Shown here in pieces: positions 1 through 64,000 of a stretch of 64,000 nucleotides of DNA. The position numbers and the translations under genes are program-made. Within the stretch, counting starts at the first letter, position 1, and every line of letters starts with the position of its first letter. The DNA lies in NCBI RefSeq assembly GCF_029873215.1, contig NZ_CP123620.1, positions 2,666,001-2,730,000 on the forward strand, read 5' to 3'. The notes beneath the pieces were generated by a model. It was not told where the DNA came from. It ran no database searches and saw nothing but the letters and a program-made list of their open reading frames with translations. The DNA is from Nocardioides sp. BP30 (GTDB taxonomy: Bacteria; Actinomycetota; Actinomycetes; Propionibacteriales; Nocardioidaceae).

Positions 1-2
1 TG

Positions 3-821
3 GCTCAGGACATCGCCGACTTCGTCGCCACGTACGTCGGGGCGGTCCTGAGAGGAGTCGCCCTCCGGAGCGAGGCGATCCGGACGCATGAGGAGATCGC
101 CCTGCTGAACGCTCTGCGGGACGAGCGTCAGTTCCTCGCGACGGCGATCCACGAGCTCAGCAACTCGGTCGCCAGCATCGCCGGTTTCACCTGGGTCCTC
201 GAGCACGCGACGGGGACCCTCTCCGAGCGCCAGCACCAGCTCGTCGCCGCGGTCCGCCGCAATGCCGGCGACATGGGCGCTCTCGCCGCGGACATCCTGA
301 CGATGCTCAGCCGTGCGCCCGGCACGGCCCCGAGCGCGGGCTCGCACGAGCTGGTGGACCTGCGCACGGTGGTGAGTGCCCTCCGTGAACGGCTCCCGGT
401 CACCGCTGAGGCGGGACCGGAGCTCGTCTTCCAGCTCCCGGATCGACCGGTCGCCGTCGAGGGCGACCCCGAGCAGCTGCAGCGGATGCTCGCCAACGTG
501 CTCGGCAACGCCATCAAGTACACCCAGCCGGGAGGAACGGTCGTCTGCGCGCTGCACCGGCAGGGCGAGCACGCTCACCTCCAGGTGCGCGACAGCGGCA
601 TCGGCATCGAGGCCGCGGACGAGGCGCACGTCTTCCAGGGCTACTTCCGGGGCGCCAACGCGCGCGAGCAGGGCATCCCGGGCTCCGGTCTGGGTCTGGC
701 CATCGTGAAGGCCATCGCCGAGGAGCACGGCGGCCGGGTCTCGCTGGCGTCCAGGCTCGGCGCGGGCACGCAGGTACGGATCATCCTGCCGCTCGCCCAC
801 CCCGACGGGCCGCCGCCGTAG
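3..821 (+). CDS. sensor histidine kinase, C-terminal part (cut by window edge)
   Basis: Signal-transduction kinase. The frame is open to the left edge, so only the last 272 residues are present. The probable phosphoacceptor His is the codon at 150, in HELSNSVASI instead of the usual HELRTPL. The ATPase half is complete: N box (NVLGNAIKY, from 495), G1 (DSGIGI, from 591) and G2 (GSGLGLAIVK, from 681). No response-regulator gene follows, so the partner must be upstream of the window or elsewhere. Sensor input and transmembrane segments are not visible. The family assignment is firm; the signal is unknown. Confidence 0.9.
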   Translation, partial: AQDIADFVATYVGAVLRGVALRSEAIRTHEEIALLNALRDERQFLATAIHELSNSVASIAGFTWVLEHATGTLSERQHQLVAAVRRNAGDMGALAADILTMLSRAPGTAPSAGSHELVDLRTVVSALRERLPVTAEAGPELVFQLPDRPVAVEGDPEQLQRMLANVLGNAIKYTQPGGTVVCALHRQGEHAHLQVRDSGIGIEAADEAHVFQGYFRGANAREQGIPGSGLGLAIVKAIAEEHGGRVSLASRLGAGTQVRIILPLAHPDGPPP

Positions 822-839
822 CGAGAGGCGCTCCGGCCA

Positions 840-886
840 ACGCCCGGTCCGTCGAACGCCCGGTCCGTCGAGCACCGGTCCGTCGA
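840..886. repeat. three tandem copies of a 15-16 nt unit
   Basis: ACGCCCGGTCCGTCGA occurs twice head to tail (840-855, 856-871), followed by a third, slightly diverged copy (872-886). The array lies in the gap after the kinase gene and before the DUF5994 gene. It has no clear hairpin and its function is unknown. Confidence 0.7.
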
Positions 887-970
887 ATGCGCGCGTGTAG
901 AGTAGCCAGTTGAGTGTCCGGCGATGATGCCTCCGCCCGGGGGGTGGGCGTCGGTCGAGAGGCGGGCGTC

Positions 971-1531
971 ATGGTGACGTCGAAGGTGTCAGCTCCCTCC
1001 GAGGCGCCCGTGCGGGCCCGCGGTTCGGTGAGGCTCCGGCTGGCACGAAGCGGCGCCCCGGGCCGTCTGGACGGTGGCTGGTGGCCACGCAGCCACGATG
1101 TCGCGCTCGAGACGATCGCCCTGGCGGACCACTTCCCGTCGCGGTTCGGCCGGATCGTGCGGGTCGAGCTCTCGTCGCACGACTGGGAGTCCGCGCACCA
1201 CGATCTGGCGGCCGCCGGTAGTCGCGTGGCGGTCGACGTGCTTCCCGCGGCGGAGCGCCATATCGCGCGGCTGACGATGTCGGACCGGACCGTCCTCTCG
1301 CTGCTCGTCGTTCCTCCCGGGTTCTCCCCCGACCAGGGTGAGGAAGCACTGCTGGCGGCGGCCACGTCGGGCAACGCGCACTCGGCCGCCGACCTGCTCG
1401 AGGAGGTCACCGACGGCCCGGACATCGACCCGGAGGATCGCTGGATCGACGGCGACGAATCCTGGTCGCGACCCGGCGCCGTACCGAGCCCGCTCCCGAC
1501 GCCGACGCACGCGATCACCCGCGGAACCTGA
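971..1531 (+). CDS. DUF5994 family protein
   Basis: Protein of 186 residues and unknown biochemical role. It carries the family hallmark DGGWWPRS followed by a short region ending in GRIVRVELSSHDW. I chose the ATG at 971 because GAGAGG precedes it by 8 nt; a GTG at 914 in the same frame has no ribosome site. The C-terminal 60 residues are acidic and proline-rich and look disordered. A small ORF follows after 2 nt, suggesting an operon. A second DUF5994 gene lies at 2872-3378 on the other strand. The family is recognised from the WWPRS core only. Confidence 0.75.
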   Translation: MVTSKVSAPSEAPVRARGSVRLRLARSGAPGRLDGGWWPRSHDVALETIALADHFPSRFGRIVRVELSSHDWESAHHDLAAAGSRVAVDVLPAAERHIARLTMSDRTVLSLLVVPPGFSPDQGEEALLAAATSGNAHSAADLLEEVTDGPDIDPEDRWIDGDESWSRPGAVPSPLPTPTHAITRGT

Positions 1532-1533
1532 CA

Positions 1534-1758
1534 GTGGCCAGCCTCGTGCTCCGGGTCCGGCTGGTCAGCGGCGACCGCGTCGACGTCACCTTCGAGGACG
1601 CCGGCGGGCTCGACGAGACCCAGTTGCTCGACCACGTCGTCACGACGCTGTCGGAGGAGGCCGGGGTGCTTCGCTGCCGGCACGGCGACCGTCTGTTGGT
1701 GCTGTACGGCAGGGGCGTCGCAGCAGTCGAGGTGGCCCCGCGGGGCGCTGTCCTGTGA
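1534..1758 (+). CDS. small hypothetical protein (74 aa)
   Basis: Starts with GTG 2 nt after the stop of the DUF5994 gene, so it is probably co-translated with it. The residues alternate between hydrophobic and charged in a way that suggests a small beta-rich fold, with no signal peptide, membrane segment or known motif. Third positions are almost all G or C, which supports real coding. I do not recognise it. The next gene converges on it. Confidence 0.55.
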   Translation: MASLVLRVRLVSGDRVDVTFEDAGGLDETQLLDHVVTTLSEEAGVLRCRHGDRLLVLYGRGVAAVEVAPRGAVL

Positions 1759-1789
1759 GGGACGCTGCGCTGACGCCGTTGGGCGGCTC

Positions 1790-2872
1790 CTACCCGTGCA
1801 CCGTCGCCCCCACCCGATGCATGTGGGTGATCGCCGCACGGTAGGAGCCGAGGGCACTGCACTCGACGTAGGGGATGTCGCGCTCGACGCAGAAGGCACG
1901 CACCAGCGGCTGCGCGAAGCGGAGGTTGGACCGCGGCATGCTCGGGAAGAGGTGGTGCTCGATCTGGTAGTTGAGCCCGCCGAGCAGCGCGTCGGTCACC
2001 GGGCCGCCGCGTACGTTGCGCGACGTGAGCACCTGCCGCAGCAGCGGATCCTGCGCCTGTTCGTCGGACAGGATCGGCATGCCCTTGTGGTTGGGCGCGA
2101 AGGAGCAGCCCAGGTAGAGACCCTGCACGCTCTTGTGCAGGATGAGGAAGACGATCGCCTGCGGCCAGCTCATCGTCAGGGCGAGCAGCACGCCGTACCC
2201 GGCGAAGTGAGCGGCCAGCAGCGTCGCCTCCGCCGCCCGGAGGCGCAGGTTCGGCACGACGAGCGCCCGCACGCTGGAGATGTGCAGATTGACCGCCTCC
2301 AGGCTCAACAGCGGGAAGAAGAGCGCTGCCTGATGGCGGGTCCACCAGGCGCCGACGCCGCGGCGCCCCGCACCCTGGCTGGGGTGCCAGATCAGGGCGC
2401 CAGCGCGGACGTCCGGGTCGGAGGCCAGATCGTTGGGATGCGCGTGGTGGGCGTTGTGCTTGCGCACCCACCAGTCATAGCTCAGGCCGCTGAGGAGATT
2501 GCCGACCAGCAGCCCGAGCACCCTGCTGCCCATCGCGCTCCGGGTGATCTGACGGTGGCCGAGGTCGTGGCCCAGGAAGCTGAACCGGGTCGCGATCACC
2601 GCGAGCAGGGGCGCAGCTACGAGGATCCACCACGAGTCGCGCAGGGCCGTCATGAGCATCACGACCGCGACCAGGACGAGCAGGAGGGCGACCGCGTGCG
2701 CCGCGAAGGCCGACGGGTGCCGGCGCAGGAGGCCGGCGGTGCGCACCTGGCGGGTCAGGTCGCCATAGCCGCCGCTGTAGGTGACCCCGGCGCACGATGC
2801 CTCGCCCGGACCGCCGGCGGCTCCCCCGGCCTCGCCCACCATGACGGGTACGTCGCCGCGCGACCCGGGCAT
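1790..2872 (-). CDS. membrane fatty acid desaturase
   Basis: Di-iron integral membrane desaturase that introduces a double bond into an acyl chain (360 aa). All three histidine boxes are present: HDLGH (102-106), HNAHH (139-143) and QIEHH (303-307). The last is the form found in front-end and linoleoyl-CoA-type desaturases. Hydrophobic stretches flank the boxes. The start is set by the stop of the upstream DUF5994 gene: the two share the A of TGATG, so translation is coupled. The reading frame extends 32 codons further upstream, but that part overlaps DUF5994. Acyl substrate and regiospecificity cannot be read from the sequence. Confidence 0.9.
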   Translation of the reverse strand: MPGSRGDVPVMVGEAGGAAGGPGEASCAGVTYSGGYGDLTRQVRTAGLLRRHPSAFAAHAVALLLVLVAVVMLMTALRDSWWILVAAPLLAVIATRFSFLGHDLGHRQITRSAMGSRVLGLLVGNLLSGLSYDWWVRKHNAHHAHPNDLASDPDVRAGALIWHPSQGAGRRGVGAWWTRHQAALFFPLLSLEAVNLHISSVRALVVPNLRLRAAEATLLAAHFAGYGVLLALTMSWPQAIVFLILHKSVQGLYLGCSFAPNHKGMPILSDEQAQDPLLRQVLTSRNVRGGPVTDALLGGLNYQIEHHLFPSMPRSNLRFAQPLVRAFCVERDIPYVECSALGSYRAAITHMHRVGATVHG

Positions 2873-3378
2873 CACTGGTCGCCTGGAAGCGGAAGGTCGG
2901 GCCGATGCGTGGGTGGGTGGCCGCGGCCGGGCTCGGAGCGAGGCGAGGGTCCGCCCTCGTTGTCCCACACGGCGAAGGACTCCTCGCCGCCGCCTGCCGA
3001 CGGCGCGGCGGGCGCGGCGGGGCCGGCCGCGTCATCGAGGAGGACGGCGGCGCGTGCCTGTGCTGTCGCCGAAGGGATGACGCCGATCGGGATGCGCCGG
3101 CCGTCGAGCATCGTCAGCACCAGGCGATGGGTGTCGTCCTGGGGGAAGCACCCGGTCTTGATCCGGCGCCCGGCCACCGGCGCGGATCTCGGACGGTCGT
3201 CCCAGTCCGGAGGCGAGTACAGCACACGCACGATCCGGCCCGCCTCGGTGGGCCAGGATGCGAAGAGATCCGCGAGCTCGGAACCCAGCACGCGACTACG
3301 CGGCCACCAGGCACCGAGGATCGGGCGCTGGTCGGGACCCATCCGAAGGACGAATCGCGGGGACGCATTCATGGCCAT
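2872..3378 (-). CDS. DUF5994 family protein
   Basis: Second copy of the family in this window (168 aa), with the same core: LGAWWPRSR, then GRIVRVLYSPPDWDDRP. The C-terminal 50 residues are proline/glycine-rich and probably disordered. Its stop overlaps the desaturase start (TGATG), so the two products are made together and may act together. ATG at 3378 has GAGG upstream; ATG at 3372 is an alternative. An 11-bp direct repeat lies 45 nt upstream of the start. Function unknown. Confidence 0.75.
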   Translation of the reverse strand: MAMNASPRFVLRMGPDQRPILGAWWPRSRVLGSELADLFASWPTEAGRIVRVLYSPPDWDDRPRSAPVAGRRIKTGCFPQDDTHRLVLTMLDGRRIPIGVIPSATAQARAAVLLDDAAGPAAPAAPSAGGGEESFAVWDNEGGPSPRSEPGRGHPPTHRPDLPLPGDQ

Positions 3379-3422
3379 GGAGCCACCACCTCAGGGTTGC
3401 TGCATCGCCCGTCTCACCATGG

Positions 3423-3444
3423 TCCGGAGCAAATCCGGAGCAAT
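3423..3444. repeat. direct repeat one helical turn apart upstream of the DUF5994-desaturase pair
   Basis: TCCGGAGCAA occurs at 3423-3432 and again at 3434-3443, so the unit repeats every 11 bp. It lies upstream of the minus-strand pair. Spacing of one helical turn is typical of tandem binding by a dimeric activator. No protein can be assigned. Confidence 0.4.
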
Positions 3445-3510
3445 TGCAGTTCTGCCTCCAGCCTACTGTGCGGGTGCACGGATCCGGCCTCGCCGTGCGA
3501 GGACATCCCG

Positions 3511-3759
3511 CTAGCGGTAGCGGCCTCCCGGGTCCGGAGCCTCGGCCGACTCCTCGGACCCGAGGACCACGGCTGCTGCGATGTGCCGCCAGGCCACCAC
3601 GAGCGTGGTCGGCAGCTGGGACCCGGGGTCGACGATGGCGAGGTGGCCCGTCGCGTCCTGACCGACCCGGCTGATCTCGTTCTCGACAGCTGCCAGGCCG
3701 TCCTGAGCGATCTCCCAGCGCTGGGTCCACCCCAGCCCGTACAACAGCACGTAAGCCAT
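3511..3759 (-). CDS. small hypothetical protein (82 aa)
   Basis: The start is the ATG at 3759, because AGGAGGAG lies just upstream; the frame itself stays open further up. The product begins MAYVLLYGLGWTQRWE and is rich in hydrophobic and small residues, with no clear membrane span, metal site or catalytic motif. It stands alone between a DUF5994 gene and a small membrane protein gene. Not recognised. Confidence 0.55.
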   Translation of the reverse strand: MAYVLLYGLGWTQRWEIAQDGLAAVENEISRVGQDATGHLAIVDPGSQLPTTLVVAWRHIAAAVVLGSEESAEAPDPGGRYR

Positions 3760-3963
3760 GAGCGCTCTCCTCCTGTCGAGAAGCGCCGTTGTGTCGCCAG
3801 GCACCGCACCGCCCGCTCTGCCCACTCCGATCACGGCGGTCCGGTCGCGTGCCAGGCGCGCCGCTTCGCTCGCTGTCGACTCTACGCGCTGGTTCGCGCG
3901 GCGAGGCACCGCCGCCGGGGCCTCGGAGACGACGAGGCCGAGGCTGACCGCCTCCGTCGGCCT

Positions 3964-4167
3964 TCAGTGCCGCTTCTGGACCAGCACGACGTAACCCAGC
4001 GCCACGCCGAGCCCGGCGACGATCGGCCCGAACGACTGCGTCACGCCTGCGGTGCCGAACGTCCAGATCGCGCCGAGGACGACCATCGCCAGGGCGACGA
4101 GCGACCACATCACCTTCGCGGCGACGTTCGGGCTGCCGTAGCGGTTCCCGAGGTCGGGTCGGGTCAT
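3964..4167 (-). CDS. small membrane protein (67 aa)
   Basis: Two hydrophobic segments of about 18-20 residues (roughly 17-36 and 45-62) are joined by a short polar loop, after a charged N-terminus. It begins 7 nt after the metH stop with GAGG in front of the ATG, so it is probably expressed with metH. No known family signature is visible, and a link to methionine synthesis would be guesswork. Confidence 0.65.
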   Translation of the reverse strand: MTRPDLGNRYGSPNVAAKVMWSLVALAMVVLGAIWTFGTAGVTQSFGPIVAGLGVALGYVVLVQKRH

Positions 4168-4174
4168 CGTCGCC

Positions 4175-7897
<3,723 letters not shown>

Positions 7898-7968
7898 GCA
7901 GTCATTCTCCCATCGCGGGTTTGCCAACCCCGAATCGTGTCCGCGACCGCGCTCCGCCAGCGGCCGAC

Positions 7969-7974
7969 TAGGGT
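7969..7974 (+). promoter_or_regulatory. -10 box of a leaderless promoter (PAC2 gene)
   Basis: TAGGGT ends 7 nt before the GTG start, placing transcription start at or next to the start codon. It lies in the 84-bp divergent gap with metH. Confidence 0.6.
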
Positions 7975-7981
7975 GAAGGGT

Positions 7982-8830
7982 GTGATCGAGCTGCAGCAGA
8001 CCCGCGACCTCGTCGACCCCGTGGTGATCGCGGCGTTCGAGGGATGGAACGACGCGGCCGACGCGGCCACGGGGGTGATCGACCACCTCATCGAGGTGTG
8101 GAACGCCCAGGTGGTGGGCGCGCTCGATCCGGAGGACTACTACGACTTCCAGGTCAACCGACCCCGTGTCGGGATCGATGAGTCCGGCCGGCGCAGCATC
8201 ACCTGGCCGACCACCCAGATCGCCGTGGCCTCGCCGCCCGACCTCAAGCGCGATGTCATCCTGATCCGCGGCATCGAGCCCTCGATGAGGTGGCGACAGT
8301 TCACCGCCGAGCTGCTGGCGGCCACCGACGAGCTCGGCGGTCGGTTCATCGTGACCCTCGGCGCGCTGCTCGCCGACACCCCGCACACCCGGCCGATCCC
8401 GGTCAACGGCACGGCCTCCGATTCCGACCTCGCCGATCGCCTCGATCTGGAGGAGCCGACCTACGAGGGTCCCAGCGGCATCGTGGGGGTGCTCCAGGAC
8501 GCCTCCACCAGCCTCGGCCTGCCCGGCGTGTCCTACTGGGCGGCGGTCCCGCACTACGTCGCGCAACCGCCGTGTCCCAAGGCGACGCTGGCCCTGGTCG
8601 GTCGGCTCGAGGAGCTGCTCGACTGCTCGATCCCGCTCGGCGACCTGCCCGAGGACGCGCGGGCATGGGAGCGCGGGGTGGACGAGCTGGCCGAGGAGGA
8701 CGAGGACATCGCCGACTACGTCCGATCGCTGGAGGAGACCCGCGACACCGCCGACCTGCCGGAGGCCTCCGGCGAGGCGATCGCGCGCGAGTTCGAGCGC
8801 TACCTCAAGCGCCGGGGGGACGACAGCTGA
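7982..8830 (+). CDS. PAC2 family protein
   Basis: Conserved actinobacterial protein of 282 residues related to proteasome-assembly chaperone 2. It starts [30 protein letters not shown], the family's N-terminal pattern, with a mid-region around [18 protein letters not shown] and an acidic C-terminal tail. Its role in bacteria is not settled; a chaperone-like role is inferred from the fold. The GTG at 7982 is chosen because a -10 hexamer sits 7 nt upstream. It is divergent from metH and convergent with mshC across a strong hairpin. Confidence 0.85.
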
Positions 8831-8841
8831 GAGGTCACCTT

Positions 8842-8884
8842 CTGCGGGTCGAGTGGCCCGTTCCGGTGGACACTCGACCCGCAG
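8842..8884. terminator. bidirectional terminator hairpin
   Basis: A perfect 14-bp stem (CTGCGGGTCGAGTG at 8842-8855 with its complement at 8871-8884) encloses a 15-nt loop between the convergent PAC2 and mshC genes. There is no long T run, as is common in high-GC actinobacteria. Confidence 0.75.
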
Positions 8885-8900
8885 GACGTGACGTCTCGGC

Positions 8901-10151
8901 TCAGAGCTTGAGGCCGAGGGCTGCGTCCAGGAGCACGGCGATCTGGTCGGCCGCCCGCTCGTCGCCGGTCTCGGCCAGATGGCCCGCGACACCGAGGGTG
9001 GCGTCGACCCACGCCTGGATCGCCGCGACCGCGCGCGGCGCGTCCAGGTCGTCGGCGAGGGCGGTCAGCACCTCCTCGACCACCGGCGCCGCGGCGGCGC
9101 CGCGACCGAGGACGAGGGCCTTGCGCCACTGTCCGACGGTGTCGACCGCGTCGAAGAGCAGGTCGTCGGTCCACTCCCAGTCGCTGCGGTAGTGGTGCCG
9201 CAGCAGGACCAGGCGGATCGCCATCGGATCGATCTCGGCGTTGCGCAGCGCCGAGACGAAGACCAGGTTGCCCTTGGACTTCGACATCTTCTCGCCCAGG
9301 TATCCGACCATGCCGCAGTGCACGTAGGCCTGGGCGAACGGCGCGCTCGCGTCGACCACCTGAGCGTGCGAGGCGCACATCTCGTGGTGCGGGAAGATCA
9401 GGTCGGAGCCGCCGCCCTGGACGGTGAAGCCGGCACCGAGGTGCTCGCGGGCGATGGCCGCGCACTCGACGTGCCAGCCCGGCCGGCCCCTGCCCCAGGG
9501 CGAGTCCCAGGACGGCTCGCCGGGACGCTCGCCACGCCACACCAGCGGGTCGAGCGGGTCCTTCTTGCCCGCCCGGTCGGGGTCGCCGCCGCGCTGCGGG
9601 AAGATCTCGAGCATCTGCTCACGGCTGTAGTGGGACTCCTCGCCGAACGCGCTGTCGGCAGCGACGGAGAAGTAGAGGTCGTCCTCGACGCGGTAGATCG
9701 CGCCGGCGTCGTCGAGTCGCTGGATCAGCTCCAGGACCAGCGGGATCGACTCCACCGCACCGGTGTAGTCGTCCGGCGGCAGGACGCGCAGCGCTTCCAT
9801 GTCCTGGCGGAACAGCTCGGTCTCGCGCTCGGCCAGCTCGCGCCAGTCGACCTTGACCTTCTCGGCCCGCTCGAGCAGCGGGTCGTCCACGTCGGTGACG
9901 TTCTGGGCGTAGGCGACCCGCAGGCCGGCGTTGCGCCAGGCGCGGTTCAGCAGGTCGAAGGCGACATAGGTGTTCGCGTGTCCCATGTGGGTGGCGTCGT
10001 ACGGCGTGATGCCGCACACGTAGAGCGAGGCAGGGAGCCCGGCCGCGGCCGCGCCGACCTCGACGACGGCGTTGCGGGAGGTGTCGAAGAGTCGCACCGC
10101 CGGTCCGGAGATCGGCAGGGCGGGGACCTCGGGTGCAGACCAGGCTCGCAT
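8901..10151 (-). CDS. mshC: mycothiol synthesis cysteine ligase MshC
   Basis: Joins L-cysteine to glucosaminyl-inositol using ATP, the third step of mycothiol synthesis (416 aa). It descends from cysteinyl-tRNA synthetase but lacks the tRNA-binding C-terminus. It has the zinc cysteine in [10 protein letters not shown] (C46), the HIGH-type motif THMGHA (54-59) and EKMSKSKGN (about 286). The length and the [10 protein letters not shown] form separate MshC from CysS. It is last in a run with TIGR03843, DUF3090 and the histidine phosphatase, and has its own -10 box 6 nt before the ATG. Confidence 0.95.
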
Positions 10152-10157
10152 GGTCGA

Positions 10158-10163
10158 AGCCTA
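10158..10163 (-). promoter_or_regulatory. -10 box of a leaderless promoter (mshC)
   Basis: TAGGCT ends 6 nt before the ATG, in the 23-bp gap after the TIGR03843 gene. mshC can therefore be transcribed independently of that gene. Confidence 0.6.
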
Positions 10164-10174
10164 GGACAGACCGC

Positions 10175-10960
10175 TCAGAAGGGTGGCCACGGGATCACGT
10201 GCCAGTCGGTGTCGGGCTCGGGCAGCATGCCCGCGGCGAGCAACCGGTCGCACCGGAGGGCCAGCGCCTCCAGGTCCCAGAAGGCGAGATACTCCCCCAG
10301 CAGACCGCCCTCGGGGCCCTCGAGCGCCGCCCGCACCCGCCGTACGACCTCGATCTCCTCGTCGGTCAGCGGCTCGCCCATCCAACCCCAGAGCACGGTG
10401 CGGAGCTTGGGCTCACGGTGGAAGGTCAGGCCGTGGTCGCAGCCGTACCGGTGGCCGCCGACCATCTCCAGCACGTGTCCGCCCTTGCGATCGGCGTTGT
10501 TGGCGAGGACGTCGAAGACGGCCATCCGCCGCAGCGCGAGGGTGTCCTCGTGGACCAGCGAGACCGGTTCGTCGCGCGCACCGACGCCGTCGAAGACGTG
10601 CAGGTAGCCGGCCGGCACCCGGCCGCCTGGCACCAGGGTGACGGCCTCCTGTGCCGGGTCCACCTCGCACCAGCGCTGCACCATGCCGATGCCGTGCGGC
10701 CCGTCGCGCAGCCACGTCTCCGGCACGACGTCCCACCCGGTGAGCTCCGAGAGCAGGTACGCCGCCACCTCCCGGTGGGCGAGATTCCCGTCCGGGAAGT
10801 CCCACAGCGGCCGCTCGCCGCGGATCGGCTTGTAGACGACGGCCGTCTCCGTCCCCGCCGCCGAGCGCAGCGAGGCCAGGAACGTCGCGTTCGAGGCGCT
10901 GGTGATGCGACCGTGCAGGACCAGCTCCTCGTCGTCCCGTTCGGGAACGGGTTCGCTCAT
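10175..10960 (-). CDS. TIGR03843 / SCO1662-type protein, lipid-kinase-like
   Basis: Conserved actinobacterial protein (261 aa) with features of the PI3/4-kinase and HipA-like kinase fold: a lysine in VVYKPIRGE, a catalytic-loop-like stretch NNADRKGGH and a DFG-like CDHGLTFH. The substrate is unknown. Members of this family usually lie beside mshC and DUF3090, as here. Of two nearby ATGs I chose 10960, because AGGA is 10 nt upstream of it but only 1 nt from the ATG at 10969. The gap to DUF3090 is 19 nt. Kinase activity is inferred from motifs, not shown. Confidence 0.8.
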   Translation of the reverse strand: MSEPVPERDDEELVLHGRITSASNATFLASLRSAAGTETAVVYKPIRGERPLWDFPDGNLAHREVAAYLLSELTGWDVVPETWLRDGPHGIGMVQRWCEVDPAQEAVTLVPGGRVPAGYLHVFDGVGARDEPVSLVHEDTLALRRMAVFDVLANNADRKGGHVLEMVGGHRYGCDHGLTFHREPKLRTVLWGWMGEPLTDEEIEVVRRVRAALEGPEGGLLGEYLAFWDLEALALRCDRLLAAGMLPEPDTDWHVIPWPPF

Positions 10961-10979
10961 GGCCGCCATGTCCTGTGGC

Positions 10980-11561
10980 TCACTGGTCGTCGGCGATGCG
11001 TCGCTTGAAGCCGTTGGCCCGTACGCAGAGGTGACCGTTGGGATCGATCGGTCCGCCGCAGAAGGGGCAGGAGGGCCGGCCGGCGTCGACGACGAGCGCC
11101 GCACGCTTGACGAAGGCCCGCGCGTGCGCCGGCTCCAGCCGGACCAGCATCATCTCGTCCGGCTCCGCGTCGTCGGACTCCTCGGGGACCGCGGTCTCCT
11201 CGCCTCCGGTCAGGGTCTCCTCGACCGGGAAGATCTCGATCACGACCCGCTCGTCGTCGGGGTCCCAGGAGAGCGTCATCGTGCCGACGCGGAACTCCTC
11301 GGCGATCGGCTGCTCGAGCGGGCCGTTGTCGTCCAGCCCGTACGGCGCCACCGCCGGCACCACCGAGCTGGCCTCGCGCATGACGTCGTCGAGCAGCTCG
11401 TCGACGCGCTCGGCGAGGACGGCCACCTGCTGCTTCTCGAGCGCGACGCTGACCACCAGGGTGCCGACGCGTGCCTGCAGGAAGAACGTGCGGGCGCCGG
11501 GCTCGCCGACGGTCCCGACGACGAATCGCTCGGGCGGGTCGAATGCGTGGACGACGGGCAT
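10980..11561 (-). CDS. DUF3090 family protein
   Basis: Actinobacterial protein of unknown function (193 aa), beginning VVHAFDPPERFVVGTVGEPG. It ends in a small zinc-ribbon-like patch with C165, C168, H177 and C179 (CPFCGG then HLC). The family occurs with the histidine phosphatase upstream and the TIGR03843 protein downstream, as here. Its start codon is 9 nt from the phosphatase stop, and that stop codon forms part of its -10 box. Metal binding is an inference. Confidence 0.9.
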   Translation of the reverse strand: MPVVHAFDPPERFVVGTVGEPGARTFFLQARVGTLVVSVALEKQQVAVLAERVDELLDDVMREASSVVPAVAPYGLDDNGPLEQPIAEEFRVGTMTLSWDPDDERVVIEIFPVEETLTGGEETAVPEESDDAEPDEMMLVRLEPAHARAFVKRAALVVDAGRPSCPFCGGPIDPNGHLCVRANGFKRRIADDQ

Positions 11562-11567
11562 GGCTCC

Positions 11568-11573
11568 AGCCTA
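11568..11573 (-). promoter_or_regulatory. -10 box of a leaderless promoter (DUF3090); contains the upstream stop codon
   Basis: TAGGCT ends 6 nt before the ATG. Its first three bases are the TAG stop of the histidine phosphatase gene. Confidence 0.6.
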
Positions 11574-12311
11574 GTGGCGGGCCGGTGCCGGCTCGCCGGG
11601 ACCGGCACCGCCTCCGACCGCCGCGTCGCCACCGGCCGCCTTCGCCGTACGCCGCTTCTTCGCGGGCGGGTTGAGCCACGACAGGTCGCCGTCGTGGGTG
11701 TTGGTCGCCAGCACGAACGGCCGGGTGTCGGTGTACCGGATCACCGAGATCGAGGCCGGATCGACGTGCAGGCGCTGGAACAGGTCGAGGTGCATCCCCA
11801 GCGCGTCGGCGAGGATCGACTTGATGATGTCGCCGTGGCTGACGGCCACCCAGACGGCATCGGCGCCGTGCTCGGCGGTGAACGCGGCGTCGAGGCGTCG
11901 TACGGCGGCGACGGCGCGGGTCTGCATGGTCAGCATCGTCTCGCCCTCGGGGAACGCGACGGCCGACGGCTGGGTCTGGACCGTCCGCCACAACGGCTCC
12001 TTGGCCAGGTCCTTGAGCGCACGGCCCTGCCAGGCGCCGTAGTCGCACTCGGTGATCGCCTTCTCGACCACCAGCGGCACCGCCGGCGCGTCCTCGGGCC
12101 GCGCGGCGAGGAGCGCCCTCGAGGTCTGTCGACAGCGCTCCAGCGGACTGGTGACGACGCCGGCCAGCTTGACCGGGGCGAGCCGCTCACCGGCCTTGGC
12201 CGCCTGGCGTTGGCCGAGCTCGTCGAGCCGTACGCCGGCCGTGCGCCCGGCCAGCACACCGCTGGCGTTCGCTGTGGTGCGGCCGTGCCGGACCAGGATG
12301 AGGGTCGCCAT
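11571..12311 (-). CDS. histidine phosphatase family protein (MSMEG_4193-like)
   Basis: Phosphoglycerate-mutase-type phosphatase (246 aa) with the catalytic RHG at 8-10 (LILVRHGRT). A second histidine lies in AVSHGDIIKS and an acid in YGAWQGR. It heads the conserved block with DUF3090, TIGR03843 and mshC. The last 40 residues are Ala/Gly-rich and probably disordered. The substrate is unknown; the family is annotated as a putative phosphomutase but need not be one. Confidence 0.9.
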   Translation of the reverse strand: MATLILVRHGRTTANASGVLAGRTAGVRLDELGQRQAAKAGERLAPVKLAGVVTSPLERCRQTSRALLAARPEDAPAVPLVVEKAITECDYGAWQGRALKDLAKEPLWRTVQTQPSAVAFPEGETMLTMQTRAVAAVRRLDAAFTAEHGADAVWVAVSHGDIIKSILADALGMHLDLFQRLHVDPASISVIRYTDTRPFVLATNTHDGDLSWLNPPAKKRRTAKAAGGDAAVGGGAGPGEPAPARH

Positions 12312-12317
12312 GGGCCG

Positions 12318-12323
12318 AGCCTA
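12318..12323 (-). promoter_or_regulatory. -10 box of a leaderless promoter (histidine phosphatase)
   Basis: TAGGCT ends 6 nt before the ATG. It is the promoter that would serve the whole phosphatase-DUF3090-TIGR03843-mshC run. Confidence 0.6.
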
Positions 12324-12407
12324 GCCAGGGGGTCGCCCGCGCGTGGTCGGCGGGCGTGCTGCGCCTCGACACGCTCCGAGCAGCGCCTCGCCCGGCCACC
12401 CGTCGCC

Positions 12408-12413
12408 TACGGT
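12408..12413 (+). promoter_or_regulatory. -10 box of a leaderless promoter (corA)
   Basis: TACGGT ends 7 nt before the GTG start. Confidence 0.55.
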
Positions 12414-12420
12414 GGCACCT

Positions 12421-13410
12421 GTGATCGTGGACTCCGCTCTGTACCGCAACGGTGAGCGCGTGGATCTCGCCTGCCACCCGCACGAGTACGGCGTCATGCG
12501 GGCCGGCGTGCACAACCCGGGCGACTTCGTCTGGCTCGGCCTCTACCGCCCGAGTGAGCGCGAGCTCGCCGAGGTGGCCGAGGCCTTCGGCCTGCACCCC
12601 CTCGCCGTCGAGGACGCGCTGACGGCGCATCAGCGCCCCAAGCTCGAGCGCTACGGCGAGGTGATGTTCCTGGTGCTCAAGACGCTCTGGTACGTCGACG
12701 CCGACGACGCGGTGGAGACCGGCGAGATCAACGTGTTCATGGGCCGTGACTTCGTGGTCACCGTCAGGCATGGTCGGGGCTCCCAGCTGGCGCCCGCGCG
12801 CCACCTGCTGGAGAGCGACGAGCGCCGGCTGCTGACCCAGGGACCGTCCTCGGCGATCTACGCGGTCGCCGACCACGTGGTGGACGGATACCTTTCGGTG
12901 ATCGGCGAGCTGGTCAAGGACGTCGACGAGGTCGAGACCTCGGTCTTCTCCCCCGCTCGCACCAGCGACTCCGAGCGGATCTACAAGCTCAAGCGCGAGC
13001 TGGTCGAGGTGCGTCGCGCCGTCCTGCCGCTGCGCGACCCGATCCGGCGCTTCGCCACGGCGGAGTACGGCGAGCGCGACATCGACGACGACATCAGGCC
13101 CTTCTTCCGCGACGTGCTGGACCACCTCAACCAGGGCACCGAGTCCGTCGACTCGCTCGACTCCCTGCTGTCGTCCGCGTTCGACGCCCACGTCGCGCGG
13201 ATCCAGGTCCAGCAGAACGACGACATGCGCAAGATCTCGGCCGGCGCCGCGATCATCGTCGTACCGACGCTCGTGGCCGGTGTCTACGGCATGAACTTCG
13301 AGCACATGCCCGAGCTGCACTGGCGCTTCGGCTACGCGTACGCGCTGATCCTGATGGCCTCGTCGGTGACGGCGCTGTGGTGGTGGTTCAGGCGTTCAGG
13401 TTGGTTGTAG
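12421..13410 (+). CDS. corA: CorA-type magnesium/cobalt transporter
   Basis: Pentameric inner-membrane channel for Mg2+ and related ions (329 aa). A long acidic, helical cytoplasmic domain is followed by two C-terminal membrane helices. The signature YGMN ends the first helix (G290, M291, N292). The EHMPEL loop after GMN is the expected periplasmic selectivity loop, and the protein ends in basic residues after the second helix. The GTG at 12421 is favoured by the hexamer 7 nt upstream; the frame also extends upstream without a better start. Confidence 0.93.
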   Translation: MIVDSALYRNGERVDLACHPHEYGVMRAGVHNPGDFVWLGLYRPSERELAEVAEAFGLHPLAVEDALTAHQRPKLERYGEVMFLVLKTLWYVDADDAVETGEINVFMGRDFVVTVRHGRGSQLAPARHLLESDERRLLTQGPSSAIYAVADHVVDGYLSVIGELVKDVDEVETSVFSPARTSDSERIYKLKRELVEVRRAVLPLRDPIRRFATAEYGERDIDDDIRPFFRDVLDHLNQGTESVDSLDSLLSSAFDAHVARIQVQQNDDMRKISAGAAIIVVPTLVAGVYGMNFEHMPELHWRFGYAYALILMASSVTALWWWFRRSGWL

Positions 13411-13421
13411 GTTCGCGCGCC

Positions 13422-13427
13422 TAGCCT
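13422..13427 (+). promoter_or_regulatory. -10 box of a probable leaderless promoter (13436 gene)
   Basis: TAGCCT ends 8 nt before the GTG start, in the 25-bp gap after corA. Confidence 0.5.
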
Positions 13428-13435
13428 CGCCGGCT

Positions 13436-13756
13436 GTGAGGTTCTGGCTCAAGAACACCCTGTGGGTCCTCGGCTTCGTGGCAGCGTGCGCGGTGGCGAT
13501 CGCCGTTCGCCTGACGGTGGTGCACCGCGAGAGTGGTGAGTGGCGACTGCGACCCTCCGCCGAGCCGATGCTGCTGCGCTTCGACGGTCACGTCTACGAC
13601 CGGACCGGCCTCGACCTCCACAAGGAGCACGGCTATCTGGTGCACGGCCGCGATCTTGGCGGTGGCGACATCCTGGCACCCGCGGACTCCGGCGCGCCGG
13701 TGTCCATCCAGGTGCACAACCTCAGCCGCTTCTACCACTACCAGCTCGCCAGCTGA
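13436..13756 (+). CDS. hypothetical membrane-anchored protein (106 aa)
   Basis: A basic N-terminus and one hydrophobic helix (about 7-25, WVLGFVAACAVAIAVRL) are followed by about 80 polar residues that would lie outside the membrane. No cysteine lipobox is present, so it is a signal anchor rather than a lipoprotein. It starts at GTG 13436 with a TAGCCT hexamer upstream. Its stop lies within a 14-bp tandem repeat. Function unknown. Confidence 0.6.
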   Translation: MRFWLKNTLWVLGFVAACAVAIAVRLTVVHRESGEWRLRPSAEPMLLRFDGHVYDRTGLDLHKEHGYLVHGRDLGGGDILAPADSGAPVSIQVHNLSRFYHYQLAS

Positions 13757-13809
13757 TCAGGTCGCGCTCATCACGTCGCACTGATCACGTCGCTGTGATC
13801 ACGTCGCGC
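13754..13809. repeat. four tandem 14-bp units across the convergent gene ends
   Basis: Four copies of a unit close to TGATCACGTCGCGC (starts at 13754, 13768, 13782 and 13796) run through the stop of the anchored protein gene and into the last codons of uppP. Each unit contains the palindrome TGATCA or a one-base variant. It may serve in place of a terminator; no ordinary hairpin was found. Confidence 0.75.
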
Positions 13810-14620
13810 TGACGACCCCGCTCGCGACCAGGATCAGCACGACGGCGCCGAGCGCGACCCGGTACGGCACGAACCGGGCGATCGAGTGGTGGCTGACGAA
13901 GCGCAGCAACCAGGCCACCGTCGCGTAGGCGACCACGAAGGCGATCAGGGTCCCCACGACCGTCTGCCCGACGGAGATGCCCTGCACGTCCTTGAGCTCG
14001 TAGAGCCCCGCCGCCAGCAGCGCCGGGATCGAGAGGAAGAAGCTGAGCCGGGTCGCGGTGACCCGGTCGAGCCCGCGGAACAGGCCGGCCGAGATGGTGG
14101 CCCCCGAGCGGGAGACACCGGGGATCAGTGCGATGCACTGGACCAGGCCGACAGCGACCGCGTCCTTCATGGTCAGCTGCCGCTCGCCGCGGTCCTGCCG
14201 CGCGACCCGCTCGGCCCAGACCATCACGACGCTCCAGCCGATCAGGGCACCGCCGACCCACCACAGCGAGCGCAGCGGGCCCGAGACCAGGTCCTTCGCC
14301 ACCAGCCCCACGATGCCGATCGGGATGGTGCCGACGATGGCGTACCAGCCCATCCGGTACTCCTGGGTGCCACGCTGCTGTGGCTTGAGCAGGCCGACGC
14401 ACCAGCCCCGGACGATGGCGACGATGTCGCGCAGGAAGTACAGGATGACCGCCGCGATGGCGCCCATCTGGATGACCGCCGTGTACGCGGTGACCGCGTC
14501 GTCGTCGATCTGCAGTCCCAGGATCTTCTCGGCGATGGTCAGGTGGCCGGTGCTGGAGACCGGGAGGAACTCGGTGAGCCCCTCGACGATGCCCAGCACG
14601 ACGGAGTCCAGATAGTTCAT
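13799..14620 (-). CDS. uppP: undecaprenyl-diphosphatase (BacA/UppP family)
   Basis: Membrane phosphatase that recycles undecaprenyl pyrophosphate to the carrier lipid used for peptidoglycan and polysaccharide export (273 aa, eight or so helices). Both family motifs are intact: EGLTEFLPVSSTGH (13-26) and PGVSRSGAT (167-175). The last codons overlap the 14-bp repeat array. ATG 14620 is an unforced choice. The same carrier lipid would feed the glycosyltransferases at 35.9-44 kb. Confidence 0.95.
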   Translation of the reverse strand: MNYLDSVVLGIVEGLTEFLPVSSTGHLTIAEKILGLQIDDDAVTAYTAVIQMGAIAAVILYFLRDIVAIVRGWCVGLLKPQQRGTQEYRMGWYAIVGTIPIGIVGLVAKDLVSGPLRSLWWVGGALIGWSVVMVWAERVARQDRGERQLTMKDAVAVGLVQCIALIPGVSRSGATISAGLFRGLDRVTATRLSFFLSIPALLAAGLYELKDVQGISVGQTVVGTLIAFVVAYATVAWLLRFVSHHSIARFVPYRVALGAVVLILVASGVVSAT

Positions 14621-14709
14621 CGATCACTTTCGGGTCTGCGGAAGGTCGCCTGAAGCCTAGGGGGTCACAGCTCCGGCGAGCCTGGAAGCAACCTCGTCAG
14701 CGTGCCGAC

Positions 14710-14715
14710 TATCTT
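14710..14715 (+). promoter_or_regulatory. -10 box of a leaderless promoter (aldo/keto reductase)
   Basis: TATCTT ends 7 nt before the ATG at 14723. No ribosome site is visible. Confidence 0.55.
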
Positions 14716-14722
14716 CTTCCGC

Positions 14723-15670
14723 ATGCAACAGCGCGCCGTCGGGGAGTCCGGTCTGAAGGTGTCCTCCCTGGGACTGGGCACCATGACGTGGGGACGCGAC
14801 ACCGACGAGCACGAGGCCCGCGACCAGTTGATCGCCTTCGCCGAGGCCGGGGGCACCCTGGTCGACACTGCGGCCGGCTACGCCGACGGGGCCTCCGAGC
14901 AGCTGCTCGGCTCGCTCATCGGTGACGTGATGGCACGCGACGAGATCGTCCTCGCGACCAAGGCCGGCATCTCGCGGCGCAGCGGCTCGCGTCAGGTCGA
15001 CACCAGCAGGCGCGGCCTGCTCGACGGGCTCGAGGCCTCCCTGCGCCGCCTCGGTACCGACCACGTCGATCTGTGGCAGGTGCACGTCTGGTCCGACGAG
15101 ACGCCGTTGGAGGAGACGCTCGCCACCCTGGACCATGCCGTCACCACCGGTCGGGCACGCTACGTCGGGATCTCCAACTACGCCGGCTGGCAGACCGCCC
15201 AGGCCGCCACCTGGCAGCGCGCGGTCCCCGGCCGCGCGCGGCTGGTCAGCACGCAGGTGCAGTACTCACTCCTCGCCCGCGAGGTCGAGTACGACGTCGT
15301 GCCCGCCGCGGAAGCCCTCGGCCTGGGCATCTTCCCCTGGTCACCGTTGGCCGGCGGAGTGCTCACCGGCAAGTACCGCACGGGCACGCCCTCGGACTCG
15401 CGCGGCGCCCGCTCGGACTTCGCCGGCCGGGTCGACGCCTACCTCGACGAGCGTGGGCGCGGCATCGTCGAGGCGGTGGCCCGCGCAGCCGACGGGCTCG
15501 GCTGGACTGCTCAGCAGGTGGCCCTCGCCTGGGTCCGTGACCGGCCGCTGGTGACAGCACCGATCGTCGGTGCCCGGACGGCGGCCCAGCTACAGTCGGC
15601 CCTCGGCGTCGTCGATCTCACCCTTCCGGCGGAGATCGCCAGCGCCCTGGACGACGTTTCGGCAGACTGA
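14723..15670 (+). CDS. aldo/keto reductase
   Basis: NADPH-dependent oxidoreductase of the Tas/YajO-like AKR branch (315 aa, TIM barrel). The catalytic tetrad is visible: D48, Y53 (VDTAAGY), K80 (LATKAGI) and H121 (WQVHVW). The C-terminal cofactor loop is in VGARTAAQLQSAL. I place the start at ATG 14723; a GTG 21 nt upstream is in frame, but the -10 hexamer fits the ATG. The substrate is unknown. It is divergent from uppP. Confidence 0.88.
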   Translation: MQQRAVGESGLKVSSLGLGTMTWGRDTDEHEARDQLIAFAEAGGTLVDTAAGYADGASEQLLGSLIGDVMARDEIVLATKAGISRRSGSRQVDTSRRGLLDGLEASLRRLGTDHVDLWQVHVWSDETPLEETLATLDHAVTTGRARYVGISNYAGWQTAQAATWQRAVPGRARLVSTQVQYSLLAREVEYDVVPAAEALGLGIFPWSPLAGGVLTGKYRTGTPSDSRGARSDFAGRVDAYLDERGRGIVEAVARAADGLGWTAQQVALAWVRDRPLVTAPIVGARTAAQLQSALGVVDLTLPAEIASALDDVSAD

Positions 15671-15712
15671 AGAGGCCTGTCGCCGACCGCCCCGAAGGAG
15701 GAGCCTCTCCCG

Positions 15713-15931
15713 ATGAGCAATCACGATCGCCGTACGCCGCGCCCCGGTGTGGAGTGGGAGTTCGACAAGATCAGCTTCAGTCGCGACTTCTCGCGCAACG
15801 TGGTGACCAAACTCCTGGTCGAGCGCGCCGAGCAGGGTGGCTGGGAGCTGGATCGGGTCCGGATCAGTTCCGACGGCATCCGCCGCGTGATCCTGCGGCG
15901 CAAGATCATCCGCGCCGTCCGCACCGCCTGA
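15713..15931 (+). CDS. DUF5703 family protein
   Basis: Small actinobacterial protein (72 aa) with the family pattern EWEFDKISFSRDFSRN, then ERAEQGGWELDRVRI and a basic RRVILRRKIIRAVRT end. It starts at ATG 15713 after a strong AGGAGGAG. There is no membrane segment, and the role is unknown. It lies 42 nt after the aldo/keto reductase and could be co-transcribed, although it has its own strong ribosome site. Confidence 0.8.
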   Translation: MSNHDRRTPRPGVEWEFDKISFSRDFSRNVVTKLLVERAEQGGWELDRVRISSDGIRRVILRRKIIRAVRTA

Positions 15932-16017
15932 TCGCCGCGGTCACGGCTGCGTGCGTCCCCTCCGGCCGATTTGCGACAGACAACCGGTCGGGGCTCCCCG
16001 ACCGGGCGGTTGTTCCC

Positions 16018-16023
16018 TACCCT
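16018..16023 (+). promoter_or_regulatory. -10 box of a leaderless promoter (diguanylate cyclase)
   Basis: TACCCT ends 7 nt before the ATG at 16031. Confidence 0.6.
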
Positions 16024-16030
16024 TGCGGTG

Positions 16031-17029
16031 ATGCCTCGCCCACCGAGCCGCCCACCGACCCGCTCCCGCCGTCGCGATCGCCCGTCCGCGCCGGTCGTCG
16101 ATGTGTCGGCGTGGCACCGGATCGGCGTCATCGGCGCTGTCGGCATCGGGCTGGTCGGACTGCTGGCGTCAGCCTCGACCCACGAGCTCGACAGCGGCTC
16201 GTGGGCCTACTACGGCGCGGCCGTCGCATTGACGGTCGCGGTCTGGCTGCTGGTGCATCGTCTGCGCGCCCCGTGGGCGCTGCTGTGCTGGCCGCTGATG
16301 GCCCTGCTCGGCCTCGTCGGCGTCTCCTTCTCCGCGCCCGTCGCGGCGACCCTGTGCATGGGCTCGGCCGTCCTGGGATTCCTCTTCGCCGGCCTCACCC
16401 AGGCGCGCGGTGTCTCCCTCGTCCTGCTGCCGCCGACGCTGGCGACCTTCGTCCGGGTCAACCACTCGGTGCCGGCTCAACAGCTCGGCGTGCGCCTCGG
16501 CATCGCGCTGGTCGTCTGGATAGCTGCCGGCGAGCTGCCGGCGTGGCTGAACGCGAAGCTGAGCTCGGCCCGGGCGGACCTCGAGCGGCTGGCCGCGACG
16601 GATCCGCTCACCGGGCTGGCCAACAGGCGGTACTGGGACGCGCAGGTCGGCCGGATGCTCGGCCAGCGGACGTCCTTCGCCGTGCTGCTGGTCGACCTGG
16701 ACCACTTCAAGCTCTTCAACGACGCGCATGGCCACCTGGCCGGGGACGAGATGCTGATCGCCTTCGCCCGGGTCATCGACGAGAACGCTCCCGAGGCGGC
16801 CGTGCGCGCCCGCTGGGGCGGGGAGGAGTTCGCGCTGGCGGTGCAGGACGTCGCAGAGGCGCCGCAGATCGCCGAGCGGATCCGCCGCGCCGTACCGCTG
16901 GGACAGACCTGCTCGATCGGGCTCGTCGCCCAGCGACCCGGCGAGACGTTGCCCGGCCTCATGCTCCGTGCGGACGAGGCGCTCTACCAGGCCAAGTCGG
17001 CGGGCCGCGACCGCGTCGTCGCTGCCTGA
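16031..17029 (+). CDS. membrane-bound diguanylate cyclase (GGDEF)
   Basis: Makes cyclic di-GMP from GTP (332 aa). About six hydrophobic helices occupy residues 30-170, followed by a linker and a GGDEF domain starting DPLTGLANRRYWD. The active site reads RWGGEEF (GGEEF at 263-267), which is catalytically competent. The RxxD inhibitory site expected just before it is replaced by PEAA, so product feedback at that site is unlikely. No EAL or HD-GYP domain is present. It starts at ATG 16031; the frame extends upstream to a TTG. It is a possible source of c-di-GMP for the MshEN-type synthase at 41972, which is an inference. Confidence 0.9.
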   Translation: MPRPPSRPPTRSRRRDRPSAPVVDVSAWHRIGVIGAVGIGLVGLLASASTHELDSGSWAYYGAAVALTVAVWLLVHRLRAPWALLCWPLMALLGLVGVSFSAPVAATLCMGSAVLGFLFAGLTQARGVSLVLLPPTLATFVRVNHSVPAQQLGVRLGIALVVWIAAGELPAWLNAKLSSARADLERLAATDPLTGLANRRYWDAQVGRMLGQRTSFAVLLVDLDHFKLFNDAHGHLAGDEMLIAFARVIDENAPEAAVRARWGGEEFALAVQDVAEAPQIAERIRRAVPLGQTCSIGLVAQRPGETLPGLMLRADEALYQAKSAGRDRVVAA

Positions 17030-17062
17030 GCCGGTCGCCCGAGACGATCGCCCGAGACGATC

Positions 17063-17083
17063 GCCGGGACCGATCGTCCCGGC
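17063..17083. terminator. short bidirectional hairpin
   Basis: GCCGGGAC (17063-17070) pairs with GTCCCGGC (17076-17083) across a 5-nt loop between the convergent cyclase and peptidase genes. A direct repeat of CGCCCGAGACGAT precedes it. Confidence 0.55.
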
Positions 17084-17101
17084 GGGGACGGCCGGCGCGG
17101 G

Positions 17102-18418
17102 TCAGGCCTCGTCGAGGAACCGGTCCATCACCCGGGCGCCGAACTCGAGGGCGTCGGTGGGGACACGCTCGTCGACGCCGTGGAAGAGGCCGGTGAAGTC
17201 GAGGTCCTCGGGCAGCCGCAGCGGTGCGAACCCGAAGGTCTTGATGCCCAGCTTGGTGAAGTGCTTGGCGTCCGTCCCGGCCGACATCAGGTACGGCGCC
17301 ACCGCGGCCCCAGGATCCTCGGCTAGCAGCGAGCGCGTCATCACATCGACCAGCCGCCCCTCGTACGGCGTCTCCCACGGCTTCTGGTTCGACACGAAGT
17401 CGATGTCCACGCCCTCGCCGCACAGCCGCGCCAGCTCGGCGAAGAACTCGTCCTCGTAGCCGGGTAGGAAGCGCCCGTCCACGTGCGCTGTCGCCTCCGT
17501 CGGGATGACGTTGACCTTGTAGCCCGCATCCAGCATCGTCGGGTTGGTGACGTGGCTCAGGGTCGCGCCGATCATCCGGGCGGCGGGACCGAACTCCTCG
17601 ATCAGGGTCTGCGCGTTCTCCGGCGTCGCCTCGGTGCCGACCAGCTCCGCGACGGCGGCCAGCAGCGTCTGCATCGTGGGCGTGAGCTGAACCGGCCACT
17701 CGTGGGCGCCGATCCGTGCCACCGCCGCCGCGAGCCGGGCGACCGCGTTGTCGCGGTTGATCATCGAGCCGTGTCCGGCGGTCCCCCGCGCGGTCAGCCG
17801 CATCCAGGCCATGCCCTTCTCGGCCGCCTCGATCAGGTAGAGGCGCCGGCCACGGATGGTGGTGCTGAACCCACCGACCTCGCCGATCCCCTCGGTGACC
17901 CCGTCGAACTCCTCGGGCATCTCCTCGACGAGCTTCTGCGCACCGAGGTGGCCGCCGGCCTCCTCGTCGGCGGTGAACGCGAGGACGACCCGACGAGCGG
18001 GCGGCCGGCCCGCGCGCTGCCGGGCCCGCACCACGCTGAGCACCATCGCGTCGAAGTCCTTCATGTCGACGGCTCCGCGGCCCCAGACGTAACCGTCCTG
18101 GACCGCCCCGGCGAACGGGTCGACCTGCCAGTCGGCAGCCTCGGCGGGCACCACGTCGAGATGGCCGTGGATCAGCAGCGCCGGCCGACCGTCGGGCGCG
18201 TCCTCGCCCCAGTGCGCGACCAGCGACGTCCGGCCCGTCGCCGACTCGTGCAGCCGCGACGAGACGCCCACCTCGTCCAACAGACCGGCGACGTACTCGG
18301 CGGCCTTGCGCTCCCCGGGTCCGGAGTCGTCGCCGAAGTTGGAGGTGTCGATCCGGATCAGGTCGCGGGCGATCTCGACGACCTCGTCGTGCGCCGAAGG
18401 GACAGAGGGGGTGGCCAT
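17102..18418 (-). CDS. M20 family zinc peptidase / deacylase
   Basis: Di-zinc hydrolase of the ArgE/DapE/CPG2 family (438 aa). The metal and catalytic residues are in place: HGHLDVVP (84-91), D118 in GAVDMKD, and E152/E153 in DEEAGG. The dimerisation domain lies in the middle. Members cleave dipeptides or N-acyl amino acids, and this one cannot be narrowed further. It starts at ATG 18418 with TAGCGT 6 nt upstream. It is divergent from the pyruvyl-transferase-like gene. Confidence 0.9.
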   Translation of the reverse strand: MATPSVPSAHDEVVEIARDLIRIDTSNFGDDSGPGERKAAEYVAGLLDEVGVSSRLHESATGRTSLVAHWGEDAPDGRPALLIHGHLDVVPAEAADWQVDPFAGAVQDGYVWGRGAVDMKDFDAMVLSVVRARQRAGRPPARRVVLAFTADEEAGGHLGAQKLVEEMPEEFDGVTEGIGEVGGFSTTIRGRRLYLIEAAEKGMAWMRLTARGTAGHGSMINRDNAVARLAAAVARIGAHEWPVQLTPTMQTLLAAVAELVGTEATPENAQTLIEEFGPAARMIGATLSHVTNPTMLDAGYKVNVIPTEATAHVDGRFLPGYEDEFFAELARLCGEGVDIDFVSNQKPWETPYEGRLVDVMTRSLLAEDPGAAVAPYLMSAGTDAKHFTKLGIKTFGFAPLRLPEDLDFTGLFHGVDERVPTDALEFGARVMDRFLDEA

Positions 18419-18424
18419 GTGCTT

Positions 18425-18430
18425 ACGCTA
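18425..18430 (-). promoter_or_regulatory. -10 box of a leaderless promoter (M20 peptidase)
   Basis: TAGCGT ends 6 nt before the ATG at 18418, in the 57-bp divergent gap. Confidence 0.6.
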
Positions 18431-18475
18431 TCGGGTCGTCGTGACAGCAAAGTCATGTAATACAGTTTGGATACT

Positions 18476-19741
18476 ATGTCTAACGTCTACGTCCGCTCCT
18501 ACCAAGCCGCGACCGCCAATCCCGATGCCTACCAGCAGTGGCAGCAGAACCTCTTCGGCGACAACCTGGGCAACCTCCTCTACACCTACGCGGTGGAGCG
18601 ACAGCTCTCCTCGAGCGGCAACGTCGTGCAGCCCGGCCCCACGCGTGGGCAGCGCCTGGACCCGGGCTGGTACCACGAGCACGTCGACCACCTGGTCATC
18701 CCGCTCGCCAACGCGTTCCGCTGGACCTTCCGCGAGCGACTCGACACGCTCAGCGAGCTGATCGAGCGCCTGCGCATCCCGGTCACCGTGATCGGCGTCG
18801 GCGCACAGGCCAGCGCCGCCGGGGAGTGGAACGCCGACCACGCCACCCAGATCGACGCCTCGGTGAAGCGCTTCGTCGGCGCGTTGCTGGAACGCGGCCC
18901 CTCGATCGGGGTGCGCGGCGAGTTCACCAGCGACTACCTGATCGGACTGGGCTTCCCCACCGACACGGTCGACATCATCGGCTGCCCCTCGATGTTCCTG
19001 CGCGGCGGCGACCTCACCCTGCGCCCGCTGCCCGATCTCACCGACGACTCCCCCATCGCCCTGAACCTCTCGCCGTACGTCAGCGAGATGGGTCCGATCA
19101 TCGAGCACAACCTCGCCCGCTACGACCGGCTGGACTACGTCGCTCAGGACCTGCAGACCCTCGGCCTGCTGCTCGGCGAGCCGTACGACGGAAAGGGCGC
19201 CGGGGACCCGTTGCTCCCCACCGGCCCCGAGCACCCGCTCGTCGCCGGCGGGCGGGCCTGGATGGCGCTCAACGCAACGACCTGGCTACGCGAGCTGGCC
19301 CGGTACGACTTCAGCTTCGGCACCCGGATCCACGGCAACATCGCGGCCCTCCTCGCCGGTACGCCGGCGTACGTACTGGCTCACGACTCGCGCACGCTGG
19401 AGCTCGCGCGCTACCACCAGATCCCGCACCTGGTGGTCCGCTCGCTCGGCGACCCTGCGCTCGCCGACGCAGCGACGCTGGCCGCCGGCGCCGACTACGG
19501 CCCCACCGTCAGCGGTCATGCCGAGCGGTTCGAGCGCTACGTCGCCTACCTCGACCGGCACGGCCTGGACCACATCTTCGCGCCGGGCCAGACCGGCGCC
19601 TCCTTCGATGACGCCGTCGCCGCGGTGGACTTCCACCCCGCGGTGCGCGCCGGCGTACCGGTACCGCGCCTCGGGCGGCCCGGTCGCCCGTCGCAGCGAC
19701 CGTCCCTGGCATCGCGGATCGCCGCGCGGCTGCGCCGCTGA
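18476..19741 (+). CDS. polysaccharide pyruvyl transferase family protein
   Basis: Protein of 421 aa whose fold family adds ketal pyruvate to surface polysaccharides. The N-terminal DNLGN element is where the family binds its donor. The C-terminal FGTRIHGNIAALLAGTPAYVL is the family hallmark, with His in the TRIHG motif. There is no signal peptide or membrane helix, so it is cytosolic. No glycan genes adjoin it; the nearest are 16 kb away. It starts at ATG 18476 behind an unusually AT-rich stretch for this genome, with TACAGT 9 nt upstream. Confidence 0.8.
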   Translation: MSNVYVRSYQAATANPDAYQQWQQNLFGDNLGNLLYTYAVERQLSSSGNVVQPGPTRGQRLDPGWYHEHVDHLVIPLANAFRWTFRERLDTLSELIERLRIPVTVIGVGAQASAAGEWNADHATQIDASVKRFVGALLERGPSIGVRGEFTSDYLIGLGFPTDTVDIIGCPSMFLRGGDLTLRPLPDLTDDSPIALNLSPYVSEMGPIIEHNLARYDRLDYVAQDLQTLGLLLGEPYDGKGAGDPLLPTGPEHPLVAGGRAWMALNATTWLRELARYDFSFGTRIHGNIAALLAGTPAYVLAHDSRTLELARYHQIPHLVVRSLGDPALADAATLAAGADYGPTVSGHAERFERYVAYLDRHGLDHIFAPGQTGASFDDAVAAVDFHPAVRAGVPVPRLGRPGRPSQRPSLASRIAARLRR

Positions 19742-19745
19742 CCTG

Positions 19746-20231
19746 TCAGTCGGTGGCGATCGCCGCGGTACTGGCGCCGGTCACCGTGATCAGGTCGGCC
19801 GGAGCCAGTTCGAGCTGCAGCCCCCGTCGCCCGGCGCTCACGAAGACCGTCTCGAACGCCGAGGCACTCTCGTCGACGACCGTGGGCAACGGCGTGCGCT
19901 GCCCGATCGGCGAGATGCCACCCAGCACGTACCCGCTGCTCCGGGTGGCGGCGGCGGGGTCGGCCATCTCGGCGCGTTTGGCGCCGCATGCCCGTGCCAG
20001 CGCCTTGAGGTCGAGGTGCTGCGCGACAGGCACGACGGCGACCGTCAGCCGGCCGCCCACCTGCGCGACGAGGGTCTTGAAGATGCGGCCGCGATCGACC
20101 CCGAGCAGCGCGGCTGCCTCCTCGCCGTACGCGCGAGCGCCCTCGTCGTGCTCGTAGGGGTGGAGCGTGAAGGAGACCCCGGCCCGGGTCAGGGCGATCG
20201 TCGCCGGGGTGCCGCTGGATGCCTTCGCCAC
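19746..20231 (-). CDS. YbaK/EbsC-type aminoacyl-tRNA deacylase
   Basis: Editing enzyme of the YbaK family (161 aa) that removes wrongly attached amino acids, usually Cys from tRNA-Pro. It shows the lysine in RIFKTLV and the glycine-rich GGISPIGQR loop, both in the usual places, and it has the usual length. I chose GTG 20231, which fits the family N-terminus; the frame runs far upstream only as antisense of the aldo/keto reductase. It converges on the pyruvyl-transferase-like gene with a 4-bp gap. Confidence 0.88.
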   Translation of the reverse strand: MAKASSGTPATIALTRAGVSFTLHPYEHDEGARAYGEEAAALLGVDRGRIFKTLVAQVGGRLTVAVVPVAQHLDLKALARACGAKRAEMADPAAATRSSGYVLGGISPIGQRTPLPTVVDESASAFETVFVSAGRRGLQLELAPADLITVTGASTAAIATD

Positions 20232-20357
20232 GGCGCGAGCATGCCATGGACGGGCCGCGTCCGTCCGCTCGTCCCGTGCGGCCGACACGGGGGTGCTCGC
20301 GTTCCGGGTACCGCCAGGGCCTCCCGGGAGTTGAGCCCCCGTGCCACCGTGGTGGGC

Positions 20358-21260
20358 GTGGAACCCATCGAGAACCAACCGACCCTGACCCTCAACAACG
20401 GCGTGAGCATGCCCGCCCTGGGCCTCGGCGTCTTCCAGAGTCCGCCCGAGGAGACCGCAGCGGCCGTCGCGACAGCGCTCGGCATCGGCTACCGGCACAT
20501 CGACACGGCGGCGGCGTACGGCAACGAGCGCGAGGTGGGCGAGGGCCTGCGCCGCGCCGGGGTGGACCGCGGCGATGTCTTCCTCGAGACCAAGGTGTGG
20601 GTCAGCGACTACGGCTACGACGAGACGCTGCACGCGTACGAGAAGGCGGCTGCCAAGCTGGGCGTCGACCAGCTCGACCTGCTCATCCTGCACCAGCCGG
20701 CACCGGACCGGTTCGAACGGACCGTCGCGGCGTACAAGGCGCTGGAGACACTCCTCGCCGACGGCAGGGTGCGCGCGATCGGCGTCAGCAACTTCATGCC
20801 GCACCACCTCGACCGGCTCCTGGCGGAGACCGAGATCGTCCCGGCGGTCAACCAGATCGAGCTGCACCCCTACTTCACCCAGCCGGAGGTGCGGCGCGCC
20901 GATGCCGAACACGGCATCCTCGACCAGGCCTGGTCACCGATCGGCGGCATCACGTTCTACCCGGGCTGGGGCGAGCAGCGCCGCAGCGTGATGGAGGACG
21001 ACACCTTGCTCGAGATCGCCGCCCAGCACGAGCGATCCGCTGCTCAGGTGATGCTTCGCTGGCACCTGCAGCAGGGCCGTTCGGCCATCCCGAAGTCGAC
21101 CGACCCCGGCCGCATCCGGCAGAACTTCGAGGTCTTCGACTTCGCCCTCAGCAGCGAGGAGCTGGCCCGCATCGACGCCCTCGACCGCGGGGTGCGCAAC
21201 GGGCCCGACCCCGACGTCGCCCGGCCGGAGCGCTTCGACATGCCGATCCCGGAGGCCTAG
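20358..21260 (+). CDS. aldo/keto reductase, 2,5-diketogluconate reductase-like
   Basis: NADPH-dependent reductase of the AKR5-like branch (300 aa). The tetrad is D49, Y54 (HIDTAAAYGNE), K79 (LETKVW) and H112 (LILHQP). The cofactor-binding tail IPKSTDPGRIRQN is present. Typical substrates are keto sugars or small aldehydes; none can be chosen here. It starts at GTG 20358, and CACCGT 7 nt upstream is a weak match to the leaderless pattern. It is not closely similar to the reductase at 14723. Confidence 0.88.
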   Translation: MEPIENQPTLTLNNGVSMPALGLGVFQSPPEETAAAVATALGIGYRHIDTAAAYGNEREVGEGLRRAGVDRGDVFLETKVWVSDYGYDETLHAYEKAAAKLGVDQLDLLILHQPAPDRFERTVAAYKALETLLADGRVRAIGVSNFMPHHLDRLLAETEIVPAVNQIELHPYFTQPEVRRADAEHGILDQAWSPIGGITFYPGWGEQRRSVMEDDTLLEIAAQHERSAAQVMLRWHLQQGRSAIPKSTDPGRIRQNFEVFDFALSSEELARIDALDRGVRNGPDPDVARPERFDMPIPEA

Positions 21261-21278
21261 GCCGCCACCGCCGGACCC

Positions 21279-21321
21279 GGTCCGGAACCGGTCCGGAACC
21301 GGTCCGGACCCATCCGGACCC
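21279..21321. repeat. tandem 11-bp repeat in the convergent gap
   Basis: GGTCCGGAACC occurs at 21279 and 21290, followed by two diverged copies. The unit is nearly self-complementary, so the array may fold and act as a terminator between the reductase and the exporter. Confidence 0.6.
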
Positions 21322-21352
21322 ATCGGCGCCCCGTTGCCGGGTCCGGCCGGCC

Positions 21353-23479
<2,127 letters not shown>

Positions 23480-23516
23480 TCATCGTGTGACCGTCGAGGC
23501 GTCGGGTTGTTCGGCT

Positions 23517-23553
23517 CGAGTCGGGCCTGCGTCCGGGTTGAGTCGGGCCTCCA
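23517..23553. repeat. dispersed 22-nt repeat, copy A (two units)
   Basis: The units start at 23517 and 23539 and share the core GAGTCGGGCCTSC. The same unit with the same 22-nt period occurs at 43988-44028. Confidence 0.65.
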
Positions 23554-23726
23554 GCGCGACTGGGTGTTCGGGGGTCGGTGCAAGGAAAAACGAAAAGCGT
23601 GGGCCAGTCCCAGCGTGGCCCGGTGTCTTGGCTGGGTCGAGTGCCTTGAGCACAGTTGCGTCGGGCCACCATGGCTGTGATCCAGTACGACGAGATTGCC
23701 GCGCTGGTCTGGTTGTGAGAAGAGGG

Positions 23727-23771
23727 TTGACCACACACATCCGACCACCTAGGCTTCGAACATGCGTTCGA
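23727..23771 (+). promoter_or_regulatory. SOS promoter: -35, -10 and LexA operator
   Basis: -35 TTGACC (23727-23732), a 17-nt spacer and -10 TAGGCT (23750-23755) are followed directly by TCGAACATGCGTTCGA (23756-23771). This is a perfect inverted repeat matching the actinobacterial LexA box TCGAAC-N4-GTTCGA. LexA bound here would cover the predicted transcription start (about 23762). The match is read from the sequence; LexA control is inferred. Confidence 0.88.
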
Positions 23772-23797
23772 ACTGATCTCTCTCGGTGGTGGTCCCC

Positions 23798-23911
23798 ATG
23801 CATCAGATCCAGGCGACACTCGCCACGATCGCTGCTGCCCTCGACGATGCGTCCGACGCCAATCCCGTCTTCTTAGGACCGGAGAGAAGAGAGACGTGCT
23901 CGCCGCGCTGA
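23798..23911 (+). pseudogene. N-terminal fragment of the 13E12/DUF222-HNH gene, out of frame
   Basis: From ATG 23798, 37 codons (MHQIQATLATIAAALDDASD...) read like the start of a DUF222 protein, then run to a TGA at 23909. The natural continuation, RTGEKRDVLAAL, is in a different frame starting near 23875, which is the frame of the HNH ORF. Losing one base near 23872-23875 would explain this. An earlier ATG (23762, inside the LexA box) is in the fragment's frame but stops after four codons. Confidence 0.6.
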
Positions 23912-25047
23912 TGCGGTCCCGGGCGCGGCTCGAGGAGCTGTACCTGCGCGTGATCGCTTCCGCGGACGACGTGGCCGATGAGGTTGGTGCCCGCGATGTC
24001 GCAGCCTGGCTGATCGCGCAGCAGCGGGTCGAGAGTCCCGCCGCGCACGCCGCCCTTCGGTTGGCCCGGGAGTTGGAGGCTCGGCCGGTGGTCCGGGCAA
24101 GGCTCGCGCAGGGTCGGTTCAGTCTTGAGCACGCCCGCGTCATCCTCCGTGGGCTGGAGGACCTGCCCGACGACCTCGATCCCGAGATCCTCGCCCAGGC
24201 AGAGGTCACCCTGTGCGACCTCGCGCGTGAGCACCGGCCCAAGGACCTGCGCCGCCTCGCCAGCCACCTGTTGGCGGTCGTCGCCCCCGACGTTGCCGAA
24301 GCCGCCGAGGCCGCAGCGATCCAGCGGTTAGAAGAGACTGCGAACGCGAAGGCCACGTTGTCGATCACCGACCAAGGTGACGGGACGACCCGGATCCACG
24401 GCATCGTGCCCGAGGTCGTGGGTCACCGGTTGCGGACCTACCTGCAGGCCTACACCCAGCCCCGGGTAGCGGCCCTGGAGGCCGACGGCCGGGTCCAGCC
24501 TCGGAGCCGGTTGCTCGCGCACGCGTTCGCCCAGCTCCTGGAGAACACCGACCCCACCCGACTGCCCGCCCATGGGGGTGATGCGACGACGGTGGTGGTG
24601 ACCATGACGCTGGACCAGCTGCGGGCAGGTCTGGGTGTTGCGTGGCTCGATGACGGCACCCCGATCAGCACCGGGGAGACCCGCCGGCTGGCGTGCACCG
24701 CGGGGATCATCCCCGCCGTCCTCGGCGGCAACTCCGAACCCCTCGATCTGGGCCGAACCCGAAGACTCTTCACCCCAACCCAGCGCAAGGCCCTCGCCCT
24801 GCGAGACAAGCACTGCCGAGCAGAAGGCTGCACCGTCCCCGCACCCTGGTGCGACGCACACCACGACCAACCCTGGAGCCACGGCGGCCACACCAACCTC
24901 GCCCACGGATCCCTCCTCTGCGGCCACCACCACCGCCGAGGCCACGACCCCACCTACGAAACCACCCGACTACCCGACGGGCGCTACCGCTTCCAACGCC
25001 GGGCCGGCTTCGCCGATCGACTCACCGAGGCTCAGGGCGCGAGGTAG
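23896..25047 (+). CDS. HNH endonuclease of the 13E12 / DUF222 family (5' end probably frameshifted)
   Basis: The DUF222 region (about 1-290) is followed by an HNH nuclease with RDKHCRAEGCTVPAPWCDAHH and a second zinc half LLCGHHHRRGHD. Such proteins are multicopy in mycobacteria and Nocardioides and probably cut DNA, but no role is proven. The first in-frame start is GTG 23896. In-frame coding similarity extends about 7 codons further up (from 23875), so this start probably reflects a frameshift. The 3' end overlaps the convergent cupin gene by 16 bp. The promoter at 23727-23771 makes it a likely SOS gene. Confidence 0.85.
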   Translation: MLAALMRSRARLEELYLRVIASADDVADEVGARDVAAWLIAQQRVESPAAHAALRLARELEARPVVRARLAQGRFSLEHARVILRGLEDLPDDLDPEILAQAEVTLCDLAREHRPKDLRRLASHLLAVVAPDVAEAAEAAAIQRLEETANAKATLSITDQGDGTTRIHGIVPEVVGHRLRTYLQAYTQPRVAALEADGRVQPRSRLLAHAFAQLLENTDPTRLPAHGGDATTVVVTMTLDQLRAGLGVAWLDDGTPISTGETRRLACTAGIIPAVLGGNSEPLDLGRTRRLFTPTQRKALALRDKHCRAEGCTVPAPWCDAHHDQPWSHGGHTNLAHGSLLCGHHHRRGHDPTYETTRLPDGRYRFQRRAGFADRLTEAQGAR

Positions 25048-25364
25048 AGCTTTCGCAGCCTTTCGCCGATCGTCCAGGTCGTCCTGTCGCCGGCGTGCAG
25101 CTGCACCAAGGCGCCCGGCGCCAACTCGATGACGCTGCCGTCCTCGAAGGCGATCTCTCCGCGCCCCTGCAGCACGAGGAAGAGCTCGTCCTGCTCGACG
25201 TCCACGTCGCTGCCGGGGCCGGCCTCCCAGATGCCGAACGAGCCGGTGCCGATGGCCCCCAGCTCCCGGCTGGCGGTGTCGAGCGCCGCCGATCCCCCGT
25301 CGGTCTCGACACCGATGCTGGTGATGTCAGCGGCGATGAGCCGCTCGCTTGACTGATCGCTCAC
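25032..25364 (-). CDS. small cupin-domain protein
   Basis: Single beta-barrel of 110 aa, of the Cupin_3 (EutQ/DUF861) type, with the run GSDVDVEQDELFLVLQGRGEI then FEDGSVIELAPGALVQLHAGDRTTW. The metal site usual in cupins is partly missing: D and E replace the paired histidines, so a binding rather than enzymatic role is possible. I chose GTG 25364 because TAGGGT lies 7 nt upstream; the frame has a longer form with no better signal. Confidence 0.8.
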   Translation of the reverse strand: MSDQSSERLIAADITSIGVETDGGSAALDTASRELGAIGTGSFGIWEAGPGSDVDVEQDELFLVLQGRGEIAFEDGSVIELAPGALVQLHAGDRTTWTIGERLRKLYLAP

Positions 25365-25371
25365 CTGCCGA

Positions 25372-25377
25372 ACCCTA
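25372..25377 (-). promoter_or_regulatory. -10 box of a leaderless promoter (cupin)
   Basis: TAGGGT ends 7 nt before the GTG at 25364. Confidence 0.6.
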
Positions 25378-25408
25378 GTTCCGCTCCCCAGGACCGGGCG
25401 GCGTGGCC

Positions 25409-26461
25409 TCACATCCGGCGTACGGCGACGATCGTGACGTCGTCATCGACGGAGCGATCTCCGCCGATCGTCTGGACCAGGGTGTCGAGGTCGACGCCCT
25501 CGCGATACAGCCGCCGGACCTCCTCGAGCACGTCCGAGAGGCGGTCGTAACGTTCAAGCACGCCGTCGCTGCCCACGAGCAGCACGTCGCCGGGCCCGAG
25601 CGTGGCGGTCTGCTCCTGCCACGTCAGCCCCGGCAGGGCTCCCAGCGGCAGATCTCCGGCAGCCAGCTGCTCGTAGGAGCCGTCGGCGTGCAACAACACG
25701 GCGATGCCGTGGCCGGCGTCGACGTAGCGGAGGACGCCGGTGGCCTCGTCGAGCGCGCCGATGAAGCAGGTGGCGAAGCGCGCGGTGCGGTCGAAGTCCG
25801 TCTCCAGATCACCGGCGACCCGCGCGATGGCTGCCTCGGGGCCGTGGTGGGTGAGCGCGGCGTGCATCATGGCTCGGACACCTGCGGCGATCAGAGAGCT
25901 GGCCACCCCTTTGCCCATCACGTCGACCAGCACGATGCGCAGGCTCCCGCCCACGCGCCACCAGTCGTAGAAGTCTCCGCCGAGCTCGAGCGAGGGCAGC
26001 GAGTGTGCCGCAAGGGTGTACCCGGACACCTGCGGTGGCCGCAGGGGCAGGAGCTCGTTCTGGATCTCCCGACCGAGCTCCAGCGAGGCGCTGGTAGTCA
26101 GCTCGCGCGCGAGCATGGCACCGAGGTCGGCCAGGGCCCGGGGCACCGCCGGATCCGCGGTCCCCGCCCGTGCGGACGCGGCCCACAGCACACCTGCCTC
26201 GGCGGCATCGCCCAGGTCCAGCCGCACGCCGGTGAAGAATCGCACCTCCGGGTCGGCGAGCCGGGGGTCGGTCTGGACGTCCTCGACCAGCAGCTCCTGC
26301 TTGAGCCGGACGGCCGCCAGCAGCTCGGGACCGGGCACCGGGCCGTGCCCCACCGCCGTCGAGACTCCGTCGGGCAGCGCGATCCCCGCGACGTCGGCCT
26401 CTGTCAGGTGCAGGGTGAGCCGGAGCGCGCGGTCGAAGAGATGGCTGTTGCGGCTTTTAAC
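25409..26461 (-). CDS. PP2C/SpoIIE-type serine phosphatase with GAF domain
   Basis: RsbU-like regulator (350 aa). A GAF-like input domain (to about 130) is followed by a linker helix (SLELGREIQNELLP) and a PP2C catalytic domain with ELGGDFYDWW, DVMGKGVASS and GSDGVLERYD, which supply the metal-binding aspartates. It probably acts on an anti-sigma-factor antagonist; none is encoded nearby. The start is uncertain. AGGA stands 7 nt before a GTT at 26461, where a GTG would be expected. The only in-frame alternatives are TTG 26599, inside the tRNA terminator, and GTG 26353, which removes half the GAF domain. Confidence 0.8.
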   Translation of the reverse strand, partial: VKSRNSHLFDRALRLTLHLTEADVAGIALPDGVSTAVGHGPVPGPELLAAVRLKQELLVEDVQTDPRLADPEVRFFTGVRLDLGDAAEAGVLWAASARAGTADPAVPRALADLGAMLARELTTSASLELGREIQNELLPLRPPQVSGYTLAAHSLPSLELGGDFYDWWRVGGSLRIVLVDVMGKGVASSLIAAGVRAMMHAALTHHGPEAAIARVAGDLETDFDRTARFATCFIGALDEATGVLRYVDAGHGIAVLLHADGSYEQLAAGDLPLGALPGLTWQEQTATLGPGDVLLVGSDGVLERYDRLSDVLEEVRRLYREGVDLDTLVQTIGGDRSVDDDVTIVAVRRM

Positions 26462-26555
26462 GTGTTCGTCCTTCCCGAGAGGATGCCTGGTTCCCTGTGA
26501 CCTGAGCGGCCACTTTTCAATCGGGGGCCGTCGGCTAGCACCCGTCAGGGATGCG

Positions 26556-26594
26556 AGAAGGCCCTGACCACGTCTTCCCTGGTCAGGGCCTTCT
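26556..26594 (-). terminator. terminator hairpin after tRNA-Leu
   Basis: A perfect 15-bp stem (AGAAGGCCCTGACCA at 26556-26570 and its complement at 26580-26594) has a 9-nt loop. It begins 10 nt past the 3' end of the tRNA. Confidence 0.8.
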
Positions 26595-26603
26595 GTCAAC
26601 GCG

Positions 26604-26688
26604 TGCGCGAGGGGGGACTTGAACCCCCACCCTCTTTTGGAGGACTAGCACCTCAAGCTAGCGCGTCTGCCTATTCCGCCACCCGCGC
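26604..26688 (-). tRNA. tRNA-Leu (anticodon GAG)
   Basis: An 85-nt class II tRNA with the long variable arm typical of Leu. Acceptor GCGCGGG pairs with CTCGCGC (one G-U pair), with discriminator A. The anticodon stem CTAGC/GCTAG holds the loop TTGAGGT, giving GAG, which reads CTC and CTT. The T arm is GGGGGTTCAAGTCCCCC. CCA is not encoded. Confidence 0.95.
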
Positions 26689-26762
26689 GTTGCGAAGAGA
26701 ACGTTAGCAGCGGGGGGCCCTGGATACGAATCCGGGCCGACCTCGCTGCGAAGCGTGTCGGC

Positions 26763-27428
26763 TCAGGCCGGCAGGGGCGTGCCGATGCGGAACCGCACGC
26801 CCGGGATGGCGTGCACGCGCCGCCAGCCCCAGTAGACGCAGATGCCGATGGACAGGGCCGTCAGCCCGCTGGACAACGCTCCGCGAGCCAGCACGCCGGC
26901 GCCCGCTCCCCAGTGCAGCGAGTTGAAGCCGATGGCGGCGTCGAGCGCTCGGGACAGGCCCCAGATCAGGGCCACCTCGACGAAGACACGCCGCATCCGG
27001 TGGTCGGCCAGCAGCCGCTCGGGCAGCCGGACGAAGTCCTGCGCCAGCCGCTGGGTGACGGGGCGCCCGACCAGCGCTGAGCCGACGAACACCAGGCTCA
27101 TCAGGATCGAGGCAGCCACCGGCTGCAGCAGGTAGAGCCACACGCTCGAGCAGGCCAGCGCGATCGTCGTCCGCACGACGAGGATCCCGACCACCAGCAG
27201 CATCGTGGACGGCACCCGGCGGCCGACGGCGAGCCGGACCAGCATCGTCAGGGCGCACCATGCCAGCACGCCGACGAGCCCCGCCGGCGTCCCGATGGTC
27301 CGCATGCAGCCGTAGAGGATGGCCGTCGGGACCAGGACGCTCTCGGCGAGCATCAGGAGGGCGCGACCGACCACTCCACCGAGATGTCCGATCTCGATCG
27401 TGTGCTCGTGCGGCTGGGAAGAGGCCAT
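26763..27428 (-). CDS. VC0807-like integral membrane protein
   Basis: Multi-span membrane protein (221 aa) with about five or six hydrophobic helices and a short charged N-terminus. The layout resembles the DUF3159/VC0807 group, which has no known function. I start it at ATG 27428, with GGAG 6 nt upstream; an in-frame GTG 29 codons earlier adds a basic, unlikely extension. It lies upstream of tRNA-Leu on the same strand with a short gap. Confidence 0.7.
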   Translation of the reverse strand: MASSQPHEHTIEIGHLGGVVGRALLMLAESVLVPTAILYGCMRTIGTPAGLVGVLAWCALTMLVRLAVGRRVPSTMLLVVGILVVRTTIALACSSVWLYLLQPVAASILMSLVFVGSALVGRPVTQRLAQDFVRLPERLLADHRMRRVFVEVALIWGLSRALDAAIGFNSLHWGAGAGVLARGALSSGLTALSIGICVYWGWRRVHAIPGVRFRIGTPLPA

Positions 27429-27576
27429 GACGTGCTCCGGGGGTCGGGGACCGTTTGAACGACTATGCCTCACGAACGCCCCGAAGAGTCTGATCGTCAG
27501 GTGATTCTCACCCAACGATTAGCCGGATGGCCCGAACGGGCCATCCGCTCCCACCGATGCGACCGTTGCGTCACCC

Positions 27577-27882
27577 TCAGCAGGCCGTCGCGTACGCCGC
27601 AGCGCTCAGTGCAGCGAGCCGCTGGGCGGCCAGCGCCCGCTCGGCCGGGGTGGCCTGCGGGTCGACCGCCAGCCGGGCCAGCGCCTCCATGCGGCGAGCT
27701 CGTCGAGCCGGATCGGGCGACCTGCGCTCGGATCCGGACGTCAGCCCGACGGGCAGACGGCGAACCGGGTCGACAGCGTCGGCTGGGCGTCCCATCGACC
27801 ACGCCAGCCGCTGCACGGAGGCGATGGACCACTCCTCGCGCAGCGAGGCCTGCGGGATGCGGTGATCGGTGGACGGCGACAT
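27577..27882 (-). CDS. hypothetical protein (101 aa)
   Basis: Starts at ATG 27882 with AGAAGG upstream. GC at third positions is very high, which supports real coding. The C-terminal third is a helical, Ala/Leu/Arg-rich segment (ARLAVDPQATPAERALAAQR). There is no signal peptide or membrane segment. Not recognised. Confidence 0.5.
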   Translation of the reverse strand: MSPSTDHRIPQASLREEWSIASVQRLAWSMGRPADAVDPVRRLPVGLTSGSERRSPDPARRARRMEALARLAVDPQATPAERALAAQRLAALSAAAYATAC

Positions 27883-27969
27883 GCCCTTCTAACGGACTGC
27901 ACGGCGCCGGGCTACGGCCGGATCGGTGGCCAGCGCGGGCGATCGGAGGCGGGGCGCGATACTGGCGCG

Positions 27970-28545
27970 GTGACCTTCACCATCGCCTTCGTCACCGGCG
28001 CGACGCCGGACAAGTGGGCCCGCGTGTGGCGCGAGCGGTCCCCGGAGCGTCTCGAGCTGGTCCCGACACCCGAGGCGCAGCAACTCGACGGTGTCCGGTC
28101 CGGCGCGACCTCGCTGGCGCTGGTGCGACTTCCGATCGATCGCGACGGGCTGCACTGCATCCCGCTCTACGAGGAGGAGCAGGTGGTAGTGGTCGGCCGG
28201 GAGCATTACCTCTCCCTCGCCGAGACCGTGACCCTGGCCGAGCTCGTCGAGGAGCAGCTGATCCTGCCGCACCGCTCCGGCTGGCGGCCCACGGCCGACC
28301 AGCTGGACTGGCCCGACATGTCGGAGAAGGACGCCGTCGAGGTCGCTGCCTCCGGAGGCGGGATCGTGGTCCTCCCCGCCTCCGTCGCCCGGCTCTTCCA
28401 CCGCAAGGACGTGGTGGCGCGGCCGGTCAGCGACCTGGAGCCGACCACGGTCGGGCTCGCCTGGCGGGTCGACGACGAGGATCCTCGCGTGCAGACCTTC
28501 ATCGGCATCGTGCGCGGTCGCACCGCGCGCAGCTCGCGTTCGTAG
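27970..28545 (+). CDS. LysR-type substrate-binding domain protein without a DNA-binding domain
   Basis: Matches the effector-binding half of LysR regulators (191 aa): it opens with TFTIAFVTGATPDKWARVW and contains the SGATSLALVRLPID and VVVVGREHYLSL segments. The N-terminal helix-turn-helix is absent, and the region upstream has no frame that could supply it. It may be a free-standing sensor or a relic. It starts at GTG 27970; GATACT 6 nt upstream is a weak -10. Confidence 0.72.
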   Translation: MTFTIAFVTGATPDKWARVWRERSPERLELVPTPEAQQLDGVRSGATSLALVRLPIDRDGLHCIPLYEEEQVVVVGREHYLSLAETVTLAELVEEQLILPHRSGWRPTADQLDWPDMSEKDAVEVAASGGGIVVLPASVARLFHRKDVVARPVSDLEPTTVGLAWRVDDEDPRVQTFIGIVRGRTARSSRS

Positions 28546-28634
28546 CGCGGTGGTTCCGGGGCGCGGCGGACCGGGGCGCGTGCCGAACGCGGACCTGGGT
28601 ACGGGACGGAGGTCACCGAACGAAGGGAGCTTCC

Positions 28635-29141
28635 ATGCCTGTCATCGCCGAGGCCACCGCCCAGGCGCGGCTGCTCGCCCGACGAGGCGCGAACGCCGCC
28701 GCCGTCGTCATCGGGGCGAGCTTCCACCCGTTCCGCACCGTGCGGGACGGCGCCACCGTGGTCAGGGGCCTGGTGAGTCCGCCGGCGGATCCGGTCCCCG
28801 GCGCCCCGACGGATGCCGCAGAGCAGCCCGCCTCACCCCCGTCCGCGACGTCGACCCCGCCGTCCGCGTCGACGAAGACCGGCAGCGCCAAGAAGCCGGC
28901 CGAGCCGAAGACCCCGCCGGGACCGGACATCGTGGCCAAGCCCGTCGCACCGCCGGCGCAGGAGGCGTCGAACGCGGTCGTCGGCGAGCAACAGGTCGAC
29001 GACCGCCCGGTCGAGGCTCGCGGCCCCGTCCCGCACCTCCCGCCCCAGATCGCCGCCGAGATCGAGCGCGACTACGGCGACGACCTGCCCGGGATCACCG
29101 ATGGCCCCGACCAGCCGCGGCTCACCGACGAGGAAGGCTGA
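28635..29141 (+). CDS. hypothetical protein with long Pro/Ala/Ser-rich middle
   Basis: A 168-aa protein. The first 45 residues are helical and Ala-rich. Residues 50-115 are low complexity (Pro, Ala, Ser, Lys), and the acidic end contains LPPQIAAEIERDYGDDLPG. AGGGAG precedes ATG 28635. There is no membrane segment or enzyme motif. Its last 20 bp overlap the convergent nucleosidase gene. Not recognised. Confidence 0.6.
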   Translation: MPVIAEATAQARLLARRGANAAAVVIGASFHPFRTVRDGATVVRGLVSPPADPVPGAPTDAAEQPASPPSATSTPPSASTKTGSAKKPAEPKTPPGPDIVAKPVAPPAQEASNAVVGEQQVDDRPVEARGPVPHLPPQIAAEIERDYGDDLPGITDGPDQPRLTDEEG

Positions 29142-29682
29142 TCCTCAGCCAGTCCCCCAGCGCTCGGGCACTCAGGTCGACGAGGGTGAGCCAGTCCATG
29201 GCCCCCTCGTCGGCCTTGTCCGAGATGTGCTTGACGAGGCGCACGGGCACACCTGCCTGCCGACAGGCCCACGCGACCGCGTAGCCCTCCATGTCGACCA
29301 GGTCGGCTCGCTCGGCCAGGACGCCGCGGACCACCGGGTCGCTCACGAACACGTCGCCGGTCGCCAGGCGGAGCCCCTCCGCAGGCCCGACCTCGAGCCA
29401 CTCCTGCGGGTCGTAGCCGAAGCCTCGCAGGACGTCGGCCGACAGATCGTGGTTGAGCACGGATCCGATCTCGTGCAGACCCTCGAGATGGTCGTGCAAG
29501 GCGCCGGCGGAGCCGATGTTGACCACGAGGTCGTACGCCGAACCGTCGGCCTCGGCCCGCGCCAGCTCCGAGGCGACGGCCGAGGCCGCCGCCACCTTCC
29601 CGACCCCTGTCACCAGCACCGGCAGGTGCGCAGGGACGTGGGCCGCCTCGGCCTTGGTGGCCGAGACCACGAGCGTCTTCAT
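29122..29682 (-). CDS. nucleoside phosphorylase-type nucleosidase (MTAN family)
   Basis: Compact member of the 5'-methylthioadenosine/SAH nucleosidase superfamily (186 aa) that cleaves the N-glycosidic bond of a purine nucleoside. It shows the family's NIGSAGAL ribose loop, the VDMEGYAVA motif with the ribose-binding Glu, and a late Asp in SDKAD. It is shorter than classical MTAN. Futalosine hydrolase is another possibility, but no menaquinone genes are nearby. ATG 29682 has TACCCT 7 nt upstream. Confidence 0.83.
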   Translation of the reverse strand: MKTLVVSATKAEAAHVPAHLPVLVTGVGKVAAASAVASELARAEADGSAYDLVVNIGSAGALHDHLEGLHEIGSVLNHDLSADVLRGFGYDPQEWLEVGPAEGLRLATGDVFVSDPVVRGVLAERADLVDMEGYAVAWACRQAGVPVRLVKHISDKADEGAMDWLTLVDLSARALGDWLRISLPRR

Positions 29683-29689
29683 GGCGCCC

Positions 29690-29695
29690 AGGGTA
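29690..29695 (-). promoter_or_regulatory. -10 box of a leaderless promoter (nucleosidase)
   Basis: TACCCT ends 7 nt before the ATG at 29682. Confidence 0.55.
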
Positions 29696-29766
29696 AGGGC
29701 GCCTCGCCGGCGCGCCTCCTCGACGAGCTCGGCGTACGTCGCGTCGCGGGTCTCGGCTGAGCGCGC

Positions 29767-30981
29767 CTACTTCAGCTCGGCGCTGCTCAGCCCGAGCACC
29801 CGGCGCGCGACGATCAGCTGCTGGATCTGCTGAGTGCCCTCGAAGATGTCGAGGATCTTGGAGTCGCGCGACCACTTCTCCAGCAGCTCGGTCTCCGCAT
29901 ATCCCACCGACGAGCACAGCTCGACGCAGGACAGCGTGATGTCCGAACCGACCCGGCCGGCCTTCGCCTTCGCCATGGAGGCCTCCAACGAGTTCGGCCT
30001 GCGGTTGTCCGCCATCCACGCCGCCTGGAGCGTCAACAGGTAGGCACCCTCCCAGTCGGCCTCCATCTGCAGGAACTTCGCCGCGGCGGCGGACTGGAGC
30101 TGCGCCGGGCGGTCGTAGTCGACCACGATGCCCGCCGAGCCCAGCAGCTCACGGGTCAGGTCCAGGGAGGCGCGGGCGCAGCCGACAGCCATCGCCGCCA
30201 CCAGCGGTCTGGTGTTGTCGAAGGTCGCCATCGCGCCGGCGAAGCCCTCGCTGGTGCTGACCTCGGGATTGCCGAGCAGGTTCTCGGCGGGCACCCGGCA
30301 GTCGGTGAAGGTGATCGTGGCGGTGTCGGAGGCCTTGATCCCGAGCTTGTGCTCGAGCCGCTCGACCTTCATGCCGGGGGTGCCCTTGGGCACCACGAAG
30401 GACTTGATCGCGGCGCGGCCCAAGGACTTGTCGAGCGTGGCCCACACCACCACGGCGTCGGACCGCTCCCCGGAGGTGACGAAGATCTTCTCGCCGTTGA
30501 GCACGTAATGGTCGCCGTCCCTGACGGCCGTGGTCGCGACCTGCGCCGAGTCGGACCCGAACGACGGCTCGGTGATCGCCATCGAGGCCCACACGCCCTT
30601 GAAGCGCTCGGCCTGCTCGTCATTGGCGACCGAGGCGATGGCCGAGTTCCCGAGCCCCTGTCGCGGCATCGAGAGCAGCAGGCCGACGTCTCCCCAGCAC
30701 ATCTCGGCGATCGTCATCACCGAGGCGAGGTTGGAGCCGTTCTTCACGCGGCCGTCGTCGGCCGCCTCCTCGCGCCGTACGCCGGCGGCGCCGGCACCCT
30801 CGCCGGCACCCGACTCCGCCAGGCCGTCGGCCATCGCCGCCAGCATGTCGAGCTCCTTGGGATAGGCGTGCTCGGCCTTGTCGTACTTGCGGCTGATCGG
30901 CCGCAGCATGTTCATCGCGACCTGATGCACCTGGTCGCGCAGCGGACGGAACTTCTTCGGGTCCTCCAGGTTGATCGCCAT
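29767..30981 (-). CDS. acyl-CoA dehydrogenase (downstream partner)
   Basis: Flavin-dependent acyl-CoA dehydrogenase (404 aa). It has the substrate/FAD motif MAITEPSFGSDSA, the middle-domain LNGEKIFVTSG and the C-terminal RDSKILDIFEGTQQIQQL, whose Glu is at the usual catalytic-base position. Residues 58-82 hold an unusual Gly/Ala-rich insertion. The start ATG shares the A of TGATG with the stop of the upstream dehydrogenase, so the two are made together and may form a heteromer. Acyl substrate unknown. Confidence 0.92.
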   Translation of the reverse strand: MAINLEDPKKFRPLRDQVHQVAMNMLRPISRKYDKAEHAYPKELDMLAAMADGLAESGAGEGAGAAGVRREEAADDGRVKNGSNLASVMTIAEMCWGDVGLLLSMPRQGLGNSAIASVANDEQAERFKGVWASMAITEPSFGSDSAQVATTAVRDGDHYVLNGEKIFVTSGERSDAVVVWATLDKSLGRAAIKSFVVPKGTPGMKVERLEHKLGIKASDTATITFTDCRVPAENLLGNPEVSTSEGFAGAMATFDNTRPLVAAMAVGCARASLDLTRELLGSAGIVVDYDRPAQLQSAAAAKFLQMEADWEGAYLLTLQAAWMADNRRPNSLEASMAKAKAGRVGSDITLSCVELCSSVGYAETELLEKWSRDSKILDIFEGTQQIQQLIVARRVLGLSSAELK

Positions 30982-32357
30982 CAGACGAGCACCGTGCCTT
31001 CCATGATCCCGATGGCCCGCAGATCGCGGTACCACCGCTCGACGGGGTGTTCCTTGGTGAACCCGTGGCCACCGAGCAGCTGCACGCCGTCCAGGCCGAT
31101 CTGCATCGCCTTGTCGGCGCACAGCTTGCGGGCGAGCGCGATCTCGCGGGCGGCGTCGATCCCCTGAGCCACCTGCGAGGCGGCCTTGTAGGTCACCAGT
31201 CGCATCGCCTGGAGCTCGATGGCCATGTTCGCGACGGCGAAGGCGACGGCCTGCCGGTGCGCGATGGGCTCGCCGAACGCCTCCCGCTCCTTCACGTACG
31301 GAGTCACGTAGTCCAGCACGGCCTGTGCGGTGCCGACAGCGAGCGCGCACCAGCCGAGCCGCGCCAGCCGGACGCACTCGGCGTACGTCGTCCCGTCCGT
31401 GGCACCCAGGACGGCGTCGGCTCCGACCCGCACGTCGGTGAGCACCAGCCGGGTCAGGCCGGCGGCGCGCACCCCCATCGCCGGGTCGCCTTCGATGCTC
31501 AGGCCCGCTGCCGAGGATTCGACCAGGAACAGGACCGGCTTGCCCTCCAGCGACGCCGCGACCACGAACAGCTCCGCATCGCCGCCGCGCGCGACGAGCG
31601 ACTTCTCCCCCGTGATGACGAAGTCGTTGCCCTGCCGCACGGCCGTGGTGGCCGGCGCGAGGACGTCGAAGAGCACTCTCGGCTCGTTGAGCGCCAGGCT
31701 CGCGGCCGGAACGCCGTGCTCCGCGTCCGGCTCGGTGAAGGCGGGCAGGTAGGTCTGCTGCTGCTCCTCGGTCCCCCACAGGCCGAGTGCGGTGGCGACG
31801 GCACCGGGCGCGAGCACGGCCACCGCCAGGCCCAGGTCCCCCTTGGCCAGCGCCTCGGCCACGAGCGTGCCCGCCGTGGCCGACCGGGTCTCGGAGATCC
31901 CGCCGAGCTCCTCGGGCACGCCGAGGATGGGCACCCCGATCTCGAGGCTGGCCTTGAGCACGTCGTCGGGCGCCGCGCAGGCCTCGTCGGCGTCGTGCGC
32001 GGCAGGCCGCAGGACCTCGGCGGCGTACTCGCCGACGACGTCCACGAGCATCTGCTCGTCCTCGGTGGGCGTCAGGTCGAAGACTCCCCGCGGAGCTGCG
32101 CTCGGGGCGCGGACGCCCGCCTTGTCGCGACTGCCGACCCGCTTGAACGTGCGGCCCGCGTTGGTGGCGGCGCGGAAGCCGCCCCGGGTGACGGTGAACA
32201 CCCCTCGCTCGGTCTGGCGCCGCACGCCCCAGCGGTCGAGGAGGTCACTCTGGGCGAGCCGGTTGAGGCCGGCGACAGCGAGGCCGATCGGGTCTCGGGA
32301 CTCGGTGGACGGCACGCCGTGCCGACCGCCGCCCTTGAGGATCTGGAGGAGGGACAT
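30981..32357 (-). CDS. acyl-CoA dehydrogenase family protein with N-terminal extension
   Basis: First gene of the pair (458 aa). About 90 basic, Gly/Arg-rich residues precede the dehydrogenase domain, which opens at FDLTPTEDEQMLVDVV. The FAD motif is degenerate (ASLALNEPRVLFD in place of a typical TEPxxGSD). The protein ends just after IGIMEGTVLV, so the usual C-terminal helix after EGT is missing. It may be a non-catalytic partner, as in some heteromeric FadE pairs. Start ATG 32357; TACAGT 6 nt upstream lies inside a palindrome. Confidence 0.88.
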   Translation of the reverse strand: MSLLQILKGGGRHGVPSTESRDPIGLAVAGLNRLAQSDLLDRWGVRRQTERGVFTVTRGGFRAATNAGRTFKRVGSRDKAGVRAPSAAPRGVFDLTPTEDEQMLVDVVGEYAAEVLRPAAHDADEACAAPDDVLKASLEIGVPILGVPEELGGISETRSATAGTLVAEALAKGDLGLAVAVLAPGAVATALGLWGTEEQQQTYLPAFTEPDAEHGVPAASLALNEPRVLFDVLAPATTAVRQGNDFVITGEKSLVARGGDAELFVVAASLEGKPVLFLVESSAAGLSIEGDPAMGVRAAGLTRLVLTDVRVGADAVLGATDGTTYAECVRLARLGWCALAVGTAQAVLDYVTPYVKEREAFGEPIAHRQAVAFAVANMAIELQAMRLVTYKAASQVAQGIDAAREIALARKLCADKAMQIGLDGVQLLGGHGFTKEHPVERWYRDLRAIGIMEGTVLV

Positions 32358-32363
32358 GACGTC

Positions 32364-32369
32364 ACTGTA
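32364..32369 (-). promoter_or_regulatory. -10 box of a leaderless promoter (acyl-CoA dehydrogenase pair)
   Basis: TACAGT ends 6 nt before ATG 32357, and four of its bases belong to the adjoining palindrome. Confidence 0.6.
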
Positions 32370-32382
32370 ACTCGCAGTTACA
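32366..32382. promoter_or_regulatory. palindromic operator TGTAACT-CGC-AGTTACA
   Basis: A perfect 7-bp inverted repeat with a 3-nt centre overlaps the -10 box of the acyl-CoA dehydrogenase promoter. Size and symmetry suit a TetR-family repressor; no regulator gene is adjacent. A bound repressor would block the promoter directly. Confidence 0.75.
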
Positions 32383-32431
32383 CCTTGGTCCATGGGCTCC
32401 CTCGTGCTGCGGCTCACATCGGCGCGGCCGA

Positions 32432-32437
32432 TAGGCT
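32432..32437 (+). promoter_or_regulatory. -10 box of a leaderless promoter (def)
   Basis: TAGGCT ends 7 nt before the GTG at 32445. Confidence 0.6.
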
Positions 32438-32444
32438 TCTCGGT

Positions 32445-33047
32445 GTGAACGACTCCGCCGCAGCCGCCGACGAACGGGTGCACGCGCCGTACGGCCCGCT
32501 CCCCGCCGGCGGCACCGTCCGCCCTATGACCCGGTGGGGTACGCCGGTCATGCACCGCCCCGCGCAGCAGGTGGCGGTCTTCGATGACGCGCTGCGCGCC
32601 CTGGCCGCCGACATGGTCGCGACGATGTACGCCGCCGACGGGGTGGGTCTGGCCGGGTGCCAGATCGGCGAGGACCTCGCGATCTTCGTCTTCGACTGCC
32701 CCGACGCCTCGGGCGATCGGACCGTCGGCGTCGTCTGCAACCCCGTGCTCACGCTTCCCGAGGGCCGCGACCGGGTGCTCGACGAGGACCAGGAGGGCTG
32801 CCTGTCCTTCCCCGGCGCGTTCGTCGACTGCGCCCGGCCCGACTTCGCCGCCGTTGACGGTCTCGGGCTGGACGGCGAGCCGGTCCACTTCGAGGGCGAC
32901 GGCCTGCTCGCGCGCTGCCTGCAGCACGAGACCGACCACACTCTCGGCACGGTCTTCGGGGACCGGATCGGGGACAAGGCGCGCAAGCGGCTGCAGAAGC
33001 AGCACGACAAGGCGGCCAAGGACTTCCCGCCCGACTGGCCCGCCTGA
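32445..33047 (+). CDS. def: peptide deformylase
   Basis: Removes the formyl group from the initiator methionine of new proteins (200 aa). All three motifs are present: GVGLAGCQ (66-73; usually GxGLAAxQ, so a minor variant), EGCLS (117-121) with the metal-binding Cys, and HETDH (161-165) with the metal-binding histidines. It starts at GTG 32445; an overlapping GTG 2 nt earlier runs into a stop. An RNA methyltransferase gene follows after 13 nt. Confidence 0.95.
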   Translation: MNDSAAAADERVHAPYGPLPAGGTVRPMTRWGTPVMHRPAQQVAVFDDALRALAADMVATMYAADGVGLAGCQIGEDLAIFVFDCPDASGDRTVGVVCNPVLTLPEGRDRVLDEDQEGCLSFPGAFVDCARPDFAAVDGLGLDGEPVHFEGDGLLARCLQHETDHTLGTVFGDRIGDKARKRLQKQHDKAAKDFPPDWPA

Positions 33048-33060
33048 GCGGCGGGCGGCG

Positions 33061-33864
33061 ATGGCACAGCTGATCGAGATCACCGCTGCCGACGACCCCC
33101 GGCTCGCCGACTACCGCGACCTGCGCGACGTCGAGCTGCGCAAGTCGATCGAGGCCGAGGAGGGCCTGTTCCTGGCCGAGGGCGAGAAGGTCGTACGCCG
33201 GGCGGCGGCCGCCGGCTTCGAGGCTCGCTCGTTCCTGATGGCGCCGCGCTGGCTGGACGGTCTGAACGAGGTGCTCTCCGCCTCTCCCGCTCCCTGCTAC
33301 GTGGTCTCGGAGAAGCTGGCCGAGGAGGTCACCGGCTTCCACGTCCACCGCGGCGCGCTCGCCTCGATGCGGCGTCGTCCGCTGCCCACCGTGGCGTCGG
33401 TGCTGGCCGGCGCACGCTCGGTGCTCGTGCTCGAGGACATCGTCGACCACACCAATGTCGGGGCGATCTTCCGCTGCGGCGCTGCGCTCGGGTTCGACGC
33501 CGTGCTGCTCGCGCCGAGGTGCGCGGACCCGCTCTACCGACGCTCGATCAAGGTGGCGATGGGCACCGTCTTCTCCGTTCCGTGGACCCGGCTGGACGAC
33601 TGGTACGACGCGCTGCCGATGCTCGGCGCGGCCGGCTTCACCACCATCGCCCTGACCCTGGCCGCGGACTCGGTGGCGATCGAGGAGGCGGTGACCGGCG
33701 TCGACAGGGTCGCGCTCGTCCTCGGCTCGGAGGGTCATGGCCTCTCCGAGCGCTGGGAGCGCACGGCCGACCGCCGCGCGATCATCCCGATGCACGCCGG
33801 TGTCGACTCCCTCAACGTCGCGGCCGCCACCGCTGTGGCCTGCTACGTGACCGCTCGCCGGTGA
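33061..33864 (+). CDS. SpoU/TrmH-family RNA 2'-O-methyltransferase
   Basis: SAM-dependent methyltransferase of the SPOUT fold (267 aa). An N-terminal substrate-binding region is followed by the trefoil-knot motifs: EDIVDHTNVGAIFR (motif 1), LGSEGHGLS (motif 2) and HAGVDSLNVAAATAV (motif 3). The target, an rRNA or tRNA ribose, cannot be named. Lying 13 nt downstream of def, it is probably co-transcribed, a plausible translation-linked pair. Confidence 0.92.
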   Translation: MAQLIEITAADDPRLADYRDLRDVELRKSIEAEEGLFLAEGEKVVRRAAAAGFEARSFLMAPRWLDGLNEVLSASPAPCYVVSEKLAEEVTGFHVHRGALASMRRRPLPTVASVLAGARSVLVLEDIVDHTNVGAIFRCGAALGFDAVLLAPRCADPLYRRSIKVAMGTVFSVPWTRLDDWYDALPMLGAAGFTTIALTLAADSVAIEEAVTGVDRVALVLGSEGHGLSERWERTADRRAIIPMHAGVDSLNVAAATAVACYVTARR

Positions 33865-33903
33865 CCCGGTGCCGCCGGCCGAGATGCTCGGCGAGAGGCG
33901 ACG

Positions 33904-35187
33904 TCAGAAGGCGTCGGGGTGGGCGACCCGCACGACCTCGCCGACCACGATGATCGCCGGCGGTCGGACGGCCTCGCGCTGCAGCACCTCGCCGAGGGTG
34001 CCGAGGGTGGCGAGCACGGTCCGCTCGGTGGGCATCGAGCCGTCGCAGACCACTGCCACCGGCGTGGCCGCGTCCCGGCCACCGGCCAGCAGCACCGAGG
34101 CGATGGCCGGAGCGTTCTCGACCGCCATCATCAGCACCAGGGTGCCGGTGAGCTGCGCCACCGCCGTCCAGTTGGTCAGCGACTCCGGGTGCCCGGGCGG
34201 CAGGTGCCCGGAGATGACGGTGAACTCGTGGGTCACGCCACGGTGCGTCACCGGCACGCCCGCCAGACCCGGCACCGAGACCGGCGAGGTGAGTCCGGGG
34301 ATCACGGTGACGGAGACGCCGGCCTCGCGACAGGCGATGATCTCCTCGTAGCCGCGGCCGAAGACGAAGTTGTCGCCGCCCTTGAAGCGGGCGACGCGCT
34401 TGCCGGCGAGCGCCTGCTCCACGATGACCTGGTTGATCGTCTCCTGCGTGGCCGAGCGGCCGCGCGGCAGCTTCGCCACGTCGATCAGCTCGACGTCGGC
34501 CGGCAGCTCGGCGAGCAGCTCGCGCGGCGCCAGGCGGTCCGCGACCACCACGTCCGCCTCCATGAGGGCCTTGCGGCCCGCCACCGTGATCAGCTCCGGG
34601 TCGCCGGGTCCCCCGCCGACCAGCGTGACGCCCGGCGTGTGGTGGGCCGCGGTGCGGGCGGCGATCCGGCCCTCGCGCATGCCTTCCACCACCGCGTCCC
34701 GCAGGGCGGCCGAGCGGCGGGGCTCGCGGTTGCTCAGCACGGCGACGGTGACTCCGTCGTGCCGGCCGACCGCTGGCGTCCAGGCCGTGGCCCGGCTGGC
34801 GTCGTCGGAGCGGACGCAGAAGATCCGGCGCTCCTCCGCCGCGCGAGCCACCGCCTCGTTGACCTCCGCGGAGTCGGTGGCGGCGAGCGCGTACCAGGCG
34901 TTGTCCAGGTCGCCCTCCGCGAAGCGACGTCGCACCCAGGTGATCTCCGGGCCCAGGCCCTCGATCGCCGGCGTGACCTCGGGCGAGACGAGCACGACGT
35001 CCGCACCGGCCGCGATCAGCGTCGGCACCCGCCGCTGAGCGACGTGACCACCGCCCACCACCACCACCCGGCGACCGTGCAGCAGCAGCCCGACCGGGTA
35101 GGGCGTGAGCAGGTCGGCGACGGCCGGGTCGGCCGGCTCGGAAGCGGCCGGGTCGGTGGCAGCAGGCGCCGGGGTGTTCTCGTCCAC
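33904..35187 (-). CDS. cysG: siroheme synthase-like fusion: precorrin-2 dehydrogenase + uroporphyrinogen-III methyltransferase
   Basis: Two enzymes in one chain (427 aa). The N-terminal part (about 25-180) has the NAD-binding VVVVGGGHVAQRR of the CysG-N/Met8p dehydrogenase. The C-terminal part (about 185-420) is the SAM-dependent methylase with LVGGGPGDPELIT, FKGGDNFVFGRGYEE and VIPGLTSPVSVPGLAGVPVTHRG. It makes precorrin-2 and siroheme-type precursors for nitrite/sulfite reductases or cobalamin. I chose GTG 35187, with GACAAT 6 nt upstream; the frame goes on for over 500 codons upstream only as antisense of other genes. Confidence 0.9.
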   Translation of the reverse strand: MDENTPAPAATDPAASEPADPAVADLLTPYPVGLLLHGRRVVVVGGGHVAQRRVPTLIAAGADVVLVSPEVTPAIEGLGPEITWVRRRFAEGDLDNAWYALAATDSAEVNEAVARAAEERRIFCVRSDDASRATAWTPAVGRHDGVTVAVLSNREPRRSAALRDAVVEGMREGRIAARTAAHHTPGVTLVGGGPGDPELITVAGRKALMEADVVVADRLAPRELLAELPADVELIDVAKLPRGRSATQETINQVIVEQALAGKRVARFKGGDNFVFGRGYEEIIACREAGVSVTVIPGLTSPVSVPGLAGVPVTHRGVTHEFTVISGHLPPGHPESLTNWTAVAQLTGTLVLMMAVENAPAIASVLLAGGRDAATPVAVVCDGSMPTERTVLATLGTLGEVLQREAVRPPAIIVVGEVVRVAHPDAF

Positions 35188-35292
35188 GGCGCCATTGTCG
35201 CGTGCCGCGGCGTACCCACCCGCACGCGGGCTCGCAGAACGGACTAGGTTCGTGATCGACACGACGAACCGGTAAGACCCCCAGGAGGAACC

Positions 35293-35820
35293 ATGTCGCT
35301 CGACCGTCCCGTGACCCCTGACCCCTACCCGCTGCTGCCGGCCGCCCCGGGCTTCGAGGTGACCAGCGCGGACGTCGTCGAGGGCGAGCCACTCAAGGAC
35401 GACCAGGTGGCCGAGTTCGGCAACACCTCCCCGCAGCTGTCGTGGAGCGGAGCCCCCGAGGGCACCAAGAGCTATACCGTGACCTGCTTCGACCCGGACG
35501 CGCCGACCCCGAGCGGCTTCTGGCACTGGGTGCTGGTGGACCTGCCGGCCGACGTGACAAGTCTCCCGGCCGGCATCGGCGCCGCCGACGCCGACCTGCC
35601 CGGCAACGCCTTCATGTGCCGCAACGACATGGGCGAGAAGGCGTTCGTCGGCGCCGCTCCGCCGGCCGGCGACCAGGTCCACCGCTACTTCTTCGTCGTA
35701 CACGCCGTCACCGAGGACACCCTCGGCGTCGACAGCGACGCGACCCCGGCGGTGGTCAGCTTCAACCTGGCCTTCAAGACGGCCGGGCGGGCGATCCTGC
35801 ACGGCACCTACCGGCACTGA
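35293..35820 (+). CDS. YbhB/YbcL-type PEBP (Raf-kinase-inhibitor-like) protein
   Basis: Cytosolic phosphatidylethanolamine-binding-protein homologue (175 aa) with the ligand-site motifs DPDAPTPSGFWHWVLVDLP and, later, HRYFFVVHAV. It has the usual length for the bacterial branch, whose ligand and role are mostly unknown. AGGAGG precedes ATG 35293. It stands alone between the siroheme-type gene and the glycosyltransferases. Confidence 0.92.
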   Translation: MSLDRPVTPDPYPLLPAAPGFEVTSADVVEGEPLKDDQVAEFGNTSPQLSWSGAPEGTKSYTVTCFDPDAPTPSGFWHWVLVDLPADVTSLPAGIGAADADLPGNAFMCRNDMGEKAFVGAAPPAGDQVHRYFFVVHAVTEDTLGVDSDATPAVVSFNLAFKTAGRAILHGTYRH

Positions 35821-35886
35821 GAGCGGCTGCGCCGGGGCCTGTCGCTCACCGCGCCGCCCGCTCCTGACCGATAGAGTCGCGGCACC

Positions 35887-36924
35887 ATGACCGATCTCCC
35901 CCGTCGCGTCACCTACGTGCTGCCCGTCTTCAACGAGGCGGACATCGTCGCCGTGTTCCACGACGCCCTCGTGACAGCGACCGACGAGCGGCCCGACCTG
36001 GCCTTCGAGTTCGTCTACGTCGACGACGGATCCCAGGACGGGTCGCTCGATCGGCTGCTGAGCCTGCGCGAGAAGGACGAGCGGGTGACGGTGCTCAGCC
36101 TTGCCCGCAACTTCGGCCACCAGCTCGCCGTGACCGCCGGCATCGACGCCGCGCACGCCGCCGAGGCCGATGCGGTGATCGTGATGGACACCGACCTCCA
36201 GGATCCGCCGGCGGTCAGCCTCGAGCTGCTGCAGCGCTGGGAGGCGGGCGCGGACGTCGTCTACGCCCAGCGTCGCTCCCGGCAGGACACCCGCTTCAAG
36301 CGCGGTACGGCGGCCGGGTTCTACTGGCTGCTCGACCGACTCGCCGAGACTCCCATCCCGCGCAACGTCGGCGACTTCCGCCTGATGGACCGCCGCGTGG
36401 TCGGCGAGGTGGCCAAGTACCGCGAGCACAACCGCTTCCTGCGCGGGATCGTCGCCCAGGTCGGGTTCCGCCAGGAGGCGGTGCTCTTCGATCGCGACGA
36501 GCGACTCGCCGGGCAGTCCAAGTACCCGTTGAGCAAGATGCTCCGCCTGGCCGGCGACGGGATCATGGGCTTCTCCACCCAGCCCCTGCGGCTGATCTCC
36601 CACCTCGGCCTGCTGATCTCCGGCCTCTCGCTGGTCGGCATCGTCTACGTCCTCGGCGTGCGGCTGCTCGACGCCGACGACTCGGTGCCCGGGTGGGCGT
36701 TCCTGGCCGTCGCGATGTTCTTCCTCGGAGGCGTGCAGCTCATCGTGCTGGGCGTGATCGGGAGCTACGTGGGCCGGACCTACGTCGAGGTGCTCGACCG
36801 GCCGCTGTACTCGGTGGCCCTGGCCGCCCGCGGGACCGCTGGAACATCGCAGCCGACCTCCGGGCATGACCTGAGCCGCGGTGCGCCGTTGTCACCACGC
36901 GACCCCCACCAGGAGGACCTCTAG
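35887..36924 (+). CDS. family 2 glycosyltransferase, polyprenol-phosphate type (first of a pair)
   Basis: Transfers a sugar from a nucleotide donor, probably to polyprenyl phosphate (345 aa; DPM1/GtrB/ArnC-like). It has FVYVDDGSQDGS and the metal-binding MDTDLQDPP. Two C-terminal membrane helices (about 235-255 and 265-300) match the GtrB layout. TAGAGT lies 9 nt before ATG 35887. The next gene, a paralogue, starts 1 nt after its stop. The sugar and the final glycan are unknown. Confidence 0.9.
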   Translation: MTDLPRRVTYVLPVFNEADIVAVFHDALVTATDERPDLAFEFVYVDDGSQDGSLDRLLSLREKDERVTVLSLARNFGHQLAVTAGIDAAHAAEADAVIVMDTDLQDPPAVSLELLQRWEAGADVVYAQRRSRQDTRFKRGTAAGFYWLLDRLAETPIPRNVGDFRLMDRRVVGEVAKYREHNRFLRGIVAQVGFRQEAVLFDRDERLAGQSKYPLSKMLRLAGDGIMGFSTQPLRLISHLGLLISGLSLVGIVYVLGVRLLDADDSVPGWAFLAVAMFFLGGVQLIVLGVIGSYVGRTYVEVLDRPLYSVALAARGTAGTSQPTSGHDLSRGAPLSPRDPHQEDL

Positions 36925-36925
36925 C

Positions 36926-37930
36926 ATGACCGAGCCCGGCGCTCGCCCGACCGTGTGCATCATGATCCCGGCCTACAACGAGGAGGAGTCACTACCCGTC
37001 CTGATGCCGCGGCTGACAGCGCTGGCGGACTCCCTGACCGGTTACGACTTCACGTTCTTCTTCGTCGACGACGGCAGCAGCGACAACACCCTGGAGGAGA
37101 TCGCGCGCTTCGCCGAGCACGAGCCGCGCGCTGCGTACCTGAGCCTGTCGCGCAACTTCGGCAAGGAGATCGCGATGGCGGCCGGCATCGACCACGTCGA
37201 CGCCGACGCGATGGTGATCATCGATGCCGACCTGCAGGACCCACCCGAGCTGATCGGTCAGATGCTCGAGGCCTGGCACGAGGGGTACGACGACGTCTAC
37301 GCGCGCCGCGCCGCCCGCCGGGGCGAGACCTGGTTCAAGAAGACCACGTCGCGGATCTTCTACCGGATGCTCCAGCGCACCACCCGCGTGCCGATCCAGC
37401 GTGACACCGGTGACTTCCGGTTGCTGTCCCGGCGCGCGCTGGAGGCGCTGCGGCGCTTCCGCGAGTCCGAGCGCTACACCAAGGGGATGTTCAGCCTGGT
37501 GGGCTTCCGGAAGAAGGAGATCCTCTTCGACCGGGATCCGCGGGCGGCCGGCACCACCAAGTGGCGGATCAGCAACCTCGTCGATCTCGCCATCGAGGGC
37601 GTGACCTCCTTCACCACCGCCCCGCTGCGGATCTCGACGTACGTCGGCATGGTGGTCTCGCTGTTCGCCTTCATCTACCTGCTCATCATCCTGGTACGCA
37701 CCATCTTCGGCATCTCCCACCTCAGCGGCTATCCCTCACTGATGGCGGTGATCCTCTTCCTCGGCGGCGTGCAGCTGCTGTCCCTGGGCGTGATCGGCGA
37801 GTACGTCGGCCGGACGTTCCTGGAGTCCAAGCAGCGCCCGCTCTACTTCGTCTCGCTCTTCCACGCCAGCAACGACGCCGTGAACCTCGGCGTCAGGAAC
37901 CGGCCGCAGGAGCGGCGCCAGGCGCGGTGA
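36926..37930 (+). CDS. family 2 glycosyltransferase, polyprenol-phosphate type (second of a pair)
   Basis: Paralogue of the preceding gene (334 aa), with FFVDDGSSDNT, IIDADLQDPPEL and the same pair of C-terminal helices ending in GVIGEYVGRTFLESKQRPLYF. AGGAGG precedes ATG 36926; only one base separates it from the upstream stop, so the two are translated together. The pair may charge the carrier lipid with two sugars, or act as a heteromer. A BcsB-like gene follows after 154 bp. Confidence 0.9.
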   Translation: MTEPGARPTVCIMIPAYNEEESLPVLMPRLTALADSLTGYDFTFFFVDDGSSDNTLEEIARFAEHEPRAAYLSLSRNFGKEIAMAAGIDHVDADAMVIIDADLQDPPELIGQMLEAWHEGYDDVYARRAARRGETWFKKTTSRIFYRMLQRTTRVPIQRDTGDFRLLSRRALEALRRFRESERYTKGMFSLVGFRKKEILFDRDPRAAGTTKWRISNLVDLAIEGVTSFTTAPLRISTYVGMVVSLFAFIYLLIILVRTIFGISHLSGYPSLMAVILFLGGVQLLSLGVIGEYVGRTFLESKQRPLYFVSLFHASNDAVNLGVRNRPQERRQAR

Positions 37931-38084
37931 CGGCGTTGAGGGCCCCGTCCGTGACGCCGCCGGGACATCGGTCGTTGAGGGGCCGGGGCCGCGCCAACTC
38001 GTCATCTTCGCGCGCGTCGGGGACCATGTCCCTCGGATCGCCACCCCGCACCCGCCAACCCCGCTACCTGAGTGGAGCCCCCGC

Positions 38085-40274
38085 ATGCGTCGCACCCCTG
38101 GCCCCCGCCCCGGACTCGCGCTCGCGCTGAGCCTGTCCCTGGCCGCCACCACGGGCGTCCTCGCCACCGCCGGTGCCGCCACCGCGGCGCCCGCTCCGGC
38201 CGGGGTGGTGCTGACACCGGGGACGACGTACTCGACGAGCACCAACACCCACGCCCAGTCCATCGCGATCCCGGTCCCCGACGGGCTCACGCCCCACCAG
38301 GTCACCGGCACGCTGGCCTTCGACAACGACGCCAGCGGCACCGTGCAGATCCTGGCCCACCACGAGGTCGTCGCGACGGTGAAGAAGCAGGCCTCGACGG
38401 CGTCCGCACCGGTCACGGTCCCGGTGAGCGCACGCGACGTCAGCAACGGCGCCATCTCCCTGCAGCTCCGCTACCTCGCCGGCACCCTGACCGATCCGAA
38501 GCTGTCCTGCGTCCAGTCGAACAACGGCAACGTGCAGCTGACCTCCGTCAGGGTCGACGCCAGCGGTACGGCGAAGGCGCCGACCACGCTGGCCTCCTTC
38601 TTCAGCGCGGGCGTCACCGCCGTCTCGATCGTGGTGCCGTCGGCCGGATCCGCCGACCTCCAGGCCGCGGGCCTGTCGGCCGAGGCGGCGGTGGTGCACC
38701 GCTACAGCAGCGCCGACGTCACCGTGACCACGCCGGACGACGCCGGCCGGGCGGCGGCTGTCACGCCGGCCGAGGGCCGGATCGTGAAGCTGGTCGGCGG
38801 CAGCGGTGAGGTCCGGACCAGCATCTCCGCGACCGGCGGCGTCCCGACCCTGACCCTCACCGGCGATCCGAGTCGCCTGGCCGACGCCGCGGCGGCCCTG
38901 GGCTCGGCCAACCTGGTCCTGGGCGACACCACCACCGCCAGCCGGCTCGGCCAGAGTGGCGTGCCGAGCGGCCGCACCTCCGAGACCTTCGCCGACCTCG
39001 GACAGTCGGCCCCGGCGCTGCAGGGCTTGGGCGAGTCCGACTTCGCTGTGACGGTCAAGCAGTCCGACTTCGGCGCCTCTGTCCGCCAGATGAAGGTGCA
39101 TCTGGTCGGTCGTTACGCCCAGCTGCCGAGCTCGCTCCAGGCGGTGCTCACCTACAGCTGGAACGGTCAGCTCATCGGCTCGCAGGTCCTGAGCAACGCC
39201 AACACCGCGATCGACCAGACGCTCACCGTGCCGGCCACCCAGCTCACCTTCTCCAACAGCCTGCAGGTCCAGCTCAACGCGGTGCCGAGCGGCTCGGGCG
39301 GCTCCGGCGGCTCGGCAGGTTCCAGCGGCTCGAGCGGTTCGGCCTTCGGCTGCGGCGGCCCGGTGGACTACCTGCCGATCAAGGTGACCTTCGACGGCCT
39401 GGCCTCCACCGTCACCGCTGTGCGCGGGCAGAGCACCGACCCCGGCTTCGCCCGTTTCCCGCAGACACTCGGCAACGTGCTCACCACCGCGTTCGGCGCC
39501 CAGGCGACGGCCGACGACCTGACCAACGCCGCCGGCGTCCTGCAGGCGCTGCAGCAGCTCAACTCCGACCAGCTGAGCATCAACCTGGTCAGCCCCTCCC
39601 GCCTGGTGGGGACCTCGGCGTCCGGGCTCCTCGTCGGCGCCACCGCGCAGCAGGTCGATGACCTCCAGGCGCCGCTGCGGATGGACGAGTTCCGGTCGAT
39701 CGACCAGCAGAACGTCCACTTCGGCGTGGGCGTCACCGACCCGTACGCCGCGTTCCAGGCCTTCCACCAGAACGGCCGCGACCTGCTGGTGCTCTCATCG
39801 TGGAGCCCGCAGGGCGCCGACCAGACCACCGGCCGCGCGCTCCAGTCCGCCCTCGTCGACGACCTGGTCACCGCGAAGGGCGACTGGTACGGCCTCTCCG
39901 GCGACCTGATCGTGCGGCAGAGCACCGACGGCGAGAACGTATCGCTGGACAGCAACTCGGTCGTCCCCCAGGCGGCGAAGGTGCATCACCTCGCCACCTA
40001 CGTGTGGTGGATCATCGCGTTCGTCGGGCTGCTGGTCCTGCTCCTGCTCGCGCAGTGGATCTCCGGGCGCCGGCTGCGCAAGCGTGCCCGCCAGCTCGTC
40101 GACGCGCAGGAGGAGGCGGACGCCCAGGCGAGCGCGCAGGCGGTCGCCGAGGCGCAGGCCGAGGCGGACCGCGCCGTACCGGGCCCGACCACCGACCCGG
40201 GCCACGTCAGCGATCCGCGCCACCACCACCGCGCCGCCGACCAGGACGAGCCCGGTGACGGCAGCCACCACTGA
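38085..40274 (+). CDS. BcsB-like exported protein of an exopolysaccharide synthase
   Basis: A 729-aa protein with a signal peptide (cleavage near ATAAPAPA), a large extracytoplasmic part and one C-terminal membrane helix (about 640-660), followed by a 65-residue charged tail. The layout and the DPKLSC motif of the first domain resemble BcsB, the cellulose synthase partner that guides the chain out. A Gly/Ser linker (about 403-425) separates two halves; the second opens with FGCGGPVDYLPIKV. GGAG precedes ATG 38085. The GT-C gene overlaps its end by 20 bp. BcsB similarity is by architecture and short motifs, so moderate. Confidence 0.75.
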   Translation: MRRTPGPRPGLALALSLSLAATTGVLATAGAATAAPAPAGVVLTPGTTYSTSTNTHAQSIAIPVPDGLTPHQVTGTLAFDNDASGTVQILAHHEVVATVKKQASTASAPVTVPVSARDVSNGAISLQLRYLAGTLTDPKLSCVQSNNGNVQLTSVRVDASGTAKAPTTLASFFSAGVTAVSIVVPSAGSADLQAAGLSAEAAVVHRYSSADVTVTTPDDAGRAAAVTPAEGRIVKLVGGSGEVRTSISATGGVPTLTLTGDPSRLADAAAALGSANLVLGDTTTASRLGQSGVPSGRTSETFADLGQSAPALQGLGESDFAVTVKQSDFGASVRQMKVHLVGRYAQLPSSLQAVLTYSWNGQLIGSQVLSNANTAIDQTLTVPATQLTFSNSLQVQLNAVPSGSGGSGGSAGSSGSSGSAFGCGGPVDYLPIKVTFDGLASTVTAVRGQSTDPGFARFPQTLGNVLTTAFGAQATADDLTNAAGVLQALQQLNSDQLSINLVSPSRLVGTSASGLLVGATAQQVDDLQAPLRMDEFRSIDQQNVHFGVGVTDPYAAFQAFHQNGRDLLVLSSWSPQGADQTTGRALQSALVDDLVTAKGDWYGLSGDLIVRQSTDGENVSLDSNSVVPQAAKVHHLATYVWWIIAFVGLLVLLLLAQWISGRRLRKRARQLVDAQEEADAQASAQAVAEAQAEADRAVPGPTTDPGHVSDPRHHHRAADQDEPGDGSHH

Positions 40275-41970
40275 CGCCGGCCTGATCGGCGCGCCGGCCG
40301 AGACCCCTCGCGGGCTCCTCGGCCGGCTGCTGGCGCTCTGGGCGAGCCTGGACGCACCGGTGCTCGGCCGTCGGGTGCCGGGGACGGGCGTCGTGACCCT
40401 CGCCGCCGCGCTGTTGATGACAGCGGTGTCGGTCTACACCGTCCATCAGGGCGCCGCGATGTGGTACTCCGACGCGTTGTCGCACCTGACCATCGCGCGC
40501 CGCATCTTCGACGACAAGGCGCCGGGCTTCCAGCAGCTCGGCACGGTGTGGCTGCCGGTGCCACACCTGATGCTGATCCCGTTCGTCGCCGACCTGGCGA
40601 TGTGGCGCACGGGCTGGTCGGCGGCACTGCTGGGCATCTTCTGCCTGGCCGGCACCAGCGCGGCGATGTACCGCACCGCCGCGCGGCTGGGCCTGCGCCG
40701 GACCGGCCGGCTGCTGACGTTGCTGGTGCTGTGGGCCAACGTGTCGTTCCTCTACGCACACACCACCGCCCTGACCGAGCCGGTGCTCTTCTTGACGATG
40801 TCGAGCTGCGTGGCCGGCATGACGCACTGGGCCACGGCCCGGCGGCCGCTCAGCGGCGGCGAGCTCGCCGTGTACGCCGGCGTACCCGGGGCCGGTGCGG
40901 TGCTCTCGCGCTACGAGGGCTGGGTGCTGGTGATGAGCATGTCGCTGTTCATCGTCGTGGTGGAGTGGCGCCGCAGCCGCACCCGGTTCCCGAACACCTA
41001 CCGGCTGCTGCGCTTCATCGTGCTGCGGCGGGTGCTGCCGGCCGTGCTGCCGCCGGTCATCGCGATCGGCTGGTGGCTGGCCTACAACTACGCGATCTAC
41101 CGCGATCCGCTGGAGTTCATGTTCGGGCAGTACTCCGCCTACGCGCAGCAGAAGTCGATCAGCACCTACGGCACGCTGACCACCAAGGGTCACCTCGGCG
41201 TCAGTCTGTACGTCTACGACTGGTCGATGGTGCAGACGCTGGGCATCGCGGCCATCGTGATCGGCACCCTGGGGTTCCTGCTGGTCGTCGCCACCCGCGG
41301 GCTGGACACCGTCACGCTCGTGCTGGGCGTGCTGTTCGGCACCTACGTCTTCGAGGTGGCGGCGCTCTACCTCGGCATGTCGGTGATGAACAACTCGCAC
41401 TCGCTGCCCAAGGGCCTGTTCAACGTCAGGTACGGCATCCAGCCGATCCTCTTCTGCGCCCTGGGGACGGGCTTCGCCGTGGAGCTGCTGCGGCGCTGGA
41501 CGCGGCGATTCCTGCCCGCCCTGGTGATCCCCTACGTCGCGGTCTTCGCGCTGGCGGCGCAGGCGGGCTGGTGGCTGGAGGACCCGGTCGCCCACAACTC
41601 GCTGATCGGCGAGGGCGCCTACAACAACGACACCCGGCCCGATGCCGCGGCGGAGTACCTGCGCGAGCACTACCGCGGCGGCGGCATCCTGATGGACGAG
41701 TCCGGCGCCAGCAACGGCATCATCCCGCTGGTCGGCGTGCGGATCAGCGAGTACTGGAACCGCTCGACGGGCGACTCCTTCGCCACCGCCCTCGCCTCCC
41801 CCGCCAGTCACGCGCGCTGGCTGTTCGTCAACACCTCCAGCACCGGCGGCATGAACCTCGACGGCATGGACGCCGTCTACGCCGACATGATCGAGCACCC
41901 CGAGCTGTTCACCGCCTACTCCCGCGTCTTCGTGCAGGGCGAGCACGCTGTCTACGAGAGGGCGTGGTGA
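40255..41970 (+). CDS. GT-C type membrane glycosyltransferase (GT39/ArnT-like)
   Basis: Polytopic membrane protein (571 aa, roughly ten to twelve helices). The first extracytoplasmic loop (YSDALSHLTIARRIFD, then GFQQLGTVWLPVPHLM) carries the acidic residues expected of GT-C enzymes that use polyprenyl-phosphate sugars. It starts at GTG 40255, inside the BcsB-like gene, with AGGACGAG upstream; its stop is followed after 1 nt by the GT2 start. Such an enzyme could decorate the polymer with lipid-linked sugars from the GT2 pair at 35887-37930, which is an inference. Confidence 0.82.
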   Translation: MTAATTDAGLIGAPAETPRGLLGRLLALWASLDAPVLGRRVPGTGVVTLAAALLMTAVSVYTVHQGAAMWYSDALSHLTIARRIFDDKAPGFQQLGTVWLPVPHLMLIPFVADLAMWRTGWSAALLGIFCLAGTSAAMYRTAARLGLRRTGRLLTLLVLWANVSFLYAHTTALTEPVLFLTMSSCVAGMTHWATARRPLSGGELAVYAGVPGAGAVLSRYEGWVLVMSMSLFIVVVEWRRSRTRFPNTYRLLRFIVLRRVLPAVLPPVIAIGWWLAYNYAIYRDPLEFMFGQYSAYAQQKSISTYGTLTTKGHLGVSLYVYDWSMVQTLGIAAIVIGTLGFLLVVATRGLDTVTLVLGVLFGTYVFEVAALYLGMSVMNNSHSLPKGLFNVRYGIQPILFCALGTGFAVELLRRWTRRFLPALVIPYVAVFALAAQAGWWLEDPVAHNSLIGEGAYNNDTRPDAAAEYLREHYRGGGILMDESGASNGIIPLVGVRISEYWNRSTGDSFATALASPASHARWLFVNTSSTGGMNLDGMDAVYADMIEHPELFTAYSRVFVQGEHAVYERAW

Positions 41971-41971
41971 G

Positions 41972-43987
41972 ATGACCGCCGACCTGACCGGTCGCCGTCG
42001 CCGCGAGGACGCCGGCGCTCCCCTCGACCTCGAGCAGCAGGCCGAGCTCGACGTCGCCCTGGTGCTGGTCCGTGACGGCATCATCTCCCAGGCGCAGCTC
42101 GACGGCGCACTGGCAGCCCAGCAGCGGCTGGGGGGTGCGCTGAGCCGCCACCTGATGATCGATGCGCTGGTGCCGCGGCGCACGATCTACCGGCACCTCG
42201 CCGAGGAGTGGCAGGCGCCGTACCTCGACATGCTCGCGGAGCCGCCGGACCCGCGCGCCGTGGAGATGGTCAACCGGCACCTCGACGGCGTGCGCTGGTT
42301 CGCCCGGCACCACTGGCTGCCCTGGCGGGTGCTGCGCCGCGACGGCGAGGAGGTGCTGGTGTTCGCCACCTCCGTGGCACCCAGTGAGCGACTGCTCGCC
42401 GAGGTGCGCACGACCACCGGCCACCAGCACGTCGAGGCCCGGACGACCACCGACTTCGACATCTTCCGCACCTGCCAGGACATCGGCCGCGCCCGGCTGC
42501 TGTACCGGATCACCGACTACATGGCCGACAACATGCCCGACGCCTCCGCGCGCGGCAGCGTGGTGACCTGGCAGAAGGTGGTGCCGCTCATCCTGCTGGC
42601 GGCGCTGGTCGCCGGGGCCGCCCTCGCGCCGCACTGGGCGATCCTGGCCGTCTTCTGCGTGGCCAACCTGCTCTTCGTCAACAACGTCGCGTTCAAGGTG
42701 CTCTACGGGCTGCGCTCGCCGCTGCGGCGCCGCCAGGTCGCGCGCCTCGACGGCGCCATCGGACGGGAGCGCTCCACCCGCGGCTACGAGCCCGACTGGC
42801 CCGGCCGGATGCGGGACGAGGACCTGCCGATGTACACCGTCCTGGTCCCCGTCTACGACGAGGTCGAGGTGGTGCAGAAGGTCATCGGCAACATGGAGCG
42901 GATGGACTACCCCAAGTCCAAGCTCGACGTGATGATCCTGCTCGAGGAGAAGGACCACAAGACGATCGAGGCCGCCAAGGCCTCCCGCCCGCCGGAGTAC
43001 GTGCGCATCGTCGTCGTACCGGAGGGGCATCCGCAGACCAAGCCGCGGGCGTGCAACTACGGCCTGGAGTTCGCGCTCGGCGAGTACGTCGTCATCTTCG
43101 ACGCCGAGGACCGGCCCAACCCCGACCAGCTGCGCAAGGCGGTGGCGGCGTTCCGGCTCAACCGGCTCCTGCGCGAGCACGTGGATCCGTACGAGCCCAA
43201 GCTGGTGTGCGTCCAGGGTGCGCTGGCGTACTTCAACTACGACTACAACCTGCTCACCCGGCTGTTCTCGATCGAGTATGCGCACTGGTTCGACATGATG
43301 CTGCCGGGCATGGACCAGGCCGGGCTGCCGCTGCCGCTGGGCGGCACCAGCAACCACTTCGAGACCGAGGTGCTGCGCAACCTCGGCGCCTGGGACCCCT
43401 ACAACGTCACCGAGGACGCCGACCTCGGCCTGCGGATCGCGAGCCAGGGCTACAAGATCGGCATCATCGACTCGGCGACCGAGGAGGAGGCGACCTCGGA
43501 GTCGTTCGCCTGGATCCGGCAGCGGACCCGGTGGATCAAGGGCTACATGATCACCGCCGCCGTCAACACCAGGCACCCCGTCCGCTGGTGGCGGCTCAAC
43601 GGTGTCGGCGGCGCCGTCAGCATGGGCGGGCTGGTGCTGGGCACGCCCCTGGCGTTCCTCGCCTACCCGCTGGCGCTGCTGTTCACCGTGGTCACCTACA
43701 TCGGCGTCCGCACCGGCCTGGACTTCCCGCACCCGATCCTGAGCGCCGGCATCCTGATGATGGTGATCGGCAACGGGGCGATGATCCTGTTCGCGGGCAT
43801 CGCAGCCTGGCGACGCTACAGCTGGCGGATCGCGCTCTACGCCGTCTTCAACCCGATCTACTGGCTGATGCACTCGGTGGCCGCCTGGCGGGCCGCGTAC
43901 CAGCTGATCTTCGACCCGTTCACCTGGGAGAAGACGCCCCACGGGCTGACCGGGGACTACGACTCGACGACCGGCGAGCACCACTAG
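41972..43987 (+). CDS. processive GT2 polysaccharide synthase with N-terminal MshEN-like domain
   Basis: Membrane synthase of 671 aa. Residues 20-95 resemble the MshEN/GSPII_E_N fold (VRDGIISQAQLDGALAAQQR, then a second repeat ending APYLDM), which binds c-di-GMP in some proteins. Two helices (about 205-250) lead to a GT2 domain with DAEDRPNP (377-), TSNHF, EDADL (481-485) and QRTRW (517-521), the processive signature. Four or so more helices follow. DAED and MshEN recall NfrB of E. coli, but there MshEN is C-terminal and here N-terminal. The RLG element is kept only in the second repeat, so c-di-GMP binding is uncertain. Confidence 0.85.
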   Translation: MTADLTGRRRREDAGAPLDLEQQAELDVALVLVRDGIISQAQLDGALAAQQRLGGALSRHLMIDALVPRRTIYRHLAEEWQAPYLDMLAEPPDPRAVEMVNRHLDGVRWFARHHWLPWRVLRRDGEEVLVFATSVAPSERLLAEVRTTTGHQHVEARTTTDFDIFRTCQDIGRARLLYRITDYMADNMPDASARGSVVTWQKVVPLILLAALVAGAALAPHWAILAVFCVANLLFVNNVAFKVLYGLRSPLRRRQVARLDGAIGRERSTRGYEPDWPGRMRDEDLPMYTVLVPVYDEVEVVQKVIGNMERMDYPKSKLDVMILLEEKDHKTIEAAKASRPPEYVRIVVVPEGHPQTKPRACNYGLEFALGEYVVIFDAEDRPNPDQLRKAVAAFRLNRLLREHVDPYEPKLVCVQGALAYFNYDYNLLTRLFSIEYAHWFDMMLPGMDQAGLPLPLGGTSNHFETEVLRNLGAWDPYNVTEDADLGLRIASQGYKIGIIDSATEEEATSESFAWIRQRTRWIKGYMITAAVNTRHPVRWWRLNGVGGAVSMGGLVLGTPLAFLAYPLALLFTVVTYIGVRTGLDFPHPILSAGILMMVIGNGAMILFAGIAAWRRYSWRIALYAVFNPIYWLMHSVAAWRAAYQLIFDPFTWEKTPHGLTGDYDSTTGEHH

Positions 43988-44028
43988 TCGAGTCGGGCCT
44001 CCGTCCGGCTCGAGTCGGGCCTCCGTCC
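43988..44028. repeat. dispersed 22-nt repeat, copy B (two units)
   Basis: The units start at 43988 and 44010 and share TCGAGTCGGGCCTCCGTCC. They begin directly after the synthase stop codon. The same unit and spacing occur at 23517. The rest of the gap, to 44198, holds nothing recognisable. Confidence 0.7.
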
Positions 44029-44198
44029 CCGGTGTCCGTACGTGGGACGCGGGCGCCGTGGAGGTGCTTCTCGCACGACGGCCTCGCCCCGGCATCGGCC
44101 ACCTCGGCACGATCGACGCGGAGCGTCCGAGGAGGAGCCGGGCCCGAGCCTCACCCGTGGTCGGCGCCGTGCGGTCGGCGTCCGCGTCGAGCGGGCCG

Positions 44199-44864
44199 TC
44201 AGTACTCCGGCGGCCCGTCGCTGGCCCGCTTGAGCAGGTCGGCGAAGTCGGTCGGGTGCTCGAACTCGTCCTCGACCAGGCGGCGGGTCGGGGCCGCCGA
44301 AGCGGTGCCGACGGGTCCGGCGACCAGCGCCGCGAATTCGCCGGCCGCCCGCTCGACCCGCTTGTGCAGCTCCCCCTCCGCACCGGCGCCCGTGGCGGCG
44401 AAGTCCTCGGTGGCGGCGAAGACGCCGGTCGGCACGACGATCGCGTGCAGGTAGGCGAACAACGGGCGCAGCGCGTGCTCGATGACCAGGCTGTGCCGAG
44501 CGGTGCCGGCCGTCGCACCGAGCAGCACCGGCTTGGCGTCGAGCACCCCCAGCTCCAAGACGTCGAAGAACGTCTTGAACAGCCCGGAGTACGACGCGGA
44601 GAAGACTGGCGTCACGGCGATCAGGCCGTCCGCCTGCCGTACGGCGTCGATCGCCGCTGCCAGCTCCTGCGAGGGGAAGCCGGTGAGCAGGTTGTCGGTG
44701 AGCGCGTGGGCGAGGCCGCGCAGCTCGACGTGCTGCACCTCGACCTCCACGCCGCGCGCCTCGACCGCCCGCTCGCTGGCCTCGGCCAGCATGTCGGCGA
44801 GGAGCCGGGTGCTCGACGGGACGCTGAGCCCCGCCGAGACCACGACGATCCTCTTGCTACTCAC
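44199..44864 (-). CDS. NAD(P)H-dependent FMN reductase (CE1759 type)
   Basis: Flavodoxin-fold flavin reductase (221 aa) with VVVSAGLSVPSSTRLLADML at the FMN phosphate loop and TPVFSASYSGLFKTFFDVL. It supplies reduced FMN to the flavin-dependent oxidoreductase upstream; the CE1758/CE1759 family pair is usually encoded together. The GTG start overlaps the upstream stop (GTGA), so translation is coupled. The substrate of the pair is unknown. Confidence 0.87.
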   Translation of the reverse strand: MSSKRIVVVSAGLSVPSSTRLLADMLAEASERAVEARGVEVEVQHVELRGLAHALTDNLLTGFPSQELAAAIDAVRQADGLIAVTPVFSASYSGLFKTFFDVLELGVLDAKPVLLGATAGTARHSLVIEHALRPLFAYLHAIVVPTGVFAATEDFAATGAGAEGELHKRVERAAGEFAALVAGPVGTASAAPTRRLVEDEFEHPTDFADLLKRASDGPPEY

Positions 44865-46018
44865 AGCTCCCCCGCCAGGACCTCGTCGCGGTCACTGGTG
44901 CCGGTGGCGTCGTCGGCGCCGTAGACGGCGTCGTCCTTCGGGCCGCCCGCCTTCGCGACCAGCGAGGCGTGCGTCGGCGCGTCCGGAACGCCCGGCGCGC
45001 GCAGCTTCTCGAACTCCGAGCGCAGCGTCGGCAGGATCTCGCCGTACAGGTCGAGCTGCTCCAGGACCGTCTTCAGCGGCAGGCCGGCGTGGTCGATGAG
45101 GAACAGCTGGCGCTGGTAGTCGCCGACGTACTCCCGGAAGGAGAGCGTGCGTTCGATCACCTGCTGCGGCGAGCCGACGGTCAGCGGGGTGGCCTCGGTG
45201 AAGTCCTCCAACGACGGGCCGTGGCCGTAGACCGGGGCGTTGTCGAAGTAGGGCCTGAACTCGTTGACCGCGTCCTGGCTGTTGTGGCGCATGAAGAACT
45301 GCCCGCCGAGGCCGACGATGGCCTGCTCGGCCGTGCCGTGGCCGTAGTGCTCGAAGCGCTGCCGGTACAGCCGCACCATCTGCTCGGTGTGGGAAGCGGG
45401 CCAGAAGATGTGGTTGTGGAAGAAGCCGTCGCCGTAGTACGCCGCCTGCTCGGCGATCTCGGGGCTCCGGATGGAGCCGTGCCACACGAACGGCGCCACG
45501 CCGTCCAGCGGACGCGGGGTCGAGGTGTAGCCCTGCAGCGGGGTGCGGAAGCGGCCCTTCCAGTCCACGTTCGTCTCGGTCCACAGCTGGCGCAGCAGCG
45601 CGTAGTTCTCGATCGCCAGGTTGATCCCCTGGCGGATGTCCTTGCCGAACCACGGGTAGACCGGGCCGGTGTTGCCGCGGCCCATCATCAGGTCGACGCG
45701 GCCGTCGGTGAGGTGCTGCAGCTTGGCGTAGTCCTCGGCGATCAGCACCGGGTCGGTGGTGGTGATCAGCGTGGTCGAGGTGCTCAGGATGATGTTCTCG
45801 GTCTGGGCACCGATGTAGGCGAGCGTCGCCGTCGGGTTCGAGGCGATGAACGGCGGGTTGTGGTGCTCGCCGGTCGCGAAGACGTCCAGGCCGATCTCCT
45901 CGGCCTTCTTGGCGATCGCGACGGTCGCCTTGATCCGCTCGTACTCGGTCGGCGTGCTGCCGTTCGTGGGGTCCGTGGTGACGTCACCGACGGTGAAGAT
46001 GCCGAACTGCATGCCCAT
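44861..46018 (-). CDS. LLM-class flavin-dependent oxidoreductase (CE1758 type)
   Basis: Luciferase-like TIM-barrel monooxygenase (385 aa) using FMNH2 from the adjacent reductase. It opens MQFGIFTVGDVT and has the EHHNPP and MMGRGNTGPVYPWFGKD flavin/substrate segments. The last 30 residues are acidic and probably disordered. ATG 46018 has GGAG 6 nt upstream. An AT-rich imperfect palindrome lies just upstream, unlike the GC-rich surroundings, and probably controls the pair. The oxidised compound is unknown. Confidence 0.9.
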   Translation of the reverse strand: MGMQFGIFTVGDVTTDPTNGSTPTEYERIKATVAIAKKAEEIGLDVFATGEHHNPPFIASNPTATLAYIGAQTENIILSTSTTLITTTDPVLIAEDYAKLQHLTDGRVDLMMGRGNTGPVYPWFGKDIRQGINLAIENYALLRQLWTETNVDWKGRFRTPLQGYTSTPRPLDGVAPFVWHGSIRSPEIAEQAAYYGDGFFHNHIFWPASHTEQMVRLYRQRFEHYGHGTAEQAIVGLGGQFFMRHNSQDAVNEFRPYFDNAPVYGHGPSLEDFTEATPLTVGSPQQVIERTLSFREYVGDYQRQLFLIDHAGLPLKTVLEQLDLYGEILPTLRSEFEKLRAPGVPDAPTHASLVAKAGGPKDDAVYGADDATGTSDRDEVLAGEL

Positions 46019-46046
46019 CGCTGTCTCCGTTCTCAGGTCTCACATT

Positions 46047-46064
46047 TAGTTTAAACGTGAACTA
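46047..46064. promoter_or_regulatory. AT-rich imperfect palindrome upstream of the flavin oxidoreductase pair
   Basis: TAGTTTAAACGTGAACTA has arms TAGTT and AACTA and a TTTAAA core. It lies 28 bp before the ATG at 46018. Size and composition suit a MarR-type dimer; the regulator is not in the window. Confidence 0.45.
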
Positions 46065-46109
46065 TCGTCCTGAACCAACCCGCTCTCCAGGCTATTCCCC
46101 CCGACCCAT

Positions 46110-46115
46110 TACGGT
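46110..46115 (+). promoter_or_regulatory. -10 box of a leaderless promoter (GDPD gene)
   Basis: TACGGT ends 6 nt before the GTG at 46122. Confidence 0.6.
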
Positions 46116-46121
46116 CGTCGC

Positions 46122-46835
46122 GTGGCCCTGATCAGTGCACACCGCTGCGGCGCGGGCGACACGGAGCCGGGATCGAGCCGCGCAGGCGAGAACGGGCTGC
46201 ACGCCCTCGAGCACGCGGTGGCGCTCGGCGTCGACTACGTCGAGTTCGACGTCCGTCAGCTCGCCGACGGCCGTCTCGTGGTCACCCACGACGCTCCCGA
46301 CGAGACCGCCGGCATCGAGCTGCTCCCCTACGAGGCCGTCCTGGAGCGGCTGGCCGGCCGGTCCGCAGCGCACATCGACCTGAAGGGGGCGGGTCACGAG
46401 CTCGAGGCGGCGCGGACCGCCCTGCGGCACCTGGACGGTGGCCGGATCCTCATCACCACCGGCTCGGTCGCGGGCGCGCGCCGGTTGCGCGACTGGGCCG
46501 ACGAGCACTGCCGCGCACTTCGGGTCGGGCTCTCCACCGGCACGTCGCTGAGCGGCCTGTCGCCGTGGGCGGCCGCGCTGTCGCTACGCCGCCAGCTCTT
46601 CCCGTGGCACAGGTACGCCGCGGCCCGGGCCGACGTCCTGTGTGCCCACCATGTCCTCGCTTCGCTCACGCTGCGGCGGCTGGCTCGGCGGCGCGGGCTC
46701 GACCTGTTGGTCTGGACCGTCGACGATCGACGCCTGCTGCGCTGGTGGCTGCGGCCCGGCCGGGCCTGGATGGTCACCACCAACTACCCCGCCCGCGCCC
46801 TGGAGTTCCGCGGACCTGACAGGATGCGGTCGTGA
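46122..46835 (+). CDS. glycerophosphodiester phosphodiesterase family protein
   Basis: TIM-barrel phosphodiesterase (237 aa) that would release glycerol-3-phosphate from deacylated phospholipids. It shows EFDVRQLADGRLVVTHD and the AHIDLKGA strand. The first catalytic motif reads HRCGAG rather than HRG, but the catalytic His-Arg is kept. There is no signal peptide, so it is cytosolic. It starts at GTG 46122. The last 4 bp overlap the start of the alpha/beta hydrolase gene; the two could act in sequence on membrane lipids. Confidence 0.87.
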   Translation: MALISAHRCGAGDTEPGSSRAGENGLHALEHAVALGVDYVEFDVRQLADGRLVVTHDAPDETAGIELLPYEAVLERLAGRSAAHIDLKGAGHELEAARTALRHLDGGRILITTGSVAGARRLRDWADEHCRALRVGLSTGTSLSGLSPWAAALSLRRQLFPWHRYAAARADVLCAHHVLASLTLRRLARRRGLDLLVWTVDDRRLLRWWLRPGRAWMVTTNYPARALEFRGPDRMRS

Positions 46836-47797
46836 CCACCGACGTACTGGGCGCTCCCTTCACCGCCGAGACGATCCCGTTCCCCGACGACCACGAGGGT
46901 GAGGTGGTCGCGACGCTGGTGACGCGCCTGGCGAGTCGGGCGGCCGAGGACACGTCGCCGCGCCGGGCCGTCCTGCACGTGCACGGCTTCGCCGACTACT
47001 TCTTCCAGACCGAGTACGCCGCCTGGTGGGCCGCCCGGGGCTACGACTTCTACGCCGTGGACCTGCCGAAGTACGGCCGCTCGATCCGCCCGCACCAGAC
47101 GCCGAACTACACCACCGACCTGGCCGACTACTTCCCCGTCCTCGACGAGGTCTGGGACCGGATCCGCGCCGACCACGACAGCATCGTGATCACCGGCCAC
47201 TCCACCGGTGGTCTCACCACCTCGCTGTGGGCGGACGCACGCCGGCCCGAGGGACTGGCCGGGCTGTTCCTCAACTCGCCCTGGCTCGACCTGCAGGGGC
47301 CGGCCCTGATGCGGATCGTGCTGACCCCGGTGGTGCGCCAGCTCGGCCGGTTCCAGCCGATGCGGGCCATCCCGCGTGCCGTATCGGGGCTCTACACCCG
47401 CTCGCTGCACCGTGACCACGAGGGCGAGTGGGACTTCGACCTGGTCTGGAAGCCGGTCGAGTCCTTCACGGTGTACGCCGGCTGGCTGCGCGCGATCCGG
47501 CACGGCCACGCCCGGCTGCACGCCGGTCTGGACGTGCCGGCCCCGGTGCTGGTGCTCTCCTCGGACGCCACCGGCCATCCGGACCCGAAGAGCGGCAGCG
47601 TGGACGACCTGGTGCACGGCACCGACATCGTCCTCGACGTGGAGCAGATCCGCCGCTGGTCGACGGCGATCGGACCCCACGTCACCTACATCGCCGTGCC
47701 CGGCGCCAAGCACGACGTCGTGCTCTCCCGCCCCGAGGCGAGGGAGCGCGCCTACGCCGAGCTCGACCGCTGGCTCAGCACCTACGTCGAGGGCTGA
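46832..47797 (+). CDS. alpha/beta hydrolase (monoacylglycerol-lipase-like)
   Basis: Serine hydrolase of the S33/lysophospholipase branch (321 aa). It has the oxyanion HVHGFADYF, the nucleophile elbow GHSTGG, and late acid and His in SSDATGHPD and PGAKHDVVLS. It starts at GTG 46832, overlapping the GDPD stop by 4 bp (GTGA). Together with GDPD it suggests stepwise phospholipid or lysophospholipid breakdown, which is an inference. No lid or signal peptide is seen. Confidence 0.87.
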   Translation: MTTDVLGAPFTAETIPFPDDHEGEVVATLVTRLASRAAEDTSPRRAVLHVHGFADYFFQTEYAAWWAARGYDFYAVDLPKYGRSIRPHQTPNYTTDLADYFPVLDEVWDRIRADHDSIVITGHSTGGLTTSLWADARRPEGLAGLFLNSPWLDLQGPALMRIVLTPVVRQLGRFQPMRAIPRAVSGLYTRSLHRDHEGEWDFDLVWKPVESFTVYAGWLRAIRHGHARLHAGLDVPAPVLVLSSDATGHPDPKSGSVDDLVHGTDIVLDVEQIRRWSTAIGPHVTYIAVPGAKHDVVLSRPEARERAYAELDRWLSTYVEG

Positions 47798-47823
47798 GCC
47801 AGCGGCCGGAGTCGGTCCGGACC

Positions 47824-49431
47824 TCAGGCGGGCTCGGCGACCGAGCCGCCCAGCTGCGGCTCACCCGGCGTCTCGTCGAGCGTGTTCTTCGGCCCGGTGA
47901 ACCAGTGCTTCACCGAGACGTGCCAGTAGATGGTCAGGAGGACGAGCGCACCCGGCATCACCAGGATGGCGTAGTTGACGTACTTCATCGAGAAGCCGTC
48001 GAGCCACGGCACGCCCACGCTGGCGGTCGGCAGGATGCCGACGATCGACATGATCACGATCTCGAGCACGGCGATCGGGTTCATCCACCGGTACTTGCGG
48101 CCGTTGTTGACGGCACCCGCCTCGAAGGAGTCGCCCTTGCGCCAGCGCAGGAAGATCGGGATGGCGAAGGCTCCGTAGAGGCCGAGTACGCCGATGGAGA
48201 CCACCGCGTAGAAGGCGATCGGGCTGGGCGCACCGTTGATGTCGACCTTGATCAGCGCGGGCAGGGTGATGATCAGCGCGATCGCCGCCGAGACGAGCAC
48301 CGCGTTGACGGGGGTCTTCTGGGCGTTCACCTTCGACCAGACCCGCGAGTAGGGCACGGCGCCGTCCCGGGAGAACGCGAACATCACCCGGCTGCAGGAG
48401 GTCATGCACGCGCAGGTGCAGAAGAACTGCGCGGCCGTGGAGATGAAGACGATCACCGCTGCGGTGTGCGGGGTGAACGCCTGACCGAGCAGCACGAAGA
48501 TCCCGCCGCCGCCCTTGGTCAGCCCGTCCTTGTCCTGCACGGCGAACAGCAGGCTGAGCAGCAGGATCCAGCCACCGATGGCCGAGTAGAGGATCGAGCT
48601 GGTGATGCCCTTGGCCGCGGAGTTCGAGGCGCCCTTGGTCTCCTCGGAGAGGTGGACCGATGCGTCGTACCCGGTGATCGTGTACTGCGTCAGGACGGCA
48701 CCGAGCGGCAGGATCATCAGGATGAATCCGAGCCCGTGGGTGTGGCCGCCGAAGAAGCCGGTGTTGTTCACCGTGCTGCCGAAGACGTCACCGACGGAGT
48801 TGTGGTGCGTGCCGGACGCGGTGAAGAACCACAGCATCACCACGATCACGGCGGCACCGATGACGTGCCACCACACCGAGACGTTGTTCATCACCGCGAG
48901 CAGGTGGCTGGAGAAGATGTTGACCGCGGCAGCGAGCACCAGGATCACCACGAACTCGATGAAGACGCGGGTCAGCGAGTAGTTCGCCGCCCACGAGTCC
49001 GACAGGCTGCCCACGAAGCTGTCGAAGAAGCCGGCGCACCCGTAGGCGACCGACGCACAGATCCCGAGCAGGCCGATCACGTTGAGCCACCCGGTGTAGA
49101 AGCCCGCCGCCGGGCCGCCGAGCTTGCTGGCCCACCAGTAGATGCCGCCGGAGGTCGGGTAGGTCGAGACCAGCTCGGCCATGCAGTAGCCGATGACCAG
49201 GATCAGGATCGACATCACCGGCCACCCCCAGGCGATGCCGGCCGGGCCGCCGTTGTTCCAGCCGACGTAGAACGTCGTCAGACAACCTGCGAGGATCGAG
49301 ATGATCGAGAACGAGATGGCGAAGTTCGAGAAGCCGGACCACGTCCTGGCCAGCTCCTGCTTGTATCCGAGACGTGCGAGATGCGCTTCATCGTCGAGGT
49401 GCACCTCGGGCGAGTCATGTCCTTCAGGCAT
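47824..49431 (-). CDS. amino acid/polyamine-type permease (APC superfamily)
   Basis: Twelve-helix secondary transporter (535 aa) of the amino-acid/GABA/choline permease branch. It has the helix-1 break FSIISILAG and ELVSTYPTSGGIYWWASKLGG. AGGAG precedes ATG 49431. It is divergent from the GntR regulator and the gamma-glutamylation genes, and probably imports their amine or amino-alcohol substrate. Their shared upstream region has two palindromes. Confidence 0.92.
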   Translation of the reverse strand: MPEGHDSPEVHLDDEAHLARLGYKQELARTWSGFSNFAISFSIISILAGCLTTFYVGWNNGGPAGIAWGWPVMSILILVIGYCMAELVSTYPTSGGIYWWASKLGGPAAGFYTGWLNVIGLLGICASVAYGCAGFFDSFVGSLSDSWAANYSLTRVFIEFVVILVLAAAVNIFSSHLLAVMNNVSVWWHVIGAAVIVVMLWFFTASGTHHNSVGDVFGSTVNNTGFFGGHTHGLGFILMILPLGAVLTQYTITGYDASVHLSEETKGASNSAAKGITSSILYSAIGGWILLLSLLFAVQDKDGLTKGGGGIFVLLGQAFTPHTAAVIVFISTAAQFFCTCACMTSCSRVMFAFSRDGAVPYSRVWSKVNAQKTPVNAVLVSAAIALIITLPALIKVDINGAPSPIAFYAVVSIGVLGLYGAFAIPIFLRWRKGDSFEAGAVNNGRKYRWMNPIAVLEIVIMSIVGILPTASVGVPWLDGFSMKYVNYAILVMPGALVLLTIYWHVSVKHWFTGPKNTLDETPGEPQLGGSVAEPA

Positions 49432-49497
49432 GCGGATTCTCCTGTGTTCACGGCGGTGAGTCGAGGCTCCTGACGGAACCTAGACCCGCCGTCTCGA

Positions 49498-49559
49498 GGG
49501 TGTAAACACCCCCACGTAAATTTGGTATGAACCCAGACCAATTCATCTCCCGGGTTCAT
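49498..49559. promoter_or_regulatory. operator region between permease and GntR regulator
   Basis: Three symmetric elements are seen: GGGTGT-AA-ACACCC (49498-49511); TTGGT at 49522 with ACCAA at 49537; and ATGAACCC (49527-49534) with its exact complement GGGTTCAT (49552-49559), 17 bp apart. The GntR product is the natural candidate ligand. Confidence 0.6.
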
Positions 49560-49595
49560 TGACACGAGGCCTGGGCAGTCAGTTGACTGACCGCC

Positions 49596-50348
49596 GTGAG
49601 CTCCACCCCGGACGCGGTGCCGTCCCAGCCGCCGTCCCTGCCGGCGTCACTGCTGCGACCCGTTCACGGGCACCACGCGTTCGAGGCCTGCGTCGAGCAG
49701 CTCGCCACGGCGATCCGCCTGGGCGTCTACCCGCTCGGCTCGACCCTGCCGCCCGAGCGCGACCTGGCCGCCCTGCTGCACGTCTCGAGGGCGACCCTTC
49801 GCGAAGCGATGGCGGCCCTGCGGCAGGCGGGTCTGGTCGCCACCACCCGCGGTCGCGGGGGCGGCACGGTCGTCACCCTCAAACCACCGACGCCCTCGGC
49901 CCGAGCCGCCGCGCGCACCACCGCCGCCCAGCGCGCCGACTGGCTCGATGCCCTCACCTACCGGCGCATCATCGAGTGCGGCGCCGTGACGATGCTGGCC
50001 TGCAGCGAGCTCTCCGAGGAGGCCCGGGAACGGCTGCTCGCCGCCCACCACGAGGTGCGGGCGGCCACCAGGCCGGCCCAGTACCGCCAGTCGGACTCCC
50101 GCTTCCACCTCACCCTGGCGGCACTGACCGGGTCGGATCGCCTGATCGACGCCGTGACATCCGTGCACGCCACCCTGCACGAGATGCTGCTGGCCATCCC
50201 GCAGCTGCCCACGAACATCGCCCACTCCGACGCCCAGCACGAAGCCGTCGTCCAGGCGATCCTCGACGGCCGGCCCGATGCCGCCCGCCGCGCCATGGAG
50301 CACCACTGCGACGACACCGCGGCGCTGCTGCGAGGGCTGCTGACCTGA
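49596..50348 (+). CDS. GntR/FadR-family transcriptional regulator
   Basis: A winged helix with LPPERDLAALLHVSRATLREAM (about 50-72) is followed by an FCD effector domain (250 aa). The domain has the metal-binding type layout: DSRFH in the first half and H residues in AHSDAQHEAVVQAIL. It is divergent from the permease and directly upstream of the ligase gene, so it probably controls both, sensing the substrate or a glutamylated intermediate. Start GTG 49596; no clear ribosome site. Confidence 0.9.
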   Translation: MSSTPDAVPSQPPSLPASLLRPVHGHHAFEACVEQLATAIRLGVYPLGSTLPPERDLAALLHVSRATLREAMAALRQAGLVATTRGRGGGTVVTLKPPTPSARAAARTTAAQRADWLDALTYRRIIECGAVTMLACSELSEEARERLLAAHHEVRAATRPAQYRQSDSRFHLTLAALTGSDRLIDAVTSVHATLHEMLLAIPQLPTNIAHSDAQHEAVVQAILDGRPDAARRAMEHHCDDTAALLRGLLT

Positions 50349-50401
50349 TCCACCCCCGCATGACCCCGAACGATCCCCAAGGACGAAGGACGAGGACGCC
50401 T

Positions 50402-51772
50402 GTGACCGAGCTCCGCAACAACCGGCACCTGAGCGCGGAGGCCCTGCGCACCGCCATCGAGGCCGGTGACATCGACACCGTCGTCGTCGCCTTCACGGAC
50501 ATGCAGGGCAGGCTCCAGGGCAAGCGCCTGCACGGGCACTACTTCGTCGACCACGTCCTGGGTCACGGCACCGAGGGCTGCAACTACCTCCTGGCCGTCG
50601 ACGTCGAGATGAACACCGTCGACGGCTACGCGATCTCGTCGTGGGAGCGCGGGTACGGCGACATGGAGTTCGTCCTCGACGAGCGCACCATCCGGCGGCT
50701 GACCCACCTGCCCGGCACGGCGCTGGTCCAATGCGACCTGGTCTGGCCCGACGGACAGCCCGTCGTGCAGTCGCCGCGGGCGATCCTGGCGCGCCAGCTC
50801 GACCGGCTGGCCGAGCGCGGCTGGATCGCCCTGGCGGGCACCGAGCTGGAGTTCATCGCCTTCGAGGACACCTACGAGGCCGCCGCCCGTGCCGACTGGC
50901 AGCAGCTCACGCCGGTCAACGGCTACAACGTCGACTACTCGATCCTCGGCACCAGCCGGGTCGAGCCGCTGATCCGCGACATCCGCACGCACATGTACGC
51001 CGCTGGACTCGATGTGGAGGGCTCGAAGGGCGAGTGCAACGACGGCCAGCACGAGATCGGCTTCCTCTACGCCGATGCGCTGACCACCGCCGACAACCAC
51101 GTGGTCTACAAGAACGCGGCCAAGGAGATCGCCGCCCAGCACGGCCGGTCGCTGACCTTCATGGCGAAGTACAACCAGCGCGAGGGCAGCTCGTGCCACA
51201 TCCACCTCTCGCTGCGCGGCGCCGACGGGTCGCTGATCTTCTGGGATGGCGACCAGGGGCGCCGTACGCCGCTCTACGACCGCTTCGTCGCCGGCCTGCT
51301 GGCCACGATGTCGGAGCTCACCCTGCTCTATGCGCCCAACATCAACTCCTACAAGCGGTTCGCCGCCGGCTCCTTCGCACCGACGGCCATCGCGTGGGGT
51401 GAGGACAACCGCACCTGCGCGGTGCGACTGGTCGGCCACGGCTCCGGCGCCCGCCTGGAGAACCGGGTGCCCGGTGCGGACGTCAATCCGTACCTGGCGC
51501 TCGCCGCGATGATCGCCGGTGGCCTCCACGGGATCGACAACGACCTCCCGCTGCCGGAGGCGCTCGTCGGGAACGCCTACGCCAGCGAGCTACCCCGGGT
51601 GCCGGCCACGCTGCTCGAGGCACGCGAGGTCTTCGCGGGCTCCACCTTCGCCCGGGCGGCACTGGGCGATGAGGTCGTCGACCACTACGTCAACATGGCC
51701 GACGTCGAGCTGGCCGCCTACAACGCCACCGTCACCGACTGGGAGCTGCGCCGCGGCTTCGAGAGGATGTAA
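50402..51772 (+). CDS. glutamine synthetase-like gamma-glutamyl-amine ligase
   Basis: GS-fold ligase (456 aa) that would couple glutamate to an amine using ATP, as GlnA3/GlnA4 of Streptomyces and PuuA do. It has FTDMQGRLQGKRL, the metal/glutamate segment GECNDGQHEIGF, KYNQREGSSCHIHLS and ENRVPGADVNPYLALAAMIAGG. The adenylylation-site tail of true GS is absent, and the neighbours are catabolic. I start it at GTG 50402 with GAGG upstream; ATG 50360 would add 14 poorly matching residues. Its stop shares a base with the next ATG. Confidence 0.9.
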   Translation: MTELRNNRHLSAEALRTAIEAGDIDTVVVAFTDMQGRLQGKRLHGHYFVDHVLGHGTEGCNYLLAVDVEMNTVDGYAISSWERGYGDMEFVLDERTIRRLTHLPGTALVQCDLVWPDGQPVVQSPRAILARQLDRLAERGWIALAGTELEFIAFEDTYEAAARADWQQLTPVNGYNVDYSILGTSRVEPLIRDIRTHMYAAGLDVEGSKGECNDGQHEIGFLYADALTTADNHVVYKNAAKEIAAQHGRSLTFMAKYNQREGSSCHIHLSLRGADGSLIFWDGDQGRRTPLYDRFVAGLLATMSELTLLYAPNINSYKRFAAGSFAPTAIAWGEDNRTCAVRLVGHGSGARLENRVPGADVNPYLALAAMIAGGLHGIDNDLPLPEALVGNAYASELPRVPATLLEAREVFAGSTFARAALGDEVVDHYVNMADVELAAYNATVTDWELRRGFERM

Positions 51773-53166
51773 TGACCACGCACACCAGCGGACCCACCAC
51801 CGGCGACGTCTTCACCGTCGTCAACCCCGCCACCGCCCAGCCGCTCCTCGACGTACCCCTGGCATCGGTCGAGGAGGCCGACGCCGCGATCGTCGCGGCC
51901 CACGAGGCCTTCGCCACCTGGCGCACCCTCGCTCCGGGTGAGCGCGCCGCACTGCTGCGCCGCTTCGCCGCCGTGGTGGACGCCCACCTCGACGAGCTCG
52001 CCGAGATCGAGGTCCGCAACGCCGGCCACACCTGGGGCAACGCGCGCTGGGAGGCCGGCAACGTCCGTGACCTGCTGAACTACTACGCCGGCGCCCCCGA
52101 GCGGATGACCGGCAAGCAGATCCCGGTCGCCGGCGGGCTGGACGTGACCTTCCACGAGCCGCTCGGCGTGGTCGGGATCATCGTGCCCTGGAACTTCCCG
52201 ATGCCGATCGCCGCCTGGGGGTTCGCGCCCGCCCTCGCCGCGGGCAACACGGTGGTGCTCAAGCCCGCCGAGCTCACCCCGCTCACAGCGCTCCGGCTGG
52301 GCGAGCTCGCCCTCGAAGCGGGTCTGCCCGAGCACGTGCTCACCGTCATCCCGGGCGCCGGCCCGGTGGTCGGCGAGCGGTTCGTCACCCATCCGCTCGT
52401 GCGCAAGGTCTGCTTCACCGGCTCGACGGCGGTCGGCAAGCGGATCATGGCGGGCTGCGCGGAGCAGGTGAAGAACGTGACCCTGGAGCTGGGCGGGAAG
52501 TCGAGCAACGTCATCTTCGCCGACACCGACCTGGCAGCCGCGGCGGCCAGCGCGCCCTACGCCGTCTTCGACAACGCCGGCCAGGACTGCTGCGCCCGCT
52601 CCCGCCTCCTGGTCGAGCGCAGCGTGTACGACGACTTCCTGGCCCTGCTGGAGCCGGCGGTGACGGGGCTGCGGGTGCTGGACCCCAGCGACGAGACCAG
52701 CGAGATGGGGCCGTTGATCTCGGCGACCCAGCAGCAGCGGGTGACGGGCTACCTCGACGGTGCGGAGGTCGCGATCCAGGGCTCGAGCCCCGCCGGAGCG
52801 GGCAGCCCCGGGTTCTGGGTGCCCCCGACCGTGGTGGCGGTCGAGGATCCGGCGCTGCCGATCTGGCGCGAGGAGGTCTTCGGGCCGGTCGTGGCGGTGA
52901 TGCCGTTCGACGACGAGGCCGACGCGATCGCCAAGGCCAACGACACCGAGTACGGCCTCTCCGGCTCCATCTTCACCAACGACCTGGGCAAGGGCCTGCG
53001 GGTCGCGCGCGGCGTCCAGGCCGGCAACCTCAGCGTCAACTCGCACTCCTCGGTGCGCTACTGGACCCCGTTCGGCGGCTACAAGCAGTCCGGCCTCGGT
53101 CGCGAGCTCGGTCCGGACGCGCCCTACGCGTTCACCGAGGAGAAGAACGTCTTCATCGCCCAATGA
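51772..53166 (+). CDS. aldehyde dehydrogenase
   Basis: NAD(P)-dependent dehydrogenase (464 aa) that oxidises an aldehyde to an acid. Catalytic residues: Asn in VPWNFP, E239 in LELGGKS and C273 in GQDCCARSR. The ATG shares a base with the ligase stop (TAATG). In this cluster the substrate should be the gamma-glutamyl aldehyde produced by the SDR, in the role PuuC plays in putrescine breakdown, which is an inference from order. Confidence 0.93.
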   Translation: MTTHTSGPTTGDVFTVVNPATAQPLLDVPLASVEEADAAIVAAHEAFATWRTLAPGERAALLRRFAAVVDAHLDELAEIEVRNAGHTWGNARWEAGNVRDLLNYYAGAPERMTGKQIPVAGGLDVTFHEPLGVVGIIVPWNFPMPIAAWGFAPALAAGNTVVLKPAELTPLTALRLGELALEAGLPEHVLTVIPGAGPVVGERFVTHPLVRKVCFTGSTAVGKRIMAGCAEQVKNVTLELGGKSSNVIFADTDLAAAAASAPYAVFDNAGQDCCARSRLLVERSVYDDFLALLEPAVTGLRVLDPSDETSEMGPLISATQQQRVTGYLDGAEVAIQGSSPAGAGSPGFWVPPTVVAVEDPALPIWREEVFGPVVAVMPFDDEADAIAKANDTEYGLSGSIFTNDLGKGLRVARGVQAGNLSVNSHSSVRYWTPFGGYKQSGLGRELGPDAPYAFTEEKNVFIAQ

Positions 53167-53195
53167 TCCCTCACGCATCATCGAACAGGAGAGAA

Positions 53196-53975
53196 ATGAC
53201 AGGCAGGATCCAGGACAAGGTGGCGGTTGTCACCGGCGGTTGCTCGGGCATCGGGCTGGCGACGGTACGCCGCTTCGTCTCCGAGGGCGCGCGCGTGGTC
53301 ATCGGCGACATCGCCGACGAGGCGGGGGCAGCGCTGGTCGAGGAGCTGGGCGGCGCCGCGGTGGCGACGTACGTCCACGTCGACGTGACCAGCAAGGAGG
53401 AGGTCGACGCGCTCTTCAAGACCGCCAAGGACACCTACGGCTCCGTCGACATCGCCTTCAACAACGCTGGCATCAGCCCGCCTGACGACGACTCCATCCT
53501 GACCACCGAGCTCGACGCGTGGCGCAAGGTGCAGGAGGTCAACCTCACCAGCGTCTACCTGTGCTGCAAGGCGGCGCTGCCCTACATGCTCGAACAGGGC
53601 AAGGGATCGATCATCAACACCGCCTCGTTCGTCGCGGTGATGGGGGCGGCGACCTCGCAGATCTCCTACTCCGCCTCCAAGGGCGGCGTGCTGTCGATGA
53701 CCCGTGAGCTGGGCGTGCAGTTCGCCCGCGAGGGCGTCCGGGTCAACGCGCTGTGCCCCGGCCCGGTGAACACGCCGCTGCTCAAGGAGCTGTTCGCCAG
53801 CGATCCCGAGCGAGCCGCCCGCCGGCTGGTGCACGTGCCGATGGGACGGTTCGGCGAGCCGGAGGAGATGGCCTCGGCGGTGCTGTTCCTGGCCTCGGAC
53901 GACTCCTCGTTCATGACCGCCAACACGTTCCTCGTCGACGGGGGCATCTCCGGCGCCTACGTCACCCCGCTGTGA
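53196..53975 (+). CDS. short-chain dehydrogenase/reductase
   Basis: Classical SDR (259 aa) with GGCSGIG for the cofactor, NNAG, a catalytic Ser near INTASF, and YSASK. AGGAGAG precedes ATG 53196. It lies between the aldehyde dehydrogenase and the glutamyl hydrolase and overlaps the latter by 4 bp. An alcohol dehydrogenase acting on a gamma-glutamyl amino alcohol is the reading that best fits. There is no amine oxidase in the cluster. Confidence 0.92.
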   Translation: MTGRIQDKVAVVTGGCSGIGLATVRRFVSEGARVVIGDIADEAGAALVEELGGAAVATYVHVDVTSKEEVDALFKTAKDTYGSVDIAFNNAGISPPDDDSILTTELDAWRKVQEVNLTSVYLCCKAALPYMLEQGKGSIINTASFVAVMGAATSQISYSASKGGVLSMTRELGVQFAREGVRVNALCPGPVNTPLLKELFASDPERAARRLVHVPMGRFGEPEEMASAVLFLASDDSSFMTANTFLVDGGISGAYVTPL

Positions 53976-54718
53976 GCCTTCCTCTCATCGGGCTGACGAC
54001 CTACCGGGAGGAGGCGGCCTGGGGCGTGTGGCACCAGGCCGCCGACCTCCTGCCCGCCCAGTACGCGCGCGCGGTCGAGGCCGTCGGCGGGGTGCCGGTG
54101 CTCCTCCCGCCGGTCGCGTCGACCGGTGCGGCCGCCGGGGTGGCCGACCGCCTCGACGGGTTGGTGATCTCCGGTGGGGCCGATGTCGACCCCGAGCGGT
54201 ACGGCGCCGCAGCGCACCCGCGCACCGCCGGCTGGCGACCCGACCGGGACACCTGGGAGCTCGCCCTGCTCGACGCCGCGGAGGCCTCCGGTCTCCCGGT
54301 CCTCGGCGTGTGCCGAGGCATGCAGCTGATGGCGGTGCACGCCGGTGGCGACCTCGACCAGCACACCCCGGACCTGGTGCGCCATGACGAGCACTCCCCC
54401 GGCGGCGATGCCTTCGGCACCACCACGGTGGCCGTCGAGCCGGGGACCCGGCTGGCAGGGCTGCTGCGGGAGTCGACGGCCGCCGTCGCGTGCCACCATC
54501 ACCAGTCCGTGCGCTCCGCCCCCGGCTTCGCGGTGGCCGCCCGGGCGGCGGACGGCACGCTGGAGGCGATCGAGGCACCGGGGCCGCGGTTCTGCGTGGG
54601 GGTCCAGTGGCATCCGGAGACGGTCGCCGACATCGGGCTGCTGACGGGCCTGGTGGCGGCGGCACGGGCCCGCGCGGCCCTCACGCCAGAGGCGCGCCGT
54701 CGAAGCGCTCACGGGTGA
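53972..54718 (+). CDS. gamma-glutamyl hydrolase, class-I amidotransferase type (PuuD-like)
   Basis: Cleaves the gamma-glutamyl amide at the end of the pathway, returning glutamate (248 aa). Triad: C114 in GVCRGMQ, H214 and E216 in QWHPE. It begins SLPLIGLTTYREEAAWGVW, as in PuuD. GTG 53972 overlaps the SDR stop (GTGA). The 3' end overlaps the convergent nitroreductase by 38 bp. Confidence 0.92.
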   Translation: MSLPLIGLTTYREEAAWGVWHQAADLLPAQYARAVEAVGGVPVLLPPVASTGAAAGVADRLDGLVISGGADVDPERYGAAAHPRTAGWRPDRDTWELALLDAAEASGLPVLGVCRGMQLMAVHAGGDLDQHTPDLVRHDEHSPGGDAFGTTTVAVEPGTRLAGLLRESTAAVACHHHQSVRSAPGFAVAARAADGTLEAIEAPGPRFCVGVQWHPETVADIGLLTGLVAAARARAALTPEARRRSAHG

Positions 54719-55343
54719 CGAAGTCGGCCACCGCCCGGCGGGTGAGCCGGGTGGGCTGGTGGACCGGACGGCCGAGCGGTACGACGGCTGCCACCGCGTA
54801 CTGAGGGGGCGCACCGAGCAGCTCCAGGACCGCCGGCTCCTGCGCGGCGGCCATCGTGGTGATGACGCCGCCGTACCCCTCGGCCCGGGCGGCGAGCAGG
54901 ATGTTCCACACCAGCGGGTAGACCGACGCGCCCCCGACCAGGCCGACGCGGTCCAGGTGCTGGTCCGTGCTGGCCAGCACGCCCTGGTCGACCAGCACCA
55001 CCAGGACGACCGGCGCCTGGCGCAGGGGCTCCACGAAGGAGTCGGGCACCGCTGTCGCGGCGATCTCCTCGGCACTCGGGCCGGGTGGGGTCAGCGGGTT
55101 CCACGGGCCCTCGCCGGCCTTCCTCTGCGCCATGTAGCGCCGCACGCCCGGCGCGGTGAGGTCGACCAGCCGCTCCCGGGTCGTCCCTTCGCGGACCGCG
55201 ACGATCCGCACTCCCTGCCGGTTGCCGCCGCTGGGCGCGAACCTGGCCAGGTCGAGGATCCGCGCCAGGACGTCGTCCGGCAACGGGTCGTCGGTGAACT
55301 CCCGGATCGCCGCCGTCGTCCGGATGACCTCGGCGAGCTCCAT
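54681..55343 (-). CDS. nitroreductase family protein
   Basis: FMN-dependent oxidoreductase (220 aa) with the N-terminal TTAAIREFTDDPLPDDVLARIL and SGGNRQGVRIVAV. The C-terminal EGYGGVITTMAA and VPLGRP segments are also in family positions. The start overlaps the SPFH stop by one base (TGATG), so it is translated as the last gene of the NfeD-SPFH operon. Substrate unknown. Confidence 0.9.
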   Translation of the reverse strand: MELAEVIRTTAAIREFTDDPLPDDVLARILDLARFAPSGGNRQGVRIVAVREGTTRERLVDLTAPGVRRYMAQRKAGEGPWNPLTPPGPSAEEIAATAVPDSFVEPLRQAPVVLVVLVDQGVLASTDQHLDRVGLVGGASVYPLVWNILLAARAEGYGGVITTMAAAQEPAVLELLGAPPQYAVAAVVPLGRPVHQPTRLTRRAVADFVTRERFDGAPLA

Positions 55344-56473
55344 CAGGCGCCGGGCTCCTCGTCCGTGCCTGCCTCGCCCGCGGGTGCGCTGGGCGGTGCC
55401 TCGCCCGTGGGTGCGGCCGACAGCCCCGGGTTCGCCGCGGAGGCGGCCTCGGCGATCGCCTGCTGCACGGCGTCGTCGGCCTCCGTCGTACGGGCCTCCT
55501 CCAGCGGTGTGGCGCCCGGGCCCATGTCGACGCGCTTGAAGTCGCCGGCGGCCTTGGCCGGGATGCCCAGCGCGGAGTTGAGCGTGGATCCGAGACCCTC
55601 GATGGTCTTGGTGAACTCGCTGGGCAGGATCCAGAGCTTGTTCGCATCGCCCTGGGCGATCTGCGGCAGCAGCTGGAGGTACTGGTAGGCGAGCAGCGAC
55701 TGGTCGGGCTGGCCGTCGTGGATCGCCTGGAAGACGGTCTGGATGGCCTGGCCCTCGCCCTGGGCGCGCAGGATGGCGGCCTCGCGCTCGCCCTGGGCGG
55801 CCAGGATCTGCGATTCGCGCTGACCCTCTGCGTTGAGGATGGCCGACTGCTTGTTGCCCTCGGCGCTGAGGATGGCCGACTGCCGCAGACCCTCGGCCTG
55901 GAGGATCGCGGCACGCTTGTCGCGGTCGGCGCGCATCTGCTTCTCCATCGCGTCCTTGATCGAGGGCGGCGGCTCGATGGACTTGATCTCCACCCGCTTG
56001 ACCTTCAGCCCCCATCGGCCGGTGTCGCCGTCGAGCACCGCGGAGAGCTGGCTGTTGATCGACTCGCGGCTGGTGAGCGTCTTCTCCAGGTCCATGCCGC
56101 CGACGATGTTGCGCAGGGTGGTCATGGTGAGCTGCTCGACTGCAGTGATGTAGTTCGCGATCTCGTACGTCGCCGCGATCGGGTCGGTGACCTGGAAGTA
56201 GAGCACCGTGTCGATGGAGACGGTCAGGTTGTCCTGCGTGATCATCCCCTGCGGCGGGAAGGAGACGACCTGCTCGCGCATGTCGATGACGTAGCGGACC
56301 TTGTCCACGAAGGGCGTGATGACGTTCAGCCCCGGCGCCAGCGAGCCCTTGTACTTCCCGAACCGCTCCACGATGCCGGTCCGGGCCTGCGGGACGATGC
56401 GGACCGACTTGGCGAGCGTGATGATCACGAACAGTGCCAGGACGACGATCACGATCAACACTGCGAGAGCCAT
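55343..56473 (-). CDS. SPFH/band 7 (stomatin-like) membrane protein
   Basis: A single N-terminal membrane helix (2-22) is followed by the SPFH domain (IVPQARTGIVERFGKYKGSL and onward) and a long coiled coil with repeated QSAILSAEGNKQSAILNAEG-like units (about 200-260). A disordered acidic Pro/Ala tail ends it (376 aa). The family forms membrane microdomains with NfeD partners, as encoded just upstream with a TGATG overlap. The client is unknown. Confidence 0.93.
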   Translation of the reverse strand: MALAVLIVIVVLALFVIITLAKSVRIVPQARTGIVERFGKYKGSLAPGLNVITPFVDKVRYVIDMREQVVSFPPQGMITQDNLTVSIDTVLYFQVTDPIAATYEIANYITAVEQLTMTTLRNIVGGMDLEKTLTSRESINSQLSAVLDGDTGRWGLKVKRVEIKSIEPPPSIKDAMEKQMRADRDKRAAILQAEGLRQSAILSAEGNKQSAILNAEGQRESQILAAQGEREAAILRAQGEGQAIQTVFQAIHDGQPDQSLLAYQYLQLLPQIAQGDANKLWILPSEFTKTIEGLGSTLNSALGIPAKAAGDFKRVDMGPGATPLEEARTTEADDAVQQAIAEAASAANPGLSAAPTGEAPPSAPAGEAGTDEEPGA

Positions 56474-56919
56474 CAGAAGATCTCCTTCGGGAGGGGATGG
56501 ACGTAGGCCGTGGCGCCTCTGATCGCCAGGACCTCGACGGTGGAGCCGGGCGCGATCACGAGGGTCTCGTCGTAGGGGGCAGCGGTCCACTGCTCCCCGG
56601 CGATGATCACCTGGCCGGGGTGGTCGGTGCTGATCGAGGTGGTCACCTCGGCGCGCTTGCCGACCAGCCGATCCGGACCGATGCGCAGCTCGGGGCTGCC
56701 GCGGTGGAGGCGCTCCACGAGCGAGGGCCGGACCAGGCTGAGCATGCCGGCGCTGACGACGATGGCCACCACGGCCTCGACGACGACACTGCCACTGGGG
56801 ATCGCGACGATCGTGGCCGCGAGCGCTCCCCCGGCCAGCATGAGCAGCACGAGGTCGAGGCTCAGCAACTCGAGGATCGCGAGGCCTGCGGCGACGCAGA
56901 GCCAGATCAACCAGTCCAC
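56473..56919 (-). CDS. NfeD-like membrane protein
   Basis: Partner of the SPFH protein (148 aa). Three N-terminal helices (about 1-66) are followed by the OB-fold NfeD1b domain, with RLVGKRAEVTTSI and GEQWTAAPYDETL. There is no ClpP-like protease domain, so it is the short form. It starts at GTG 56919 with TAGAGT 6 nt upstream. Stop and next start overlap (TGATG). Confidence 0.9.
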   Translation of the reverse strand: MDWLIWLCVAAGLAILELLSLDLVLLMLAGGALAATIVAIPSGSVVVEAVVAIVVSAGMLSLVRPSLVERLHRGSPELRIGPDRLVGKRAEVTTSISTDHPGQVIIAGEQWTAAPYDETLVIAPGSTVEVLAIRGATAYVHPLPKEIF

Positions 56920-56925
56920 ACTTGC

Positions 56926-56931
56926 ACTCTA
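56926..56931 (-). promoter_or_regulatory. -10 box of a leaderless promoter (NfeD-SPFH-nitroreductase operon)
   Basis: TAGAGT ends 6 nt before the GTG at 56919. Confidence 0.6.
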
Positions 56932-56983
56932 GTCACGCCCCGGTCGAGCGAGGCGGATCCGAGCGGGCGCGGGCCTGCCGGCG

Positions 56984-57781
56984 TCAGTGCGCCCGGCGGG
57001 TACGGCGCCGCGCGGCGTAGCGGCCGTCCACGGCGTCGAGCGTCAACGGCATGCCGAAGGCCTGGGACAGGTTCGCCTCGGTGAGGACCTGATCGAGCAG
57101 ACCCGCCGCGACGACGGTGCCGCGACGCAGCAGCAGAACATGGCTGAAGCCCTGCGGGATCTCCTCGACGTGGTGGCTGACCAGCACCGTCGCCGGGGAG
57201 TCCGGGTCGTAGGCCAGCGTCGAGAGCGTCGAGACCAGGTCCTCGCGGCCGCCGAGGTCGAGCCCGGCCGCCGGCTCGTCGAGCAGCAGCAGCTCGGGGT
57301 CCACCATCAGCGCCCGCGCGATCTGGACGCGCTTGCGCTCGCCCTCGGACAGCGTGCCGAAGGTGCGGTCGGCCAGGTGGGCGATGCCGATCTCGGTCAG
57401 GAGCGCCTCGGCGCGGTCGTGGTCGACCTCGTCGTACTGCTCCTTCCACCGGCCGTAGATGCCGTAGGAGGCCGTGACGATGACGTCGCGCACCGACTCC
57501 TCGCGGGGGATCCGGTCGGCCAGCGCGGCGCTGGTGACGCCGATGCGGGGACGGATCTCGCTCAGGTCGACCTTGCCGAGTCGTCCCTCGAGCACCTCGA
57601 CGGTGCCGCTGGTCGGGTGCAGCTGGGCCGCCGCCAGCTGCATCAGCGTGGTCTTCCCGGCGCCGTTGGGCCCGAGGATCACCCAGCGCTCGTCCTCCTC
57701 GACCCGCCACGTCACCCGGTCGAGCAGCAGGCTCTGGCCGCGACGGACGGTGACATCGACGAGATCAAGGACGGCGGCCAT
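56984..57781 (-). CDS. ABC transporter ATP-binding protein
   Basis: ATPase of 265 aa with Walker A GPNGAGKTT (37-45), signature LSEGE (144-148) and Walker B LLLLDEP (164-170). The body resembles the half-size ModF/YlmA-like ATPases. No permease or binding-protein gene is adjacent, so it either works with distant partners or is a soluble ABC protein. It ends in a basic tail. ATG 57781 has TATCTT 7 nt upstream, in a 32-bp divergent gap. Confidence 0.9.
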   Translation of the reverse strand: MAAVLDLVDVTVRRGQSLLLDRVTWRVEEDERWVILGPNGAGKTTLMQLAAAQLHPTSGTVEVLEGRLGKVDLSEIRPRIGVTSAALADRIPREESVRDVIVTASYGIYGRWKEQYDEVDHDRAEALLTEIGIAHLADRTFGTLSEGERKRVQIARALMVDPELLLLDEPAAGLDLGGREDLVSTLSTLAYDPDSPATVLVSHHVEEIPQGFSHVLLLRRGTVVAAGLLDQVLTEANLSQAFGMPLTLDAVDGRYAARRRTRRAH

Positions 57782-57788
57782 GCTCGCA

Positions 57789-57794
57789 AAGATA
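57789..57794 (-). promoter_or_regulatory. -10 box of a leaderless promoter (ABC ATPase)
   Basis: TATCTT ends 7 nt before the ATG. On the other strand TACCGT ends 8 nt before ATG 57814, so two promoters share 32 bp. Confidence 0.55.
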
Positions 57795-57813
57795 TCGACT
57801 ACCGTTCTGCGCC

Positions 57814-58572
57814 ATGTCAGCGGCCACGTCGGCGACCTCGCTCTCCCCTGCCCTCCGTCTGGCCTGGTGGGGCACCGCGTGGTTGCGCGGCGCCGTGGTC
57901 ACCGACCTGATGCTCGATGCCGTGATCGGGCACGACGCGACGCACACCGTCGCCGGCCTCGGCGAGCTCGGTCTCGGGGGCGGCGACGCCGCCGAGACGC
58001 TCGTCGGCGGCCTCGGCCGGTTGCGCGCCGAGGGTACGACGTCCCTCGGCTGCGCCTTCCCCGCCGAGGGCGACGCGGTCGGGCTCGGCGGCCCGCCGCC
58101 CTTCAACCACGCCGCCCTGGAGGCCGGCGAGGCTGTCGTCGCCGACGCCGGCATCGGTCTGGTGCCGGTCCGCGTCGGAGCCGTCATCACCTGGCAGGCG
58201 TACGCCGCCCAACGCCGCCAGCTGCCCGACGTCGGCGAGGCCGACCGGGCGCTGCGGGCGGCGTTGGTGGCATCGGCCCAGGCGCTCGCCGACCTCGACG
58301 TCGCCCGCTGGCGGCCCGACGTCGCGGACCGGCTGATGAACCTGCGGCACCGCGATCCGGTCCAGGCAGCACCGGGGGTGCCCGCCCGGTGCGTGGAGCT
58401 GGCCGAACGGGGCTGGCAGGCAGCGGAGATCGTCGCCCTGGCCCTGGAGGACGAGGGTGGCGCGGTGACGGCGTACGAGATGAGCGGCCGCCGTGAGGCG
58501 CTGCTGCCCCTGGACCGGGCGGCCCGCCGCGCGCTGACCGCTGCCGGCTCGCCCGAGGCGTGGCCGTCCTGA
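57814..58572 (+). CDS. conserved hypothetical protein (252 aa)
   Basis: Begins with a mildly hydrophobic region LRLAWWGTAWLRGAVVTDLM and contains a Gly/Ala-rich middle (GELGLGGGDAAETLVGGLG). There is no signal peptide, clear membrane helix or catalytic motif. Coding bias is strong. It reads towards serB with a 38-bp gap and could be in one operon with it. I do not recognise a named family. Confidence 0.65.
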   Translation: MSAATSATSLSPALRLAWWGTAWLRGAVVTDLMLDAVIGHDATHTVAGLGELGLGGGDAAETLVGGLGRLRAEGTTSLGCAFPAEGDAVGLGGPPPFNHAALEAGEAVVADAGIGLVPVRVGAVITWQAYAAQRRQLPDVGEADRALRAALVASAQALADLDVARWRPDVADRLMNLRHRDPVQAAPGVPARCVELAERGWQAAEIVALALEDEGGAVTAYEMSGRREALLPLDRAARRALTAAGSPEAWPS

Positions 58573-58610
58573 CCGACGGGGGTCGGCGAGGCGATAGCGT
58601 TCGCACTGCG

Positions 58611-59825
58611 ATGGCTGATGCACCCGAGACCCTGCTGATCACGCTGACCGGCCGCGACCGGCCCGGCGTCACGTCCTCCACCCTGGCGACCCTCGCGCTC
58701 GCAGGGGTCGACGTGGTCGACCTCGAGCAGATCGTGCTGCGCGGCCGGCTCGTGCTCGGCCTGCTGGTGACCGCTCCGGCGGATCCTGCGGCGCTGCGCA
58801 CCGCGATCGAGGAGACCGCCCGCGCGCTGGAGATGTCGGTGGAGATCGAGTCCGGCTCGGGCGACCGGCCCCGCCGCTCGCGCGAGCGCGCTCACGTCAC
58901 CGTGCTCGGCACGCCGCTCAAGGCGGCGGCGCTGGCCGCCGTGACGCGCCGGATCGCCTCCGCCGGGGCGAACATCGACCGGATCATCCGGCTGGCGCGC
59001 TATCCGGTCACCGCGTTCGACCTGCACGTGTCCGGTGCCTCGCCCGACGTGCTGCGTACGGAGCTGGCCGCCGAGGCCGCGGCACAGGGCGTCGACATCG
59101 CCGTGCAGCCGGAGAACCTGCTGCGCCGCGGCATGAAGCTGGTCGTCATGGACGTCGACTCCACCCTCATCGACGGTGAGGTGATCGAGATGATCGCCGC
59201 CCACGCCGGCTGTGAGGAGGAGGTGGCGCGGGTGACCGAGGCGGCCATGCGCGGCGAGCTCGACTTCGAGGAGTCGCTGCGCGCCCGGGTGAAGCTGCTC
59301 GCCGGCGTGCCCGCCTCCGCGCTCGACGAGGTGTACGAGTCGCTGCACCTCAACCCCGGCGCCCGCACCATGGTCCGCACGCTGCGCCGGCTCGGCTACC
59401 GGTTCGCGATCGTCTCCGGCGGCTTCTCCCAGATCACCGACCGGCTCGCCCAGGACCTCGGCATCCACTACGCCCGGGCCAACGAGCTCGAGATCGTCGA
59501 CGGCGTGCTGACCGGCAACGTGGTCGGCGAGGTGGTCGACCGGGCCGGGAAGGCGCGCGCGTTGCGGGAGTTCGCCGCCGAGCTGGGCCTCACCGAGGCC
59601 TCCACTGTCGCGATCGGCGACGGCGCCAACGACCTCGACATGCTCGCCGCAGCCGGCCTCGGGGTCGCCTACAACGCCAAGCCGGCCGTCCGCTCCGCCG
59701 CGCACACCGCCGTGAACGTCCCCTACCTCGACACCATCATGTATCTGCTCGGCTTCACCCGTGAGGAGATCGAGGCGGCCGACGCCGAGGCCGGGATCGT
59801 GACGCCTGCTCCGCCGCTGCTCTGA
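58611..59825 (+). CDS. serB: phosphoserine phosphatase with two ACT domains
   Basis: Last step of serine synthesis (404 aa). The ACT domains (about 7-75 and 95-165) suit feedback by amino acids, as in mycobacterial SerB2. The HAD domain has the nucleophile D181 in DVDST, the Ser motif in IVSGGFSQ and the metal site GDGANDLDM. TAGCGT lies 10 nt upstream of ATG 58611. It ends at two palindromes shared with the convergent SixA-type gene. Confidence 0.95.
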   Translation: MADAPETLLITLTGRDRPGVTSSTLATLALAGVDVVDLEQIVLRGRLVLGLLVTAPADPAALRTAIEETARALEMSVEIESGSGDRPRRSRERAHVTVLGTPLKAAALAAVTRRIASAGANIDRIIRLARYPVTAFDLHVSGASPDVLRTELAAEAAAQGVDIAVQPENLLRRGMKLVVMDVDSTLIDGEVIEMIAAHAGCEEEVARVTEAAMRGELDFEESLRARVKLLAGVPASALDEVYESLHLNPGARTMVRTLRRLGYRFAIVSGGFSQITDRLAQDLGIHYARANELEIVDGVLTGNVVGEVVDRAGKARALREFAAELGLTEASTVAIGDGANDLDMLAAAGLGVAYNAKPAVRSAAHTAVNVPYLDTIMYLLGFTREEIEAADAEAGIVTPAPPLL

Positions 59826-59840
59826 GTGGCGTGCGCGCAC

Positions 59841-59866
59841 GGTTTTGACCCCTGGGGGTCAGAACC
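59841..59866. terminator. palindrome, copy 1 (possible bidirectional terminator)
   Basis: TGACCCCTGGGGGTCA is flanked by GGTTT and GAACC, giving a nearly perfect 12-bp stem with a 2-bp centre. It lies just after the serB stop. Confidence 0.6.
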
Positions 59867-59902
59867 GAACGTTGTCGGGCGAAGCTTTGCCCCCCAGGCT
59901 GC

Positions 59903-59928
59903 GGTTTCGACCCCTGGGGGTCAGAACC
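59903..59928. terminator. palindrome, copy 2 (possible bidirectional terminator)
   Basis: Same 26-bp element as at 59841 with a one-base change, in the same orientation and 62 bp further on. It ends 2 bp before the SixA-type stop codon. Confidence 0.6.
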
Positions 59929-59929
59929 A

Positions 59930-60436
59930 TCAGCCGCGCCCCACATGGAAGCCGGTCAGCGTCGCGCTCGCCTCCTCGACGTCCGCCCAGTCGCCGTCGT
60001 AGGCGAACACCGCGACGGCCGAGGTCGGGAAGCCCGAGACCATCGCGTTGGCGACCTCGTCGTCACCGTCGCCGTCGTCCAGCAGCTGTGCGAGCAGCCC
60101 GATCGTCGGGTTGTGCCCCAGGACCACCAGGGTGCTCACGCCGTCGTCGGTCTCGCGGATCAGGTCCAGGACGGTGTCGGTGCCGGCGGTGTAGAGCGCA
60201 TCGACGTACTGCGCGATGTCCAGCTCCCAGCCCGCACCGCCCGCCAGGTCCTCCCAGGTCTGCGCGGTGCGCGCGGCGCCGGAGACCAGCGCGTCCTGCG
60301 GCTCGATGCCCTGCTGGGCAAGCCAGGCCCCCGCCTCCTCGGCGTCGGCGTGCCCGCGCTCGGTGAGCTGCCGCTCGATGTCGCTGGGGGCCGAGGCCTC
60401 CGCCTTGGCGTGCCGCGCGATGACCAGGGTCCGCAT
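59930..60436 (-). CDS. sixA: SixA-type histidine phosphatase
   Basis: Small histidine phosphatase (168 aa) with the catalytic VIARHAKAE at the N-terminus and VLGHNPTIG with the second His. In proteobacteria SixA dephosphorylates phosphohistidine proteins; the actinobacterial substrate is unknown. TAGGCT lies 6 nt before ATG 60436. Confidence 0.9.
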   Translation of the reverse strand: MRTLVIARHAKAEASAPSDIERQLTERGHADAEEAGAWLAQQGIEPQDALVSGAARTAQTWEDLAGGAGWELDIAQYVDALYTAGTDTVLDLIRETDDGVSTLVVLGHNPTIGLLAQLLDDGDGDDEVANAMVSGFPTSAVAVFAYDGDWADVEEASATLTGFHVGRG

Positions 60437-60442
60437 GGGATG

Positions 60443-60448
60443 AGCCTA
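60443..60448 (-). promoter_or_regulatory. -10 box of a leaderless promoter (SixA-type gene)
   Basis: TAGGCT ends 6 nt before the ATG at 60436. Confidence 0.6.
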
Positions 60449-60472
60449 GTGGGCCGGAGCGTGACCGGTGGG

Positions 60473-61252
60473 TCAGGCGCCCATCGCGTGGTAGCCGCCG
60501 TCGACATGGACGATCTCGCCGGTCGTGGCCGGGAAGAAGTCGCTGAGCAGCGCGCACACGGCCTTCGCGGTCGGCTCCTGGTCGGTGTTGTCCCAGCCCA
60601 GCGGCGAGCGGTCGGACCACATCGCGTCGAGCTCCTCGAAGCCGGGGATGGCCTTGGCGGCGATGGTGCGCAACGGACCGGCCGAGACCAGGTTGACCCG
60701 GATGCCCTCCGGGCCGAGGTAGCGGGCCAGGTAGCGGTTGGTCGACTCCAGCGCCGCCTTCGCCACCCCCATCCAGTCGTACGCCGGCCAGGCGACCGTC
60801 GCGTCGAAGGTCAAGCCCACGATGGCCGCCCCGGGGGCCAGCACCGGCTTGGTCGCCATGGCCAGGCTCTTGAGCGAGTACGCCGAGACCTGGACCGCCT
60901 GCGCGACGTCCTCCCAGGGTCCGCCGAGGAACTTGCCGCCCAGCAGCGTCTCCGGGTTGCCGAAGGCGATCGAGTGCACCACGCCGTCGAGGGTCGCGTC
61001 CGGGCCGAGGTGCTCGCGGACGGCGTCGGCCAGGCCGTCGAGGTGCTCCTGGTTGGTCACGTCCAGGTCCAGCACCGGCGGCTCCTGCGGCAGCCGCTTG
61101 GCGATCCGCTTGGTGATCGACAGCGCGCGGCCGAAGTTCGAGATGAGCACCGTGGCACCCTGCTCCTGCGCCACCTTGGCGACGGCGAAGCCGATCGAGG
61201 AGTCCATCGTGACCCCGGCGACCAGGATCCGCTTACCTTCGAGAAGTCCCAT
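60473..61252 (-). CDS. fabI: enoyl-[acyl-carrier-protein] reductase, InhA-like
   Basis: NADH-dependent enoyl reductase of fatty-acid elongation (259 aa). It is strikingly close to mycobacterial InhA: catalytic Y158 and K165 in PAYDWMGVAKAALES fall at the InhA residue numbers, S94 lies in VVHSIAFG, and the cofactor loop is GVTMDSSIGF. AGGA lies 6 nt before ATG 61252. It follows fabG by 42 nt, as inhA follows mabA. By homology it would be the isoniazid/triclosan target enzyme. Confidence 0.95.
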   Translation of the reverse strand: MGLLEGKRILVAGVTMDSSIGFAVAKVAQEQGATVLISNFGRALSITKRIAKRLPQEPPVLDLDVTNQEHLDGLADAVREHLGPDATLDGVVHSIAFGNPETLLGGKFLGGPWEDVAQAVQVSAYSLKSLAMATKPVLAPGAAIVGLTFDATVAWPAYDWMGVAKAALESTNRYLARYLGPEGIRVNLVSAGPLRTIAAKAIPGFEELDAMWSDRSPLGWDNTDQEPTAKAVCALLSDFFPATTGEIVHVDGGYHAMGA

Positions 61253-61294
61253 CACAGTTCCTGTTCTTGGTTGATCGAGGTTGTCGAGACCGGC

Positions 61295-62023
61295 TCAGTG
61301 GCCCATGCCGAGGCCGCCGTCGACCGGGATCACGGCGCCGGTGACGTAGGCGGCACCGTCGCCGGCCAGCCAGGTGACGGCGCTGGCGATCTCGTCCGGG
61401 GAGGCGTAGCGGCCGAGCGGGACCTGCTGCTTGATCGCGCTCTTCTGGTCCTCGGTGAGGACGTCGGTCATGTCGGTGGTGACGAAGCCCGGCGCGACGA
61501 CGTTGGCGGTGATGCTGCGCGAACCGAGCTCGCGCGCGAGCGAGCGGGCCAGGCCCACGAGGCCGGCCTTGGAGGCGGCGTAGTTGGCCTGCCCCGCGCT
61601 GCCCAGCAGCCCTACCACCGAGGAGACGAAGATCAGCCGGCCGCGCTTGAGCCGCAGCATCCCCTTGGCGGCACGCTTCGCGAGCCGGTAGGAGCCGGTC
61701 AGGTTGGTGTCGATGACCGAGGTCCAGTCGTCCTCGCTCATCCGCAGGATGAGGGTGTCCTGGGTGATCCCGGCGTTGGCGACCAGGACCTCGACCGGGC
61801 CGTGCGCCTGCTCGATCTGCGCGAACGCGGCGTCCACCTGTTCGGGATCGGTGATGTCGCACCGTACGTCGAGGGCACCTTCGGGTGCGCCGCCGTTGCG
61901 GGTCGTCACCGCCACCTTGTCGCCCTGGGCGAGGAACGCCTCGGCGATGGCGCGGCCGATGCCGCGGTTGCCGCCGGTGACGAGGACCGAGCGGGGGACG
62001 GTGGTCAGCGGTGAGTCAGTCAC
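61295..62023 (-). CDS. fabG: 3-oxoacyl-[acyl-carrier-protein] reductase (MabA-like)
   Basis: SDR-type ketoreductase of fatty-acid synthesis (242 aa): TGGNRGIGRA for NADPH, VANAG, a catalytic Ser in VSSVVG and YAASK. It heads the fabG-fabI operon, the arrangement known as mabA-inhA in mycobacteria. It starts at GTG 62023 with TACGGT 8 nt upstream. Confidence 0.95.
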   Translation of the reverse strand: MTDSPLTTVPRSVLVTGGNRGIGRAIAEAFLAQGDKVAVTTRNGGAPEGALDVRCDITDPEQVDAAFAQIEQAHGPVEVLVANAGITQDTLILRMSEDDWTSVIDTNLTGSYRLAKRAAKGMLRLKRGRLIFVSSVVGLLGSAGQANYAASKAGLVGLARSLARELGSRSITANVVAPGFVTTDMTDVLTEDQKSAIKQQVPLGRYASPDEIASAVTWLAGDGAAYVTGAVIPVDGGLGMGH

Positions 62024-62031
62024 GTTACGCG

Positions 62032-62037
62032 ACCGTA
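62032..62037 (-). promoter_or_regulatory. -10 box of a leaderless promoter (fabG-fabI operon)
   Basis: TACGGT ends 8 nt before the GTG at 62023. Confidence 0.5.
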
Positions 62038-62081
62038 GCGATTACCGGAGCGTAGGCCTACCGCCCGCGCCGCGGTGTGGG

Positions 62082-62297
62082 CTAGGCCTCGTCCTCGAGC
62101 CGGAAGCCGAGCTTGATCCCGACCTGGAAGTGCTCGACCGAACCGTCCTTGACCTGGCCGCGGACCTGGGTCACCTCGAACCAGTCGATGTGCCGCAGCG
62201 TCTTCGAGGCCCGCTCGACGGCGTTGCGGATGGCTTCGTCGATGCCATCGGGAGCGGAGCCGACGATCTCGGTCACGCGGTAGGTGCGGTTGGTCAT
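62082..62297 (-). CDS. dodecin
   Basis: Small flavin-storage protein (71 aa) forming hollow dodecamers. It has the family pattern YRVTEIVGSAPDGIDEAIRNA, then RHIDWFEVTQVRG, whose Trp stacks on flavin, and the strand EHFQVGIKLGFRLED. TAGAGT lies 7 nt before ATG 62297. Confidence 0.95.
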   Translation of the reverse strand: MTNRTYRVTEIVGSAPDGIDEAIRNAVERASKTLRHIDWFEVTQVRGQVKDGSVEHFQVGIKLGFRLEDEA

Positions 62298-62304
62298 GCG
62301 ACCG

Positions 62305-62310
62305 ACTCTA
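62305..62310 (-). promoter_or_regulatory. -10 box of a leaderless promoter (dodecin)
   Basis: TAGAGT ends 7 nt before the ATG at 62297. Confidence 0.6.
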
Positions 62311-62341
62311 GCCGGGTCCGGGCGCCCTGCGACCCGCGGCG

Positions 62342-62347
62342 TACGAT
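62342..62347 (+). promoter_or_regulatory. -10 box of a leaderless promoter (DUF3099 gene)
   Basis: TACGAT ends 6 nt before the ATG at 62354. Confidence 0.6.
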
Positions 62348-62353
62348 CGGGAC

Positions 62354-62680
62354 ATGGCCAGGGCCCACGATCAGCCGATCCGGATCACCACGGCGGCACA
62401 GAGCCGGCAGGTGGACATCGCACACCGGCAGCGGCGCTACGTGATGGCGATGGGCATCCGCACCCTGTGCTTCATCGGCGCCGTCATCGCCGGCGTCAAC
62501 CACGTGGTGTGGCTGTGGCCGGTGCTGATCCTCGCGGCGATCTTCCTGCCCTACATCGCGGTGGTGATGGCCAACGCCGCCAACACCAAGGGCGCCACCG
62601 AGATGGACCTGCTCGACACGCCGTATCACGCCAACGAGCTGCACAACGACCCCGAGCCCCACCGCGAGGACCGCGGCTGA
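62354..62680 (+). CDS. DUF3099 family membrane protein
   Basis: Actinobacterial protein of 108 aa. A polar N-terminus with QPIRITTAAQSRQVDIAHRQRRYV is followed by two membrane helices (about 33-49 and 52-73) and a charged C-terminal tail. The function of the family is unknown. Its stop overlaps the next start by one base. Confidence 0.85.
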   Translation: MARAHDQPIRITTAAQSRQVDIAHRQRRYVMAMGIRTLCFIGAVIAGVNHVVWLWPVLILAAIFLPYIAVVMANAANTKGATEMDLLDTPYHANELHNDPEPHREDRG

Positions 62681-62886
62681 TGGAGCCTGACGTCTGTTCG
62701 GCCAAGGGCTGCCGCGCGCCCGCCACCTGGGCGCTGGGCTGGAACAACCCGCGCATCCACACCCCCGACCGCCGCAAGGTCTGGCTGGCGTGCGACGAGC
62801 ACCAGGAGTCGCTGGCCGCGTTCCTCAGCGCGCGCGGGTTCCTGCAGGAGACGGCGCCGCACGACGGGACGCTGCAGCCCCGGTAG
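62680..62886 (+). CDS. small conserved protein with Cys/His pattern (68 aa)
   Basis: Starts at the ATG that overlaps the DUF3099 stop (TGATG), so the two are translated together. VCSAKGCRAPATWALGWNN then VWLACDEHQESLAAFL gives a Cys-Cys...Cys-His set that could hold one zinc. Databases often mislabel such proteins as acetone-carboxylase-like; nothing in the sequence supports that. Role unknown. Confidence 0.7.
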   Translation: MEPDVCSAKGCRAPATWALGWNNPRIHTPDRRKVWLACDEHQESLAAFLSARGFLQETAPHDGTLQPR

Positions 62887-62892
62887 CCGCCC

Positions 62893-63891
62893 TCAGCCGC
62901 CGATCGCCGACATGGGTCGATCGGGCTGCAGGAAGGTCGGGTCGTCGATCCCGTGTCCCGCGCGCTTGCCGGCCATCGCCGCGACCCAGCGCTGCGCGAT
63001 CTGCTCATCGGGCAGGCCGGCACGCAGCGCGGCGCGCAGGTCGGACTCCTCGCGGGCGAACAGGCAGTTGCGCACCTGTCCGTCGGCGGTCAGCCGCACC
63101 CGGTCGCAGTCGCCGCAGAAGGGCCGGGTCACCGAGGCGATGACACCGACTGTCGCAGGTCCGCCGTCGACGACGAAGAGCTCGGCCGGGGCGCTCCCCC
63201 GCGGCTCGGTCGCCGGGGTCAGGTCGAACTCCTTCTCCAGTCGCGCCAGCGTCTCCGCGGCGGTCACCATCGTCTCGCGGGTCCAGCCGTGCTGGGCGTC
63301 GAGCGGCATCTGCTCGATGAAGCGCAGCTGGTAACCGCCGCGCACGGCCCACTCCAGCAGCTCGGCCGCCTGGTCCTCGTTGACGTCGCGCAGCAGCACC
63401 GCATTGACCTTGATCGGGCCGAGGCCCGCGTCCGCCGCCGCCTCCAGGCCTTCGAGCACGTCGTGCAGCCGGTCCCGGCGGGTGATCCGGTGGAAGGTCT
63501 CGGGCCGGATCGAGTCCAGCGAGACGTTGACCCGATCCAGGCCGGCCTCGGCCAGCGGCCGCGCCAGCCGCGCCAGGCCGAGCCCGTTGGTGGTCAAGGA
63601 GAGCTCCAGCCCCGCATCCAGGGCGCGGGTCCGCGCGACGATGCCGGCCAGGCCTCGGCGTACCAGGGGCTCGCCGCCGGTGAACCGGACCTCGCGGATG
63701 CCCAGCTGGGTCACCCCGATCCCGATCAGTCGCACCACCTCGTCGTCGGTGAGCACCCGCTCGTCGGGCAGCCAGGCCAACCCCTCGGCGGGCATGCAGT
63801 AGCTGCACCGGAGGTTGCACCGATCGGTCAGGGAGACGCGCAGATCGGCGGCGACTCGTCCGAACCGGTCGACCAGGGGTGTCGTCTGCAC
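62893..63891 (-). CDS. moaA: GTP 3',8-cyclase (molybdenum cofactor synthesis)
   Basis: Radical-SAM enzyme for the first step of molybdopterin synthesis (332 aa). The N-terminal cluster cysteines are C25, C29 and C32 in CNLRCSYC. The second cluster is in FCGDCDRVRL and QVRNCLF, and the protein ends in the GG needed for activity. Of two adjacent GTGs I prefer 63891, because TAGGAT is then 6 nt away instead of 3. No other moa gene is in the window. Confidence 0.95.
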   Translation of the reverse strand: MQTTPLVDRFGRVAADLRVSLTDRCNLRCSYCMPAEGLAWLPDERVLTDDEVVRLIGIGVTQLGIREVRFTGGEPLVRRGLAGIVARTRALDAGLELSLTTNGLGLARLARPLAEAGLDRVNVSLDSIRPETFHRITRRDRLHDVLEGLEAAADAGLGPIKVNAVLLRDVNEDQAAELLEWAVRGGYQLRFIEQMPLDAQHGWTRETMVTAAETLARLEKEFDLTPATEPRGSAPAELFVVDGGPATVGVIASVTRPFCGDCDRVRLTADGQVRNCLFAREESDLRAALRAGLPDEQIAQRWVAAMAGKRAGHGIDDPTFLQPDRPMSAIGG

Positions 63892-63897
63892 CACACC

Positions 63898-63903
63898 ATC
63901 CTA
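63898..63903 (-). promoter_or_regulatory. -10 box of a leaderless promoter (moaA)
   Basis: TAGGAT ends 6 nt before GTG 63891 and 3 nt before GTG 63894. Confidence 0.55.
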
Positions 63904-63946
63904 GGACGGGGCCCATCCCGATCGCGGTCCGGTGCCGTGCGCCGGT

Positions 63947-63952
63947 TAGCCT
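63947..63952 (+). promoter_or_regulatory. -10 box of a leaderless promoter (SURF1-like gene)
   Basis: TAGCCT ends 6 nt before GTG 63959. Confidence 0.5.
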
Positions 63953-63958
63953 CGGAGG

Positions 63959-64000
63959 GTGCGATCGTTCCGCTTCCTGCTGAGCCGCCGTTGGGCGCTG
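63959..64000 (+). CDS. start of a SURF1-like protein (cut by window edge)
   Basis: Only 14 codons are in the window: a basic start followed by RFLLSRRWAL, which matches the N-terminus of actinobacterial SURF1 proteins, the cytochrome oxidase assembly factors. The GTG has a -10 hexamer 6 nt upstream. With so little sequence the family call is tentative; that a gene starts here is more certain. Confidence 0.45.
   Translation, partial: MRSFRFLLSRRWAL

Follow-up and report, generated by a model that had tools for sequence, protein, structure and literature searches.

In Escherichia coli, NfrB of the NfrBA-YbcH system is a c-di-GMP-activated GT2 glycosyltransferase with a C-terminal MshEN domain, and the Achromobacter nfr cluster includes a BcsB homologue (passages of PMC8669469 and PMC8669472). 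Three-component extracytoplasmic glycosylation has been described for a polyprenyl-phosphoribose synthase acting with a MATE flippase and a GT-C enzyme of GT136 (PMC11127046). Exopolysaccharide machines of the Actinomycetes, and the action of c-di-GMP on them, appear to be little described in the open-access literature searched: queries combining MshEN with glycosyltransferases in Actinobacteria, and Nocardioides exopolysaccharide with c-di-GMP and glycosyltransferases, returned no paper there, while BcsB, GT-C and GT2 together matched only a general exopolysaccharide review and a gliotoxin paper.

The window, a stretch of 64,000 nucleotides analysed as a whole, contains genes for a BcsB-like protein, a GT-C type glycosyltransferase and a GT2 synthase headed by an MshEN domain. 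We read this set, with a probability of about two in three, as an exopolysaccharide synthase linked to c-di-GMP that also uses lipid-linked sugars to decorate its polymer. A sensor-like domain heads the synthase and its neighbour is a GT-C that is likely to decorate, so that coupling of polymerisation to side-chain addition can be tested at this locus; its relatives form a natural MshEN series, from near-consensus to degraded, that may show what the domain does where its ligand may not bind.

Gene set and conservation

The three genes lie on the forward strand and encode the BcsB-like protein (38085..40274), with a signal-like hydrophobic N-terminus and a transmembrane helix at the C-terminus, the GT-C enzyme (40255..41970, GTG start) and the predicted processive GT2 synthase with its N-terminal MshEN domain (41972..43987, 671 aa). 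Re-checking confirmed the reading frames and coordinates originally predicted, with the 20-bp overlap between the GTG at 40255 and the end of the BcsB-like stop codon (40274) and the 1-nt gap between GT-C and GT2. Relative to the nearest relative, locus L016, dN/dS is 0.12-0.21 for the three genes (0.205 for the BcsB-like protein, 0.123 for GT-C); all three are genuine genes of a Nocardioides-like, soil-type actinobacterium and evolve under purifying selection. A promoter and terminator scan of positions 35600-44400 found none, where shuffled sequence gave 0.4 and 1.5 on average.

Taken alone, the window protein supports its BcsB assignment weakly, matching PF03170 at 0.0025 (16.7 bits, under the gathering score of 21), but 13 of the 14 aligned members, window included, match at E<=0.1 (best 1.5e-7), and the L017 protein reaches 30.6 bits, over the cut-off of 21, while L076 scores 19.1 and L075 has no match. 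Hydropathy segments of the window protein fall at 11-29, 169-187 and 636-654. Neither the BcsB-like nor the GT-C alignment found a PDB entry at E<=1 in profile searches; in single-sequence searches the BcsB-like protein returned eight chance-level matches (E 0.1 or worse) and the window GT-C none.

A gene-neighbourhood survey, one of the checks originally proposed, found the three-gene order kept in relatives, so that the original reading is refuted neither by this survey nor by the predicted structure described below. The order BcsB-GT-C-GT2 occurs in 14 of the 20 loci of the scan, in Nocardioides, Arthrobacter relatives and Acidimicrobia, and in two of the six loci without the full order (L028, L035) the locus begins at a contig end within GT2; a crude gene caller that missed several BcsB-like genes played no part in the counts. 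The distribution of window-type GT2 is patchy, only one of 24 other same-genus genomes (G009, 52%) having one. In a class-wide search, a same-strand GT-C or GT-C-like gene lies within the 1.5-kb flanks of 23 of 29 GT2 loci, compared with 0/29 in reversed controls. Of these 23, 13 were matched best by the gene of a second Nocardioides type, which is without Pfam match and is linked to the window GT-C by a profile match of 3e-9 (L041).

Twelve window-type synthases form one clade (SH-aLRT 99), and a wider 16-row group with Acidimicrobia-type loci has a support of only 80 and includes L071, where neither partner is seen. The tree comes from a quick search, without bootstrap, of 55 out of 58 rows, several of them long-branched, with the near-duplicates L018, L024 and L029 omitted; L022 is labelled there as MshEN on its C-subdomain and L082 on a weak match (0.001), and GT-C is under-counted because a single profile was used.

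An MshEN domain at the synthase N-terminus

Judged from its sequence, the N-terminus of the GT2 is a true MshEN domain, covering about residues 20-171, with an MshEN_N subdomain (42050..42208, forward strand, residues 27-79; NF053729) and an MshEN_C subdomain (42212..42484, forward strand, residues 81-171; PF05157). PF05157 matches the window protein at 2.1e-5 (24.9 bits, above the cut-off of 23.1) and NF053729 at 4.7e-7 (29.5 bits, under its cut-off of 38). Thermus PilF is found by phmmer at 1e-5 and by the family profile at 8.7e-40, with PilB at 3e-14 and Vibrio cholerae MshE at 6.3e-13, so that homology to the MshEN/GSPII domain is secured by PF05157 and the profile matches. The two MshEN-like repeats originally noted are present at residues 27-79 as degraded 24-residue motifs, and the profiles support them; the 24+5+24 motif by itself is not significant, since its score of 13/22 is equalled by shuffles of the same region (maximum 13, mean 8.2, n=300). 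Chance resemblance was considered for this 53-residue motif and rejected on the profiles, which are decisive.

The predicted structure agrees with the MshEN subdomains in its secondary structure, the level at which the model was compared: helices at 20-34, 40-53, 57-64 and 69-79 give a four-helix N-subdomain, and three strands with helices follow in MshEN_C (block pLDDT 79-93 for residues 21-100, 72-92 for 101-170). The original prediction had placed the domain within residues 1-100; its identity holds, and its extent must be enlarged to about residue 171. The NCBIfam NfrB model matches 8 of 13 N-terminal regions at E<=0.01, and MshEN_N is wholly absent from one member (L022). Nor does every such GT2 carry the domain, 26 of 58 scanned GT2 frames having no N-terminal profile match at E<=0.01, by a profile derived from window-type sequences, which distant MshEN domains may escape (L030 has a sub-threshold Pfam MshEN match).

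Ligand contacts and possible c-di-GMP control

The c-di-GMP-binding consensus used consists of two 24-residue motifs of the form (R/K/L)LG...G...L...L..Q. The window copy departs from it by RLG->DVA, RLG->ALS, G->A and Q->E, leaving contact positions DVA-LLQ and ALS-ILE, with 3/6 and 2/6 ligand positions retained, and so does not conform to the two-motif consensus. L016 scores 12/22 with contacts identical to those of the window, and the other window-type members score 8-17 of 22 (L023 best at 17); by group, scores are 15-16 in Arthrobacter-type and 9-13 in Acidimicrobia-type loci and 8 in L022. With the motif degraded, binding of c-di-GMP by the window copy is doubtful.

GGDEF/EAL genes occur near 8 of 18 window-type loci and near 0 of 21 other GT2 loci. 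This count is a lower bound, since the queries were two L017 proteins (E<=1e-5) and the flanks spanned about 6-7 kb, less at some loci; the 18 include the window, scored as absent, and L085, whose contig ends before any BcsB. Signatures (GGEEF or GGDEF, plus EAL where expected) are intact in five of the six neighbours inspected. No GGDEF or EAL gene adjoins the window set, the nearest GGDEF lying about 21 kb away, and the earlier proposal of c-di-GMP control of the window GT2 is weakened by this and by the changed contacts.

It is an evenly balanced question whether, in this lineage, the MshEN of the same synthase is a c-di-GMP sensor at all, or is instead a structural or docking module on an enzyme that is constitutive or otherwise controlled. 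Loss of sensing is favoured by the substitutions shared with L016, by the lack of local GGDEF/EAL genes and by the GSPII-A domain of Thermus PilF, reported to fold alike without binding c-di-GMP (PMC12002112), while MshEN_N still has a dN/dS of 0.120. It is opposed by the fact that the genome, which has 17 GGDEF matches, has no MshEN match other than the window GT2, and by the tolerance of motif deviations elsewhere, the first position being R/K/L (passages of PMC11731258). The domain is under selection but with most contacts changed, suggesting that control in the window may be weak, altered or lost. Loss of sensing would be compatible with the rest of the preferred reading.

GT-C and a probable lipid-linked donor

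GtrABC is a three-component extracytoplasmic glycosylation system. Two overlapping genes (44 bp) lie upstream of the window set on the forward strand, at 35887..36924 and 36881..37930, and encode GtrB/PgfS/ArnC-type GT2 enzymes, predicted polyprenyl-phosphate sugar synthases. The first, with two C-terminal transmembrane helices (hydropathy 240-258, 273-291), matches PF00535 at 5.1e-23, NF047588 PgfS at 8.2e-70 and PRK10714 ArnC at 1.5e-39; the second (254-272, 284-302; dN/dS 0.144 relative to L016) gives 2.4e-32, 3.2e-83 and 3.4e-56, the PgfS and ArnC scores being under equivalog cut-offs in both. GtrB is found upstream in the window, L016 and L022, and in the latter two GtrA also adjoins the set, so that GtrB, GtrA and GT-C all stand beside the synthase. 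GtrA was not found within the window, matching only elsewhere in the same genome, and neither GtrB nor GtrA was found beside Arthrobacter-type loci. At two divergent loci, homologues of the window GT-C are fused to GtrB, in a GtrB-GT-C-GH5 protein (L043:5224-8655) and in a GtrB-GT-C protein adjoining a related GT2 (L078:7401-9701), strengthening the original suggestion that the upstream GT2 genes may supply sugars to the GT-C.

By itself the window protein supports the GT-C label weakly (PMT 0.007, 16.4 bits; cut-off 22.7); homologues match PMT_2 at 2.1e-7 and 7.8e-8, the latter (L083) at 33.1 bits, over the cut-off of 26.1. At E<=0.1, PMT matches 3 and PMT_2 2 of 15 members, and D73, E175 and E221 are invariant in the 15 sequences. 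These weak Pfam relatives are of the protein mannosyltransferase type, raising the alternative that what the GT-C glycosylates is not the polymer but the BcsB-like protein, some other protein of the envelope, or a lipid or cell-wall acceptor. We consider this unlikely: GT-C adjoins GT2 even at loci without a BcsB profile match in about 13 kb (L041, L042, L077, L078, L080), and at L043 its fusion partners, GtrB and a GH5 glycanase domain, point to a polysaccharide acceptor.

The catalytic domain and its class

The catalytic domain (42827..43543, forward strand, residues 286-524; PF13641) contains the DAEDRPNP, TSNHF, EDADL and QRTRW originally noted, all of which proved to be present; DAED (377-380), TSNHF (459-463), TEDAD (480-484) and QRTRW (517-521) are invariant across 13 aligned sequences. 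The signatures of processive GT2 enzymes (DxD-like, TED, Q(Q/R)xRW and flanking transmembrane helices) are therefore found, and processivity itself is predicted. The model has a BcsA/hyaluronan-synthase-like fold that extends through the transmembrane region (residues 219-668 covered in a VIA-align fold search), the best match being a mannosyltransferase of archaeal origin rather than a known processive synthase. PilZ has no match in the window GT2 at E<=0.1, the two PilZ matches of the genome lying elsewhere; domain searches and model thus agree with the original description of a Gram-positive synthase in which MshEN comes first and PilZ is lacking. That it is a diverged ordinary cellulose or PNAG synthase is very improbable, for although CelA (TIGR03030, 53.2 bits) and PgaC/IcaA (TIGR03937, 50.4 bits) are its highest-scoring NCBIfam models and the fold is BcsA-like, these scores are far below the equivalog cut-offs of 699.1 and 422.3, PilZ is missing, the partner is a GT-C, and DAED replaces the DxD form that BcsA carries.

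A proposed model for coupled synthesis and decoration

In the preferred reading, the set is a synthase-dependent, decorating exopolysaccharide machine found in Actinomycetes and in some of their relatives. The GT2 would draw on a nucleotide sugar of the cytoplasm to polymerise a sugar chain, passing it through its own membrane channel, and the BcsB-like protein would receive and guide it outside the membrane. The upstream GtrB-type enzymes may make a polyprenyl-phosphate sugar donor, to be flipped by a GtrA-type protein, and the GT-C would move side sugars from it onto the emerging chain. The N-terminal MshEN would serve as regulatory input, possibly through c-di-GMP, and in relatives is likely set by the neighbouring diguanylate cyclase and phosphodiesterase genes. 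More tentatively, and at slightly less than even confidence, we propose a widespread undescribed class of synthase-dependent exopolysaccharide systems in which a processive GT2 and a dedicated GT-C couple polymerisation to extracytoplasmic side-chain addition, with regulators (MshEN, BcsB, local cyclases and phosphodiesterases) gained and lost by lineage, and with the window MshEN retained under selection after losing canonical c-di-GMP contacts.

Comparison with known systems

BcsAB is not known to have a GT-C partner; BcsA carries a PilZ domain, unlike the window GT2, which also falls short of the CelA equivalog score. NfrB is closer in uniting a membrane GT2 (DxD/TED/QxxRW-type signatures) and MshEN in one polysaccharide synthase, but its MshEN is C-terminal, whereas here residues 20-171 precede the GT2 domain at 286-524, and the system is Gram-negative, with NfrA and YbcH as partners and no GT-C mentioned in the passages cited (PMC8669469, PMC8669472). 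The pilus ATPases Thermus PilF and V. cholerae MshE share the domain family by profile (PMC11731258, PMC12002112, PMC5013675); here the domain heads a glycosyltransferase instead. Three-component glycosylation resembles the scheme proposed here in combining a synthase for the lipid-linked donor with a flippase and a GT-C, and in adding side sugars after polymerisation (PMC11127046), but here the GT-C adjoins a synthase-type GT2, not O-antigen assembly genes, and GtrA and GtrB are not always adjacent. The pssA-E genes of Listeria monocytogenes likewise serve a Gram-positive, c-di-GMP-dependent exopolysaccharide, the GT2 PssC adjoining the BcsB orthologue PssD, but there PssE, a separate protein of degenerate-GGDEF type, acts as receptor rather than an MshEN within the synthase, and the passages cited mention no GT-C (PMC4125290). 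Within the open-access literature searched, the original statement that no exactly matching system is described appears to stand for the whole set, while a Gram-positive BcsB with a c-di-GMP-dependent GT2 was already known in Listeria pssC-pssD-pssE. The parts are known separately, from NfrB, from Listeria PssC/PssD/PssE and from GtrABC-type systems; the set that unites them is conserved and apparently undescribed.

A conserved three-gene set

The BcsB-like gene (38085-40274, plus strand) opens the set; the GT-C gene (40255-41970, plus) overlaps it by 20 bp, and the GT2 synthase gene (41972-43987, plus) follows after a gap of 1 nt, so that coordinates, overlap and gap are all as the original prediction had them. 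Upstream lie two GtrB-type GT2 genes (35887-36924, PgfS model 8.2e-70; 36881-37930, PgfS model 3.2e-83), which overlap mutually by 44 bp and end 154 bp 5' of the BcsB-like start. Both also match ArnC models, the PgfS and ArnC matches lying below the equivalog cut-offs, and both products carry two C-terminal hydrophobic helices, which we take to be the layout of GtrB-type polyprenyl-phosphate sugar synthases. The genes 3' of the synthase run in the opposite orientation and encode a CE1759-type FMN reductase and a CE1758-type luciferase-like monooxygenase (44199-46018, minus strand; both above NCBIfam cut-offs). Homologues of this pair also adjoin the set in its nearest relative (L016).

The expectation that the gene order would be conserved in relatives held: BcsB, GT-C and GT2 genes were found on one strand and in the same order in 14 of the 20 loci from the named genome collection (L016-L027, L029 and L033, the BcsB of L025 and L026 being truncated where the contig ends). 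These come from Nocardioides (three), Arthrobacter/Paenarthrobacter (six), Glutamicibacter, Tersicoccus, two Acidimicrobia MAGs and one Acidobacteria-labelled MAG, and L083 and L084 extend the set to two further genera. Among the same 20, a contig end falls inside GT2 at the locus start in L028 and L035, and L030, L031, L032 and L034 have the GT2 with no BcsB or GT-C alongside. The distribution is patchy, with a window-type GT2 in one (G009) of 24 other genomes of the genus. On the tree, the GT2 of the Acidobacteria-labelled MAG (L025:2384-4366, plus) is almost identical to the one from an Acidimicrobiaceae MAG (L027), and the label of its bin may be wrong.

The window is a portion of a single 4.28-Mb contig. 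Against the closest named relative found, Nocardioides sp. Iso805N (GT2 identity 92%), the BcsB-like gene has a dN/dS of 0.205, GT-C one of 0.123 and GT2 one of 0.142; the MshEN_N stretch taken by itself gives 0.120.

Pairing of GT2 and GT-C across the class

A GT2 match at E<=1e-60 was obtained in 32 of the 394 genomes of a class-wide sample, the window's own included. Of 29 loci taken from the 33 matches outside that genome, 23 have a co-oriented GT-C or GT-C-like gene no more than 1.5 kb from the GT2, as against 0 of 29 reversed loci; the GT-C queries had no match elsewhere in the window. On these counts, the GT2-GT-C pair looks like the most constant part of the system, with MshEN and BcsB variable. 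On a quick tree the presence of MshEN requires at least four changes, and the window-type synthases (n = 12) form one clade (SH-aLRT 99). No GT-C was found within 1.5 kb in L049, L060, L066, L071, L073 and L074; in the last two BcsB adjoins the GT2, and a longer stretch of L073's genome (L079) contains a weak GT-C-like match (1.4e-7) beyond BcsB. Thirteen of the 23 neighbours were matched best by the GT-C-like query from a second Nocardioides type, a gene linked to the window's GT-C by a profile match of 3e-9 (L041).

The best explanation, to which we give about two chances in three, is a synthase-dependent exopolysaccharide machine in which GT2 would polymerize the chain, the BcsB-like protein guide it, GT-C decorate it and MshEN provide a regulatory input. 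Our confidence is slightly lowered because the GT-C neighbor count rests partly on indirect homology.

Proposed decoration of the chain

The window's set and those of L016 and L022 have GtrB-type genes on their 5' side. In L016 and L022 a gene for a GtrA flippase is adjacent as well, placed ahead of BcsB in L016 and overlapping the end of GT2 in L022; no GtrA was found within the window, and two are present elsewhere in the genome. In a same-genus locus with a divergent GT2, a single ORF (L043:5224-8655, plus) overlaps the GT2 gene by 4 bp and encodes a fusion of 1143 aa. Its parts are a GtrB-type GT2 at residues 24-183, a homologue of the window's GT-C at 260-769 (5e-91) and, at 833-1071, a GH5 cellulase domain; it is possibly one enzyme that both decorates and trims. 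L078, from a different family of the class, encodes a 766-aa fusion of GtrB and GT-C. These fusions suggest that GT-C draws on the polyprenyl-linked sugar made by GtrB, and the GH5 domain hints at a beta-linked main chain. In all seven loci examined of the second Nocardioides type (L036-L041, L086), a GH5 cellulase gene precedes the MshEN-GT2 and a GT-C-like gene follows it, BcsB being undetected there by the profile used. O antigens are an established case of extracytoplasmic addition after polymerization by a GT-C that uses a lipid-linked donor, as reported in PMC11127046.

The MshEN domain and its ligand motif

A profile of 13 N-terminal regions matched the solved MshEN/GSPII domains of Thermus PilF (8.7e-40), PilB (3e-14) and Vibrio cholerae MshE (6.3e-13), while at E<=0.01 the NCBIfam c-di-GMP motif model matched 12 of the 13 regions and the NfrB model eight. 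The window's 24+5+24 ligand motif scores 13/22, a score equaled by the best of 300 shuffles, and its contact positions read DVA-LLQ and ALS-ILE rather than the expected RLG-LLQ twice. The nearest relative has identical contacts and a score of 12. Other window-type members range from 8 to 17: Paenarthrobacter L017 (SIG-LLA/LLG-ILQ) scores 15, Glutamicibacter L023 (PLG-ILQ/LLG-MLQ) 17, Acidimicrobia-type loci 9-13, and L022, in which the MshEN_N subdomain is missing, 8. The L022 synthase (L022:6980-8740, plus) lacks MshEN_N, yet the three-gene order is kept.

The consensus at the first motif position has been broadened to R/K/L in PMC11731258. In NfrB, the most damaging motif changes reported are those of glycines G491 and G519 (PMC8669472, PMC8669469); if, as the adjacent leucines would indicate, each of them belongs to one of the two RLG triplets, neither is preserved in the window copy. 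Thermus PilF GSPII-A is described as retaining the fold without binding (PMC12002112). By its profile matches and dN/dS, the MshEN-like N terminus of the original prediction is a real domain under selection, but its c-di-GMP motif is degraded, and the altered contacts, together with the GSPII-A precedent, make ligand binding by the window copy doubtful.

GGDEF or GGDEF-EAL genes occur in the fetched flanks of eight of 18 window-type loci (L017-L019, L024, L029, L021, L033, L027) versus none of 21 GT2 loci outside this type; since five of the eight are closely related Arthrobacter-type loci, the count amounts to about four independent cases. Signatures are intact in five of the six neighbors inspected; the pattern used did not find the motif in the L027 GGDEF. 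Downstream of the L017 synthase, a GGDEF gene begins after 104 bp and is followed by a GGDEF-EAL gene. Between them, overlapping each by 4 bp, is a gene for a 167-aa protein (L017:10200-10703, plus) with no Pfam match. The GGDEF closest to the window's set (16547-17026, plus) is ~21 kb upstream, and the genome has 17 GGDEF matches, two PilZ matches and one MshEN match, the synthase itself.

Relation to known systems

Membership in the cellulose, PNAG or NfrB families was rejected because the set does not show the features tested for each. The combination of BcsB, GT-C and an MshEN-first GT2 was not found described in the open-access literature searched, and we file the set as a variant of synthase-dependent exopolysaccharide systems whose combination is apparently undescribed. 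Glycosyltransferase fusions with MshEN have already been noted (PMC5013675), NfrB being a worked case of this domain joined to a glycosyltransferase. BcsB with a c-di-GMP-dependent GT2 is already known in a Gram-positive, as reported for Listeria (PMC4125290), and in Achromobacter BcsB is reported alongside NfrAB (PMC8669472).
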